DNA from: an uncultured Methanobrevibacter sp. | GTDB lineage: Archaea > Methanobacteriota > Methanobacteria > Methanobacteriales > Methanobacteriaceae | Length of the DNA: 51,741 nucleotides | Reading direction: 5' to 3' | Assembly: GCA_902785855.1 (NCBI GenBank) | Contig: CADAAJ010000002.1 | Coordinates: 1-51,741, forward strand | Shown: in pieces, positions 1 to 51,741 of the stretch | Layout: each line of letters opens with the position of its first letter | How positions within the stretch are numbered: the stretch's first letter is position 1 | Position numbers and translations under genes: made by a program | Notes under the pieces: generated by a model | What the model was told of the DNA's origin: nothing | What the model saw: only the letters and a program-made list of their open reading frames with translations | The model's database searches: none

Positions 1-500
1 GATTCGATTAATTTCATACTCTTACCTAAAATTAAGGCAAATACACCTTCTACCATTAATGCAACACCAACAAGTACAGCTATTAAAATAGGTTGTGATG
101 CTAAAAATGCTGCAAGGAAGAAAGTTAAAATACCCAAAATTACAATAATTATTGAATAAAACTTATTTTTACCGCCAAATAAGCCAACTAAACCATATAC
201 CATCATTATAATTGCAACAATGTAGAATTGTAATGCTGTAAGGAATGTTAAAGCATTAATTGAAAATATAAACAATATTCCAAATATCAATGAAATTATT
301 CCAATAAGTATATATAAAATTGAGAATGAATTTGTAAACTCACTTGAAAAAACAATACCTCTGCTTATTGCAACAAAACCAAAACAGACTAATGAAAGGC
401 CTATACAAACAGAAAGTAATTCAGATGAAAACATCGGAGTAACAATCAATAGTATACCTAAAAGTATGTATATTAACCCTGCAATTTTTTCTCTAATCAT
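1..500 (-). CDS. DUF308 (HdeD-like) membrane protein, 3' end outside window
   Basis: The reverse strand is open from an ATG at 498-500 to the window edge, giving 166 codons with no stop, so the C-terminus is missing. The protein is a chain of short hydrophobic helices joined by small turns, with internally similar helix pairs (IAGLIYILLGILLI near the start, later IVILGILTFFLAAFLA). This is the pattern of the DUF308/HdeD family of small six-helix membrane proteins. A ribosome site GAGGTGATT directly before the ATG supports the start. HdeD is linked to acid resistance in enterobacteria; the role in archaea is unknown. The family call is by pattern and moderately sure. Confidence 0.6.
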   Translation of the reverse strand, partial: MIREKIAGLIYILLGILLIVTPMFSSELLSVCIGLSLVCFGFVAISRGIVFSSEFTNSFSILYILIGIISLIFGILFIFSINALTFLTALQFYIVAIIMMVYGLVGLFGGKNKFYSIIIVILGILTFFLAAFLASQPILIAVLVGVALMVEGVFALILGKSMKLIE

Positions 501-585
501 AATCACCTCATTTAATTCAATATTATTAATTATACTTAAAATAATATTTATAACTGTCTATTAATAAGCAATCAGTGATTATAGA

Positions 586-1965
586 TTAATCTTTAATTTT
601 ATTAAATATCAATAAAACAAATACAATTATACCAAGAACAATAGATATTGTCAATGTAATTTTAGAAGATATTAAAAAAGAAGCAATATCATCTCCAATC
701 CTCTCGGAAGTCCCAAAGATAAAACCACAGATTATTGAATATAATGCTAAACTAATCCCTTTTCCAACATCTTTATTTGTAGATAATATTGCAGATGCAT
801 TACTTAAATCTTTTTCACTAACCTGTGTTAAAACAAAACGGTTGTTTGGTGAGGAAAACATACCGTGACCAATTCCCTGAAGAATACAAGCAGCCAATAA
901 CAAATAAATAGGTATTACATCCATGAAAAATAATAAACAAACATCAATTAAAATAAACATCAATGCAACAGAAGATAATACACGTTCATCAATTTTATCC
1001 GATAATTTTCCGGCAAATATGGAAACCAATACCACTGCAACAGGAGTTGTGAGTAAAAATAATCCAGTTATAACTGAATCATAACCCAAAACATATTGTA
1101 AATAGTAATTAAGAATATATGATGCAATAAATGTCATAAAATACATTACAAAAGCGGAAAAATTTCCTAAAACAAATTTGATATTTTTAAATATCGACAA
1201 ATCATAACGGGGATTTGAGATGTGGTTTTCATAATATAGAAAGATAACTAAAATTATAAAACTGACTATAATCACAGTGAAATTATTGTTATCCAGTTTA
1301 GTAATACCATACAAAAAAAGACCCATGAAAAGAACATATAAAATAGATCCTAAATGGTCTGTGATTTTAATATGATCAGTATACCATTCTTTATCTAATT
1401 TAAATAATATGACTAGCATTGCAATATAAACCGGAAGCAATATAAGAAAAACGGCTCTCCAGTTCAAAAAATAAACAACTATTCCTGAAACAGTATTTGA
1501 TAAACATAATCCAACATAACCAAATGATCCCATTAATCCCAAAACATAACCTAATTTATCTGAAGGCATCTGCAGTGTAACAATGACATAAACAGAAGTA
1601 TTAATAATAGCTGTTGCGATTCCCTGAATAAACCTTGAAAACAGAAGTATATTAATGTTTGTTGAAAAAGCCGAAAGTAATAATGCAAAAATCATTAATA
1701 AAATACTGATTTTTAGAAATTTGGAAATACCATACTTTGAAACATATGTACTTAAAGGAATCATAAGTGAAACTGAAGTAATTAAAAAAACCAAGTTAAT
1801 AGCATTTTCCATTTCAATACTTAAATTTAAATCCACACCAATTGAAGGTAGAGCAACAATAACCATATTGGCTATAAACTGCACACTAAACATCAACAAA
1901 CATCCAAGTATTGTAACCCATTTATCTTCAATTAATTTATTCATCATTAATATATTAAATTTCAT
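586..1965 (-). CDS. MFS transporter, DHA2 (14-helix) type
   Basis: A 459-residue polytopic protein with about 14 hydrophobic segments. The N-terminal pattern (VIVALPSIGVDL in helix 1, RFIQGIATAI in helix 4, then a helix-5 motif ending NWRAVFLI) is typical of the drug:H+ antiporter family 2 (EmrB/QacA-like) in the major facilitator superfamily. It is expected to export drugs or metabolites using the proton or sodium gradient; the substrate cannot be read from the sequence. The start is uncertain: ATG at 1965, or the paired ATGs at 1947/1944, none with a strong ribosome site. It stands alone and faces away from the metallophosphoesterase gene. Confidence 0.82.
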   Translation of the reverse strand: MKFNILMMNKLIEDKWVTILGCLLMFSVQFIANMVIVALPSIGVDLNLSIEMENAINLVFLITSVSLMIPLSTYVSKYGISKFLKISILLMIFALLLSAFSTNINILLFSRFIQGIATAIINTSVYVIVTLQMPSDKLGYVLGLMGSFGYVGLCLSNTVSGIVVYFLNWRAVFLILLPVYIAMLVILFKLDKEWYTDHIKITDHLGSILYVLFMGLFLYGITKLDNNNFTVIIVSFIILVIFLYYENHISNPRYDLSIFKNIKFVLGNFSAFVMYFMTFIASYILNYYLQYVLGYDSVITGLFLLTTPVAVVLVSIFAGKLSDKIDERVLSSVALMFILIDVCLLFFMDVIPIYLLLAACILQGIGHGMFSSPNNRFVLTQVSEKDLSNASAILSTNKDVGKGISLALYSIICGFIFGTSERIGDDIASFLISSKITLTISIVLGIIVFVLLIFNKIKD

Positions 1966-2267
1966 CTCATATAAATCATTTATTTTAAATATTATTGTTA
2001 AATCTAAATTATTAAATAATAAAAGTTAGGATTGAATAAACCAAACAAAATTTTAACTTTAATAAATAAGTTTTATAAAATGTTACGAACTATGAAAAAA
2101 AATTAATTATAATCAATGAATGACTAATTAAATAAAAACATATTTTAAAAACTATAATTTTAATGAATATTTACTACCAATATTTTTATACATATTCTAA
2201 ACTAAAGATAATTCAAAAACACCATGTATATATTCAAACATAAAAATTCAATTTTTGATTATATAAT

Positions 2268-2292
2268 AATTTTTAACCAAAGATTAAAAATT
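2268..2292. repeat. Inverted repeat upstream of the metallophosphoesterase promoter
   Basis: AATTTTTAA (2268-2276) and TTAAAAATT (2284-2292) are perfect inverted copies separated by seven bases. The repeat ends about 12 bases before the TATA element, where an archaeal activator or repressor could bind. In DNA this AT-rich it may be chance. Confidence 0.3.
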
Positions 2293-2300
2293 AGAGGCAA

Positions 2301-2311
2301 ATACTTTATAT
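2301..2311 (+). promoter_or_regulatory. TATA box for the metallophosphoesterase gene
   Basis: ATACTTTATAT is preceded by purine-rich GAGGCAA, which could be a BRE. Its centre is about 28 bases before the ATG at 2336. Archaeal transcription starts about 25 bases downstream of the TATA centre, so the mRNA should have almost no leader. This agrees with the absence of a ribosome site. Confidence 0.55.
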
Positions 2312-2335
2312 CAGTATAAACAATACAATACAATT

Positions 2336-3478
2336 ATGAACCCAATACAATATTTTACAATAGGATATCGTCCTGAATTCTTATTTATAGGCATCATACT
2401 TGGTGTTATTTTTGGAATTTATGCATATTTCAGAGTTAGATATGCTTTAAAAGATAGTGAAATGTCAAAAAATAAAAAATTAACTATAAATCTTATTATT
2501 CCAATTTTGACATTTATTATATGTAGTTTTAATATAAGATCATATGTATCCATATTGACACTATATTTAATTTTATCATCAATAATTGCTGATATAATAA
2601 AAATAATATGGAAATATTTACTTAAAGGTAAACATTTAAATTTTATCCCAAAATTCCATAAAAATGGTATAATTGCTATTATTATTTTTGCAGCAATAAT
2701 AATTAGTGGTGTTTATGGAATGAACCATATTGAACCAACTGAATATAATATAACAACAGATAAAATAGACAATAACTCTTATAAAATTGTTTGGGTAAGT
2801 GATATTCATTACGGAACCGTTCAAAATCCGCAACTAGTTAAAGATAGTATTTCAAAAATAAATGACCTGAAACCAGATATTGTTGTTTTAGGTGGAGATA
2901 TTGTGGATGAGCGAACATCAAAAGAAGGTATGGAAGAAATATTTAATCAATTAGGGCAAATCAATTCAACATATGGTACATATTTTATCTTTGGAAACCA
3001 TGATACACAACCTTCAAAAACAGCACTTGAAGGTGGAAACAGAACATACAGTGATGAAGAACTGAATAATACAATAAAAAACAACGGAATAGAAATTTTA
3101 AAAGATGAAAAAGTAACAATAAATGACGATGTTGTTTTAGTGGGAAGATGTGATGCTAAATTGGAAATGATTAACAGAACAAATATTAGCAGTATACTAA
3201 ATGACAGTGATTTATCTAAATATATTGTTGTTTTAGACCACCAACCTATTGAATCTGAAAATAATTCAAAACAGGGTGCTGATTTACAGATTTCCGGCCA
3301 TACTCACGGAGGACAAGTATTTCCTGTATCATTAATAGAAAAAATGAAAGGTATGTTAGTTTATGGTGAATTTCAATTTGGAGATATGAAACAAATTGTA
3401 TCATCAGGTTTAACCGGATGGGGATGGTTATTGAGAAATGAAGCAAAATGCGAATATGTTATTATCAATATTAATTAA
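2336..3478 (+). CDS. Membrane-anchored calcineurin-like metallophosphoesterase
   Basis: A 380-residue protein. Residues ~15-130 contain about four hydrophobic helices. The catalytic domain follows at ~145-380 with the full metallophosphoesterase signature: D-x-H (SDIHYG), GGD (LGGDIVD), GNHD, and the C-terminal GHTHGGQ. The layout is like bacterial YkuE/YaeI-type enzymes, some of which act on phospholipid or lipid A precursors; here the substrate is unknown. The start is set by the TATA box about 28 bases upstream and the lack of any ribosome site, suggesting a leaderless mRNA. Its stop codon overlaps the stop of the convergent MATE gene by four bases. Confidence 0.87.
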   Translation: MNPIQYFTIGYRPEFLFIGIILGVIFGIYAYFRVRYALKDSEMSKNKKLTINLIIPILTFIICSFNIRSYVSILTLYLILSSIIADIIKIIWKYLLKGKHLNFIPKFHKNGIIAIIIFAAIIISGVYGMNHIEPTEYNITTDKIDNNSYKIVWVSDIHYGTVQNPQLVKDSISKINDLKPDIVVLGGDIVDERTSKEGMEEIFNQLGQINSTYGTYFIFGNHDTQPSKTALEGGNRTYSDEELNNTIKNNGIEILKDEKVTINDDVVLVGRCDAKLEMINRTNISSILNDSDLSKYIVVLDHQPIESENNSKQGADLQISGHTHGGQVFPVSLIEKMKGMLVYGEFQFGDMKQIVSSGLTGWGWLLRNEAKCEYVIININ

Positions 3479-5157
3479 TTTTTACAAAATACATATTCAA
3501 TATTGTTAAAGTCCATTACTTCACTAACTTTAACATTATCCTGAGAGAATGATGTTTCAATATCTCTCATCACTTCTCTTTTTCCTTCATCTTTCATATT
3601 AACAACAATTCTATCATCATAATCAATCAATAATATTTCAATTGAAAGACCATCATCGTTTAATTCAAAAATTCTGTTAATTATTTGATTTAATGTTTCA
3701 CAAAAGGTAGGATCTATATCCAAACTTTTGAGATGGTTGAACATGTCAGTTTTTACATCATCATTTTTACTTTTAATCGTATAGTTTCTAGATTTTTCAA
3801 GTAACTCCTTTTTAATGAAAAATAGTCCAGAATATTGCTTTTCTTTTCCCTCAACAATTTTGACATAAATTGAAACAACCACAATTGATAAAGTAAATCC
3901 TAAAGGGAAGGATATCCAAACACTATTGATACCCATAAATGGATGTAATATGAAAATAAACATTAAAGGTCCAAGCAACTCTGAAATGATTGCAACAATG
4001 CCTGATTCAACAACTCTTTCAATTCCTTCATAATAAAATATCAGTATAGTTGAAAATGCCATAGGAATAAATGCCAATGAATATATTCTAAGAGCATTTT
4101 CCACAAATACGTCATTAGGCATATTGGCAAGATTAAAAAACATCAATATTCCATCAGGATAAATCAATATGAATAATGTGAATGCTATTGAAAAAATCAA
4201 TGATAATATAATCGATTTTCTTACAATATACTGTATATTAAAAAAATCATTTTGAGAGTAGAATATAGGGACAATAGATGATAATGCTTCTGAAAATCCA
4301 ACAATAAAAATACTTATAATCAATAGTGAATTCATACATACATTAAGTAAATCCAAACCTAACTCTCCCATAGATGATGCAAGAATAAAATTAAGAACAT
4401 AAATCAATATTACATTGAAAAATCCCATACTTGCAGTTGGAATACCTATTTTAATTATTTGAATTGATGATGTAATCCATGATTTGATTTTCAATTTAGA
4501 CAAAATAATTTTGAAAGTCCTTTTTGAATCGGAAAAATATTTAAAAACACAAATAAATGCAATTATATATCCAATTAACATTGCAAGTGATGCTCCTTCG
4601 ATTCCCATATGAAAAATACCCAAAAACACATAATCTAGAATTATATTGGTGACATTAGCAATAATAATTAATACTGAAGCAAATTTTGGCTGACCATCAA
4701 CACGAATGAATTGGGATAAAACACCTAATATTACTACTATTGGAAAACTAATAAATAAATAAAAACCATAAGATTTTACATATGGAATTACAGAAACTGG
4801 AGAGTACAAAATTGAAATTAAAGCATCTTCAAATAAAAAACATGCAAGAACTATCAAAATTGAGACAACTAATGCTGAAAGAATTGCTACTGTAAAATAA
4901 TGATTACTTCCATCAGCATCAAATTCTGCTTTTTTATTTAAAGATAAAATTTGACCTCCCAAACCAAATAACCATTCCATTATAGTAATCAATAATATCA
5001 ATGGAGATAAAGTCTGTAATGCAGCCATCGCCTCAGATCCAATAAACAATGCAACAAAACTTGAATCAACTATTGCAGAAATATTTAAAGCCATAGCTAT
5101 AAGTATTGAAGGCAATAATAATTCTTTAAATTTATGATAAATTATCTCATTTGACAT
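3475..5157 (-). CDS. MATE efflux protein with C-terminal degenerate HATPase-like domain
   Basis: 560 residues. Residues ~1-430 form a MATE/MatE transporter of about 12 helices (opening LPSILIAMALNISAIVDSSF, two homologous six-helix halves). Residues ~455-560 are soluble and resemble an RsbW-type histidine-kinase ATPase fold: an N-box-like helix (ETLNQIINRIFEL), a strand pair (SIEILLIDYDDRIVVNMKDEG) with a D-x-G, and a final strand. The glycine-rich ATP lid is not visible, so ATP binding is doubtful. It starts eight bases after the NRPS stop with an AGGTATTAAC ribosome site, so the two are co-transcribed. Export of the NRPS product is the obvious inference. The extra domain may sense something or bind a regulator. 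Confidence 0.85.
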   Translation of the reverse strand: MSNEIIYHKFKELLLPSILIAMALNISAIVDSSFVALFIGSEAMAALQTLSPLILLITIMEWLFGLGGQILSLNKKAEFDADGSNHYFTVAILSALVVSILIVLACFLFEDALISILYSPVSVIPYVKSYGFYLFISFPIVVILGVLSQFIRVDGQPKFASVLIIIANVTNIILDYVFLGIFHMGIEGASLAMLIGYIIAFICVFKYFSDSKRTFKIILSKLKIKSWITSSIQIIKIGIPTASMGFFNVILIYVLNFILASSMGELGLDLLNVCMNSLLIISIFIVGFSEALSSIVPIFYSQNDFFNIQYIVRKSIILSLIFSIAFTLFILIYPDGILMFFNLANMPNDVFVENALRIYSLAFIPMAFSTILIFYYEGIERVVESGIVAIISELLGPLMFIFILHPFMGINSVWISFPLGFTLSIVVVSIYVKIVEGKEKQYSGLFFIKKELLEKSRNYTIKSKNDDVKTDMFNHLKSLDIDPTFCETLNQIINRIFELNDDGLSIEILLIDYDDRIVVNMKDEGKREVMRDIETSFSQDNVKVSEVMDFNNIEYVFCKN

Positions 5158-5165
5158 GTTAATAC

Positions 5166-8100
5166 CTATTCAAAGTAATTAAATTTATTTAAATAATCAA
5201 TTAAACGTTTAAGATATTTTTCATCTGGTTTTGGCCAGTCAAATCCTAATGAATGAAGAATTTCAGTGGTCTGTTCAATTTTAACATTTCCATCAAAGTC
5301 ATTTTCTTCATCAAGATCATCAATTACAAGATCTGCAGTAATCATACCCTGTATATTCTCATTCATGTTTTCTTCATAAATTTGTTTAAATTTATCAACA
5401 TCAACTTCCTCAATTCCATTACCATAAGTATTTAATACATCAACAATGTTTTTAAGAGGAATATAATGATTATTTAAACAGTGGAATACTCTGGATTTTT
5501 CCGGAGTCTTAGACAACTCAAGAATTCCTTTTGCAACACAATCAATTTGACTCATATCAGTTTCCATATTTGCCATGACAGTATTAATAGCTTTTAAGTT
5601 ATTAATAGCTTTTACATTATTTAAGAATGCATTGGTTGTGTAGTTTTTCTGGAACACCCCATCTGAGTAACGGCTCATTAAATTTCCAAGCCTCATTATT
5701 TTTACTGAAAGTCCTTTAGTAGCTGCTTCAAGAACCATTCTTTCAGCTAAAAATTTACTGCATATATATTTATTTTCAAGATACTGTTCATAATACAATG
5801 TAGTTTCATCATATTTTGGATTTGGATATTTATCCTTATTTAATGAATATGATGAAAGAACACTAATAGTAGATACCTGAATATATCTTATATCTCCTAA
5901 CTGGGCAAATTTAAGTCCATTTATTACTCCATCAACATTAACTTTGAAAATATAATCATCTGCTGTGTAATGTTTTACAACAGCTGCAGCGTTTATAATC
6001 GTATCAATTGGTTCATCTTTAAGTTTTTTAAAGTCATCAATTTCTGTTATATCTCCTTCACTTAAAATGATACGTGATCCAATTAAATCTGTAAAGTCTT
6101 CTTCAAAGTAATAGTTCATTAAATCAATCAAACGTTCTTCACATGAACCGTATTGACCTTTTCTTAACATACAATAGATTTTTCCATCTTCATTTTTGAT
6201 GAATTCATATAGTATATGGATTCCTAAAAATCCAGTAACTCCAGTTAATAAAACATTACCCAATTCAAGTTTTTCACCCTCTTGGAAATTCTCCATCGTA
6301 TTTTCTTCAAGAAGTTTGTTAATATTATCATAGTTGTATTTTTTGACAACGTCTTCTACAACATCCAATTCAGCACCAGATTCATCTTCACCAGATAAGA
6401 CTTTTGCCAATGCTCTTGGAGTTTTATTCATGAAAATATCATCATACCTTACATCATAATCCATTTTAAGTAGTTCAATAATTAATTTAGAAGCAATAAG
6501 TGATGTTCCACCAATTTCAAAGAAATTATCTTCAGCACCAACAGTTTCTAAATCCAATATAGTTGAATATAATGCACATAGTTTCTGCTCCAGTTTTGTT
6601 TTTGGAGCTACATAGTTCACATCTAACCTTGGTTCAGGGAGCTTTTTAGTGTCAGTTTTACCATTAGGTGTTTGAGGCATTTCATCAATCTGCATAAATA
6701 CTGTTGGAACCATATAACGAGTTAAATGACCTTCTAAAAACTCTTTTAAATCATCAGTGTCAATTTTTTCATCAGCAACATAATAAGCACATAAATGATC
6801 ATTGTTGTTGATTTTTTTAATTACAACAACTGCCTGTTTTATATTTGGATAATTACCAATGTTTGTTTCGATTTCTCCAATTTCAATTCTTAATCCTCTT
6901 AACTTAATTTGATTGTCAATTCTTCCCCTAATATCAATTTCACCATTTGGAAGCTTAATAGCATAATCTCCACTTCTATAGTATGGAATATTATTGATAT
7001 TTAAGAACACTTCTTCAGTTTTTTCAGGCATATTATAATATCCTTTTCCAACACCAGTACCACCAATATACAGTTCGCCCATAACACCATCAGGCAATAA
7101 TTTACCATCAATATCACGAACATCAGTAACATAGTTAGTTAAAGGAGGTCCTACAGTCAAGTCATTTATATCAGTGACTTCCTTGTTGTTTGATGTAATA
7201 GTTGTTTCAGTTGGCCCGTAACTGTTATAAACAACAGCATCACTATATTTTCTTAAATTCTCATAAACTTTTGCTGAAAACTGTTCTCCTCCAAGGAAAA
7301 TACATTTCAAACAGGAAATTACATCACAAAATTCTTCAAGTTCAAGATATGATGAAAATCTTGAAGGAGTAATCTCTAAAACTTCAGGTTTATTTTCATC
7401 AATCAATTTAATAAGTTCAGGCACATTTCTGATTTGAATATCATCAGCCAATATTAATTTCAATCCATTTGACAGAGATGTTAGTATATCATCAACAGAT
7501 ACATCAAAAGAGATTGTTGTAATACAAAGTAAACTATCATAAGTTGATTTAGGGTTTTGAGCCTGATTACAAATATTTTCATGTGAAATCATTACACCTT
7601 TAGGATTACCTGTTGATCCTGAAGTATAAATCATATATGCCAAATCATCTGAAACAACATCAACTTTAGGATTGAGAGTATTTTCTTCTTCAAGAAGTTC
7701 CTCAACATCTAAAGAATTATTGGAAGATTTATTACTAATAATATAATCTGCCTGACTGTTTTCATAAATATAATTTATCCTATCCTGAGGATATTCCGGG
7801 TCAATTGGAACAAAAGTACAACCTGCTTTTAAAATACCTAAAATAGAAGCTATTAAATTACTATTCCTATTCAACATTACAAGAACATTACTTTTTGGTT
7901 TTACTCCTCTTCTGATTAATCCATTTGCAATCCTATTACTTTTCTCATTTAACTCCCAGTAAGTTAAAGTAGCATCACCTGCTACCAATGCCACTTCATC
8001 TGGTTTTTTAATGACCTGTTTTTCAAAGCGTTTGTGTAAAATTGGAGTGTCAATGTCTTCAAATACAGGAGTTTCACTTTCTTTCAATTCAATGTCTTTT

Positions 8101-11100
8101 ATTCTTAATTTATCCATATCATTTATGAAGAATTGGAATAAAATGTATTTGATTGAAAACAGGAACTTTTTAATATAATCTTCAGTATAAAGTTGGTCAT
8201 TATATTCAATATATGCTCTGATTTTTTCTCCATCATCAAATATATCAATGTTTATTTTATAATCAGTGGAAACTGTACCGTCAAGGTCTACAGTTTGATA
8301 GCTCTTACCTTCAAGTTCCAATTCATTTACTAATGATTCATGATATGAATAGAAGAATTCCGGTTTTAACTGATAGTCTTCGGAAAGTTTTGTATATGGA
8401 TAATCACTATGAGTTAAAGCATCTTTCCATGATTTGTCCACTATTTTAATGTAATCTTCAACCATCATTTCACGATTTTCACCATTTACAATAATAGGTA
8501 AAGTCTTAACAAGCATTCCCTGTGTATTGGAGTAATTGGAGTTTGCCCTACCGTTAAATATTGTTGTAATTAATGATTTATCAGAAAATGTAAATTTATT
8601 AAGGCATAAAATAATAGCTGTCATGAATAAAACATTTGGACTTATTGAATGATCCTGACAGAAACCTTTAACAAAAACTGAAGCGAATTCATCAGAAACA
8701 AGTTTAATATTACCAATATCAGGATTACCATTTAAATTTGGAGTTAAAACAGTTGATTCAATGCCTTTAGCAAATTGATTTTTGAAGAATTTTTCAGAAA
8801 CTTCACTAAGAGCTGTTTGCTCTTCAATAAGACTGTAAGTATATCCGTCAATTTTTTCACTTTCTATTTCATCACCAGTATATGCTTTGGCCAAATCTTT
8901 GAAGAAATTATCCTGTGATACACCATCTGATATAATATGGTGGAAATCACTGAATAATACTGTTTGTGTTTGTGTCTTATAGATTTTAAATCTGAATAAC
9001 TGATTATCACCTAAAGGAATAGGTTTTATATCCCTTTGCATTATTTCAGCATCACTTATAGAATCAATTTCAACTATTTCTATATCATCAATTTCAGCAT
9101 CATCACATCTTTTTTGCATGATTTTTCCATCATCAGTATGGACAATTCTTGTTTTAAGATAAGGATGTGCTTCAATTGTTTTAATAAGAGCTTCTTTAAG
9201 TTTATTTGGATCAATATTGCTGTCAAAGCGTATTCCCATAGGCATAGTATATTTGATTTTATCAGTCTGCATACATTCATAATAAATTCCCAATTGATTT
9301 GGAGACACTGGGAAGTATTCCATGTCTTTTGCACTTTCAATGATTTCATCTATATCTATGTCTGATTCAATGTTATTGTCAATCTTATCTGCCAGGGATT
9401 GGATTGTCGGATTTGTAAATAAAGAAGTAATATCTATATTTACATTAGTTTCATTGAAAATCATTGAGTTTAATTTCATCAATGACAATGAAGTGAACCC
9501 AAGTTCATATAAATCATCAGTTATTCCAAATCTGGTTGTATCTGCAATAGACGATACAAATTCAACCAGTTTTTTCTCGGTTTCAGTTTCAGCTTCAACA
9601 AAATCAAAGTTTAATTCAGGTTTTGGAAGTAATTTTACTTCTGTTTTACCATTTGGAGATATTGGCATATTATCTAATTGCATAAATACAGTTGGAACCA
9701 TATATTCAGTCAATTTATTTCCTAAATATCTCTTCAAGAGATTAATATCAATATCTTCATCAGCTGTGAAATAAGCACATAAATGTTCAACTTCATTTAT
9801 TCTTTTAATTACAACAATAACCTGTTTAATATGTGGAAATCTTGCGATATTTGACTCTATTTCACCAATTTCAATTCTCAATCCTCTTAACTTGACCTGA
9901 TTATCAATTCTTCCTTTAATTACTAAATCACCATTAGGAAGTTCAATTGCATAATCCCCACTTCTATAATAAGGAATGTCATTAAGAGTTATGAATACCT
10001 CTTTGGTTTTTTCAGGAAGATTATAATAACCTTTAGCTACACCATTTCCACCGATGTACAGTTCACCAATTATTCCTGAAGGCAATAATTTTCCATCAAT
10101 ATCCCTTACTTCAGTTATACAGTTGTGCAGAGATTTACCAATAGCAATATCTTCCCCTTTAGCCATTTTATGACCATTACATATAACAGTTGTTTCAGTG
10201 GGACCGTAAATATTATACACATCCAACTTAGGATATTCAAGAAGTTGGGAAATTAAATCCTGAGGCACCATTTCCCCACCAGTAGCAATATATCTGAAAT
10301 TAGGCATTAGTTCGGTAAATTCCTCATGTTCAAGATATTGTTTAAACCTTGATGGTGCACTGAATGTGAATGTTTCAGGTTTTTCTCGTTTAATTAATTC
10401 AACTAATTCCTTAATATTTTTTATTTCACTGTCATTGGCCAATACCATTTCCGAACCATAAGTTAAAGGCATGAAATCAAGTAAAAATGCATCAAAAGAT
10501 ACTGTTGAAAGTGCAAGTGTCTTTTTCATATTTGAATATGCCTTATAAACCAGACTACCTTCACTTTTAGAAAATAAATTGGTAATGTTTTTATGACTGG
10601 TCATTACTCCTTTTGGATTTCCGGTTGATCCTGAAGTATAAATCATATAAGCCACGTCATCAGGTTTGATGTCAACATTAGGATTATCAATATTTTCCTC
10701 TTCAAGCAATTCCCGAACATCAATCGAATTTTCAAAATCTCCCTCAACAATCAAATAATCTGCATTACTGTTTTCAAAAATATAATCAATCCTTCCTTTA
10801 GGATAATTAATATCTATAGGTATGAATGCACAACCAGCTTTTAAAACACCTAATATTGCTGAGATAAGATTACTGTTTCTTGGAATCATTACCAAAACAT
10901 TACTGTTAGGTTTAATTCCCCTGTTTATAAGAGCATTAGCAATACGATTGGCTTTTTGATTGAGTTCATCATAAGTTAATCTTACATCACTTGCAACCAA
11001 AGCAACATTATCTGGAGTTTCACACACTTGGCTTTCAAAGCGCTTGTGGATAAATGGAATTTTAACTTCGCTGAATTCATGTGATTGTTTATCCTCTTTT

Positions 11101-14100
11101 AGTGCTATATCACAAATTCTATAAGTATTTACATCATTTTCAATAAATTGAACTAAAATATCTTTTAAAGATTTTGAGAATGTTTTGATATAATCTTTGC
11201 TGTATAACTCATCATTATATGATATTACAATATCAAAATCATCACCATTATCAAAAATAGACAGACAAATTTTTGAATCAACTGTAACTAAATCGGCTTC
11301 ATCTAATGTTTGAGGCTTAAAAGATTTATTGTTTAATTCCATTTCATCAGATTCTAAAAATTCATGATAAGCATAGAAAAATTCCGGTTTCAATTGATAT
11401 TTTTCAGCTAATTTGGTGTATGGATATATACTATTTTTTAAGGTATCTTTCCATCTTTGATCAACAGATTTAACGAAATCCATAATTGAAGATTGTCTAT
11501 TTTCATTATCAATTATAAATGGAATGGTTTTAACCAAAAATCCCTGAGTATTGAAATAATTCGGAGAAGACCTACCATTGAATATTGTTGTAAAAAGGGT
11601 TTTATCTGAAAATGTGAATTTGTTTAAACTCAATATTGCAGTTGAGATAAATAAAGTATTTTTACTTACTGAATTTTCATTACAAAACTCATTAATTAAC
11701 TTTGAATCAACAGTTTCATTGAAATATTTTATTTTACCTTCCTCAGGATTTCCATTGAGATTTGGAGTTAAAACTGTTGTTTCAATTCCCTGAGTTAACA
11801 TGTCATCGAAAAATTCTTTTGCAGATTGATATCTTTCACTATCTTCCAGGTCTTTTTCAAGAACACTGTAAGTGTAACCGTCAACTTTTTCCTTACTTAT
11901 ACTTCTGTTATCATAACAATTTGCAATATCACGGAAAAGATTATTCTGTGAAACACCATCAGTAATTATATGATGGAAATTAGAAAACAAAACAACTTCA
12001 TCAGATGTTTTATAGATTTTAAATTTAAATAATTGACTGTCCTTTATAGAAATCGGAGAAACATCATTTTTAATAATCTCTTCATCAGTGATGTTTTCAA
12101 CTTCAACAATTTCAATATCTTCAATAACTGCATCATCACATCGTTTCTGTTTTAATTCACCATCTTGAGATACAATTCTAGTTTTAAGATATGGATGAGA
12201 TTCAATTGTTTTTATAACAGCATTTTTAAGTCTATCTGCATCAATATCCTTTGAAAATCTAACAGTTGTAGGCATTATATATTTAGTTACATCAGGATTT
12301 TGCACACATTCATAATAAACACCTAATTGGTTTTCAGTTAAAGGATAATATTCCATGTCTTTTATAGATTCAATAAACTCATCAAGATCAGATTCATTTT
12401 CAGATAAATTGTCCAGTTCAATTGCAAAGTTTCTAATTGTTGGTTCATTGAATAAAATGGAAATATCCAAATTGCCTCCAATCTCTTCATAGATTATGGA
12501 ATTTAATTTCATTAATGACAATGATGTAAATCCAAGAGCATACAAATCATCTGTTACTCCAAATTCATCAATATTTGAAAGTGATGCGACAATTTCATAC
12601 AATTTCTCTTCAGTATGAGTCTCAGGCATCATCAAATCCAATTTAAGTTTAGGTTCAGGTAACTGCTTTAAGTCAGTTTTTCCGTTTGGTGTTTGAGGCA
12701 TCTCATCTAATTGCATAAACACAGTTGGAACCATATAACGAGTAAGGTGGTCTTTTAAAAACTCTTTTAAATCATCACTGTCAATATTCTCATCAGCAAC
12801 ATAATAAGCACATAAATGATCATTGTTGTTAATTTCCTTAATCACCACAACTGCCTGTCTGATATTTGGATATTTACCAATAGTAGTTTCAATTTCACCA
12901 ATTTCAATTCTAAGTCCTCTTAATTTAATCTGATTATCAATTCTTCCCTTGATGTCAATTTCACCATTCGGAAGTTCAATTGCATAATCTCCACTTCTAT
13001 AATAAGGAATACCATCAATTGTCATGAACACTTCTTGGGTTTTTTCAGGCATATGGTAGTATCCTTTTCCTACACCAGTACCACCAATGTACAGTTCACC
13101 CATTACTCCTAAAGGCAGTAATTTACCGTCAATATCACGAACATCTGTTACATAATTATCACAAGCTATTCCTACACTTAAATCATATATATCAGTGACT
13201 TTTTTGTTGTTTGATGTAATAGTTGTTTCAGTCGGACCATAACTGTTATAAACAATAGCATCACTATATACTCTTAAATCCTCAAATACTTTAGCTGAAA
13301 ACTGTTCTCCTCCAAGGAAAATACATTTCAGACAATCAATTGCAAGGCAAAACTCTTTGACTTCCAAATAAGATGCTAATCTTGATGGTGTAAAATCAGC
13401 AACTTCAGGTTTATTTTCATTGATTAATTTAGTTAATTCAGGAATATTTTTAATTTGAACATCATCTGCAAATACTAATTTCAAACCATTGGAAAGTGAT
13501 GTAAGAATATCATCCATTGCTACATCAAAAGAAATAGTTGTAATACAAAGTAAACTATTATAATTGGATTTTGGATTTGAAACCTGATTAGAAATGTTTT
13601 CATGAGTAATCATTACACCTTTAGGATTACCTGTTGAACCTGAAGTGTAAATCATATAAGCCAAATCATCTGAAACAACATCAACTTTAGGATTTTGAGT
13701 ATTTTCTTCTTTAAGAAGTTCCTCAACATCTAAAGAATTATCGGAAGATTCATTACTTATAATGTAATCTGCCTGACTGTTTTCATAAATATAATTAATC
13801 CTTTCTAGAGGATATTCCGGATCAATAGGTACAAATGTACATCCTGCCTTTAAAACTCCTAAAATAGAAGAAATTAAATTACTGTCCCTATTAAGCATTA
13901 TTAAAACATTACTTTTTGGTTTTACGCCCTTTTTAATTAATGCATTTGCAATTCTGTTACTTTTCTCATTTAATTCACGGTAAGTTAAAGTCGCATCACT
14001 TGCAACTAATGCCACATCATCAGCCTTTTGAGCGGCTTGCATTTCAAAGCGTTTATGTAAAATCGGATTTTCAACTGGTGAAAATGTAGGTAATTCATCA

Positions 14101-17100
14101 CGTGAATTCAATTCTATTTCATTAATATTTAATTCTTCAATATTACCATTAATGAATTGATTTACTATAGATAAAATACTATCTAAGAATGTTATAATAT
14201 ATTTATTAGTGTACAAAGCGTTATTGTACAAAATTTCTAATTCCAAATCATCTTCATGTTCATTAACATTAAAAGTTACCTTATAATTAGTTTCAAGAGA
14301 ATTCAACCTTTTAATATCATACACATTATTATCCAATTTTATGTTTCCGAATTCAAGATTGTTGTATGTGTACATAAATTCAGGCTTTAAATTGAATTTT
14401 TCAGCAATTTTGATATATGGATAATTACTATGTTTGATTCCATTTTTCCAAATTTCTTCTACTTGATTGAAGAGTTGTCTAATAGATATATTTCTATCCT
14501 CATTAATAGAGACAATCGGTAAGGTTTTAACTAAAAATGATTGAGTATTGTTATAATTTGAATTGAGTCTGCCGTTGAAAATTGTAGTAAGTAACGTCTT
14601 ATCAGTGAATGTGTATTTATTCAATGCAAGAATTGTACTTGCCATAAACAGTATGTTTGGTGAAATTCTTTTATCGGCACAGAATTCTTTAACAGAATCT
14701 AAATCAATAGTTTTAGAAATAGTTTGTAATCTGGCAATGTCTTCATCATTGTTAAGATCAGGAGTCAATATTGTTGAATCAATTTCTTTTGTTAACTGAT
14801 TATTGAAATATTTTTCACTTTCAACATATTCATCGCTTTTTTTATCTTTATTTTCAATAAGAGAACAGACATAACCATCAAATATTTCTTTTTCTATCTC
14901 TTCACCATTGTATGCATTTGCAATGTTTTTAAATAATGCTCCAACAGATTCACCATCAGATATAATGTGATGAATATCAAAGAATAAAATTATTTCATCA
15001 TTAGTTTTAAATATTTTAGCTCTAAAGAGCTGATTGTCCAATAATTCAAATCTTTTGACATTTTCTTTTTCAATTTCACTATCTGAAATATCATCTATTT
15101 CAACAATTGGAATTTCATCAATAGCTATTGAATCATCACGTTTTTGCATTAATTGACCATCATTAAGGACGATTCTTGTTTTAAGATAAGGATATGAATC
15201 AATTGTTTTAATAATAGCATCCCTTAATTTTAATGCATCGATAGATTTGTCAAACCTGATTAAAGAAGGAAGATTATATTGTGCCTCTTCAGGATTTTGA
15301 GCGCATTCATAATATACACCCAGTTGATTGTCCATCAATGGATAAAATGTAATGTCATCTGATGATTTTATCAATTCATTTAAATCATCGTCAAACTCAG
15401 CGATTTCAATGCAATTGGCAATGTGTCGTATTGTAGGAGTTTTTAAAAATTCAGTTATATCCAAATTAATATTAAATTCTTCATAAATTGCTGCATTAAG
15501 TTTAATTAATGATAATGATGTAAATCCAAGAGCATACAAATCATCAGTAACTCCAAAACCATCAGTTTTTGAAAATTGATCTAACATTTCAAATAATTTT
15601 TCTTCAGTGTCGCTTTCAGGAGAAATATTTTCAAATTCAAGTTTTGGTTCAGGGAGCTGTTTTAAATCAGCTTTGCCGTTTGGACTTTTTGGAATTTCAT
15701 CAAGCTGCATAAATGCAGTTGGAACCATATAATTGACCAATTTATCATTTAAATAACTTTTCAATGAATCTTTATCTATTTTTCCATCACCAACATAATA
15801 TGCACATAAGTGAGAGTTATTGTTAATTTCATTAATTACAACAACATTTTCTTTTATACCCGGATATTTACCTATATTATATTTAATTTCATCAATTTCA
15901 ATTCTCAATCCTCTTAATTTAATCTGATTATCTTTTCTTCCTTTAATAATAAATTCTTCATCAGATGTTTTGATTGCTAAATCTCCAGTTTTACAATAAG
16001 CAATTCCATTAATTTCAATGAAAACATCCTTGGTTTCATCTAGATTATAATATCCTTTAGCAACATTATATCCACCAATACATAACTCCCCTATAACTCC
16101 ATCAGGAACTAATTTTCCATCAATATCTCTAACATCAGAAATGGAATTTTCTATTGTTTTACCAATAGTTATATTATTAGGGTCAGTAATTTCTTTAAAA
16201 TGTGTTCCTGCTACTGCTTCACTTTGTCCATAACCATTAAATACAGAAATATCACTGTTTTCTTTAATAAGGTTGAATGCTTTTAAAGAGAATGGTTCAC
16301 CACCCATAAAAATAGCTTTAAAACAGGACATTGCATCTGTAAACTCATCAATTTCAAAAAAGGACAATAATCTTGAAGGAGTAATTACCATGAGTTCAGG
16401 TTTATCTTTTTTAATTAGTTTAATTAGATTTACAATATTTTTTATTTCCAAATCACTGGCAAATATTAATTTAATACCATTAGTTACTCCAGTAAAAATA
16501 TCATGTAAAGACATGTTGAATGAAATTGTAGCAATACTCAATATACTACCATAATTAACCAAAGGATTATGTTTAACTTGATTACATACATTTTTATGAG
16601 TAATCATTACTCCTTTCGGATTTCCAGTAGATCCGGAGGTGTAGATTATATAAGCCAAATCATCAGCATCAACATCAACATCAGGATTTTGTGTATTGTT
16701 TCCTTCAAGTAAATCTTTAATGTCTAGTGAGTTTTCTTTAGGTTCATCACAGATAATATAATCTGCCTGACTGTTTTCATAGATATGATTAATTCTTTCT
16801 AAAGGATAATCCGGATCAATTGGAATAAATGCACATCCCGCTTTAAGAATACCTAATATGGATGCAATTAAGTTACTGTTTCTTGAAAGCATGATCAAAA
16901 TATTGCTTTTAGGTTTAATTCCCTTTTCTATTAATGAATTTGCAATAATATTTGCCTTTTCATTTAATTGGTTGTATGTTAAAGTAGCATCACATGCAAC
17001 AAGAGCTATTTCATCTCCCTTTTCGGTTACTTGTTTTTCAAAACGCTTATGGACAAATGGAAGTTCAACATCACTAAAGCTGATTTCCTTTTCATTTACA

Positions 17101-17723
17101 AGGGCAATATCACAGATATCTGTTTTAGCAATATCTGCATCAATCAATATATTAATAATTTTTTTAAGGTTTGATAAAAATAAATCAATGAAAACTTTTG
17201 TATATAATTCATTATTGTAAAATAAAGACAATAAAATAGATTCATCATTTTCAACAATAGACAAATAATTGGAATAATCAGTATTTGAGTTTAAATTTTC
17301 GTCAAAACTATAATAGAATTCGGGTTTTAATGGAAAATCCTCACAATCATAATATTCATCGAATTCTAAAGTTTTATTATAATTTTCATGGACTTTTTGT
17401 AGAAATGTTTCAATAGATATATGTCTGTTTTCAAACTCACAGGCAAATGGAACATTATTCTGATTGAAAATTAATGTTTTTTCAGAAAAATTAAATTTAT
17501 TAATAGTTAAAGTTAAACCCGCCAACAAAAGAGTATTAATGGAAATTGAATGAGAATTAACAAATTCTACTAAATTCTTTTTTTCAATTTCATATTCGGC
17601 CTTTTCTGTTATACCATTTTGTTTTTCACCATTTATATTTGGAGAAATTATTGTTGCTTCATCATAATTGAGCCACAATTTTTTTGAATATGTCTTAAAA
17701 GAATTTTTTATATTATTGTCCAT
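5166..17723 (-). CDS. Four-module non-ribosomal peptide synthetase with terminal reductase
   Basis: 4185 residues. Order by sequence: half condensation domain (~1-215, lacking the HHxxxDG half), A1 (~225-690), T1 (serine near 733), C1 (HHIISDG near 919), A2, T2 (~1733), C2 (HHIITDG ~1918), A3, T3 (~2741), C3 (HHIISDG ~2929), A4, T4 (~3738), reductase (~3815-4185). Each A domain has the P-loop-like YTSGSTGNPKGV (near 363, 1361, 2363, 3368). The reductase has the nucleotide motif TGVTGFLG and the YxxxK pair (YICSK). There is no epimerase or thioesterase, so release should be reductive, giving an aldehyde or alcohol. Carriers 1-3 read LGFTSL instead of the usual GGxSL but keep the serine; carrier 4 is normal. 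The carriers need a phosphopantetheinyl transferase, which is not in this window. The product is unknown. The gene heads an operon with the MATE exporter. Confidence 0.95.
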   Translation of the reverse strand: MDNNIKNSFKTYSKKLWLNYDEATIISPNINGEKQNGITEKAEYEIEKKNLVEFVNSHSISINTLLLAGLTLTINKFNFSEKTLIFNQNNVPFACEFENRHISIETFLQKVHENYNKTLEFDEYYDCEDFPLKPEFYYSFDENLNSNTDYSNYLSIVENDESILLSLFYNNELYTKVFIDLFLSNLKKIINILIDADIAKTDICDIALVNEKEISFSDVELPFVHKRFEKQVTEKGDEIALVACDATLTYNQLNEKANIIANSLIEKGIKPKSNILIMLSRNSNLIASILGILKAGCAFIPIDPDYPLERINHIYENSQADYIICDEPKENSLDIKDLLEGNNTQNPDVDVDADDLAYIIYTSGSTGNPKGVMITHKNVCNQVKHNPLVNYGSILSIATISFNMSLHDIFTGVTNGIKLIFASDLEIKNIVNLIKLIKKDKPELMVITPSRLLSFFEIDEFTDAMSCFKAIFMGGEPFSLKAFNLIKENSDISVFNGYGQSEAVAGTHFKEITDPNNITIGKTIENSISDVRDIDGKLVPDGVIGELCIGGYNVAKGYYNLDETKDVFIEINGIAYCKTGDLAIKTSDEEFIIKGRKDNQIKLRGLRIEIDEIKYNIGKYPGIKENVVVINEINNNSHLCAYYVGDGKIDKDSLKSYLNDKLVNYMVPTAFMQLDEIPKSPNGKADLKQLPEPKLEFENISPESDTEEKLFEMLDQFSKTDGFGVTDDLYALGFTSLSLIKLNAAIYEEFNINLDITEFLKTPTIRHIANCIEIAEFDDDLNELIKSSDDITFYPLMDNQLGVYYECAQNPEEAQYNLPSLIRFDKSIDALKLRDAIIKTIDSYPYLKTRIVLNDGQLMQKRDDSIAIDEIPIVEIDDISDSEIEKENVKRFELLDNQLFRAKIFKTNDEIILFFDIHHIISDGESVGALFKNIANAYNGEEIEKEIFDGYVCSLIENKDKKSDEYVESEKYFNNQLTKEIDSTILTPDLNNDEDIARLQTISKTIDLDSVKEFCADKRISPNILFMASTILALNKYTFTDKTLLTTIFNGRLNSNYNNTQSFLVKTLPIVSINEDRNISIRQLFNQVEEIWKNGIKHSNYPYIKIAEKFNLKPEFMYTYNNLEFGNIKLDNNVYDIKRLNSLETNYKVTFNVNEHEDDLELEILYNNALYTNKYIITFLDSILSIVNQFINGNIEELNINEIELNSRDELPTFSPVENPILHKRFEMQAAQKADDVALVASDATLTYRELNEKSNRIANALIKKGVKPKSNVLIMLNRDSNLISSILGVLKAGCTFVPIDPEYPLERINYIYENSQADYIISNESSDNSLDVEELLKEENTQNPKVDVVSDDLAYMIYTSGSTGNPKGVMITHENISNQVSNPKSNYNSLLCITTISFDVAMDDILTSLSNGLKLVFADDVQIKNIPELTKLINENKPEVADFTPSRLASYLEVKEFCLAIDCLKCIFLGGEQFSAKVFEDLRVYSDAIVYNSYGPTETTITSNNKKVTDIYDLSVGIACDNYVTDVRDIDGKLLPLGVMGELYIGGTGVGKGYYHMPEKTQEVFMTIDGIPYYRSGDYAIELPNGEIDIKGRIDNQIKLRGLRIEIGEIETTIGKYPNIRQAVVVIKEINNNDHLCAYYVADENIDSDDLKEFLKDHLTRYMVPTVFMQLDEMPQTPNGKTDLKQLPEPKLKLDLMMPETHTEEKLYEIVASLSNIDEFGVTDDLYALGFTSLSLMKLNSIIYEEIGGNLDISILFNEPTIRNFAIELDNLSENESDLDEFIESIKDMEYYPLTENQLGVYYECVQNPDVTKYIMPTTVRFSKDIDADRLKNAVIKTIESHPYLKTRIVSQDGELKQKRCDDAVIEDIEIVEVENITDEEIIKNDVSPISIKDSQLFKFKIYKTSDEVVLFSNFHHIITDGVSQNNLFRDIANCYDNRSISKEKVDGYTYSVLEKDLEDSERYQSAKEFFDDMLTQGIETTVLTPNLNGNPEEGKIKYFNETVDSKLINEFCNENSVSKNTLFISTAILSLNKFTFSDKTLFTTIFNGRSSPNYFNTQGFLVKTIPFIIDNENRQSSIMDFVKSVDQRWKDTLKNSIYPYTKLAEKYQLKPEFFYAYHEFLESDEMELNNKSFKPQTLDEADLVTVDSKICLSIFDNGDDFDIVISYNDELYSKDYIKTFSKSLKDILVQFIENDVNTYRICDIALKEDKQSHEFSEVKIPFIHKRFESQVCETPDNVALVASDVRLTYDELNQKANRIANALINRGIKPNSNVLVMIPRNSNLISAILGVLKAGCAFIPIDINYPKGRIDYIFENSNADYLIVEGDFENSIDVRELLEEENIDNPNVDIKPDDVAYMIYTSGSTGNPKGVMTSHKNITNLFSKSEGSLVYKAYSNMKKTLALSTVSFDAFLLDFMPLTYGSEMVLANDSEIKNIKELVELIKREKPETFTFSAPSRFKQYLEHEEFTELMPNFRYIATGGEMVPQDLISQLLEYPKLDVYNIYGPTETTVICNGHKMAKGEDIAIGKSLHNCITEVRDIDGKLLPSGIIGELYIGGNGVAKGYYNLPEKTKEVFITLNDIPYYRSGDYAIELPNGDLVIKGRIDNQVKLRGLRIEIGEIESNIARFPHIKQVIVVIKRINEVEHLCAYFTADEDIDINLLKRYLGNKLTEYMVPTVFMQLDNMPISPNGKTEVKLLPKPELNFDFVEAETETEKKLVEFVSSIADTTRFGITDDLYELGFTSLSLMKLNSMIFNETNVNIDITSLFTNPTIQSLADKIDNNIESDIDIDEIIESAKDMEYFPVSPNQLGIYYECMQTDKIKYTMPMGIRFDSNIDPNKLKEALIKTIEAHPYLKTRIVHTDDGKIMQKRCDDAEIDDIEIVEIDSISDAEIMQRDIKPIPLGDNQLFRFKIYKTQTQTVLFSDFHHIISDGVSQDNFFKDLAKAYTGDEIESEKIDGYTYSLIEEQTALSEVSEKFFKNQFAKGIESTVLTPNLNGNPDIGNIKLVSDEFASVFVKGFCQDHSISPNVLFMTAIILCLNKFTFSDKSLITTIFNGRANSNYSNTQGMLVKTLPIIVNGENREMMVEDYIKIVDKSWKDALTHSDYPYTKLSEDYQLKPEFFYSYHESLVNELELEGKSYQTVDLDGTVSTDYKINIDIFDDGEKIRAYIEYNDQLYTEDYIKKFLFSIKYILFQFFINDMDKLRIKDIELKESETPVFEDIDTPILHKRFEKQVIKKPDEVALVAGDATLTYWELNEKSNRIANGLIRRGVKPKSNVLVMLNRNSNLIASILGILKAGCTFVPIDPEYPQDRINYIYENSQADYIISNKSSNNSLDVEELLEEENTLNPKVDVVSDDLAYMIYTSGSTGNPKGVMISHENICNQAQNPKSTYDSLLCITTISFDVSVDDILTSLSNGLKLILADDIQIRNVPELIKLIDENKPEVLEITPSRFSSYLELEEFCDVISCLKCIFLGGEQFSAKVYENLRKYSDAVVYNSYGPTETTITSNNKEVTDINDLTVGPPLTNYVTDVRDIDGKLLPDGVMGELYIGGTGVGKGYYNMPEKTEEVFLNINNIPYYRSGDYAIKLPNGEIDIRGRIDNQIKLRGLRIEIGEIETNIGNYPNIKQAVVVIKKINNNDHLCAYYVADEKIDTDDLKEFLEGHLTRYMVPTVFMQIDEMPQTPNGKTDTKKLPEPRLDVNYVAPKTKLEQKLCALYSTILDLETVGAEDNFFEIGGTSLIASKLIIELLKMDYDVRYDDIFMNKTPRALAKVLSGEDESGAELDVVEDVVKKYNYDNINKLLEENTMENFQEGEKLELGNVLLTGVTGFLGIHILYEFIKNEDGKIYCMLRKGQYGSCEERLIDLMNYYFEEDFTDLIGSRIILSEGDITEIDDFKKLKDEPIDTIINAAAVVKHYTADDYIFKVNVDGVINGLKFAQLGDIRYIQVSTISVLSSYSLNKDKYPNPKYDETTLYYEQYLENKYICSKFLAERMVLEAATKGLSVKIMRLGNLMSRYSDGVFQKNYTTNAFLNNVKAINNLKAINTVMANMETDMSQIDCVAKGILELSKTPEKSRVFHCLNNHYIPLKNIVDVLNTYGNGIEEVDVDKFKQIYEENMNENIQGMITADLVIDDLDEENDFDGNVKIEQTTEILHSLGFDWPKPDEKYLKRLIDYLNKFNYFE

Positions 17724-17750
17724 AATATCAACCTTATAACTTAATATTCC

Positions 17751-17770
17751 TTAAATAATATATATTATTT
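17751..17770 (-). promoter_or_regulatory. Palindromic TATA region of the NRPS-MATE operon
   Basis: Reading toward the NRPS, AAATAATATATATTATTTAA lies centred about 38 bases before the ATG at 17723. The predicted start site near 17735 gives a leader of about a dozen bases that holds a weak ribosome site (AAGGTTGAT). No clear operator is seen. Confidence 0.45.
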
Positions 17771-17918
17771 TATTCATCAATTTATATTTTTTTTATTATA
17801 GATTAAATTGTAGCATGGGAAAATTATCTTAAATGTCAATATTACATTACATAAATAGCATTTAATATTTGTTAAATAATGTTTTAAAAGTCCTATAAAG
17901 CCTTAGAATTACAAAATA

Positions 17919-17928
17919 TTTATATAAT
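17919..17928 (+). promoter_or_regulatory. TATA box of the DUF2142 gene pair
   Basis: TTTATATAAT is centred about 31 bases before the ATG at 17955. Predicted transcription starts near 17948, so the leader is very short. There is no clear ribosome site before the ATG. Confidence 0.5.
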
Positions 17929-17954
17929 ATCTTAAAGAAAATAAAATTAGTAAA

Positions 17955-19547
17955 ATGACTTTCGAGAGTATTAGTAGGATTTTTATAAAATCCAAAAAGT
18001 ATTGGTTAATTTATTTAATATTTATTACTATTACATGCATATCAACACTTTCAGCGAAAAACTTTGATAAGCCGCAGTTTGTAATAGCAACATTTTTGAT
18101 TGTTGCAGCATTGGGAATAATCTGTATTGTTTATTATTTCATGCATGACTCTGAAAATGAACTGTATAAAGTTGCATTTGTAGCAATAATTTGTTTTGGT
18201 ATGATATCTGCATTGATTGTACCTATTGTAGATATCAGTGATGAATTAGAACATCTTACTCGTGCAGAAATCACGTCTCAAGGTGTAATATTCCCTCATT
18301 GGGAAGGCGGTAAAAACAACCTCACCAGATTGTACAACCATACTTCTGAAGGAAAATACAGCACAGCTTTAAATACTGATGTAGGTTTCAATACATCGGA
18401 AAGCCATATGTTTTTCCTGAATAATCGTGAAAAAACTGTTTTTGAAACGTCAGGCGATACTGATAAAATTTCCCACTCAACAATACTTGACGGATCTGCT
18501 TTTGAGCAAAATCCATTTTATGGATACCTGCCTCAGGCAATTGGTATTTTTATAGCTAAACTATTTGATATGAATGTAATTTGGATGCTTTGGCTTGGAA
18601 GGATATTTAATTTAATTTCCTATGCATTTTTAATTTCTTTGGCTATTAAAAAAACGCCTGTATTAAAACTTCCACTTTTGGCCGTTGCCTGTATACCACT
18701 TTCGATTTATCAGGCTGCATCTATAAGTATTGATTCTATGATAATAGGTTTGGGAATTCTTACAATAGCTTATTTCCTATACATGTATAAAGCAGATTCG
18801 CAATCGCTTGATAAAAAGCATATTGCAATATTCTGTGGACTTTCATTGCTTTTAGGTCTGTGTAAGTTGCCTTATCTAGCGTTTGTATTTTTAATATTAC
18901 TTGTTCCTTTAGAAAACTTTAAAGATAAAAATATATTAATATACATGATTTTAGGTATTCTGGCTGTTTCGATAGCAGGTGTATTGTGGAGTACATATTC
19001 AGAACCGGCTTTGATGCATTCCTGGAGATCAAAACTTAATTATATGAATCCTGAATTACAGGCTAAATATCTTATAAATAATCCTATGGAGATTTTAAGA
19101 TTTTTAAGATTGATTTTCACATATACTGTAAGTATTACACTAAATGGTCTGTTCAATTTCTTTGGAGCAGGAAGTGCAAACCATTATTCAGACCATTATA
19201 CAGTCATTACAATTTTACTGTGGATATTCCTGGCAGCTACATTGCTGTTTAATCCAAATAACAGCAAGTTCAATTACAAAACAAATATAGGTTCACTACT
19301 GATAATACTAATAATATTTGTTGGAACTTGCTTCATTCAACTTTTAACATGGGCAGATGTTGGAGGAACAAATATTGGTGTCAGTGCACGGTACTTTTTA
19401 CCGTTATTTGCATTGCTTCCTCTCGTAGTACCATTGAGAATTAAAAAATTTGATAAATATAAAGAGAGAATTGATAAATATACAATGATTTTTATTATTG
19501 GTTTTATGGCCACTTTAATATTGGCTTTTGCAACAAAATATTATTAA
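17955..19547 (+). CDS. DUF2142 polytopic membrane protein (first of tandem pair)
   Basis: 530 residues with about 11-12 hydrophobic helices. Family features: an acidic/His motif after helix 3 (DISDELEHLTRAE, ~residues 93-105), a PQA..I segment before a helix (LPQAIGIFIAKLFD), the PLSIYQAASISIDSM region, and near the C-terminus a SARYFLPLF motif like the GRYflP of DUF2142. DUF2142 proteins resemble GT-C glycosyltransferases and often occur with surface-polysaccharide genes, so a role in cell-surface glycan assembly is plausible but not shown. Its neighbour downstream is a close paralogue 12 bases away. It is divergent from the NRPS with 231 bases between them. Confidence 0.75.
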   Translation: MTFESISRIFIKSKKYWLIYLIFITITCISTLSAKNFDKPQFVIATFLIVAALGIICIVYYFMHDSENELYKVAFVAIICFGMISALIVPIVDISDELEHLTRAEITSQGVIFPHWEGGKNNLTRLYNHTSEGKYSTALNTDVGFNTSESHMFFLNNREKTVFETSGDTDKISHSTILDGSAFEQNPFYGYLPQAIGIFIAKLFDMNVIWMLWLGRIFNLISYAFLISLAIKKTPVLKLPLLAVACIPLSIYQAASISIDSMIIGLGILTIAYFLYMYKADSQSLDKKHIAIFCGLSLLLGLCKLPYLAFVFLILLVPLENFKDKNILIYMILGILAVSIAGVLWSTYSEPALMHSWRSKLNYMNPELQAKYLINNPMEILRFLRLIFTYTVSITLNGLFNFFGAGSANHYSDHYTVITILLWIFLAATLLFNPNNSKFNYKTNIGSLLIILIIFVGTCFIQLLTWADVGGTNIGVSARYFLPLFALLPLVVPLRIKKFDKYKERIDKYTMIFIIGFMATLILAFATKYY

Positions 19548-19559
19548 TAGGGAGAGAAA

Positions 19560-21152
19560 ATGAGTTTAAATGAGTTTAAAGATGTATTAATTTCATCGCA
19601 AAAGTATTGGATGATTTATTTAATTTTAATAATTGTTTTAGGTCTTTCAACTGTTCGTTATACAAATATAACACACCCGCATTTTGAGATTACTACATTA
19701 TTAATTGTTGCAGTATTGGGGATTCTCTGTATTGTGTATTATTTCATGCACGATTCAGATAATGAACTGTACAAGGTTGCATTTATAGTTATACTATGTT
19801 TTGGAATTATTACAGCAATTATAGTGCCTATTTGTGATGTCAGTGATGAAACTGAACATCTTGCAAGAACAGAGTTGACATCAAGAGGAGTAATAATTCC
19901 CCATTGGACAGGAGAGGATTTAGGTGTTGACAGAGCATACAATGTAACATCACCTCATAAACCTGTAGTATATAATAAAGGTGCAGGATTTGAATCTATA
20001 AGAGCCCTGAACTATTTAACGGTTAGTTTAGGTAAAACTGTATATCACACGAAATACGATACGGCAAAAATTGATTATACACCAACAATACTTGTTTCAG
20101 CATTTGAACAAAACCCATTTTATGGATATATACCTCAGGCTTTAGGTATGGCCCTTGCCAAATTACTGGACTTAAATTTAATTTGGATGCTGTGGCTTGG
20201 ACGGATTTTTAACCTTGTATTTTATGCAGGAGTAATATCGCTGGCCATTAAAAAGACGCCCGTTTTAAAAATGCCTTTACTGGCTGTTGCATGTATACCT
20301 ATTTCGATTTATCAGGCCGCTTCATTAAGTATTGATTCAATGATAATAGGTCTTGCAATACTTGCCATTGCATATTTCCTATATCTCTATAAAGCCAAAC
20401 CAAACTCGCTTGGTGTTAGAGAAGTTGTAATCTTTTCTGCATTATGTCTGATTCTCGGTTTATGTAAACTGCCTTATCTGGCATTCATATTCCTATTACT
20501 GTTAATTCCATTTGACAACTTTGAAAAGGGTAAAAAAATAATTCCATATATGCTTTTATGTATAGCTATTGTTGGAATAATTGGAGTTATGTGGAGCAGA
20601 TATTCTGAACCTACATTGATGCATTCATGGAGAGCAAGACTCAAATATATCGATCCAACAGGACAGATGAACTATATTATGTCACATCCAACATTTATAG
20701 GAAAATTCTTTGGTCAGATATTCACATACAACTTAGCTAAGACAATGTATGGTACATTCAATTTCTTCGGTGCAGCGAAAATTCCGCATTATGCAGACAG
20801 CTATCACCTGATAGTTGCTACATTACTGGGATTTTTAGCATCAATCCTGTTAGCATATCCAAAAAGTATTAAATTTAATAAAAAAACACGTTTAGGAGTA
20901 TTGTTTGTTGTACTCATTATATATGTTGGAACATGCTTTATCCAGCTTTTAACTTGGGCAAGTGTGGGAAAATTAAATCTAGGTCTTTCAACACGATATT
21001 TCGTACCATTATTTGCCATGTTCCCAATTATCGGAACATTTAGAATAGGACGACTGGAACAAATTAAGGATAAATACGATAAATACGCAATAGTTTTCAT
21101 TATTGCATTTATGGCTGTAATGATTTTATCATTTGCTACAAAGTATTATTAA
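19560..21152 (+). CDS. DUF2142 polytopic membrane protein (second of tandem pair)
   Basis: 530 residues, exactly the same length as the preceding gene and alignable to it end to end without obvious gaps. It has the same helix pattern, the acidic/His motif (DVSDETEHLARTE) at the same residue position, and the same QAASLSIDSM and STRYFVPLF motifs. The most divergent part is the loop at ~110-170, which should face outside the membrane. A strong ribosome site (AGGGAGAG) precedes the ATG, so it is translated from the same mRNA as the first copy. This is a recent tandem duplication in which the exposed loop has diverged. The family call is as for the first copy. Confidence 0.75.
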   Translation: MSLNEFKDVLISSQKYWMIYLILIIVLGLSTVRYTNITHPHFEITTLLIVAVLGILCIVYYFMHDSDNELYKVAFIVILCFGIITAIIVPICDVSDETEHLARTELTSRGVIIPHWTGEDLGVDRAYNVTSPHKPVVYNKGAGFESIRALNYLTVSLGKTVYHTKYDTAKIDYTPTILVSAFEQNPFYGYIPQALGMALAKLLDLNLIWMLWLGRIFNLVFYAGVISLAIKKTPVLKMPLLAVACIPISIYQAASLSIDSMIIGLAILAIAYFLYLYKAKPNSLGVREVVIFSALCLILGLCKLPYLAFIFLLLLIPFDNFEKGKKIIPYMLLCIAIVGIIGVMWSRYSEPTLMHSWRARLKYIDPTGQMNYIMSHPTFIGKFFGQIFTYNLAKTMYGTFNFFGAAKIPHYADSYHLIVATLLGFLASILLAYPKSIKFNKKTRLGVLFVVLIIYVGTCFIQLLTWASVGKLNLGLSTRYFVPLFAMFPIIGTFRIGRLEQIKDKYDKYAIVFIIAFMAVMILSFATKYY

Positions 21153-21168
21153 TTTTTTAAAACAAGAC

Positions 21169-21197
21169 AATTAGAGATTTAATATTTATCTCTAATT
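21169..21197. terminator. Hairpin between convergent genes
   Basis: AATTAGAGAT (21169-21178) and ATCTCTAATT (21188-21197) form a perfect 10-base-pair stem with a 9-base AT loop. T-rich tracts lie on both sides. It sits in the 50-base gap between two genes that end toward each other, where a two-way terminator is expected. Confidence 0.55.
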
Positions 21198-21202
21198 TTA
21201 AA

Positions 21203-21676
21203 TTATTTTTTATTTAAGATATAATAAACAGTTCTTAATGGAATATCTAATTTTTGAGAAATTTCATTACATGACAAACCATTATTTTTTAAAGAAACAA
21301 CTTCATCATGATCGTATTTTCTTTTACGATTATCAAATTTAGCATTGCTTTTTTTAAGTAGATAATAAACACGATTAAGAGTAATATCTAATTTTTCAGC
21401 TATCTCTTTAGGTTTTAAACCTTCGTTAGATAATTTTAAAACTTCAAATTCAGCACCATTGGTTTTAGACTTTGCACCCCAATTATATTTAACATTAACC
21501 TCAATGTCCAATTGAGCTAATGCATCAATATAAGTTTTTGAAGTTCTATTATAAACACTGGAAGAACAAGTAATTTCATCAAGATTAGGATGTTTATCAA
21601 TTAAATCTACAATCATTGAAGAAGATAAAGCCTTTGTTATATGAATTGTTGTAATATCTGAATCCATCCGAATCAC
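21203..21676 (-). CDS. DUF1699-like domain plus two tandem helix-turn-helix repeats
   Basis: 157 residues. The first ~75 resemble the archaeal DUF1699 family (HPNLDEITCSSSVYNRTSKT, then a short segment ending YNWG). The rest is two copies of one HTH unit: LSNEGLKPKEIAEKLDITLNRVYYLLKK and, about 40 residues later, LKNNGLSCNEISQKLDIPLRTVYYILNK (given here as motifs only). These are resolvase/Hin-like HTHs, so DNA binding as a regulator is likely. The ATG overlaps the stop of the DUF530 gene (ATGA), meaning coupled translation with the metG operon. The DUF1699 match is from memory of the family pattern and is tentative. Confidence 0.6.
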   Translation of the reverse strand: MIRMDSDITTIHITKALSSSMIVDLIDKHPNLDEITCSSSVYNRTSKTYIDALAQLDIEVNVKYNWGAKSKTNGAEFEVLKLSNEGLKPKEIAEKLDITLNRVYYLLKKSNAKFDNRKRKYDHDEVVSLKNNGLSCNEISQKLDIPLRTVYYILNKK

Positions 21677-23250
21677 TTTTTAATTAAGTCTAAAAATTTC
21701 TTAGATTTATCACTTTTTGGATTTTTAATCTGATTAATATGTTTAATTTCTTTTTTAATTCTTGATTCATTTATATTAAATGCATTGCTTATGGTTTCAA
21801 GTTCAATATCTGAATTTTGATTGATTAAAGCAGCACCTAATGCAACATGATTAAATTTAATATTTGAATTTTTAATCTGTTTTTCAAATTTGAATTTTTC
21901 ATAAAGCAATAAATCCATTTCCTGAATTGAAATAATTTTAATATCTGTAAACGACGTTAATGTATCAATGACTTTTTGATAAGTTGTTTGAAATACTTTT
22001 CTTTGTTCTCTATCAAGTTCAACTCTAATATATGGGAACGGACCATTTTTAATTTTTCTTGAGTTAAAAGAAGTTGTCAGATAATATCTGAATATATCCC
22101 AAATAATTAAAGTTGCGGCAATGTTTTTAAATGTATTTTGATAAATACTTTCCCTAACTTTTAAATCACGTCTTAGGGAACGGGTCATATTTCCAAATCT
22201 GTCAATATAATTAAGGTTTCTGAATTTATTTTCAATTTGTTTTTCTCTCCATGCTTCAATAGCATCTAAATCATATTTATCAATATAATCAGGAGTCTGA
22301 TTTTCAAATTCATTAATTATATCATCATATTTGGTTATTCTTTTAAAATCTGATAATTTTCTTTTTAAAATATCATTTTTAATATTATTTATAATATTTT
22401 CTGAAAATCTAACATAAGCTAATGCCAAAGCAGTTCTTGCATGTTTATCATCAATAATAGCTGGTTTTGTTCTGTGAAGTCTTAAGGCTTCTATTCTCAC
22501 ATGTTTTCCATAAATTCGTCTGACTTCTTCTTCATAATTGTTAACAAATTCAGATTCCAAAGTAATATTTTTGCGGATAAGTCTATCATTATCATCTTTA
22601 AATCTGATTACTAAAGAAATAGTTTTTACAACACCTTTACGTTCCTGTTTAAGAATATTTAAAACTTGTTTAAGTGATTCCCTACCATAAGCTGAAAGCT
22701 GACCCATCAAAACCATATAATTACCTGATAATGGTAGATAAGGAATAATTTCAAATCTGTGTGTTGCTTCTTTATTTATTTTAAATGTAAAAGCCTTACT
22801 TCCACAGCTACATGTGGCATTATTATGTTTATACTCATCAAATGAATATTTTTTATAGCATGAATTGCATTTAACATATCCATATTGCTCAAGATTTCCA
22901 ATAGCAATTTTATGAGAATCAATAGCTGATTTAACCCTGTCCAAAATATTTTTTTTGGCATTGGCTTTCATTCGAAATATCTGATTATGGCGACTATTTT
23001 CACCCATCTCATCGATAGAAACATCAGCTACTGTTTTGGTACCGTATTTATTTAAAGATGTAAATGGAGTGGTGTATCCCTGAGCATCCATATCATCTTT
23101 TAAATCCATTAAATAATTTAATCTGTCATCTAGTTTAAAATAAAGGTCTTTGAAATTTTCAAAATTATCAATTTCATCTACACTAATTGAATCATTTGAA
23201 ATTTCTTTTAAATAATTTTCAGCTTTATTTACTAGGACAGATTGGGACAT
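21673..23250 (-). CDS. DUF530 family protein with zinc-ribbon
   Basis: 525 residues, matching the size and features of the DUF530 family known only from methanogens and relatives. A zinc-ribbon-like cysteine set lies at ~127-150 (CNSCYKKY ... CSCGS). The rest is charged and soluble, rich in Lys and Arg, consistent with nucleic-acid binding. Function is unknown. It begins 10 bases after the metG stop and overlaps the start of the HTH gene downstream, so the three form one operon with methionyl-tRNA synthetase. A role in translation or tRNA handling is a guess from this context only. Confidence 0.65.
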   Translation of the reverse strand: MSQSVLVNKAENYLKEISNDSISVDEIDNFENFKDLYFKLDDRLNYLMDLKDDMDAQGYTTPFTSLNKYGTKTVADVSIDEMGENSRHNQIFRMKANAKKNILDRVKSAIDSHKIAIGNLEQYGYVKCNSCYKKYSFDEYKHNNATCSCGSKAFTFKINKEATHRFEIIPYLPLSGNYMVLMGQLSAYGRESLKQVLNILKQERKGVVKTISLVIRFKDDNDRLIRKNITLESEFVNNYEEEVRRIYGKHVRIEALRLHRTKPAIIDDKHARTALALAYVRFSENIINNIKNDILKRKLSDFKRITKYDDIINEFENQTPDYIDKYDLDAIEAWREKQIENKFRNLNYIDRFGNMTRSLRRDLKVRESIYQNTFKNIAATLIIWDIFRYYLTTSFNSRKIKNGPFPYIRVELDREQRKVFQTTYQKVIDTLTSFTDIKIISIQEMDLLLYEKFKFEKQIKNSNIKFNHVALGAALINQNSDIELETISNAFNINESRIKKEIKHINQIKNPKSDKSKKFLDLIKK

Positions 23251-23260
23251 ATTAATCTAT

Positions 23261-25249
23261 TTATTGAATTCGTTCACCAACTTTACCATTTTCATCAGGA
23301 GATAATAATGCACCACTTTCACCAGTAGCAAGCACCATACCTTCTGATAAAGTACCGAATAATTTTGCAGGTTGTAAATTAGCTACAACACAAACTTTTT
23401 TATCAATTAATTCATCAGGTGAATAAAATTTAGCAAGACCTGCGACAATTTGTCTAGGTTTGTCTTCACCGATGTCAACTTGTAATTTTAATAATTTATC
23501 GGATTTTTCTATTTTTTCTGCCTGTTTTACTTGTCCAATTTTAATTACTACTTCATCAAACTGATCTATTGTTATTAAATCACTCATAGTTTCATCCTCA
23601 TTTTCTTTTAGGTTTTCTTTTAATTTAGCTTTTTGAGCTTCAATTTCTTTATCTTCAATCTTTTTAAAAAATGGTTTTGCTTTATTAATTTCATGACCAC
23701 TAGGTAAAGTAACTTTAGCATCTTTCCATTCATTAAGTGTATTTATATTCATTATTTCAGCAATTTTATCTGCTTTTGTTGGTAAGAATGGTTTTAATGT
23801 GTATGCTAATGTTTTTGCCAATTGATTAGATAAATATAAACAGTTAGCTGCTTTATTCATATCTTCTTTTACAGCTTTCCATGGTTCTTGATCATTGAAA
23901 TATTTATTTCCTTTTTTAGCTACTTTAAATATTTCAAGTAATGCTTCTCTGAATTCATATTTTGCTATTAATTCACCAGCTCTGTCAGGTAATTCTTCAA
24001 TAGCTTGTCTGAATTCTTCATCTTCAGCAGAAGGGTTGTTATATTCAGGGATTTTGTTGTCAAAATATTTCTTTGTAAATACAAATGTACGGTGAAGGAA
24101 GTTTCCAACTACATCTGCCAATTCATCATTATTTCTTCTTTGAAAATCATCCCATGAAAAGTCTGAATCTTTATTTAAAGGAGCATTAATAGTTAAATAA
24201 TATCTTAATAAATCAGGGTCATAATCTTTTACAAAATCAGCTATCCATATAACCCAATTTTTACTTGTTGACATTTTTTCTCCTTCAAGGGATAAAAATT
24301 CACCTGCATAAATCATATCCGGAAGTTTACATCCATATGCAGTCAATAATCCTGGCCAGAATATTGAATGGTGATAAATAATATCCTTTCCAATAAAATG
24401 TACAACATAATCATTCCAATATTCTTCCCATTTACTTGAAGATTGCTTTGACCATTGTGATGCTGATGAGATATAACCCAAGAATGCTTCAATCCAAACA
24501 TATAATACTTTACCTTCAGCCCCATCTAGTGGTACTGGAATACCCCAATCCATATCTCTTGTTAAAATCCAGTCATTTAATCCATCATTTAACCAGTTGG
24601 TTGCATAATTTTTTACATTTGCAGGTAAATTTTCATTTGAAGAAATATACTCCTTTAATTCATCTTCAAATTCAGACAATTTAAAAGCATACTGATAGGT
24701 ATCTTTAATTTTAGGAGTATTTCCACAGGTTATACAGTGCGGTTCATCAAGTTCAGTTGGCTCAAGAGCTTTTCCACATTTTTCACAATGATCTCCCCTT
24801 GCCTGTGAACCGCAAACCGGACATAATCCTTCAACATATCTGTCAGGTAAAAATTTATTACAGTTATCACAATATAACTGTTCCAAATCCTCTCTATAAA
24901 TTAAACCTTTTTCATAAAGGTCTTTAAAGAAGTTTTGAGCAATATCATAATGAGCTTTATCTGTAGTTCTTGTAAAATTATCCAATGATATGTTCATTGA
25001 TTCTACATCTTTTACAATCATATCATGATATCTTTTTGAAATTTCAATCGGTTTTTTATTTTCTTTATCTGCCTTAACAGCAATTGGAGTTCCATGTTCA
25101 TCAGTAGCACAAACCATTAAAACATCATTGCCTATCATTCTGTTATACCTTGCATAGATATCAGCAGGTAAATAAGTAGAACGAATATGACCTAAATGAC
25201 ATGGCCCATTTGCATAAGGAAGAGCACATGAAATAAATATTTTAGACAT
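23261..25249 (-). CDS. metG: Methionyl-tRNA synthetase
   Basis: 662 residues, full length for the archaeal two-domain form. It charges tRNA-Met with methionine. The class I signatures are present: HLGH at 18-21 and KMSTS near 325. A double zinc-binding knob lies at ~125-165 (CDNC, CPVCGS, CEKCGK, CITCGN). The C-terminal ~105 residues (from ~558, [14 protein letters not shown]) are an OB-fold tRNA-binding domain like Trbp111/EMAP-II. The start is supported by a GAGGGGAT ribosome site. First gene of the metG-DUF530-HTH operon. Confidence 0.97.
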
Positions 25250-25391
25250 CTATCTTATCCCCTCAATAATTTTAAACATGATTTAATTATGTTCCTTATA
25301 TATAATAAATACTTATTTTTAACATTGTTATATAATTGGATTTCAATAATACAAGTTAAACTAAAAAATGATTTAAAAAATGAGTTAGTTA

Positions 25392-25400
25392 TTTAAAATA
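25392..25400 (+). promoter_or_regulatory. TATA box of priL
   Basis: TTTAAAATA is centred 25 bases before the priL ATG. This places the transcription start at or next to the A of ATG, and there is no ribosome site, so priL mRNA is probably leaderless. Confidence 0.5.
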
Positions 25401-25420
25401 TAAAATAAAAAGTTAAAAAC

Positions 25421-26752
25421 ATGGCTGAAGTTTCATTTATAAATCCTTTATCAGATGAAGGAAGACAGATTATACGAGAATATGGAGATTTAAATAGAAT
25501 TTTTGATGAAGATGAAACATTAATTGAAAAATGTATTCACACACTAAATCAGAAAATCTCAGATGACAGTTTAATTCCAAAAACATATTCTCAGCTTGCA
25601 ATGAAACGTATACAATGGGCAATTGAGAAAAAAAATAACAAAAACTTTACACAGGCAGAATTTGAATACATAACAAATGAAGAAATATATACTCAGGATG
25701 TTGTAACATTTCACATACTCTGTCAGGCAATTGCAATACAATTTAACCTAGGTTCACGTGAAACAAGATTATTTGTTGAATCACAGGGAAAATTAATCCT
25801 TGAAAGACTGGCAAAAATACCTCCAATGTCAAGAGAAGAAATAATTGATGAAATTCTTGATGAAATAAAAGTTGACGGAGCAATAAATTGGAAATCATTA
25901 AAAGATGTTGTAGCAAGCAAAAAACTTAAACTAACTGATCTTTTAATTGATGATGGAAGTATTATACTCCAACAGGAAGACTTTTTATATCGTTTTGGAG
26001 ATGAATTCAGTGACAGAAGCCCTGAGAGAATGTATAACATATTAGTTGGAGAAAGTGTTAAGGAACTCATATTATCCAGACTGATAATGCAGAAAACAGA
26101 AGAATATATTGCAAGAATTAAAGAAATGTCTGCTAGAATCGAAATACATCCTGCAATAATTAAAATTGGTGAAGAATTAAAAGAATTCATTCCAGAAGAA
26201 ATCAGCAAATACAACCAATACTATGCAGGAAGCGGAGGATTATTTGGTTCTGTTGAAGCAGGTAAACTTAATCCAGAAGCATTTCCACCATGTATCAAAT
26301 CAACTGTAGAAGGTGTATCATCCGGTGGACGTAATGACGCAATTGTTCTTTTATTAACATCTTTTGCATCATATGCAAGATTATATCCAAGGATATTTGC
26401 ATCAGAAGAAAGTGTAAAAGTATCTGATATGGACCCAGATTTAACAATAACTGAAAATGAAATCCTGCCTTTAATATTTGATGCTGCAGATAACTGTACA
26501 CCACCATTATTTGAAGACCAGCCACAGGAAAAAATTAACATCATCTCAAAACTAGGATTTGGAATGCATGAAAGTGTAGATATTAACCACGAAGGGGAAA
26601 CCAAATGGTACACTCCAATGAGCTGTGAAAAAATAAAAATACATCTGCCTAACTTATGCCATCCGGACAAATCATGTAAAGGAATAAACAATCCATTATC
26701 ATGTTATGGCCGTAAAAAATTCCAACTGGACAAAGAAGCTCCTAAAGACTAG
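25421..26752 (+). CDS. priL: DNA primase large subunit
   Basis: 443 residues. It pairs with PriS to make RNA/DNA primers at the replication fork. The C-terminal half has the conserved cysteines that hold a [4Fe-4S] cluster: C near 291 (PPCIKST), C near 358 (NCTPPLF), C near 413 (LCHPDKSC) and the final C near 427 (SCYGRK). The N-terminal ~200 residues are helical, as expected for the PriS-binding part. The stop overlaps the convergent orphan gene by 11 bases. priS lies about 600 bases further on the same strand, so the two subunits are close but not directly adjacent. Confidence 0.93.
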   Translation: MAEVSFINPLSDEGRQIIREYGDLNRIFDEDETLIEKCIHTLNQKISDDSLIPKTYSQLAMKRIQWAIEKKNNKNFTQAEFEYITNEEIYTQDVVTFHILCQAIAIQFNLGSRETRLFVESQGKLILERLAKIPPMSREEIIDEILDEIKVDGAINWKSLKDVVASKKLKLTDLLIDDGSIILQQEDFLYRFGDEFSDRSPERMYNILVGESVKELILSRLIMQKTEEYIARIKEMSARIEIHPAIIKIGEELKEFIPEEISKYNQYYAGSGGLFGSVEAGKLNPEAFPPCIKSTVEGVSSGGRNDAIVLLLTSFASYARLYPRIFASEESVKVSDMDPDLTITENEILPLIFDAADNCTPPLFEDQPQEKINIISKLGFGMHESVDINHEGETKWYTPMSCEKIKIHLPNLCHPDKSCKGINNPLSCYGRKKFQLDKEAPKD

Positions 26753-27257
26753 ATTGGGAAAATTGAAAAGGATTATGATTTTCCAAAATAGCATCATAAT
26801 ACTTGTTTAAAATCTTTGACTCCCACATATTATAATTTGACAATTCCTCTTTTTCAAAATTATATGCCAAAATACCAACTGACCTTTCATATTCATCTAT
26901 ACCATTTAACTGGCAAAATTCAGAAATAATATCTGGAATATACTCACATGGATCATCACTGCTGAATTTCAAAAACTCTTCATATTCATGTTTTGAAAAA
27001 AAGTCTTCTTCTTTAATAGGTTCTTCATGAGAATTAATAGTAAATAATTCAATATAAATATTATCAGCCAACGGAAGTTGATTTAACTCAATACCTAAAC
27101 CATAAACTTTAGCATTTTCCAAATTCAAAACAGTATGGCCTGTTTTCATACCACTCATCCAATTATCAAATGCCGGTTTAACAATCTCCTCTGGTGTTAA
27201 AGAAGATAAAACTGTTTTTAAGTGTTCAACTCCTATAATTTCAACAAATTCTTCCAT
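26742..27257 (-). CDS. Hypothetical acidic protein between priL and priS, antisense
   Basis: 171 residues from the ATG at 27257. I do not recognise the family. It is soluble and acidic, with no membrane segment and only scattered cysteines. The start is uncertain: the frame stays open upstream to an ATG at 27305 and a GTG at 27311, and a TATA-like AT stretch lies about 25 bases before 27305, which would fit a leaderless start there. I chose 27257 because the upstream residues (MCFFTDFINHDKYIIF) look unlike a domain start. It is convergent with priL (11-base overlap) and divergent from priS. Confidence 0.6.
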   Translation of the reverse strand: MEEFVEIIGVEHLKTVLSSLTPEEIVKPAFDNWMSGMKTGHTVLNLENAKVYGLGIELNQLPLADNIYIELFTINSHEEPIKEEDFFSKHEYEEFLKFSSDDPCEYIPDIISEFCQLNGIDEYERSVGILAYNFEKEELSNYNMWESKILNKYYDAILENHNPFQFSQSSL

Positions 27258-27354
27258 AAAAATAATATATTTATCATGGTTAATAAAATCTGTGAAAAAA
27301 CACATTGTCACACTTACTTAAAAAATAAATACTTTAAAAAATTAATAATAAAAT

Positions 27355-28332
27355 ATGTTTTCTAAAGCTACATTAAAAGAAAGAAGACAATACTATCGTG
27401 AAGAATGGTCTGAAAAAGATCTTCCAGAATTCATTTCAACTGATATCAGAAAAAGAGAATTTGGATTCGACCATAATGGTAAAGGTCCTAATGACAGATA
27501 TAAAGTTTTTAGTGGAAGTGAATCTTTAAGAAAATTCTTACGTGCTAAAGCTCCATTTGCAGCATATATTTCAGTAGCATTTTACAATAATCCAAAAAGA
27601 AGAGAAGACTGGTTAAAAGCAGAATATATTTTTGATGTTGATGCAAAAGATATTCCAATCAGGTCATGTCAGTGTGATGGAGTTTGTGAAACATGTCTTG
27701 GAGAAGCTTTAGAAATAGTCAATACATTAATCGATACTTTAAAAAGTGATTTAGGTCTTAAAAATATCCATTTAATTTATTCTGGTAGAGGATATCATAT
27801 CAGAATTTTAGATGAGGAAATGATGAGTGCAAACAGTGAACTTAGATCTGAAGTTTTAAAATATGCTGCAGGTGCTGAAGTTCCAAAATCCCAATTTGTA
27901 AACTCTGAGATTTCAAATAAGAGTTTTAACTTTGAGCATTTCTCAATACCAATTGGATATTCCAAAATATTTACCGACAGAGTGAAATTTAATATCCAGC
28001 ACATGACAGGTAATGAAAAGCTAGACGGAATCAATCCAAAACTAATGAAAGATATTATATCTTCAAGACATCATTTGGAAAATGATAACTGGGGATATTT
28101 TAAAAAGGATATTGGTCCGAGACGTTATAAAAATCTTGTTGAAGCAATGGCACGAGTAAATCTTGCAACAATCGATGCTAAAGTTTCAATTGATTTAAAA
28201 AGAATACTCAGATTACCTTCATCACTTCACTCAAAAGTCAGTATGAAATGTATGGAAGTTAAAAACAGAGAAACATTTAATCCACTTGACAAAGCTGTTC
28301 CAAAATTTGTTTATGAAAGAAAAGGTGTTTAG
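27355..28332 (+). CDS. priS: DNA primase small (catalytic) subunit
   Basis: 325 residues, normal for archaeal PriS. The catalytic aspartates are in FDVDAKD (~95-101). A zinc-knob cysteine set follows (CQCDGVCETC), and the nucleotide-binding motif SGRGYHIRI is near 140. An AT-rich TATA-like run lies ~25 bases upstream of the ATG with no ribosome site, so the mRNA is probably leaderless. The next gene starts one base after its stop and is translated from the same message. Confidence 0.95.
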   Translation: MFSKATLKERRQYYREEWSEKDLPEFISTDIRKREFGFDHNGKGPNDRYKVFSGSESLRKFLRAKAPFAAYISVAFYNNPKRREDWLKAEYIFDVDAKDIPIRSCQCDGVCETCLGEALEIVNTLIDTLKSDLGLKNIHLIYSGRGYHIRILDEEMMSANSELRSEVLKYAAGAEVPKSQFVNSEISNKSFNFEHFSIPIGYSKIFTDRVKFNIQHMTGNEKLDGINPKLMKDIISSRHHLENDNWGYFKKDIGPRRYKNLVEAMARVNLATIDAKVSIDLKRILRLPSSLHSKVSMKCMEVKNRETFNPLDKAVPKFVYERKGV

Positions 28333-28333
28333 A

Positions 28334-28591
28334 ATGAAAAAAGTATTAAGGGATATCCTTAGAAAAAATCCTTATTTTAAAGAGATAAATGAAAATAAGT
28401 TCGTTCCGGAATATTTGGGATTAATTGTAAATGGTATAGTTATCTATCATGTCAACTGGATAGATATAGTTGAAAAAGAAATTGTATTAATGCACAAGGA
28501 CATTCAAACCCATCCCATTGCATCATTACTGCTTGACAATCTTAATTCATTAATGATTATAACTGATGAAGGAATTAAAGAAGTTTTATAA
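28334..28591 (+). CDS. Small hypothetical protein downstream of priS
   Basis: 85 residues from the ATG at 28334, one base after the priS stop. The ribosome site AAAGGTG lies within the end of priS. The protein starts MKKVLRDILRKNPYFKEI and has no motif I recognise. Its tight coupling to priS suggests a role with primase or its regulation, but this is context only. The frame is open further upstream to 28286, overlapping priS, but the ribosome site supports the shorter form. The stop overlaps the convergent tmk gene by six bases. Confidence 0.65.
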   Translation: MKKVLRDILRKNPYFKEINENKFVPEYLGLIVNGIVIYHVNWIDIVEKEIVLMHKDIQTHPIASLLLDNLNSLMIITDEGIKEVL

Positions 28592-29164
28592 CTTGTCTGT
28601 TTCAAGACACTTGTCAATTATTTTTTTAGATATTACTTCAGGTGAATCATCTGCTGATACAACATTCCAGTTATATGTGAATTTTTTGGATTTCTGCCTA
28701 TTTTTTCTGAGAGATTCAATGTTTTCAAACATTTCAGTATCTTCATTACGTTGACCAATTCTTCTAAGAGACTCTTCAGGTGTTACATCTAAAAAAAACA
28801 TGCAATCTGAAGTTGGAAGAACAAATGCAACAATTTTATAAATTACTGTATTAACTACATTTGGAAGATACATTACAGCCAGAATATATCTAGAAAATAT
28901 TAAAACATCCACATCATCATTACGAGAATATTTAACAACAGACCTTATTGCATCAAGACCAAAATAAACTGTAGCTTTTATATGATAATATTTACCTGTT
29001 TTTAAAAGAGCTTCTTTAGATTTACGCCCATATCTATTATCATTACATGGATGAGAACGTACTACAACATTTTTTCCCTGTTTTCTATACATATCTGCTA
29101 GTAAATTAACCTGCGTATCTTTACCAGATCCATCCAATCCATCAATAACAATAAATTTGGGCAT
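28586..29164 (-). CDS. tmk: Thymidylate kinase family protein
   Basis: 192 residues from the ATG at 29164, which has GTGAT as ribosome site. The P-loop is GLDGSGKD at 9-16. An arginine-containing DR-like segment (FSRYIL), LID-region residues (SLRRIGQRNEDTEMFE) and a C-terminal helix follow. Thymidylate kinase phosphorylates dTMP to dTDP. The P-loop context (KDTQ instead of KTTQ) and the segment RKSKEALLKTGKYYHIKA differ from bacterial Tmk, so a related deoxynucleotide kinase is possible. A TTG five codons upstream is also in frame but less likely. Confidence 0.8.
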   Translation of the reverse strand: MPKFIVIDGLDGSGKDTQVNLLADMYRKQGKNVVVRSHPCNDNRYGRKSKEALLKTGKYYHIKATVYFGLDAIRSVVKYSRNDDVDVLIFSRYILAVMYLPNVVNTVIYKIVAFVLPTSDCMFFLDVTPEESLRRIGQRNEDTEMFENIESLRKNRQKSKKFTYNWNVVSADDSPEVISKKIIDKCLETDKL

Positions 29165-29188
29165 ATAATCACTAAACAATAATTTAAA

Positions 29189-30310
29189 TTAAATGTTAAC
29201 CGGATAAAATTCAGTATATTTGGAGTTTCTTTCAATAGGATTTCTTCCAAGATTTTTAACCATATTATCCAATGTTTCAATTGATGCATCAACACCATCA
29301 GGAGCACCAGATGCTTCTGATAATTCATCTCCACCTAATGTACCACCTAAATCATTAGCTCCAGCAGTTAATACAACTTGTGCAAATCTAAAACCCATTT
29401 TTACCCATGATACCTGAATATTTGGAATCAAATCTCTAAGCATTAATCTGGAAACTGCATATAATTTTAAATCTTCAGTTCCACTTGCTCCCAAATTTCT
29501 CTGACCTTCTAAAAATATTGGGGAATATTCATGCATAAATGTCATAGGAATAAACTCTGTAAAACCATGAGTTTCCTGTTGAATTTTACGGATAATATCA
29601 ATATGTTCGACTCTTTCTTCTAAAGTTTCTACATGCCCATACATTATTGTTGCAGAACCAGGTATTCCAACTTCATGAGATGTTTTTACAATGTCAATCC
29701 ATTCAGCTACACTAACTTTTTCAGGACAGATTATTTCTCTTGAACGGTCTGTTAAAATTTCAGCAGCAGTTCCAGGTAATGTATCAAGACCAGTGCTTTT
29801 AAGTCTTTCAAATCCTTCAACAATATCAATACCTGAAACATCACATGCATCTTTAATCATTGTCGGTGAAAATCCGTGTATCATAACATCAGGATATTCA
29901 TCTTTTAGTAAAGATAAAATATGTTCATAATATTCAATATCTGCTTCAGGAAGAACTCCACCCATAACACAAAATTCATGAGCACCTTTTTGAACTGCAC
30001 CTTGAGCTTTGGCAAGTATAGCATCATCATCTAAAATATATGCCTCAGAATCGTCAGCATCTTTTCCAAAAGCACAAAAACCGCATTTAACTTTACAAAT
30101 ATTGGTGAAATTGATATTACAGTTATTAATGAAAGTTACATCATTTCCAACAATTTTATTTCTCAGATAATCAGCAGTAGCAAGTAAAGGGTATAAATCC
30201 GCCCCTTGAATATTCATCAGGTAATTTGCCTCATCAACAGATATGGATTCATCCAATGATTTTGTTAGAATTTTTTCTGTTTTAGAAGAAATTGACAATT
30301 TATCAAACAT
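29189..30310 (-). CDS. cofH: FO synthase subunit 2 (radical SAM)
   Basis: 373 residues. CofH joins 5-amino-6-(ribitylamino)uracil and tyrosine on the way to the F420 chromophore FO. The radical SAM cluster motif CKVKCGFC sits at ~72-79 within NFTNICKVKCGFCAFGK. Other family segments are GAHEFCVMGGVLPE, HGFSPTMI, GTAAEILTDRSREIICP, and the C-terminal GGTLGGDELSEASGA. CofG is not in this window. There is no ribosome site; a TATA-like TATTTATTTATTTAAAA lies ~20-25 bases upstream, suggesting a leaderless mRNA. It ends 24 bases before tmk. Confidence 0.93.
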   Translation of the reverse strand: MFDKLSISSKTEKILTKSLDESISVDEANYLMNIQGADLYPLLATADYLRNKIVGNDVTFINNCNINFTNICKVKCGFCAFGKDADDSEAYILDDDAILAKAQGAVQKGAHEFCVMGGVLPEADIEYYEHILSLLKDEYPDVMIHGFSPTMIKDACDVSGIDIVEGFERLKSTGLDTLPGTAAEILTDRSREIICPEKVSVAEWIDIVKTSHEVGIPGSATIMYGHVETLEERVEHIDIIRKIQQETHGFTEFIPMTFMHEYSPIFLEGQRNLGASGTEDLKLYAVSRLMLRDLIPNIQVSWVKMGFRFAQVVLTAGANDLGGTLGGDELSEASGAPDGVDASIETLDNMVKNLGRNPIERNSKYTEFYPVNI

Positions 30311-30449
30311 GATGTTATATTAGTTTTAAATAAATAAATAGGTTACCCTTATTTTTTCACAAAATAAATAATTTTATGAATAAAGCATGATTAAATAGTT
30401 TTTTATAGTAATTTAAACATAAACATAATAATTAATTAATAGATGTGAT

Positions 30450-30944
30450 ATGATGGATAGTAGTGAAGCTATTTACAATGGTCTTAAAGATGCAGGAATA
30501 GATTTTATTGTCAGTGTTCCCTGTGTTAACCTATCAAAAATATTAGATATGCTTAATGAAGATGATGAAATAACCCACATTCCAGTAACCCGTGAAGAAG
30601 AAGGTATTGGAATTTGTGCCGGAGCTTATTTAGGTGGTAAAAAAACCGCTATTTTAATGCAAAATTCAGGACTTGGAAATTCAATTAATGCATTAAAATC
30701 ACTTACTGAATTATATAATTTCCCTTTGTTAATGATAATGAGTCACCGTGGAACTGATGGTGAAAATATTGTAGGTCAAGTTCCAATGGGGCAGTCCACA
30801 CCAAGATTATTGGAAGCTATGAATTTTAAATTTTTTAAACCAGATACCCCTGAAGCAGCTTATGAAGATATAAAATTATCCTGGAATTTATCCGAAGAAG
30901 AAGGTCTTCCAGTCAGTATTCTTTTAGAGATTAAATATTGGTGA
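30450..30944 (+). CDS. comD: Sulfopyruvate decarboxylase, alpha subunit
   Basis: 164 residues. With ComE it decarboxylates sulfopyruvate to sulfoacetaldehyde in coenzyme M synthesis, using thiamine diphosphate. It is the N-terminal (pyrimidine-binding) half of a TPP enzyme: the catalytic Glu is in [18 protein letters not shown], followed by [13 protein letters not shown] and the MSHRG segment. Two adjacent ATGs at 30450 and 30453 are possible starts; GTGAT just before them fits the second better. comE follows four bases after the stop. Confidence 0.95.
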
Positions 30945-30948
30945 TAAC

Positions 30949-31488
30949 ATGACCAGAAGAGATGCTATACTTGAAATAATGAATCAAATTGATGATGAAT
31001 TGATTATTTGTAATATTGGATTTCCATCAAGAGAATTATACGATTTAGAGGATAGAGATAAAAATTTCTATATGATTGGTTCAATGGGACTTGCTTCATC
31101 AATAGGCTTTGGATTAGCTTTGGCAAAACCTGATAAAGATATTGTTGTTATTGATGGTGACGGATCATTATTAATGAATATGGGCTCCCTTGTAACTATT
31201 TTTGCAAACAATCCTAAAAATTTAACATGGATTGTAATTGATAACGGTGCATATGGCTCTACTGGTAATCAGGACACATATGCTAAAGTAATAGATTTAG
31301 TAGATATTGCAAAAAGTGTCGGATTTAAAAATAGTTATAATTTTAATGAAATTGACTTAAAAGAAATAATTAATAGTGATGATGTGAGTTTTATTGTATA
31401 TGAAACTGATGCAGGAAATTCCTCTGCACCAATCATTGATTTAGATCCAGTAACAATTAAAAAAAGGTTTATGAAATCAATTGAATAA
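30949..31488 (+). CDS. comE: Sulfopyruvate decarboxylase, beta subunit
   Basis: 179 residues, the diphosphate-binding half of the TPP enzyme. The motif GDGSLLMNMGS (from ~68) binds Mg-TPP, preceded by MGLASSIGFGLALA and followed by IDNGAYGSTGNQ. It acts with ComD. The GGTGAT ribosome site lies in the comD stop region, so translation is coupled. It ends eight bases before the convergent HdrA-like gene, the last gene of the operon that begins with comA. Confidence 0.95.
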   Translation: MTRRDAILEIMNQIDDELIICNIGFPSRELYDLEDRDKNFYMIGSMGLASSIGFGLALAKPDKDIVVIDGDGSLLMNMGSLVTIFANNPKNLTWIVIDNGAYGSTGNQDTYAKVIDLVDIAKSVGFKNSYNFNEIDLKEIINSDDVSFIVYETDAGNSSAPIIDLDPVTIKKRFMKSIE

Positions 31489-31496
31489 CATAAACC

Positions 31497-33800
31497 TTAT
31501 TTCCCATCCAATTCAGCTATTCTTCTGTCAAACTCTGTTAATTTACGAGCAAGACCAGTGAAATAAGGAATATAAACTTTTGAAAAAGTAATTCTTTCAG
31601 GGTCTTCATCAAGTTCAATTAATCTATTTTTAACACCCTGTATTTTACGTTCAACTTCATCATACATTAAATCACCAGGGAACTCACCAATAAATACACC
31701 ATCAGCACCATTTTCAAGTGCATACCTTATATGTTTTGGTGTTACACGATTAACTGAAATAACTTTAATAATATGGATTGATTCAGGATAGGATAGTCTG
31801 TTAACACCGATATTATCAGCAGCAGTATAACCTATATTATCCAAAAAGACAAGTATCATACGTTCGCCTTTCTGTTTTTTAGATAATACTCCGCCAATAG
31901 TTGCCTTAATCTTCTCATCAATATTACCATTAATAGCAATAGCTCTCTGTTCACATCCAATAAGACATTTTCCACATCCTGTACAGCTCATCGGATCAAT
32001 ATATATTTCATCATTATGAATACTCATTGATTTATATTTACAATGTGCAATACATTCTCCACACACAATACATCTTTCAGTGTCAATTTCTGCAATGAAT
32101 GGTTCAATTTCCACGCCACCATAATTATATTCACCTACTTTTGATGCAGCTGCTGTTGCCTGCATTATTGAATCTGTAATATCTTTTGGCTCATGTGCTG
32201 TTCCACAAACAAAAATTCCCTGTACATCAGTAGCAATAGGTTTGATTTTTGGGTGTGATTCTTTGATAAATCCATCTTCAGTAGTACCTACATTTAAAAT
32301 TTCAGCAATTTCTTCAGTACCTTTAGAAGGCTCCATTGCAGTTGAAAGAACAACCATATCTGCTTCTATTTCAACAAATTCTCCTTTAATAGTATCTTCT
32401 GTTCTGACAATAAAGTTGTCACCTTTTCTAACAACTTCTCCCGGACGTCCTCTTAAAAATCTGACTTCATTTTCCTGAGTGTGTTTATAATATTTTTCAA
32501 ACATTCCAGGAGTTCTAACATCAGTATAACATATTAAAACATCAGTATCCGGATATTTATGCTTGATAATATTTGCATTTTTAAGAGCAACAGTACAACA
32601 TATTTTTGAGCAGTATTTATGCCCGTCAGGTTTTTCATCACGTGAACCTACACACTGTATCATTACAACACGCTTTGGAACTTCACCATTTGATTTTAAA
32701 AGTTTACCTTTAGTCGGACCGTTAACACCAGTAATACGACCCAATTCAGATTGAGTTATTACATCATCATAACGGGTATAACCGTATTCCGGACGTTTTT
32801 CCATATCAAAAAGCTTATGTCCTGTTGCAACAACAATTGAACCAACTTGGAGAGGAATTCTCTCAGATTTTCCCCTTAGTTTAATAGCTTTCATACTACA
32901 AACTTTTACACAGTTACTGCATTTGGTACAATTATCCATATCAATTACATATGATTCCGGATAGGACTGGCCAAAAGGTCTGTAAATAGCTTTACGCATT
33001 GATAAATTATCATTCCAATCATTAGGAACTTCAACTTCACATACTTCTGCACATTTACCGCATGAAATACATTTATCTTCATCAACATATCTTGGAGATT
33101 TTTCCAAAATCAGATTATATGTTCCTGCCCTTCTTTCAGCTTCAATTACTTTAGTATTTGTTAAAACTTTAATATTTTCATTCCATACAAGTTCATTAAG
33201 TATTGGGTTTAACAAACACATACCACATTCTTCAGCAATTTTAACCGGTGAAAATACTTTACCAATTTTTGCCATGTGTCCACCAATAGAAGGAGATTGT
33301 TCTATGAGAGTTACTTTAGTACCCTGTTTAGCTAGTGATAGTGCTGCATTCATACCTGCAATTCCACCACCAATTACAGCTACTTCATCCGGAGTTTGAC
33401 AATAAATTGGATCAACAGCATCGGATTGTTTTACTTTTTCTATTGAAGCATTGATTAAACTGATAGCTTTATTGGTTGCTTTTTTACTGTCATCATGTAC
33501 CCAAGAACACTGTTCACGGATATTTGCCATGTCCATTAAATAAGGATTAAGAGGTTTTACATAGTCCTGAAATGTTTTTTCATGAGATATCGGTGAGCAA
33601 GCTGCAACAACTACCCTATCTAAATCATAATCAAAAATTGCATCTCTAATAATTTTACGACCATTTAGTGAACATAAGTTTTCAAATTGCCCTATAAAAT
33701 CAACATCAAGTTCTTCTTTAACTTTATCCAAATCAATGGTGTCAGATATATTCCCACCACATTCACATAAAAATACTCCAACTTTCAAATCATCCCTCAT
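31497..33800 (-). CDS. HdrA-like flavo-iron-sulfur protein fused to cysteine-free MvhD domain
   Basis: 767 residues. Residues 1-~645 are HdrA: GVFLCECGGN at the N-terminus, AACSPISHEKTF, the FAD motif GGGIAG (~143), ECGMCLLNP, and four ferredoxin motifs (CISCGKCAEVC, CTKCSNCVKVC, CIVCGECIAHC, CTGCGKCLIGC). Residues ~650-767 align to MvhD (ADNIGVNRLSYPESIHIIKV ... ENGADGVFIGEFPGDLMY ... ERITFSKV). HdrA-MvhD fusions are known (HdrA2 of Methanosarcina), but here all MvhD cysteines that should bind a [2Fe-2S] cluster are replaced and the domain has none. A GGAGG ribosome site and an ATGA overlap couple it to the HdrB-like gene. It is probably a paralogue, not the main heterodisulfide reductase. 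Confidence 0.9.
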   Translation of the reverse strand: MRDDLKVGVFLCECGGNISDTIDLDKVKEELDVDFIGQFENLCSLNGRKIIRDAIFDYDLDRVVVAACSPISHEKTFQDYVKPLNPYLMDMANIREQCSWVHDDSKKATNKAISLINASIEKVKQSDAVDPIYCQTPDEVAVIGGGIAGMNAALSLAKQGTKVTLIEQSPSIGGHMAKIGKVFSPVKIAEECGMCLLNPILNELVWNENIKVLTNTKVIEAERRAGTYNLILEKSPRYVDEDKCISCGKCAEVCEVEVPNDWNDNLSMRKAIYRPFGQSYPESYVIDMDNCTKCSNCVKVCSMKAIKLRGKSERIPLQVGSIVVATGHKLFDMEKRPEYGYTRYDDVITQSELGRITGVNGPTKGKLLKSNGEVPKRVVMIQCVGSRDEKPDGHKYCSKICCTVALKNANIIKHKYPDTDVLICYTDVRTPGMFEKYYKHTQENEVRFLRGRPGEVVRKGDNFIVRTEDTIKGEFVEIEADMVVLSTAMEPSKGTEEIAEILNVGTTEDGFIKESHPKIKPIATDVQGIFVCGTAHEPKDITDSIMQATAAASKVGEYNYGGVEIEPFIAEIDTERCIVCGECIAHCKYKSMSIHNDEIYIDPMSCTGCGKCLIGCEQRAIAINGNIDEKIKATIGGVLSKKQKGERMILVFLDNIGYTAADNIGVNRLSYPESIHIIKVISVNRVTPKHIRYALENGADGVFIGEFPGDLMYDEVERKIQGVKNRLIELDEDPERITFSKVYIPYFTGLARKLTEFDRRIAELDGK

Positions 33801-34738
33801 TTTTTAACCTCCTTTAAATCCTTAATTATAGAGTCTATTGGTACAGTATGTGCTTTAACACCAATAACTTTATCAAAATCACCACCCATAGCCAGTGCAA
33901 TAAACTGTGCAATATTTAAATGAATAGCTTTGAAATTTCTTCCTTCTCTTTCTGCTATTAAATGCTGATATCTGTCAAACTGAATATGGCAATTAGGACA
34001 CAAATGAACTAAAATATCAACATCCTCATCACCAATAGCATTCATTTTATCTGCAGTTGCTGTAAAAGATAAATCAGGATTTGAATATCTTTGTCTAAAA
34101 CCAGTTCCACATGTTGCCCTTTTGTGATCATACCATCCAATTGTTTTACATCCACATTCTTCTATTAGCTCATCCATGATATTTGGATCTCTTACACCAC
34201 CAATTGTATCTTCATAATGGACTTTACAATAATGACATCCATGGTGTGTAGCTATTTTATAATCACTTAAATCATATTTGATTTTATCTTTAATTTCATC
34301 TTTTTTACCATATAAAATATCTACAACATGATAAATATTTTCTGTTGGTTTTAAATCATCTTTTTCATATTTGAAATGACTTAAACCATTTTCATCAAAA
34401 AGCTGGTTAATATGATTTCTCAAATCATCTTTTTTATTAAGTAATTTAACTGATTTTTTATTGATTGCATAACATGTTGCACACATCATAACAAGATTTG
34501 GTCTTCCCATATCCTTTGCAATTCTAAAATTTCTTGCACCAATAGCAGATGTGTCAATCTGATTAAATACATCTGAATAATGTCCAAGACCAGTACAGCA
34601 GGTTTGTTTATCTGAAATTTCATAATCAATACCTAATTTATCAAAAACAAATTTAGTAGATGCTTCAACTCCAGGATATTCTACACTTACAAGACAACTT
34701 CTAAAAAGAAGTAAATCTTTATCAGGAACTACTTTCAT
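33797..34738 (-). CDS. HdrB-like protein, second CCG motif incomplete
   Basis: 313 residues with two CCG-type cysteine motifs like HdrB, which binds the noncubane [4Fe-4S] clusters that cleave CoM-S-S-CoB. The first motif is intact: C in LFRSCLVS, CC in TCCTGLGHY, CATC. The second has C in HHGCHYC and CPNC, but the double Cys position reads ATCGTG, so one ligand is missing. Extra cysteines nearby (GCHYC, ECGC) might compensate. An AGGAGG ribosome site precedes the ATG. Coupled by 4-base overlaps on both sides. It is likely a specialised HdrB paralogue with a different substrate. Confidence 0.88.
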   Translation of the reverse strand: MKVVPDKDLLLFRSCLVSVEYPGVEASTKFVFDKLGIDYEISDKQTCCTGLGHYSDVFNQIDTSAIGARNFRIAKDMGRPNLVMMCATCYAINKKSVKLLNKKDDLRNHINQLFDENGLSHFKYEKDDLKPTENIYHVVDILYGKKDEIKDKIKYDLSDYKIATHHGCHYCKVHYEDTIGGVRDPNIMDELIEECGCKTIGWYDHKRATCGTGFRQRYSNPDLSFTATADKMNAIGDEDVDILVHLCPNCHIQFDRYQHLIAEREGRNFKAIHLNIAQFIALAMGGDFDKVIGVKAHTVPIDSIIKDLKEVKK

Positions 34739-35337
34739 TTATAATCCTCCTGAGAAGCTCTGATTTTTTCAATTTTATCCTTAAAACCAGTTATAGTTAA
34801 TATTTTACTTACCTCATCAATAGTTTCTTTTGATGGCATTAATGGAGGATCAAGTTCAAGTTCATTTCTTATTTCATCCAAATGCAGTCTAAAATCCCAC
34901 CATCCCGGCACATCTCTGTCAATATCTTTGAAAAATATTTCAGGTATTGCACCAATAGCTGCATTAAAATATGAATCTGCAAATCCCATATATTCATAAA
35001 GTTTATCATAACCTATTTTATTTTCAATAGCCATCTGCTTTAATATCTGATTTACTTCACATACACTATTTCCAACAGGACAAACACTGTGGCAAGTATA
35101 ACAATAAAAACAGTTCCAAATATTATCATCGGCTAAAATTGATTCATCACCTTCCAAAACCCTTTCAATAATATCTCTTGGATTATAATCGGAATGTCTT
35201 GCAGCAGGACAGATAGATGTGCACATTCCACACTGTACACATTTTAAAACACCTTCATCCTTTGAGTTTTTTACATCTTCAATAATTTTTTCTGCAAAAT
35301 TAATAGGTGAATCTGAAATTTTTTGTTGACTGGACAT
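34735..35337 (-). CDS. HdrC-like ferredoxin protein
   Basis: 200 residues from the ATG at 35337, chosen because AAGGTGAG lies just upstream; the frame is open 12 codons further but overlaps the previous gene. Two intact [4Fe-4S] motifs are visible: CVQCGMCTSICP and CFYCYTCHSVCP, as in HdrC, which passes electrons from HdrA to HdrB. The C-terminal helices continue to ~200. It sits in the order C-B-A, each coupled to the next, after the marker 16 gene. Confidence 0.9.
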   Translation of the reverse strand: MSSQQKISDSPINFAEKIIEDVKNSKDEGVLKCVQCGMCTSICPAARHSDYNPRDIIERVLEGDESILADDNIWNCFYCYTCHSVCPVGNSVCEVNQILKQMAIENKIGYDKLYEYMGFADSYFNAAIGAIPEIFFKDIDRDVPGWWDFRLHLDEIRNELELDPPLMPSKETIDEVSKILTITGFKDKIEKIRASQEDYK

Positions 35338-35347
35338 TAATCTCACC

Positions 35348-36598
35348 TTAAAGTTTAAATTCAGAGTTTTCAATCATTTTCTTTAATTTTAAAGATAATT
35401 TATTACCCCGTAATCTGTCTGACTGTCTGCAGATAATAGGAATATTAACCATTTTATCATTAATATTTAAATCAACATTACCTGTATTCATTGTAAATGC
35501 ATCATGTTTACAATAATTAGCACACATTCCACATCCAAAACAATATGCCAGATTTAAAGAATCTTTTTTAAATGCATTTGTAGGACATATTTCTTCAACA
35601 TGACAATTATCACAGCTTAAACATTTAGACCTGTCATATTGTGGTCTTAAATCATAATCTTTCCATAGTTTATCATAATCTGTTTCATCAAGTGGAAGAT
35701 GGCGTCCTTTAATATCTGCAACAGGAATTTCAATTTCACTGTCAGTTACAAGCAAGTTATTATAAATTTCTTCATTTAAAACAGGAATTGGAATAGCTAC
35801 CGTATCATAAATTTCTCCACCCTGACCTGTTTTAAATCCTCCCAAATAGTATGAATCCATTTTTGTTAAATCAGCTGATAACATTAAATTTGGTTTTTCG
35901 TAACTTGATCTTGTACCGTCACCTAAAATATAACCTACAGCACCGTTTAGTAAAACTTTACAACCTTCTTTTATTACATTGTGAGGAATATCATTTTGAA
36001 GAGGATTTAAATCACCACATCCTGAAAATGTCAAACCGGACAGATTACCTTCAAGTGGTGTTGCTGCAAATATTGATTTAACAGATTCTTTATTTGGATT
36101 AGTAAAAGCAGTGTAATTTTTAAATGCCATACGTGAACCAATGATTTGTGCTCTTGTTATATCATCTATTGTAATTGTGTTTTCAATTGTTAATCCGTCA
36201 ACACTTTCTACACGTACATCTATGTTTTTGCCTTCTAAAAGTTCTTTTAAAAGGAATCCTCCACCATAATTTTCATCATAAATAGAATGAGAAGTTCCAT
36301 GTAAAATAACATCAACAGAACCTAACCATTCATTAGGACAAGGTCCTGCAAAAGCTGGTACTCCATTTAAATAAACTTCACGGGCTCTGATAAATTCCCC
36401 AGGAGGTGAAATTATAAAGTTTAAAATAGCTGCTGTACCGCTCATAACTCCGCATGTTCCTGTTGTTACAACATCAACATCTTCAAAAGCAGGTGCATCA
36501 TTATTTTTTACTAATTTTTTAAATTCTTCGGCAGTATATATATTAGCTTCACCATTTTCAATTTTTTCATTTATTTGGCTAATATCTCTTGCTTTCAA
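35348..36598 (-). CDS. Methanogenesis marker 16 type protein (DUF39 plus two ferredoxin motifs)
   Basis: 416 residues. The first ~320 are DUF39/COG1900: TTGTCGVMSGTAAI, GPCPNEWLG, SGCGDLNP and GYILGDGTRSS. The C-terminus has two [4Fe-4S] motifs (CLSCDNCHVEEICP and CFGCGMCANYC). A DUF39 protein with a ferredoxin partner is known to convert aspartate semialdehyde to homocysteine in Methanosarcina; the marker 16 subgroup has been discussed as acting on another aldehyde. Being directly after comA, an aldehyde-to-thiol step in coenzyme M synthesis is an attractive inference. The start is TTG at 36598 with an AAGGGG ribosome site; no ATG is near. Confidence 0.85.
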   Translation of the reverse strand: MKARDISQINEKIENGEANIYTAEEFKKLVKNNDAPAFEDVDVVTTGTCGVMSGTAAILNFIISPPGEFIRAREVYLNGVPAFAGPCPNEWLGSVDVILHGTSHSIYDENYGGGFLLKELLEGKNIDVRVESVDGLTIENTITIDDITRAQIIGSRMAFKNYTAFTNPNKESVKSIFAATPLEGNLSGLTFSGCGDLNPLQNDIPHNVIKEGCKVLLNGAVGYILGDGTRSSYEKPNLMLSADLTKMDSYYLGGFKTGQGGEIYDTVAIPIPVLNEEIYNNLLVTDSEIEIPVADIKGRHLPLDETDYDKLWKDYDLRPQYDRSKCLSCDNCHVEEICPTNAFKKDSLNLAYCFGCGMCANYCKHDAFTMNTGNVDLNINDKMVNIPIICRQSDRLRGNKLSLKLKKMIENSEFKL

Positions 36599-36610
36599 TT
36601 TAAAAACCCC

Positions 36611-37384
36611 TTATTTAATTTTACCTACTGTATCTCCTCTAAGTCCTCTTCTTAAAGTTTCAAGAGAAGTGATATCATCACTGGAAACATTACCAAGATT
36701 TACAGTATTTCCTAATTTTAAAATAAAAAATACCTGCTGGTCTTTATTTGGTGCTTCCCAGAGAAGTTTATCTCCATTGAAATTACGAAGAATATAATCG
36801 ATTTCATCTTCTTTTGCATTTCCTGATTTATCATAAATTCCAATGTTTTTTCCACCTTCTCTAGCTTCAACAATGATTAATGAAGAACCTGCATCAAGTT
36901 CATCCTGCATATAATTAATTCTTTCATCCAAAGTTAATTCTTTATCAAGATTTGGATCTTTTTTCCCAACTTCAGATAAAACTTCAAAACCTTCACTTTT
37001 AGCCTTATCTATACATTCCAATTTATTTTCATGAGGAATATTAATAGATCCATCAGATATTTCTACTGCTTTAAATCCAAGATTATGTGCTTCTTTGAAA
37101 AATTCATCAAGTTTATTATTCATATAAGCAAGTTCAAATAATGTACCGCCAGTATAAGGTACAATATTATGAGACTGATACATTTTAACCTTTGATTTGA
37201 TAATATCCTGTTCATGGACAATAGAAGTTCCCCATCCGAATTTAAGATAATCTACATAGTCTCCGGAAATTTCCATTAAACTTTTTGCGGTTTGATAACC
37301 TAATCCTTTATCTAAAACCATTGTAATGCCTTTACTTCTTGGTTTTTCTTCACGCTTAATAGATAAAAATTCAAATGATTTCAA
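36611..37384 (-). CDS. comA: Phosphosulfolactate synthase
   Basis: 257 residues from a TTG at 37384. ComA adds sulfite to phosphoenolpyruvate, the first step of coenzyme M synthesis. It is a TIM-barrel protein with family segments MVLDKGL, VDYLKFGWGTS, YTGGTLFE, AVEISDGS, VGKKDP, and LETLRRGLRGDT at the C-terminus. The start is by comparison with the family, which begins (M)KxFEFL; GTG codons at 37399 and 37393 are alternatives. First gene of the operon comA - marker 16 - HdrC/B/A-like, 12 bases before the marker 16 start. Confidence 0.94.
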   Translation of the reverse strand: MKSFEFLSIKREEKPRSKGITMVLDKGLGYQTAKSLMEISGDYVDYLKFGWGTSIVHEQDIIKSKVKMYQSHNIVPYTGGTLFELAYMNNKLDEFFKEAHNLGFKAVEISDGSINIPHENKLECIDKAKSEGFEVLSEVGKKDPNLDKELTLDERINYMQDELDAGSSLIIVEAREGGKNIGIYDKSGNAKEDEIDYILRNFNGDKLLWEAPNKDQQVFFILKLGNTVNLGNVSSDDITSLETLRRGLRGDTVGKIK

Positions 37385-37422
37385 AAATAACACTCTCACT
37401 AAAAATAAATAAATTGTTAATT

Positions 37423-37434
37423 AATAATATATAA
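37423..37434 (-). promoter_or_regulatory. TATA box of the comA-Hdr-like operon
   Basis: Reading toward comA, TTATATATTATT is centred about 44 bases before the TTG at 37384. The predicted transcription start is near 37402, leaving a leader of under 20 bases. Confidence 0.45.
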
Positions 37435-37473
37435 CATTTAATTAAAAAAAAGTTTGGGTAAAAAAATGAAAAA

Positions 37474-37761
37474 TTATTCTGCATTAATTTCATTTTCTGA
37501 TCTTACAACCAAATCAGAAAGTGAATTGCGAACATTTTCCGGAATAGAATTGTTTTCTTTATCAGCAATTAACTGAGAAATAATTTTGCATAAAACAAAA
37601 ATAGCATGTTTATGTTCAGCTTTAGTTTTATGAATATGATGAGGGCTTATCTTTAAACTGATGTATTCACTACAATCATTAGAAATCTGGTCATCTACTG
37701 CTAAATATTTTAAAACATATACTAAAAATTGATGTAATTGTATCATTTCGTCTTTATACAT
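37474..37761 (-). CDS. UPF0058 family protein
   Basis: 95 residues, complete. It matches UPF0058, a small helical archaeal family, by the N-terminal pattern MIQLHQFLVYVLKYL and the signature SPHHIHKTKAEHKHAIF, which is rich in histidines and could bind metal. Function is unknown. It is a single gene between the comA operon and UPF0280, with its own AT-rich promoter region (TATATTTTT-like stretch near 37800). Confidence 0.82.
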   Translation of the reverse strand: MYKDEMIQLHQFLVYVLKYLAVDDQISNDCSEYISLKISPHHIHKTKAEHKHAIFVLCKIISQLIADKENNSIPENVRNSLSDLVVRSENEINAE

Positions 37762-37908
37762 AGATATCTAACCCTTAACTTAACTAAAATCATTAGTTAA
37801 AAATATAACTCTCATTTTTCTTTATAGTTAATTATTATTAATAACTAATATTTAAATATTGCATTAAATTTACATTACAAAAATTTAATTGAAAATTAAC
37901 CTGAAAAA

Positions 37909-38625
37909 TCATAATTTTACTTGAAATTTATTAGTTTCAATAATTTTTGGTAATTTACCCATAGTTGCAACATTATCATCACAAACTATTAAAAGACCAT
38001 TGAAAAATTCCCTAAATTCTTCAGCAAAATTTAGTGCATTGTAAATGCTATCTTCACTCGTATCGCCTTTAACTTCATTTGCAATATTAGTTGCAAGTCC
38101 ATCAGCAACAGATGGTGAATCTGCTAAAACAGTAACACTATCAGATTCACCAAAACTAATCGAATGACCAATTCTTCCAGAAGAAGTGCATATTCCAAGT
38201 ATTTTTCGCCTAGGTTTAATTACAAAAGCCAAATTATTTTCAAGAACTTTATTGTTTGAATAAATTCCACACAAAACTTTTTTATCATTAACCAATGCAA
38301 TATCCCCACCATTTTCAACAATAGAATAGGAAGATTTATTATTGATTAAATAATTTAAAGACAACTCTGAGATGCTTCCAGCAACACATGCCATAGGCCC
38401 TACATCTGCAATTTTTGATGAATCCAACATAGTTTTTACAATTAAAGGTAAATCGTCATCATCATCTGAAACCGGCTGTAGAGATATTAAAAAATCATTA
38501 TTCTGATTAATATATTTTTTTAAATCAAAACGAATATTTAAAATAAATTCTTCAAGACTATGATTTGACAAATCAGTTGTTAATCTAATGTGTGTTTCAC
38601 CAAGATTTATTTCACAAAAATTCAT
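37909..38625 (-). CDS. UPF0280 family protein (ApbE-like fold)
   Basis: 238 residues. UPF0280 is widespread in methanogens and related to the ApbE/FMN-transferase fold. Visible features are DVGPMACVAGSISEL, SIVENGGDIAL, and GICTSSGRIGHSISFGE, the counterparts of the ApbE flavin-binding and C-terminal motifs. Whether it moves FMN is not known. The start codon is only 44 bases from the divergent cyclic-diphosphoglycerate synthetase start, so both promoters overlap. No ribosome site is visible. Confidence 0.8.
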   Translation of the reverse strand: MNFCEINLGETHIRLTTDLSNHSLEEFILNIRFDLKKYINQNNDFLISLQPVSDDDDDLPLIVKTMLDSSKIADVGPMACVAGSISELSLNYLINNKSSYSIVENGGDIALVNDKKVLCGIYSNNKVLENNLAFVIKPRRKILGICTSSGRIGHSISFGESDSVTVLADSPSVADGLATNIANEVKGDTSEDSIYNALNFAEEFREFFNGLLIVCDDNVATMGKLPKIIETNKFQVKL

Positions 38626-38669
38626 ATTTTAATATATAATTTATTAAATATTAAAACATATTAGATAAT
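38626..38669. promoter_or_regulatory. 44-base divergent promoter region
   Basis: The whole gap between two divergent start codons is 44 bases. It holds two TATA-like stretches: TTTAATATATAATTT (38627-38641), correctly placed for the rightward gene, and AAATATTAAA with flanks (~38641-38656), placed for the leftward gene. Both messages would be leaderless or nearly so, and polymerases cannot both bind at once. Confidence 0.4.
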
Positions 38670-40049
38670 ATGAAAAGTATTAATAAAATGTTGTGTCTGG
38701 TTGACGGTGAACATTACCTGCCAGTCACACAAGAGGCAATAAATACATTAAATAATCTGGAGCATATTGATATTGTAGGTGCTGTTTTTATTGGTGGAAC
38801 AGAAAAACTCAGAGATGAATCAGAAGACACATATTCTGAAAAACTCGCTATTCCCGTCCAATTTGCTAAAGACAAGAATATTCCCTATGATATCATTGTA
38901 GAAATGATAAGAAAATATGATGCAGATACTGTTATGGATTTAAGTGATGAACCTATCTTAGATTATCCTAAAAGATTTAAAATTGCATGTAAAGTTTTAA
39001 ATGAAGGAATAAGTTATGAAGGACCTGATTTTAAATTCGAAGCTACATCACAATATGATGTTATGGAAAAACCTTCAATAACAATTCTTGGAACTGGTAA
39101 ACGTATTGGAAAAACAGCAGTTTCAGGATTTGTTTCAAGACTTATCGATAAAAATGGGTATGAACCTTGTGTAATAGCTATGGGAAGAGGTGGGCCTGAA
39201 GAGCCTGAAATAGTTCATGGAGAAGATTTAAAAATTACAGCAGAATTTTTACTTGAACAATCAGAAAAAGGAATTCATGCAGCAAGTGATCATTGGGAAG
39301 ATGCTTTAATGAGCAGAATATTAACTATCGGTTGTAGACGCTGTGGTGGTGGAATGGCCGGTGAAGTATTTCTCACAAATATGAAAAAAGGTGCAAGATT
39401 AGCCAATCAGGTTGATGCAAAATTTGCAATCTTTGAAGGTAGTGGTGCTGCAATACCACCAATTAAAACAAACAAAAAAATTGTATTAATAGGTGCAAAC
39501 CAACCAATTGAAAACTTAACAACCTACTTTGGACCATACAGAGTTGGAATGGGTGATTTGGTTATTTTAACAATGTGTGAAGAACCAATGTGTTCAGATG
39601 AAAAAATACTTAAAATTGAAGAATTTGTAAAAGAAGTAAATCCTGATGCAACAGTAATATCCACAGTATTCAGACCAAAACCGCTAGATGATATTTCAAA
39701 CAAAAATGTGTTATTTGCAACAACTGCACCTGAAGATGTTAAAGACAAATTAGTGGAATATCTGGAAAGCAATTATAATTGTAAAGTAATTGGAACAACA
39801 CCTCACCTATCCAACAGACCACTTTTACGTGAAGATATGAAAAAATATATGGATAAAGCAGATGTTATGTTAACAGAACTTAAAGCAGCTGCAGTTGATG
39901 TTGCAACAAAAGATGCAATATCCCACGGATTAGAAGTGGTTTATTGTGATAATATTCCAGTTCCAATAAATGATTCATATCCGGATTTAGCAGAATCTGT
40001 ACTGAAATTAACAGATTCAGCAATTGATGATTTTAACAAATCATCATAA
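38670..40049 (+). CDS. cpgs: Cyclic 2,3-diphosphoglycerate synthetase
   Basis: 459 residues, the normal length. It closes 2,3-diphosphoglycerate into the cyclic form with ATP; this compound is an intracellular solute and phosphate store in Methanobacteriales. The P-loop [13 protein letters not shown] lies at ~140-152. Other segments are [12 protein letters not shown] at the N-terminus, [34 protein letters not shown] and [12 protein letters not shown]. It has its own promoter in the 44-base divergent gap. A T-rich tract follows the stop. Confidence 0.92.
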
Positions 40050-40098
40050 AATTTTTTTTAAAAATAACATGAAAATCCAAGTAATTAGAAAAGTTTAA

Positions 40099-40108
40099 TT
40101 TATAATAA
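40099..40108 (+). promoter_or_regulatory. TATA box of mtxX-uppS-tatD
   Basis: TTTATAATAA is centred 24 bases before the mtxX ATG, so the mRNA should start at the ATG. No ribosome site is present. Confidence 0.45.
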
Positions 40109-40127
40109 AATACAAAAATTAATTACA

Positions 40128-40844
40128 ATGAAAACAATAGCTATTGGTGTTGGAGAAAATGAAAATATTATTCAAGCTTGTCATATCTTCAAAGAAAAAC
40201 ACCCAAAAACAGATTTAAAATTAATCTATAATGATAAAGATTTACTTAAAGCAGTTTCAAGTACTAAAGTAGATGCTGTAATTCGTGGATCACTTTCTGC
40301 ATCAAATATAATGCAAGAATTAAAAGAAGAATATCCAAAACTCACCCGTGCAACATATGTAAATGGTGACGGTTACGAATTTCTTCTAACACCTGTTGGA
40401 ATTGACGAAGGTGAAAGTATTGAAGAAAAATTTGAAATTGCTGAAAACTGCATTAATTTCTTTAAAAAAGTAGGTAAAACTCCAAAAATCGCAGTACTTG
40501 CTCAAGGAAGAAAAGATGATTTTGGAAGAGGAAAAGAAGTTTCAGAATCAATTACTGAAAGCAGAAAATTAACAAAACTTATAAAAGAACAAACTGATGC
40601 AGATGTTAAAAATTATCATATATTAATTGAAAAAGCAATAAACGACAAATGCAATATAATAATCGCTCCAAATGGTAGAATCGGGAATATAATTTTCAGA
40701 ACTCTCGTTTTATTAAATTCCTGGCCAAGTCATGGAGCAATAACCTTTGGTATTGATAATATTTATATAGACACCAGTAGAGATCAAAGCATTCAAGGAT
40801 ATGTACGTAGTTTAAAATTAGCAAATGAATTAATTAAGGGATAA
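40128..40844 (+). CDS. mtxX: Methanogenesis marker protein 4 (MtxX)
   Basis: 238 residues. MtxX/marker 4 is found in methanogens and resembles phosphate acetyl/butyryltransferases. It is annotated as a methyltransferase-linked protein, but its reaction is unsettled. Seen here: [50 protein letters not shown] and [12 protein letters not shown]. It heads a tight operon: uppS begins one base after its stop, then tatD. Confidence 0.82.
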
Positions 40845-40845
40845 C

Positions 40846-41610
40846 ATGGCAGAAAATGTACTTTACAGATTATATGAATGGTATATCTCAAGAGGATTAT
40901 CACAGGATAAAATGCCTAAACATGTTGCTATCATCATGGACGGTAACAGAAGATTCTCTAAACTTCAGGGAAATATTGATGTTGTAAAAGGTCATGAAAT
41001 CGGAGTAGATACTTTAGAAAAAGTTCTAGACTGGAGTATTGAACTTGGAATAGAAATTATTACTGCTTATGCATTTTCAACCGAGAATTTCAACAGATCA
41101 GAACATGAAGTAGAAGGATTAATGAAATTATTCGTGAAAAACTTCAAAAGACTTGTAACCCATGAAAAAATTCATAAAAATGAAGTGCGTGTAAAAGTAG
41201 TTGGAAGAACAGAACTACTTCCAGAAAGTGTAAGAGAAGCAATTAAAGAAGCAGAAGAAGCAAGTGCTCATTATAATAAAAGATTATTCAATATAGCTAT
41301 TGGTTACGATGGACGTTTGGAAATAATTGACTCATTTAAAAAAATTATTCAAGATGTTCAGGCAGGAAAAATTACAATTGATGATGTTAATGAAGATTTA
41401 GTTAGTAAAAACCTATACACCAAGGGATTAGCTGATCCTAACTTAATTATCAGAACAAGTGGAGAAGAAAGACTAAGTGGATTTTTATTATGGCAATCAT
41501 CATATTCAGAACTTTATTTTTGTGAAACATTATGGCCAGAACTTAGAAAAGTTGACTTCATAAGAGCAATCAGATCATATCAAGCAAGAGATAGAAGATT
41601 TGGAGTCTAA
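40846..41610 (+). CDS. uppS: cis-Prenyl diphosphate synthase (UppS family)
   Basis: 254 residues. It makes the long cis-polyprenyl diphosphate that carries sugars for glycoprotein and pseudomurein synthesis. The catalytic Asp and binding loop are MDGNRR at 31-36; other motifs are [20 protein letters not shown], and the C-terminal [21 protein letters not shown]. An AAGGGAT ribosome site lies at the end of mtxX. It is followed two bases later by tatD. Confidence 0.94.
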
Positions 41611-41612
41611 AC

Positions 41613-42374
41613 ATGATTGATACACACTGTCACATTGACTTTGAAGACTACGACAATGACAGAGAAGATGTAATTAAAAGAGCACAGGAAAAATTAGATG
41701 CGGTAATTGTATCTGGAATCAGTGAACAATCAAACCAGAGTGTTTTAGATTTATCAAATAAATATAAAGGATTTATATATCCTACTTTTGGATACCATCC
41801 TGTCAGTTCACAAAATTGTAGTGAAGATGAATTAAATGGTGCTCATAAACATTTAATTTCAAATATTAAAGATATTGCTGCTATCGGAGAAGTAGGAATG
41901 GACTTTTTTTATGTTAAAGATAAAGCACTTCGTGAAAGACAAAGGGAAATATTTACAAGTTTTCTTGAAATAGCCGATGAATATAAAGTTCCAATACTTA
42001 TGCATGTTAGAGATTGTGAGAAAAAAGCAGTTAATATTATTGAAAACTATGATAATATCCCTTATTTTGTATTTCATTGCTTTAGTGGTAGTTTAAAAAC
42101 TGCACGAAGAATAATGGATAAAGACAATTGCTATATGAGTTTTTCAACAATGTTATGTTATTCAAAACAACATCAGGATTTAATTGAAAACCTTGATTTA
42201 GATTATATTTTAACAGAAACCGATAGTCCTTATTTAGCTATGACTAAAGAAGAGCGAAATGAACCTGTAAATGTTGTAAATGCTTTGAATAAAATATCTG
42301 AAATAAAAAAAATAGATTTAAACACTGTTGATGAAATTACCACCAGCAATGCTCGTAAAATTTTCAAAATTTAG
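41613..42374 (+). CDS. TatD family metal-dependent hydrolase
   Basis: 253 residues, an amidohydrolase-fold TIM barrel. Metal ligands: HCH at 5-7, Glu in IGEVGMDF (~92), His in LMHVRD (~131), His in FHCFSG (~154) and Asp in TETDSPYL (~205). TatD enzymes are DNases or related hydrolases; the physiological substrate here is not known. GGAGTC before the ATG is the ribosome site. The stop overlaps the convergent orphan gene by four bases. Confidence 0.9.
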   Translation: MIDTHCHIDFEDYDNDREDVIKRAQEKLDAVIVSGISEQSNQSVLDLSNKYKGFIYPTFGYHPVSSQNCSEDELNGAHKHLISNIKDIAAIGEVGMDFFYVKDKALRERQREIFTSFLEIADEYKVPILMHVRDCEKKAVNIIENYDNIPYFVFHCFSGSLKTARRIMDKDNCYMSFSTMLCYSKQHQDLIENLDLDYILTETDSPYLAMTKEERNEPVNVVNALNKISEIKKIDLNTVDEITTSNARKIFKI

Positions 42375-42736
42375 TAATGTAGTGTAAAATTTAAATTAAT
42401 TAATACATCACTACCTTCCTTAACAGCTTCAATTTCTAATTCAAAATCTATTAAATCATTCATTACCAATTTAATTAAATCCCATTCCAAGATAGAATCA
42501 TTAAGATAGACCATGAATTGATTTCTATCTATTTTTATAGATTTTCTACAGAATAATTTAAAAGCATAAAAATAAAGTTCCAATCTAAAAATTAAATCTT
42601 CTTTATCACCAGTTCCATTTATGAAAAATTCTTTTAAATCCTTTTGTAATATTTTTCCTTCATCACCAATATCAACTTTAAAAGTTTCCATATCTTTTAA
42701 ATCATCCATTAATTGTTGTTTATCTTTTTCCTGCAT
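42371..42736 (-). CDS. Hypothetical small acidic protein
   Basis: 121 residues, not recognised. It has no signal peptide or membrane span and is rich in Asp, Glu, Leu and Lys, with predicted helices (LIFRLELYFYAFKLFCRKS) and strands at the C-terminus. The start is well supported by GGTG eight bases before the ATG. It begins 13 bases after the phosphatase-like membrane protein and is likely co-transcribed with it. Confidence 0.6.
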   Translation of the reverse strand: MQEKDKQQLMDDLKDMETFKVDIGDEGKILQKDLKEFFINGTGDKEDLIFRLELYFYAFKLFCRKSIKIDRNQFMVYLNDSILEWDLIKLVMNDLIDFELEIEAVKEGSDVLINLNFTLHY

Positions 42737-42749
42737 TCAAACACCATTA

Positions 42750-44705
42750 TTACTTTTTATTTTTTAATATTTCCAAATTCTCTTTTAAAAGTGAATAAAC
42801 TTTTTCAGCTCCTACAATATCCTCATCAGGCATTTTCCAATCTGAAGGATATAAAATAAATGATTTTGATTGACTTCCACCAATTCCACCATGACTTCCA
42901 ATGAGTTCTTCAAAAGCACAAACCTCATCTGTTTTAGAATCATAAAAACTGTTTACTAAAATATCTGGAAGATGATTAAAAGTACAGTGTCTTTTTATTT
43001 GTTCAGCTGCAAATTCCCCATAGTTTTCAAGAGGATTTTCACCTTCAATTTTATCAATATCGAGGAAATATTTACCATTTTTACTTAAAACAAGGTTACC
43101 ATGCTCTTTAGAGAAGACTACAATAAAACCTATGTATTCATTATCAAGAATGCTTGGAATAAAATTCGGGAATAATTTCATTAATTCTTCATAGCTTAAT
43201 CTATAATTCCATTGAGTTAAATAAATCAATGCTAGATTACCTGATGCAAGTACAGTTACCTGTGAATCTGAAAATTCATCATCATTTTCAGTTTCATTTT
43301 TATGTGAAAAAGGATTGAATACCTCTGTGTGGTGGTCTTCTTCTGAAGATAAATTAGCATAAACTGACATATCCATTGGAAGTAATGATTTAATAAATTC
43401 TTCAAAGGGCATTCCATATCTTTGTGTAAATGTAGCTCCTTTACTTTGTCCGTGGTCTGATTGTATTACAAACTGATATTCTCTTGAAGCATATCTGCTT
43501 CCTTCAATTAATCGTCTAATATGTTTATCTATTAAACTAAGAGCATATAGAGAATCTTCATCTTCAACACCTGAGTGATGTGCAATTTCATCATAACCCA
43601 GATATGTAGAATATGCAACATCCACATTACCAACCATAATATCTCCAAGTAATGTTGAAGTGTTAACTTCACTCATAAAAACATTTGTTCCAACTCTAAT
43701 GGATGCATATTTAAAATTTCTATCAATTCTTGGTTGAATATCTTCTACTTTATGTTTTCTTTGTGATTTAAGCTCTTTAAATAAATCCAATAATCCTAAT
43801 ATTGCAATACGTGCTGTATAGCTTGGACTTGAATAAAGTGAAAACCATGCATCATTATATAATTTTTTAAAGTTTCTGAATTTACTTGAAGTTAAAATAT
43901 AATTTTTAGCATCTCCTGAAAATAGATTTGATCTGCTGGCTCCATCATGGGCAAGTAATCCATTTCCATCGGAAATACGCTCTTCAAGTATTTCAATATC
44001 CTTTATTGAAGAACACTGTATGATTTTATTATTGTTTTCTTTTTCAACCCATCTGAATGCTACAATATCTCTATTATTTCCATGTAAAATTCCTGCCTGA
44101 CTTGCTCCTGTTTGGGAAGATAAATCAGTAAACCATGGTTTAAGACTATGTGTTTTTGATTTTAAAAGTTTTTTAACATTACTCATATATCCTTTTTCAA
44201 TAGCTTTTGATAACATATCATATGAAAGACCGTCGATTTCAACTATAATAACACCCGGATAATGTTTAACGTCTTTTTTTCTTTTCTTTTGTGCATCTCT
44301 TAAAACAACCCTGTAATATGATGTATCATCATCAACTGTAAGAATTGCTGTTAGGAGTGTAGTAACTGCAGTTAACGCAAAAGCAACAACTAAAAAACCG
44401 TATCCCTCAATTTTAATATAAAACATTGGTGCAAAAAACTCTATTATAAAAGCATTTAAAATAAATAAAGCAAATCCGAATGTCAATAATATAAAAGGCA
44501 GAAATAATCTTGTAATAATTGGCCATAAAACAGCATTTATGAAACTGAAAAACAAAATAAAGAGAAGTATATCATCAATATATTCTATTTCAACACCTAA
44601 ACCAAGCAAACTGACTAAATACATTGCAATTACATTTGCAAAAAATAAAATCAATGTTCTTTTAATAGAAATATTTCGGGGCGGTTTTTCACTAATTCGT
44701 TCCAT
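42750..44705 (-). CDS. Membrane protein: holin_4_2-like N-terminus plus alkaline-phosphatase-superfamily domain
   Basis: 651 residues. Residues ~10-125 contain four helices like the YvlD/Phage_holin_4_2 family. Residues ~145-651 are an alkaline phosphatase/phosphodiesterase domain: EIDGLSYDML (metal Asp, ~156), GASQAGILHG (nucleophile region, ~200), GYDEIAHHSG (~372) and SDHGQSKG (~417), all metal-ligand positions, and GSHGGIGG near the end. The enzyme may act on a phospho- or sulfo-diester at the cell surface. Substrate is unknown. It lies between two pilin-like genes and the orphan at 42371. Confidence 0.83.
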   Translation of the reverse strand: MERISEKPPRNISIKRTLILFFANVIAMYLVSLLGLGVEIEYIDDILLFILFFSFINAVLWPIITRLFLPFILLTFGFALFILNAFIIEFFAPMFYIKIEGYGFLVVAFALTAVTTLLTAILTVDDDTSYYRVVLRDAQKKRKKDVKHYPGVIIVEIDGLSYDMLSKAIEKGYMSNVKKLLKSKTHSLKPWFTDLSSQTGASQAGILHGNNRDIVAFRWVEKENNNKIIQCSSIKDIEILEERISDGNGLLAHDGASRSNLFSGDAKNYILTSSKFRNFKKLYNDAWFSLYSSPSYTARIAILGLLDLFKELKSQRKHKVEDIQPRIDRNFKYASIRVGTNVFMSEVNTSTLLGDIMVGNVDVAYSTYLGYDEIAHHSGVEDEDSLYALSLIDKHIRRLIEGSRYASREYQFVIQSDHGQSKGATFTQRYGMPFEEFIKSLLPMDMSVYANLSSEEDHHTEVFNPFSHKNETENDDEFSDSQVTVLASGNLALIYLTQWNYRLSYEELMKLFPNFIPSILDNEYIGFIVVFSKEHGNLVLSKNGKYFLDIDKIEGENPLENYGEFAAEQIKRHCTFNHLPDILVNSFYDSKTDEVCAFEELIGSHGGIGGSQSKSFILYPSDWKMPDEDIVGAEKVYSLLKENLEILKNKK

Positions 44706-44742
44706 ATAGAATTATTATATAATTTAATGTTAAAAATATTTC

Positions 44743-45240
44743 CTATACCCATTTTACATCAGCAGTTGTAAAAACGTAATGCGGTGAAAAAACAGGATTA
44801 TATAATTTATTAGTTGATGAAGTAGAATTAAAAGTAATTGCCAATTCTTTTCTTAAATTATAATTTATTCTATCACCAATGGAATCCAGTTCCTTTTTTG
44901 TGAATCTATCAGACATTTTTGCATAAACTTTAAACTGAATTCTGTTTTTTTCATAATTTCCATCCATTCCCAAATCAGTATATGAAATATTAATTATTTC
45001 AACTGAATACGGATAAAGAAGACTGTTTTTTGTCATTGAATATTCCTGAAATGTGTCTTTAGGATATATTCCACTAGATGAAGTGCCAACACCTTCAATA
45101 ACTCCGATTCTTGCAGCACTCATTGCAATATTTAATTCCTGCTGATTTGAAATAAATACAACTGAAAGCATTAAAACAATTATTAATGTTCCAAACAATA
45201 TTAAAAATTCAGCAGAAATCTGACCTTTATTATTCATCAT
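44743..45240 (-). CDS. Class III signal peptide (pilin-like) protein
   Basis: 165 residues. The N-terminus MMNNKGQISAEFLILFGTL fits the class III signal: K-G/Q cleavage site, then QxSxEF and a hydrophobic helix. It should be cut by an EppA-type prepilin peptidase and assembled or anchored in the membrane. The rest is a short outside domain with an end rich in aromatics. Its ATG overlaps the stop of the upstream pilin-like gene; GTGATAAA is the ribosome site. The pair is likely two subunits of one surface structure. Confidence 0.8.
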   Translation of the reverse strand: MMNNKGQISAEFLILFGTLIIVLMLSVVFISNQQELNIAMSAARIGVIEGVGTSSSGIYPKDTFQEYSMTKNSLLYPYSVEIINISYTDLGMDGNYEKNRIQFKVYAKMSDRFTKKELDSIGDRINYNLRKELAITFNSTSSTNKLYNPVFSPHYVFTTADVKWV

Positions 45241-45632
45241 TTTATCACTATTTTACCCTCATCTGTTTTTGAAATTAAATAACTTCTACCACTAATTAAT
45301 TTATAATTTGAATCAACATTAACTAATGGAAGTAAACTTTCACCTTTTTTATCACCATATTCAATGAATATCTTATTTTTTTCAACAGCCAACTCAAAAT
45401 AACCTTTATCAGATGGTAATTTGATATGTTTTGAATATCCAGGACCATTTGAATTAACCTGACTTATCACATTAGCTACATTATCAAGTATAATTCTGTG
45501 ATTTACATTATCTTCAACATTTTTATTTGATGAAATTGTACTGGAAGTGTAAAATAACATTCCTGATGCAATAATTAATATAATAAATAATGAAAATAAA
45601 TATTCTATTGAAATAAAACCTTTTTCATCCAT
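45237..45632 (-). CDS. Second pilin-like protein
   Basis: 131 residues. The N-terminus MDEKGFISIEYLFSLFIILII has the K-G cleavage site, the Glu five residues after it and a hydrophobic helix as in type IV pilin-like proteins, but Phe replaces the Gln at +1 of the usual archaeal class III signal. The remaining ~100 residues are a small outside domain with strands. It overlaps the next pilin-like gene by four bases and is translated with it. Confidence 0.72.
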   Translation of the reverse strand: MDEKGFISIEYLFSLFIILIIASGMLFYTSSTISSNKNVEDNVNHRIILDNVANVISQVNSNGPGYSKHIKLPSDKGYFELAVEKNKIFIEYGDKKGESLLPLVNVDSNYKLISGRSYLISKTDEGKIVIK

Positions 45633-45730
45633 AATTTTAGATTATTTTTAAAATAAATAAAGATTTCTCAGATTAAAACTCAATTTTAATACAAAATTAT
45701 TAAATATAATTTGAAATAAAAAGTTATACC

Positions 45731-46483
45731 ATGAAAGGAAAAGTAATTTTCATTGGTGCAGGTCCGGGAGATCCTGATTTAATCACCGTTAAAGGAAAAA
45801 ATGTAATTGAAAAAGCAGATGTAATTATCTATGCAGGTTCACTTGTAAACAAAGATGTTTTAACTCCAGCACGTGATGACTGTATTATTCACAACAGTGC
45901 ATATTTAAATTTAGAAGAAACCGACAATATAATTACTGAAGCAGTAAATGAAGGAAAATTAGTTGCACGAGTACACACAGGAGATCCATCTATTTATGGT
46001 GCAATTGGTGAGCAAATTCGTGAACTTAAAAAACATGATATAGAATATGAAATTATTCCTGGTGTCAGTTCATTGTTTGGAACTGCAAGTGTTCTTGAAA
46101 GAGAATTAACATTACCTGAGATTTCACAGAGTGTTATTATCACAAGACCCGAAGGTAGAACCCCAAAATCTCGTGATGAAAGCATAGCTAGTTTTTCAAA
46201 GCATCATGCAACAATGTGTATCTTTTTGGGAATAGGTATGATTGATAAAGTTGTTGAAGAACTGTTAGTTGGTTATGATGAAACTACTCCAGTTGCAGTT
46301 GTCAAAAAAGCTACCTGGCCAGACCAAGAAATAATTAAAGGAACCCTCAAGGATATTGCAGAAAAAGTTAAAGATGCCAATATTACAAAGACTGCAATGA
46401 TAATAGTTGGAGATGTTTTAGACCCTGGTGAGTTTAATGCATCTAAGCTATATGACAAAAACTTTAAACATGAATATCGATAA
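45731..46483 (+). CDS. cbiF: Cobalt-precorrin-4 C11-methyltransferase
   Basis: 250 residues. It methylates C-11 of the corrin ring with SAM in anaerobic cobamide synthesis; methanogens need cobamide for the Mtr methyltransferase. The SAM-dependent tetrapyrrole methylase pattern is clear: FIGAGPGDPDLITVKG at the N-terminus, YAGSLV, VHTGDPSIYGA, PGVSSLFG and KKATWPDQ. Other cobalamin genes are absent nearby. The TATA-like TTAAATATAA lies ~25 bases upstream. Confidence 0.93.
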   Translation: MKGKVIFIGAGPGDPDLITVKGKNVIEKADVIIYAGSLVNKDVLTPARDDCIIHNSAYLNLEETDNIITEAVNEGKLVARVHTGDPSIYGAIGEQIRELKKHDIEYEIIPGVSSLFGTASVLERELTLPEISQSVIITRPEGRTPKSRDESIASFSKHHATMCIFLGIGMIDKVVEELLVGYDETTPVAVVKKATWPDQEIIKGTLKDIAEKVKDANITKTAMIIVGDVLDPGEFNASKLYDKNFKHEYR

Positions 46484-46485
46484 AA

Positions 46486-46513
46486 ATGAGTGATAATTAC
46501 TTATTATCCTCAT
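46486..46513. terminator. Hairpin between cbiF and convergent metE
   Basis: ATGAG-T-GATAAT, loop TACTT, then ATTATC-CTCAT: an 11-pair stem with a single bulged T. T-rich sequence follows. It lies in the 48-base gap between two convergent genes, so it can stop transcripts from one or both sides. Confidence 0.5.
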
Positions 46514-46531
46514 ATTAATTTTTAAAAAAAG

Positions 46532-47476
46532 TTAACTATATTTATCTTTTATCTGATTTATTAATTGTAATTTTTTAAAAGCTATATCTTTTGGAGCCCT
46601 TCTAAGCCCACAGTCAGGGTCAAGTAATAAATTATCTTTTCCAACAATATTTATAGCTTTAACAACCAAATCATCAACATCATCAACATCATCAAGTTCA
46701 TTAATTGATGAGTCAATACATCCAAATCCAATTTTTTTATCATGTATTAAATTGGAATTTTTCTCCAAAACACCAAGATTAACATCATTACCTGCAAATT
46801 CCATATCCAAAATATCTACATTAAATTTAGATAAATCTTTAAATGCATTATCCAAAGTTCCGCAAACATGCATTGCAAGTGGAATTTCTAAATCCTCATG
46901 TAAAATATCAATAGCTTCACTTGCTACTTTCATATCAACCATACCAGTTGATAAAAAAGGCTCATCAATTTGTATATAAACAGGACTGACTTTATCTGCA
47001 ATAGCATCAAGTTCAACTTTTAGAGAATGTGCCAAATCAATGATAGCATCTTCTTTATTTTTATAAAAAGATTCTATTCTTGAAGAATGAATAATAGTAG
47101 TAGGACCTGTGATAATTCCTTTAATTCCTTTTCCATCAGGAATATTACCTCCATAATAATCCTTTATAACATTTTTAGCAAATTGTAAATCTTTAACTGA
47201 AATTTCACTAACAGGTTTTCTAATTTTTGATACAATAACAGTATTTCCATCTTCAATTTTCATTCCAGGAATAAATTCAGTGAAAATAGAAACCATATCG
47301 CCTCTAACTTGACCATCTGATACAATATCAATTCCAGCATCAAGCTGGCTTATTACACAATCTTTTATTGCATTTTTATAAGGATCATAAGCCCCAAATA
47401 CTTTTAATAATTTTTCCTTAGCTGAAAGAGATTCTTTTAATTCAACAGGAAAACTTCCAACAACAGTAGATTTCAT
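46532..47476 (-). CDS. metE: Core methionine synthase (MetE C-domain type)
   Basis: 314 residues, only the catalytic half of MetE, as in the archaeal enzymes that take the methyl group from methylcobalamin or a corrinoid protein. Zinc ligands are visible in MHVCG (~201-205) and DPDCGLRR (~285); the homocysteine region is GIDIVSDGQVRGDM and QIDEPFL. It makes methionine from homocysteine. A 24-base run gives DDVDDVDD near residue 265. The ATG overlaps the DUF1894 stop (GGTAAAAAATGA), so the three genes DUF1890-DUF1894-metE are coupled. Confidence 0.88.
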   Translation of the reverse strand: MKSTVVGSFPVELKESLSAKEKLLKVFGAYDPYKNAIKDCVISQLDAGIDIVSDGQVRGDMVSIFTEFIPGMKIEDGNTVIVSKIRKPVSEISVKDLQFAKNVIKDYYGGNIPDGKGIKGIITGPTTIIHSSRIESFYKNKEDAIIDLAHSLKVELDAIADKVSPVYIQIDEPFLSTGMVDMKVASEAIDILHEDLEIPLAMHVCGTLDNAFKDLSKFNVDILDMEFAGNDVNLGVLEKNSNLIHDKKIGFGCIDSSINELDDVDDVDDLVVKAINIVGKDNLLLDPDCGLRRAPKDIAFKKLQLINQIKDKYS

Positions 47477-47784
47477 TTTTTACCAGTATCCAGTTTTCTT
47501 ATTTTTTCAATTTCTTCATCCTGAATAGGTAATTCAACTACAGAAGTACCATGACACGGTTTAGTGTATGGGAGAAAAACAGTTCCTTTTTCATGATCAA
47601 ATCCAATAGGAATAGGTGGAATTCCAATTACTCTAACACCTAAAACCTCATCACCAGGTTTAATATATACAATATCATCAGCTTTATATCTAATAATCAT
47701 TGCACAATCTTTAAAACCTGCTTTTGATGCATGAATTTCATAATTATCAGACTGTTGAAGATAAGTATCTAAACAAAAAGACAT
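47473..47784 (-). CDS. DUF1894 family protein
   Basis: 103 residues from the ATG at 47784, which follows a GGAG ribosome site one base after the DUF1890 stop. Conserved segments are MSFCLDTYLQQ, YKADDIVYIKPGDEVLGVRVIGIPP and KPCHGTSVVELP. DUF1894 is a methanogen-restricted family usually next to DUF1890; its function is unknown. Here it lies directly between DUF1890 and a corrinoid-type methionine synthase. Ten more in-frame codons upstream overlap DUF1890 and are unlikely to be used. Confidence 0.8.
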   Translation of the reverse strand: MSFCLDTYLQQSDNYEIHASKAGFKDCAMIIRYKADDIVYIKPGDEVLGVRVIGIPPIPIGFDHEKGTVFLPYTKPCHGTSVVELPIQDEEIEKIRKLDTGKK

Positions 47785-47785
47785 T

Positions 47786-48244
47786 TTATTCAAACTCCTT
47801 AATTGCTTTGTCAAATTTAACTTTAATTGGTGAAGGATTGTGGAAAGCTCTAACAGCCACTATTTTTGCCTTACTTTCACTTTCTTCAATCATGTTAACA
47901 AATTCTTCAACTTCATCAATATCACGTGAAAATACTAATGCAAGAGATTTTGTTTGTAATATCTGGTCAAATGTTACGAAAAATGATGCAGCAGCATCTT
48001 TGTGAACAAAACCGACAAGTAAATCATAATCTCCCTGTTTAATATCTCCTAAACTTCTCTCCAAATCAACAATATTAAGATTATAGTAATCTTCTGGATC
48101 TGAAATTTTTACCAGTTTAGCTGCTGCAGGATTTGCAGCAATTGTAACATCATATCCTAATTTTGTTAATTTATCAAATACATAAACTGAGAGTGGAGTT
48201 TGTGAGGGAGTCTCAGGACATCCCAATAATACTAAAGCTTTCAA
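47786..48244 (-). CDS. DUF1890 family protein
   Basis: 152 residues from a TTG at 48244; a strong CGGAGG ribosome site six to seven bases upstream supports this unusual start. A Rossmann-like beginning (KALVLLGCPETPSQTPLSVYV), a middle segment with YDLLVGFVHKDAAASFFVTF, and a final helix match DUF1890, a methanogen-specific family of unknown function. First gene of the DUF1890-DUF1894-metE operon. Confidence 0.82.
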   Translation of the reverse strand: MKALVLLGCPETPSQTPLSVYVFDKLTKLGYDVTIAANPAAAKLVKISDPEDYYNLNIVDLERSLGDIKQGDYDLLVGFVHKDAAASFFVTFDQILQTKSLALVFSRDIDEVEEFVNMIEESESKAKIVAVRAFHNPSPIKVKFDKAIKEFE

Positions 48245-48261
48245 ATTAAATACCTCCGTTT

Positions 48262-49344
48262 TTATGACCTTGTTTTAAGTGTTACTACATTTGCTAAAAT
48301 CATTGCACCTAAGAAAATAAATGTTAATAATGCCATACCATTGATTGTTCTGTTAAATACAAATAAACCAACTAATCCTTGAGCTGAAAATGCAGCTAAT
48401 GCTCCAGTTAGTAAAACTTCTTTACCTAAGTATTTTTTATTGTTTTTCTCTCTTTTTTCCCTATACATGGTTAAGACTTTAAATCCAATTACAATTGTTC
48501 CAAGAACAAAAACCATCATTCCAATAAGTCCTAAATATCCAAAGTCAAAACCATATCCAAAAATACCTGGAAGCATGTAATCGATTGTATCTTTCTGATT
48601 TACCAATACACCGAAAAACAATGGGAAAGGCAATCCAAAGAATAAAATTAATTGCATTGGAAGTGAAATATACCCTTCTGCAAATGCAGTACCATCAGCT
48701 CCCCAATAAGAAGCATCAGCACTGTGACCAATCAGTTGAATATTATTTAATACTGTTTTAATACTGGATAAAGAGTATTGCTCAATCCTACCTAACCTTA
48801 ATAATGGTGAGAAAACAGTCATTCCACTAATATTAGCAAATACTTCCAAACCTACAAATCCAACTACAACAACTGTAATGAAAGTTAAAACCCTTTTAAC
48901 AGTAAATACAGATTTTTCTCTGAAGGATTTGGAAATAATTAAATAACCTAAGAATAAACCTAAAATCCACAATATTAAAAATGATCTGTGCATTAATCCA
49001 CCAAATACAGTTATACCTGCTAAAAATAGAATAACAAATCGCCTCAAGGGCCGCACATCAACACCCGATTCCTTCATTACTTTCAGTGAAGCTAAAGCAG
49101 ATACAGCAGCAAGTAATGCAATAGGTCCGAATGGGTGAGTAAATTCTGCCTGACTTGATGAAATGAATAAAAGAGCAATATCTGCTCCAAAAATAAATGT
49201 AAATCCTCCCATAAGAAACAAAGATAAGAATGTCACAACACTAAGAGACAATGGAATTAAATTTAAAACAAACACCATTGTAACAAATAGCATTAATCCA
49301 ACTTCTACAATAAATTGTAAATGATTTTGAGCAATTAACAACAT
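48262..49344 (-). CDS. Polytopic membrane protein of unknown function
   Basis: 360 residues from the ATG at 49344 with about ten hydrophobic helices. I do not recognise a family with certainty. A long outside loop at ~185-225 (RLGRIEQYSLSSIKTVLNNI ... GADGTAFAEGYIS) and the position next to a DUF354 sugar-transferase-like gene fit a surface-polysaccharide or cell-wall role (O-antigen polymerase-like layout), as inference. The frame stays open upstream into the tRNA gene (27 codons), which is not coding. Confidence 0.7.
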   Translation of the reverse strand: MLLIAQNHLQFIVEVGLMLFVTMVFVLNLIPLSLSVVTFLSLFLMGGFTFIFGADIALLFISSSQAEFTHPFGPIALLAAVSALASLKVMKESGVDVRPLRRFVILFLAGITVFGGLMHRSFLILWILGLFLGYLIISKSFREKSVFTVKRVLTFITVVVVGFVGLEVFANISGMTVFSPLLRLGRIEQYSLSSIKTVLNNIQLIGHSADASYWGADGTAFAEGYISLPMQLILFFGLPFPLFFGVLVNQKDTIDYMLPGIFGYGFDFGYLGLIGMMVFVLGTIVIGFKVLTMYREKREKNNKKYLGKEVLLTGALAAFSAQGLVGLFVFNRTINGMALLTFIFLGAMILANVVTLKTRS

Positions 49345-49383
49345 ATTTGAATCACAAATTTCCTTTATTTTTAAATTAATAAG

Positions 49384-49456
<73 letters not shown>

Positions 49457-49510
49457 AAAAAAATCTAAATTAAATATTATTATAGTATATGATAATCTTA
49501 ATATAAATAA

Positions 49511-50542
49511 CTATTTACCCTGTTTTGCTAAATCATACAAATTATCTATAATCACCTGAAACAAATCATCTGTTTTTATATCAATTTCTTCATGAGGATT
49601 TACAATAAATTCCAAAGCTTTGTGAATTACTTCCTCAGTATCATGTGACCTGAACATTAAACCATGATTAATATAATACTGATCAACAGATAATGTATCG
49701 CCAGGATAACATGAAATAACCGGAGTCTGCAATATTGCAGCTTCCCTGTTCATGGTTCCGCCAGCACCAATTACCAAATCACATTTTTTAATTAAACTTG
49801 AAGTATCAACAGGTGGTTTTAATATTGAAACATTGTCCATTCCTTCAAAGATTTCTGCCTGTTCTTTAAACCTTGGAAGAATTAAAATATTTGCAATATC
49901 TTTTAATTCATCAACAATAGGTGATAAAACAGATTTTCTACAATCCGCATCTAAATAGGATGCAAGTGAAGGTTCTGGCCTCATCAAAATAGTTTTAGGA
50001 TGATTTAATTCAAGGTTTAAATCATCAAAAACATTATCATTATATTTAAAACTTTTAAAATGCATCAATTCTGAAGTACCATCATATGAAATAATAGTAT
50101 TTGGATCAGCACCAAATTTCATTAATTTCCACATGTCTATTATTTTAGGAGTAATTATTCTATCACATAAAGGAAGGGTTAATTTGTTTGCTGCTAATGC
50201 ATGTTCATTATCTAAAACATATAAACTTGGAATTCCTAAACCAAAACTGATTCTTGGAAGTTCAATAGAATGCTTGCTAAGGGCAACATCTACCTTTTCA
50301 GAGTGTATAATGTCAACAAGATTATAAACTCTTTCAGTACTTTCCCTTAATTTATCATGAAGACTTACACCATGTTTTCCAACTGATATAAAATCAATAT
50401 CATACATCTCCATTAATTTATGAATATCTCCGAATTGTCTTCCAGTAACAATTACATCTTCACCTTCAGCTTCTAAAAATTTAATTACATCTTTAAAAAA
50501 TCTAACATGAGGTGCATTTGAGATATCAATCCATACTTTCAT
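49511..50542 (-). CDS. DUF354 family protein (GT-B-like)
   Basis: 343 residues from the ATG at 50542, preceded by GGTGG eight bases away; a GTG three codons upstream is less likely. The DUF354 family is related to GT-B glycosyltransferases and UDP-sugar epimerases: WIDISNAPHVRFF at the N-terminus, TGRQFGDI, ALSKHSIELPR, and the GAGGTMNREAAIL loop near the C-terminus, where nucleotide-sugar enzymes bind phosphate. The reaction is unknown. It lies between tRNA-Ala and hypB, with 27 bases to the hypB stop. Confidence 0.82.
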   Translation of the reverse strand: MKVWIDISNAPHVRFFKDVIKFLEAEGEDVIVTGRQFGDIHKLMEMYDIDFISVGKHGVSLHDKLRESTERVYNLVDIIHSEKVDVALSKHSIELPRISFGLGIPSLYVLDNEHALAANKLTLPLCDRIITPKIIDMWKLMKFGADPNTIISYDGTSELMHFKSFKYNDNVFDDLNLELNHPKTILMRPEPSLASYLDADCRKSVLSPIVDELKDIANILILPRFKEQAEIFEGMDNVSILKPPVDTSSLIKKCDLVIGAGGTMNREAAILQTPVISCYPGDTLSVDQYYINHGLMFRSHDTEEVIHKALEFIVNPHEEIDIKTDDLFQVIIDNLYDLAKQGK

Positions 50543-50569
50543 GAAAACCACCAGAATCCTTTTTTTAGT

Positions 50570-51220
50570 TTAATCCATGTTACTTTCTATAGTTTCAATA
50601 ATTTCATCTAATCCTATACCTTCTTTAAGACTAGATTTAATAACTTTTACATTAGGATTTAATTTCTGTGCATCACTAACCATTTTATCAGCATCAGCAC
50701 AGACTGCTTCACTTAAATCAACTTTATTGATTACAACAACATCAGATGTTTGGAAAATAATCGGATGTTTTTCTACAGTATCGTCACCTTCAGTGACACT
50801 TACTACAACAATTCTCATATGAGAACCTAATTCAAAATCAACAGGACAAATTAAATTACCTACATTTTCAATAATTACCATATCCAAATCATCTAACGGT
50901 AAATCATGAAGTCCATGACCAACCAAATGAGCATCCAAATGACATTCTTTGCCTGTGTTTAATCCTACTACAGGAACATCATGTTTTTCAATACGTCCTG
51001 CATCAAATTTGGAAATTACATCTCCAGCTAAAACACCAATTTTATAATCAGTTTTATCAATGATTTCTTCAATTAAAGTTGTTTTACCAGAACCAATTGC
51101 TCCAACAAAATCAACACAGAATATTTTATTGTCCTCTAAATTTTTAAGATTTTTATCTGCTAATTTTTTATTAGCATCCATAATATTTTTTGCTACTTCA
51201 ACATCTGCTACTTGATGCAT
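50570..51220 (-). CDS. hypB: Hydrogenase nickel incorporation GTPase HypB
   Basis: 216 residues from the ATG at 51220. GGGAGG seven bases upstream is the ribosome site; the ATG at 51235 lies before that site and is rejected. HypB is the GTPase for nickel delivery to [NiFe] hydrogenases. The P-loop GAIGSGKT is at ~41-48; the metal-binding C-H (ECHLDAHLV), the ENVGNLICP loop and the NKVDL motif are present. hypA lies directly upstream, 15 bases away. Confidence 0.95.
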   Translation of the reverse strand: MHQVADVEVAKNIMDANKKLADKNLKNLEDNKIFCVDFVGAIGSGKTTLIEEIIDKTDYKIGVLAGDVISKFDAGRIEKHDVPVVGLNTGKECHLDAHLVGHGLHDLPLDDLDMVIIENVGNLICPVDFELGSHMRIVVVSVTEGDDTVEKHPIIFQTSDVVVINKVDLSEAVCADADKMVSDAQKLNPNVKVIKSSLKEGIGLDEIIETIESNMD

Positions 51221-51235
51221 ATTTTTTCCTCCCAT

Positions 51236-51613
51236 TTAATTATCATCAGGTTTTTCTATAACAATATTTTTAACAACAATATCTTTACCATTTAATACTT
51301 CTACACCCAGACTATCACATTTAGGACATTTTACAAGAGGTGCATAATGGTCACTGTCATCTAAGATTGCTTCACCCTTAAAATTACAATCAGAACATAT
51401 AATTTCTGCTGGAATTTCTTCAAAAGTAATTTTAGCATCTTCCATAATTGTATTTTCAATTAATACTCCTAAAATAAATTCCAATTGCTCAGGATTTATC
51501 ATAGCTAGTCTACCTACTTCGACAGAAACTTCATTAACCTCAGTTGCATCATTTGCCTCTGCAGTTTCTAAAACTGCATTAATGATACCTTGAGCCATAG
51601 ATAATTCATGCAT
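51236..51613 (-). CDS. hypA: Hydrogenase nickel chaperone HypA
   Basis: 125 residues. MHELSMAQGI has the nickel-binding His2, and the zinc site is two CxxC motifs (CSDC ~74-77, CPKC ~95-98). It works with HypB to load nickel into hydrogenases. AGGAG upstream of the ATG is the ribosome site. Only 30 bases separate the ATG from the end of an IS200/IS605-like sequence, so the native promoter may have been cut away or replaced. Confidence 0.95.
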   Translation of the reverse strand: MHELSMAQGIINAVLETAEANDATEVNEVSVEVGRLAMINPEQLEFILGVLIENTIMEDAKITFEEIPAEIICSDCNFKGEAILDDSDHYAPLVKCPKCDSLGVEVLNGKDIVVKNIVIEKPDDN

Positions 51614-51647
51614 TTTAATACTCCTATATAAATATTAATATTTTGAA

Positions 51648-51725
51648 CAACCTCACCTTGTAGAAGGTGAGGATTCCTAGATTTTGTTTTTTGCTCAATG
51701 GGTTAATTGAGTCTTTTCTAGGCAA
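51648..51725 (-). ncRNA. Possible 3' end of a TnpB guide (omega) RNA
   Basis: On the minus strand the region folds as an outer stem CCTAGA...TCTAGG around an inner stem CTCAAT...ATTGAG, followed by the terminal hairpin. Guide RNAs of TnpB elements overlap the end of tnpB and finish at the right end of the element in this way. No tnpB is in view, so this is a candidate only. Confidence 0.35.
51651..51672 (-). repeat. Terminal hairpin of the IS element
   Basis: CCTCACCTT (51651-51659) and AAGGTGAGG (51664-51672) form a perfect 9-base-pair stem with a 4-base loop. This is GC-rich for this genome and adjacent to TTGTTCA, the presumed end of the element. Confidence 0.8.
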
Positions 51726-51741
51726 TCCCCGCTGAACCATC

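Follow-up and report, generated by a model that had tools for sequence, protein, structure and literature searches.

To our knowledge every methanogen needs coenzyme M (CoM), and the CoM synthase was assigned only recently. A mutant study in Methanosarcina acetivorans identified it as MMP16 (marker 16), or ComF (PLoS Genet 2025, PMC12068725); according to that paper, E. coli with MMP16 alone makes CoM, and MMP16 deletion in M. acetivorans gives a CoM auxotroph in the absence of sulfide. No electron donor for the CoM synthase is reported in the literature examined. The L-aspartate semialdehyde sulfurtransferase (MA1821/MA1822) is described as using related COG1900 chemistry together with a ferredoxin (PMC12068725); it differs from MMP16 in that its ferredoxin is a separate subunit and in that it acts in homocysteine synthesis. 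The M. acetivorans MMP16 gene (MA3299) adjoins comDE, and no Hdr gene was found within 18 kb around it. We know of no Hdr partner for the sulfurtransferase.

In canonical HdrB proteins, two noncubane clusters are bound by two full CCG motifs with five cysteines apiece. The Hdr relatives compared here are HdrABC-MvhADG of hydrogenotrophic methanogens (PDB 5odc, 8rvu) and HdrA2B2C2 and HdrA1B1C1 of M. acetivorans. HdrA2 is fused to an MvhD-like domain reported to have a [2Fe-2S] cluster (PMC5296606). HdrA1B1C1 has hitherto been treated as an energy-metabolism enzyme, and the CoM and sulfide effects of its mutant have been explained indirectly.

The window, the whole stretch of DNA analyzed here, is 51,741 nt from an uncultured Methanobrevibacter sp. 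(GCA_902785855.1, contig CADAAJ010000002.1), and open reading frame calls place in it five minus-strand genes in the order comA, MMP16, hdrC, hdrB, and hdrA. The comA gene (36611–37384, with alternative starts TTG 37384 or GTG 37399) encodes phosphosulfolactate synthase, the enzyme of the first CoM step (PF02679, E 1.2e-96; TIGR03849, 331 bits, cut-off 280). The MMP16 gene (35348–36598; TIGR03287, 540 bits, cut-off 364) encodes a COG1900/HcyBio domain with a ferredoxin-like insert (35483–35641; ferredoxin-family matches within residues 316–372) in which alignments place eight cysteines, and it has the same family and domains as MA3299, with which it aligns throughout. That such a DUF39/COG1900 and ferredoxin protein makes CoM from sulfoacetaldehyde was correctly predicted originally, yet it had already been published (PMC12068725), and MMP16 was dropped as a new discovery. 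The hdrC-like gene (34735–35337; NF041890, 330 bits, cut-off 270) encodes two [4Fe-4S] motifs; its start is taken as ATG 35337, and the reading frame itself opens at TTG 35373. It is followed by an hdrB-like gene of the HdrB1 (NF041780) family (33797–34738; 540 bits, cut-off 450) and by an hdrA-like gene for a 767 aa flavoprotein (31497–33800; NF041891, 1398 bits, cut-off 1300; PDB 5odc_A, E 3.8e-156), which ends in an FlpD/MvhD-like domain without [2Fe-2S] cysteines (31509–31856; PF02662, E 2.6e-25, residues 649–764). On the plus strand, comD (30450–30944; TIGR03845, 223 bits) and comE (30949–31488; TIGR03846, 241 bits), for the alpha and beta subunits of sulfopyruvate decarboxylase, converge on the operon, leaving 8 bases between comE and the hdrA stop. 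The comA/MMP16 and MMP16/hdrC gaps are 12 and 10 bases (the latter with the ATG start), and hdrC/hdrB and hdrB/hdrA each overlap by 4 bases. All seven genes score above the curated model cut-offs; coordinates and family models thus confirm the arrangement originally described, five co-directional genes with gaps or overlaps of at most 12 bases and comDE facing the operon end.

The original prediction also called the trio paralogs, and this is borne out: the same genome has an ordinary HdrA (640 aa) on contig C45, an ordinary HdrB (308 aa) with adjoining HdrC on contig C69, and two stand-alone MvhD proteins. As a second Hdr set, with an HdrB from the HdrA1B1C1 family, the trio forms one gene block with MMP16; a role as the main Hdr of the cell was ruled out by the ordinary HdrA and HdrBC on other contigs. 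The second CCG motif of the trio HdrB reads TCG for CCG (34106–34114), and this motif is one cysteine short (TCG, HCG, or SCG) in 104 of 104 unique NF041780-family members, all of which have an intact first motif. The ordinary HdrB of the window's genome keeps the second motif (MCCGAGGG); the trio HdrB does not have the two full motifs of canonical HdrB. The HdrA FAD and [4Fe-4S] motifs and both HdrC [4Fe-4S] motifs are present as in canonical HdrABC. In the MvhD-like tail of HdrA, four of the five MvhD cysteine columns, defined from four stand-alone MvhD sequences, have no cysteine in any of the 83 archaeal sequences (82 of which have a gap at one of these four columns), and the fifth has it in 4. 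The trio shares with HdrABC-MvhADG the HdrA core, the HdrC motifs, and the first HdrB motif, but differs in the shortened second motif, in the fused HdrA tail that has lost its cluster cysteines, and in lying in an operon with CoM genes. Like HdrA2, the window HdrA is fused to an MvhD-like domain, but the [2Fe-2S] cysteines that characterize the HdrA2 type are gone.

The closest relative is HdrA1B1C1 itself, whose M. acetivorans locus (MA3126-3128) was identified with six published deletion primers. The two trios have in common the HdrB family (the M. acetivorans ortholog scores 509 bits against NF041780, cut-off 450), the missing HdrB cysteine, and the HdrA MvhD-like tail without cluster cysteines. 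They also share an HdrB clade: in a tree of 29 rows, 24 family rows, including the trio HdrB and HdrB1, split from five ordinary HdrB rows with support 100/100, with the branching inside the 24-row clade partly open and three bacterial rows unlike in composition. On the other hand, the M. acetivorans gene order is A-C-B rather than C-B-A, its trio lies 189 kb from MMP16 rather than in one operon with it, the window HdrA and HdrC have NCBIfam models of their own, and HdrB1 is without the extra CHYC cysteine.

In the window's genus, MMP16 lies at most 0.7 kb from the trio HdrB on the same contig in 56 of 57 HdrB-bearing genomes (its own included), and this neighborhood is not chance. Over the order, summed by genus, MMP16 is within 5 kb of the trio HdrB in 69 of 106 HdrB-bearing genomes and in none of the 33 genomes of eight genera, Methanosphaera included, where "not linked" takes in genes on different contigs. 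Among 71 named loci of the order (species partly repeated; three titled only "archaeon"), chosen from 110 related loci by keeping the 80 best and leaving out eight bacterial and one Methanoperedenaceae locus, 44 have a co-directional MMP16 no more than 1.2 kb upstream of hdrC, and 9 further are broken by contig ends. One genome (G059) has comA-[MMP16-hdrCBA]-[MMP16-hdrCBA] facing comDE, so that the block is duplicated as a unit. Other orders are hdrC-hdrB-MMP16 (G016, G017), hdrC-MMP16 (G020), and hdrCBA-comD-comE in M. curvatus (L042/L012); in M. filiformis (L090) MMP16 is near hdrCBA and comDE. In the Methanosarcina class, linkage was seen in 1 of 32 genomes only (G282, where cysteate synthase-comDE-MMP16 adjoins hdrA-hdrC-hdrB), a case that is statistically weak alone, as we estimate that about 0.1–0.2 would be expected by chance among 32. 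The bacterial loci (L093-L100) gave no further clue, Pfam having been run on L094. A lack of conservation of the Hdr-like genes with MMP16 or comA elsewhere had been named at the outset as a finding against the proposal; in many Methanobacteriaceae genera, though not in all, the outcome favors it.

Among Methanobacteriaceae, 110 genomes carry both comA and MMP16, and 102 of these have the trio HdrB; of 21 genomes that carry neither, 1 has it (genomes in a mixed state, 7 in all, were set aside). With completeness of 90% or more and contamination of 5% or less required, the figures are 67 of 69 versus 0 of 7. Since related genomes are not independent samples, the Fisher p-values for presence and linkage overstate the significance. 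Twenty-two genomes were scored ComA-less, for two of which (G039, G121) this rests on there being no entry among the matches. The HdrB-less genomes without both com genes include one single-contig assembly of 2,937,203 bases, and seven well-assembled members of the 21 keep an ordinary-strength HdrB match (E 5e-46 or better). The counts were left as computed, unadjusted for the individual exceptions. The one genome with HdrB and neither com gene (G031, 64% complete) has it on a 4,062-base contig ending at the operon; G064, scored HdrB-less, has hdr genes beside its MMP16 that are readable there only in part; the G062 contig ends directly after comA; matches run into a contig end in G079 (HdrB) and in G100, G104, and G141 (MMP16); and G015, G107, G108, and G125 are 67–87% complete. 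G136 (91% complete), with MMP16 and no trio beside it, is a real exception, and in G008 (95% complete) the trio and comA are present while no MMP16 reaches the cut-off. No MMP16 over the cut-off was found in one Methanoperedenaceae MAG with the trio (HdrB 418 bits, below the cut-off) or in three genomes with bacterial relatives. In a Methanosarcina-class sample, all 32 genomes whose HdrB1 scores over the cut-off have MMP16, versus 92 of the 127 other genomes, and 92 of 124 MMP16-bearing genomes have no HdrB1 over the cut-off. In two sister families, 11 of 12 genomes have MMP16 over the cut-off and none the trio HdrB; the trio is thus not required for MMP16. Where the trio adjoins comA-MMP16, a single deletion could remove all of these genes together.

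Published M. acetivorans mutants agree in part with a CoM role of the trio. On deletion of the trio, CoM-SH drops from 23.2 to 15.4 nmol/mg, cs/comDE transcripts are raised alongside, and CoB is below detection (PMC12713407), so the effect may not be CoM-specific. The mutant's doubling time is reported to rise by 81% with cysteine as sole sulfur source and by 19% with sulfide. hdrABC transcripts rise on MMP16 deletion and on CoM starvation and fall on CoM addition (PMC12068725). A trio mutant that still makes CoM had been named at the outset as a finding against such a role, and this is partly the case, as the mutant keeps CoM at a lower level (PMC12713407) and is reported to grow without added CoM.

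Since the trio lies in one operon with the CoM synthase and tends to be kept and lost jointly with it, it may power CoM synthesis rather than methane formation. The odds seem about even that it is a dedicated redox module for the last step of CoM synthesis, accessory and not essential, and its most likely function is that of an accessory reductase for ComF. The original proposal that the trio serves this step is favored by the gene neighborhoods, by the way trio and com genes occur or are missing together, and by the duplicated block, but MMP16 does not require it. The mutant physiology and the loss of one cluster's ligands from the ferredoxin insert of MMP16 copies beside hdrC(-hdrB) also count in its favor. 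HdrA would take electrons from ferredoxin (or F420H2), a source suggested because the hydrogenase inlet through the MvhD cysteines is gone, and they would then pass via HdrC to MMP16 and/or HdrB, supplying two electrons for sulfoacetaldehyde + sulfide -> CoM. Either an MMP16-bound adduct might be reduced through the ferredoxin insert, or a persulfide might be reduced at the altered HdrB site and the sulfide handed to MMP16; the trio would be a dispensable aid that makes the step efficient when sulfide is low. MMP16 as CoM synthase was already known; no report tying an Hdr trio to ComF or CoM synthesis was found in the literature searched, which comprised open-access main text without figures (S1 Fig of PMC12068725, on gene neighborhoods, among them). 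This link is one testable answer to both the donor question and that of the HdrA1B1C1 role, and it highlights a module missing from CoM-auxotroph-like rumen methanogens.

A possible, though somewhat doubtful, alternative is that the trio works in energy metabolism as an ordinary, alternative ferredoxin:CoM-S-S-CoB heterodisulfide reductase, placed beside comA and MMP16 by shared regulation or history. NCBIfam so labels all three subunits (ferredoxin:CoB-CoM heterodisulfide reductase), the first HdrB motif is intact throughout the family, and CoM alone does not speed up the mutant (12.6 to 11.5 h, p 0.20), although CoM plus acetate did. In methylotrophic growth, HdrA1B1C1 is proposed to link ferredoxin and F420 with CoM-S-S-CoB, but validation was still asked for in 2018 (PMC6019823). 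Such an enzyme would not lead one to expect a second motif one cysteine short in 104 of 104 members when the ordinary HdrB of the same genome is complete, nor duplication as a unit with MMP16, nor absence from 20 of the 21 genomes without comA and MMP16, the seven well-assembled of which must still reduce CoM-S-S-CoB and have their ordinary HdrB match. It is unlikely that the trio instead keeps finished CoM (or CoB) as a thiol, for example by reducing CoM disulfides, and is for that reason regulated along with synthesis. The transcript response to CoM starvation and addition (PMC12068725) and the mutant's altered thiol pools, with CoB unmeasurable (PMC12713407), fit this idea, but cells without comA and MMP16 must also keep CoM reduced, although 20 of the 21 such genomes have no trio HdrB, and the reduced share of CoM is higher, not lower, in the mutant (92.6 vs 82.3%; PMC12713407).

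Still less probable is a sulfur-oxidizing, sHdr-like module that makes sulfite for the first step of both CoM pathways (ComA and cysteate synthase). The cysteate synthase route begins with sulfite. So does the ComA route (PMC3087415), comA heads the operon, and loss in CoM-auxotroph-like genomes is predicted by this reading as well. The duplicated unit and the second copies, however, contain MMP16 and not comA, and where the cytoplasm is strongly reducing there would be no obvious acceptor for turning sulfide into sulfite. In sHdr complexes HdrB and HdrC occur in two copies each, along with lipoate-binding partner genes; the operon of the window encodes a single HdrB and a single HdrC, and general family models gave no obvious sHdr partner gene in it.

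A bolder form of the accessory-reductase reading, offered tentatively and rather improbable as a whole, is that in two archaeal lineages complexes of the HdrA1B1C1 type do not act as heterodisulfide reductases at all and instead form the half of CoM synthase that delivers electrons, with ferredoxin electrons passing from HdrA through HdrC to MMP16 for reductive thiolation and the altered HdrB site handling a persulfide, and that MMP16 in a Methanobacteriaceae side branch thereby dropped one ferredoxin cluster. The MMP16 insert keeps its eight cysteines in 63 of 70 unique sequences, as judged from alignment of 11 pattern-flagged ones, four of which (L001, with shifted spacing, L033, L053, and L152) have all eight. 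Two (L146, L147) are short of one cysteine, and five (L003/L090, L006, L007, L010, and L118) are without the ligands of one cluster; such one-cluster inserts occur in the MMP16 copies beside hdrC(-hdrB) in G016, G017, and G020, plus two others.

The block under study (31497-37384) lies on the minus strand, ends at 31497 and consists of comA, the gene for marker 16 (MMP16, or ComF), hdrC, hdrB and hdrA, while comD and comE, the sulfopyruvate decarboxylase genes, converge on it and end 8 bases from the hdrA stop codon. Five close-set co-directional genes with comDE facing their end had been noted from the sequence and are borne out, the gaps being no longer than 12 bases and two junctions overlapping by 4 bases; the products of all seven genes (comA, MMP16, hdrCBA and comDE) exceed curated NCBIfam cut-offs in a profile search. 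The same Methanobacteriaceae genome (137 contigs) also encodes an ordinary HdrA (640 aa), an ordinary HdrB (308 aa) with an HdrC alongside, and two stand-alone MvhD proteins, and the block's hdrCBA (the trio, as we also call same-family sets elsewhere) is its second Hdr set.

The original prediction's coenzyme M (CoM) synthase role for the DUF39 protein is right, though it had already been published: work from 2025 identified MMP16 as the chief CoM synthase in M. acetivorans, where the MMP16 mutant is auxotrophic for CoM when sulfide is absent, and across archaea MMP16 tracks the sulfoacetaldehyde-making genes (PMC12068725). An ATPase, a GTPase and a COG2000 protein are reported as frequent neighbors of CoM genes, and the available text names no Hdr gene among such neighbors (PMC12068725); our literature search found no paper that connects the genomic position of an Hdr trio with that of comA or MMP16. 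Second MMP16 copies in the Methanosarcina class (L146:6846-10338 and L147:8672-12205) lie behind what by eye are an ABC-type ATPase, a GTPase and a small Fe-S protein, the neighbor set called unexplained in that paper (PMC12068725), and a similar set is seen by eye downstream of comA at another locus (L132).

In the order-level sample of 150 genomes, trio HdrB, MMP16 and ComA exceed cut-off in 106, 122 and 127, respectively; a phylum-wide search yielded one further genome, without trio HdrB. The linkage holds in the window's genus, where MMP16 lies within 5 kb of trio HdrB on the same contig in 56/57 genomes, and wholly or partly in five other genera (2/2, 1/1, 3/3, 2/4 and 5/6), but not in the remaining eight (0/33; 0/19 in the genus of Methanosphaera), genes on different contigs being counted as unlinked. 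Of the 71 named loci from this order, 44 have MMP16 on the hdrC strand, no more than 1.2 kb upstream of that gene, with comA before MMP16 in 41; nine of the others are cut at contig ends and 18 are unlinked. Variants include a tandem second MMP16-hdrCBA unit without comA (genome G059), second copies in the order hdrC-hdrB-MMP16 (G016 and G017) or hdrC-MMP16 (G020), the order hdrCBA-comD-comE in M. curvatus, and a loose cluster of trio and com genes in M. filiformis. Linkage to MMP16 is found in 1/32 Methanosarcina-class trio bearers, genome G282, where cysteate synthase, comDE, MMP16 and hdrA-hdrC-hdrB lie within about 9 kb, MMP16 being on the strand opposite to cysteate synthase-comDE and hdrA-hdrC-hdrB diverging from it. 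Sixteen other genomes of this class have both on one contig, at linear distances of 66 kb to 2.9 Mb (best MMP16 copy).

Trio HdrB is present in 102/110 Methanobacteriaceae genomes with comA and MMP16 and in 1/21 with neither (seven mixed-state genomes left out), or 67/69 versus 0/7 when completeness is ≥90% and contamination ≤5%; this evidence is weaker than the p-values suggest, because relatives are not independent and a single deletion can remove the whole operon. The genomes with neither gene, 21 of 138 (G005, G012, G022-G024, G026-G028, G030-G034, G036, G038, G039, G063, G073, G090, G096 and G103), are spread over four genera (14, 5, 1 and 1); seven are well assembled. A trio with an essential separate job would be expected to outlast the loss of comA and MMP16, yet the sole trio HdrB among the 21 is on a contig fragment (G031). 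M. ruminantium M1 is a known CoM auxotroph (PMC12068725), and a 2026 survey names M. ruminantium and one MAG as the only exceptions to CoM synthesis by the classical route (PMC13135261). In the Methanosarcina-class sample (159 genomes) MMP16 is present in 32/32 genomes with HdrB1 over cut-off and in 92/127 others. The converse fails, MMP16 being common without the trio: in two sister families (12 genomes) MMP16 is found in 11 and trio HdrB in none.

NF041780, the family to which M. acetivorans HdrB1 belongs, gives window HdrB 540 bits, the ordinary HdrB model gives it 180, and window HdrA and HdrC exceed the Methanobacteria-specific models NF041891 and NF041890 and are under the Methanosarcina-model cut-offs. 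Locus L108 is confirmed as M. acetivorans hdrA1B1C1; all six published hdrABC-deletion primers match it exactly, in or around hdrA, hdrC and hdrB, and the L108 proteins exceed the cut-offs of NF041778-NF041780. When 29 HdrB sequences are placed in a tree, 24 family members (14 Methanobacteriaceae, six Methanosarcina class, one Methanoperedenaceae and three bacteria) separate from five ordinary HdrB with support 100/100, the branching within the 24 being only partly resolved. Actinobacterial, Thermoleophilia and Dormibacterota contigs (L093-L100) carry HdrB of the NF041780-type family, 42-44% identical; at the one bacterial locus examined (L094) the hdrB gene shares a cluster with genes for a giant HdrA-like protein bearing a second flavin oxidoreductase part and for another HdrA that has an MvhD domain. 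No MMP16 over cut-off was found in three bacterial genomes searched among carriers of family HdrB.

The ligand roles of the Hdr and MvhD cysteines are taken from the HdrABC structure literature, and their losses were measured here. All 104 unique HdrB sequences that match window HdrB at >220 bits, bacteria included, lack the first cysteine of the second CCG motif (T in 85, H in 17 and S in 2), so the second active-site cluster must differ; all retain the CC of the first motif, and the second CC is intact in the ordinary HdrB of the window genome. In 91/104 a CHYC motif adds a further cysteine (replaced by Y in 12 and T in 1), and the aligned Methanosarcina-type sequences have Y there. The C-terminus of window HdrA is an MvhD-like domain (PF02662, E 2.6e-25), as is that of M. 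acetivorans HdrA1 (E 1.6e-16), a match that disagrees with a review stating that HdrA1 is without the MvhD extension (PMC6019823). Four of the five cysteine columns defined by four stand-alone MvhD proteins hold no cysteine in 83/83 archaeal family HdrA (in 82 one of these columns is a gap), and only 4/83 have a cysteine in the fifth; thus the usual hydrogenase electron inlet is gone.

From the observed linkage, altered sites and joint presence we infer, with about even confidence, that the trio is a non-essential redox module devoted to the final step in making CoM, in which ferredoxin electrons would pass through HdrA and HdrC to MMP16 and HdrB would take either those electrons or a persulfide. 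The main alternative, that the trio is an ordinary alternative heterodisulfide reductase, seems to us rather unlikely. CoM alone fails to restore growth of the M. acetivorans hdrA1B1C1 mutant (12.6 to 11.5 h, p 0.20), which counts against a role in CoM synthesis, and CoM plus acetate does restore it (PMC9963511). Doubling time of this deletion strain rises by 19% with sulfide and by 81% where cysteine alone supplies the sulfur (PMC9963511). It contains 15.35 nmol/mg CoM-SH versus 23.24 in the parent, its coenzyme B (CoB) is below detection, and its cs (cysteate synthase) and comDE expression is raised, earlier transcript data being cited (PMC12713407). Transcripts of hdrABC are up in the MMP16 mutant until CoM is added; the available text gives no locus tag for this hdrABC, but the hdrA1B1C1 deletion strain is discussed in the same paper (PMC12068725). 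That HdrA1B1C1 in general is a reductase of CoM synthase is doubtful. A published review has asked for the role of HdrA1B1C1 to be validated (PMC6019823).

Five of 70 unique MMP16 sequences keep only four cysteines of the ferredoxin insert; motif one is without its first three and motif two without its last. They come from M. cuticularis (G014), G016, G017, G020 and M. filiformis, and their coordinates, sorted by locus number, are L003:11298-12560, L006:3642-4907, L007:8822-10099, L010:7861-9201 and L118:4569-5846. By the usual ferredoxin rule, the lost cysteines are those that hold one cluster of the two. The other MMP16 copy of G016, G017 and G020 retains all eight. Three of the five variants directly adjoin hdrC or hdrB; the trio is 2 kb off in M. 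filiformis and on another contig in M. cuticularis. Such a loss would agree with HdrC delivering electrons directly, though it is only suggestive.

In the CoM cluster of G282, a large subunit of the homoaconitase/isopropylmalate-dehydratase family directly follows hdrB1 (L114:7970-9253). Enzymes of this type can serve CoB synthesis, and this neighbor may accord with the undetected CoB in the hdrA1B1C1 mutant. In another Methanosarcina-class genome (G223:C1:1168000-1206000, loci L111 and L112), the last ∼100 hdrB1 codons recur as five short ORFs of 71-114 aa, spread over ∼20 kb downstream among 126-base repeats that by eye resemble surface beta-propeller genes; hdrB C-terminal pieces also lie near hdrB1 in two more genomes (G290 and G258).
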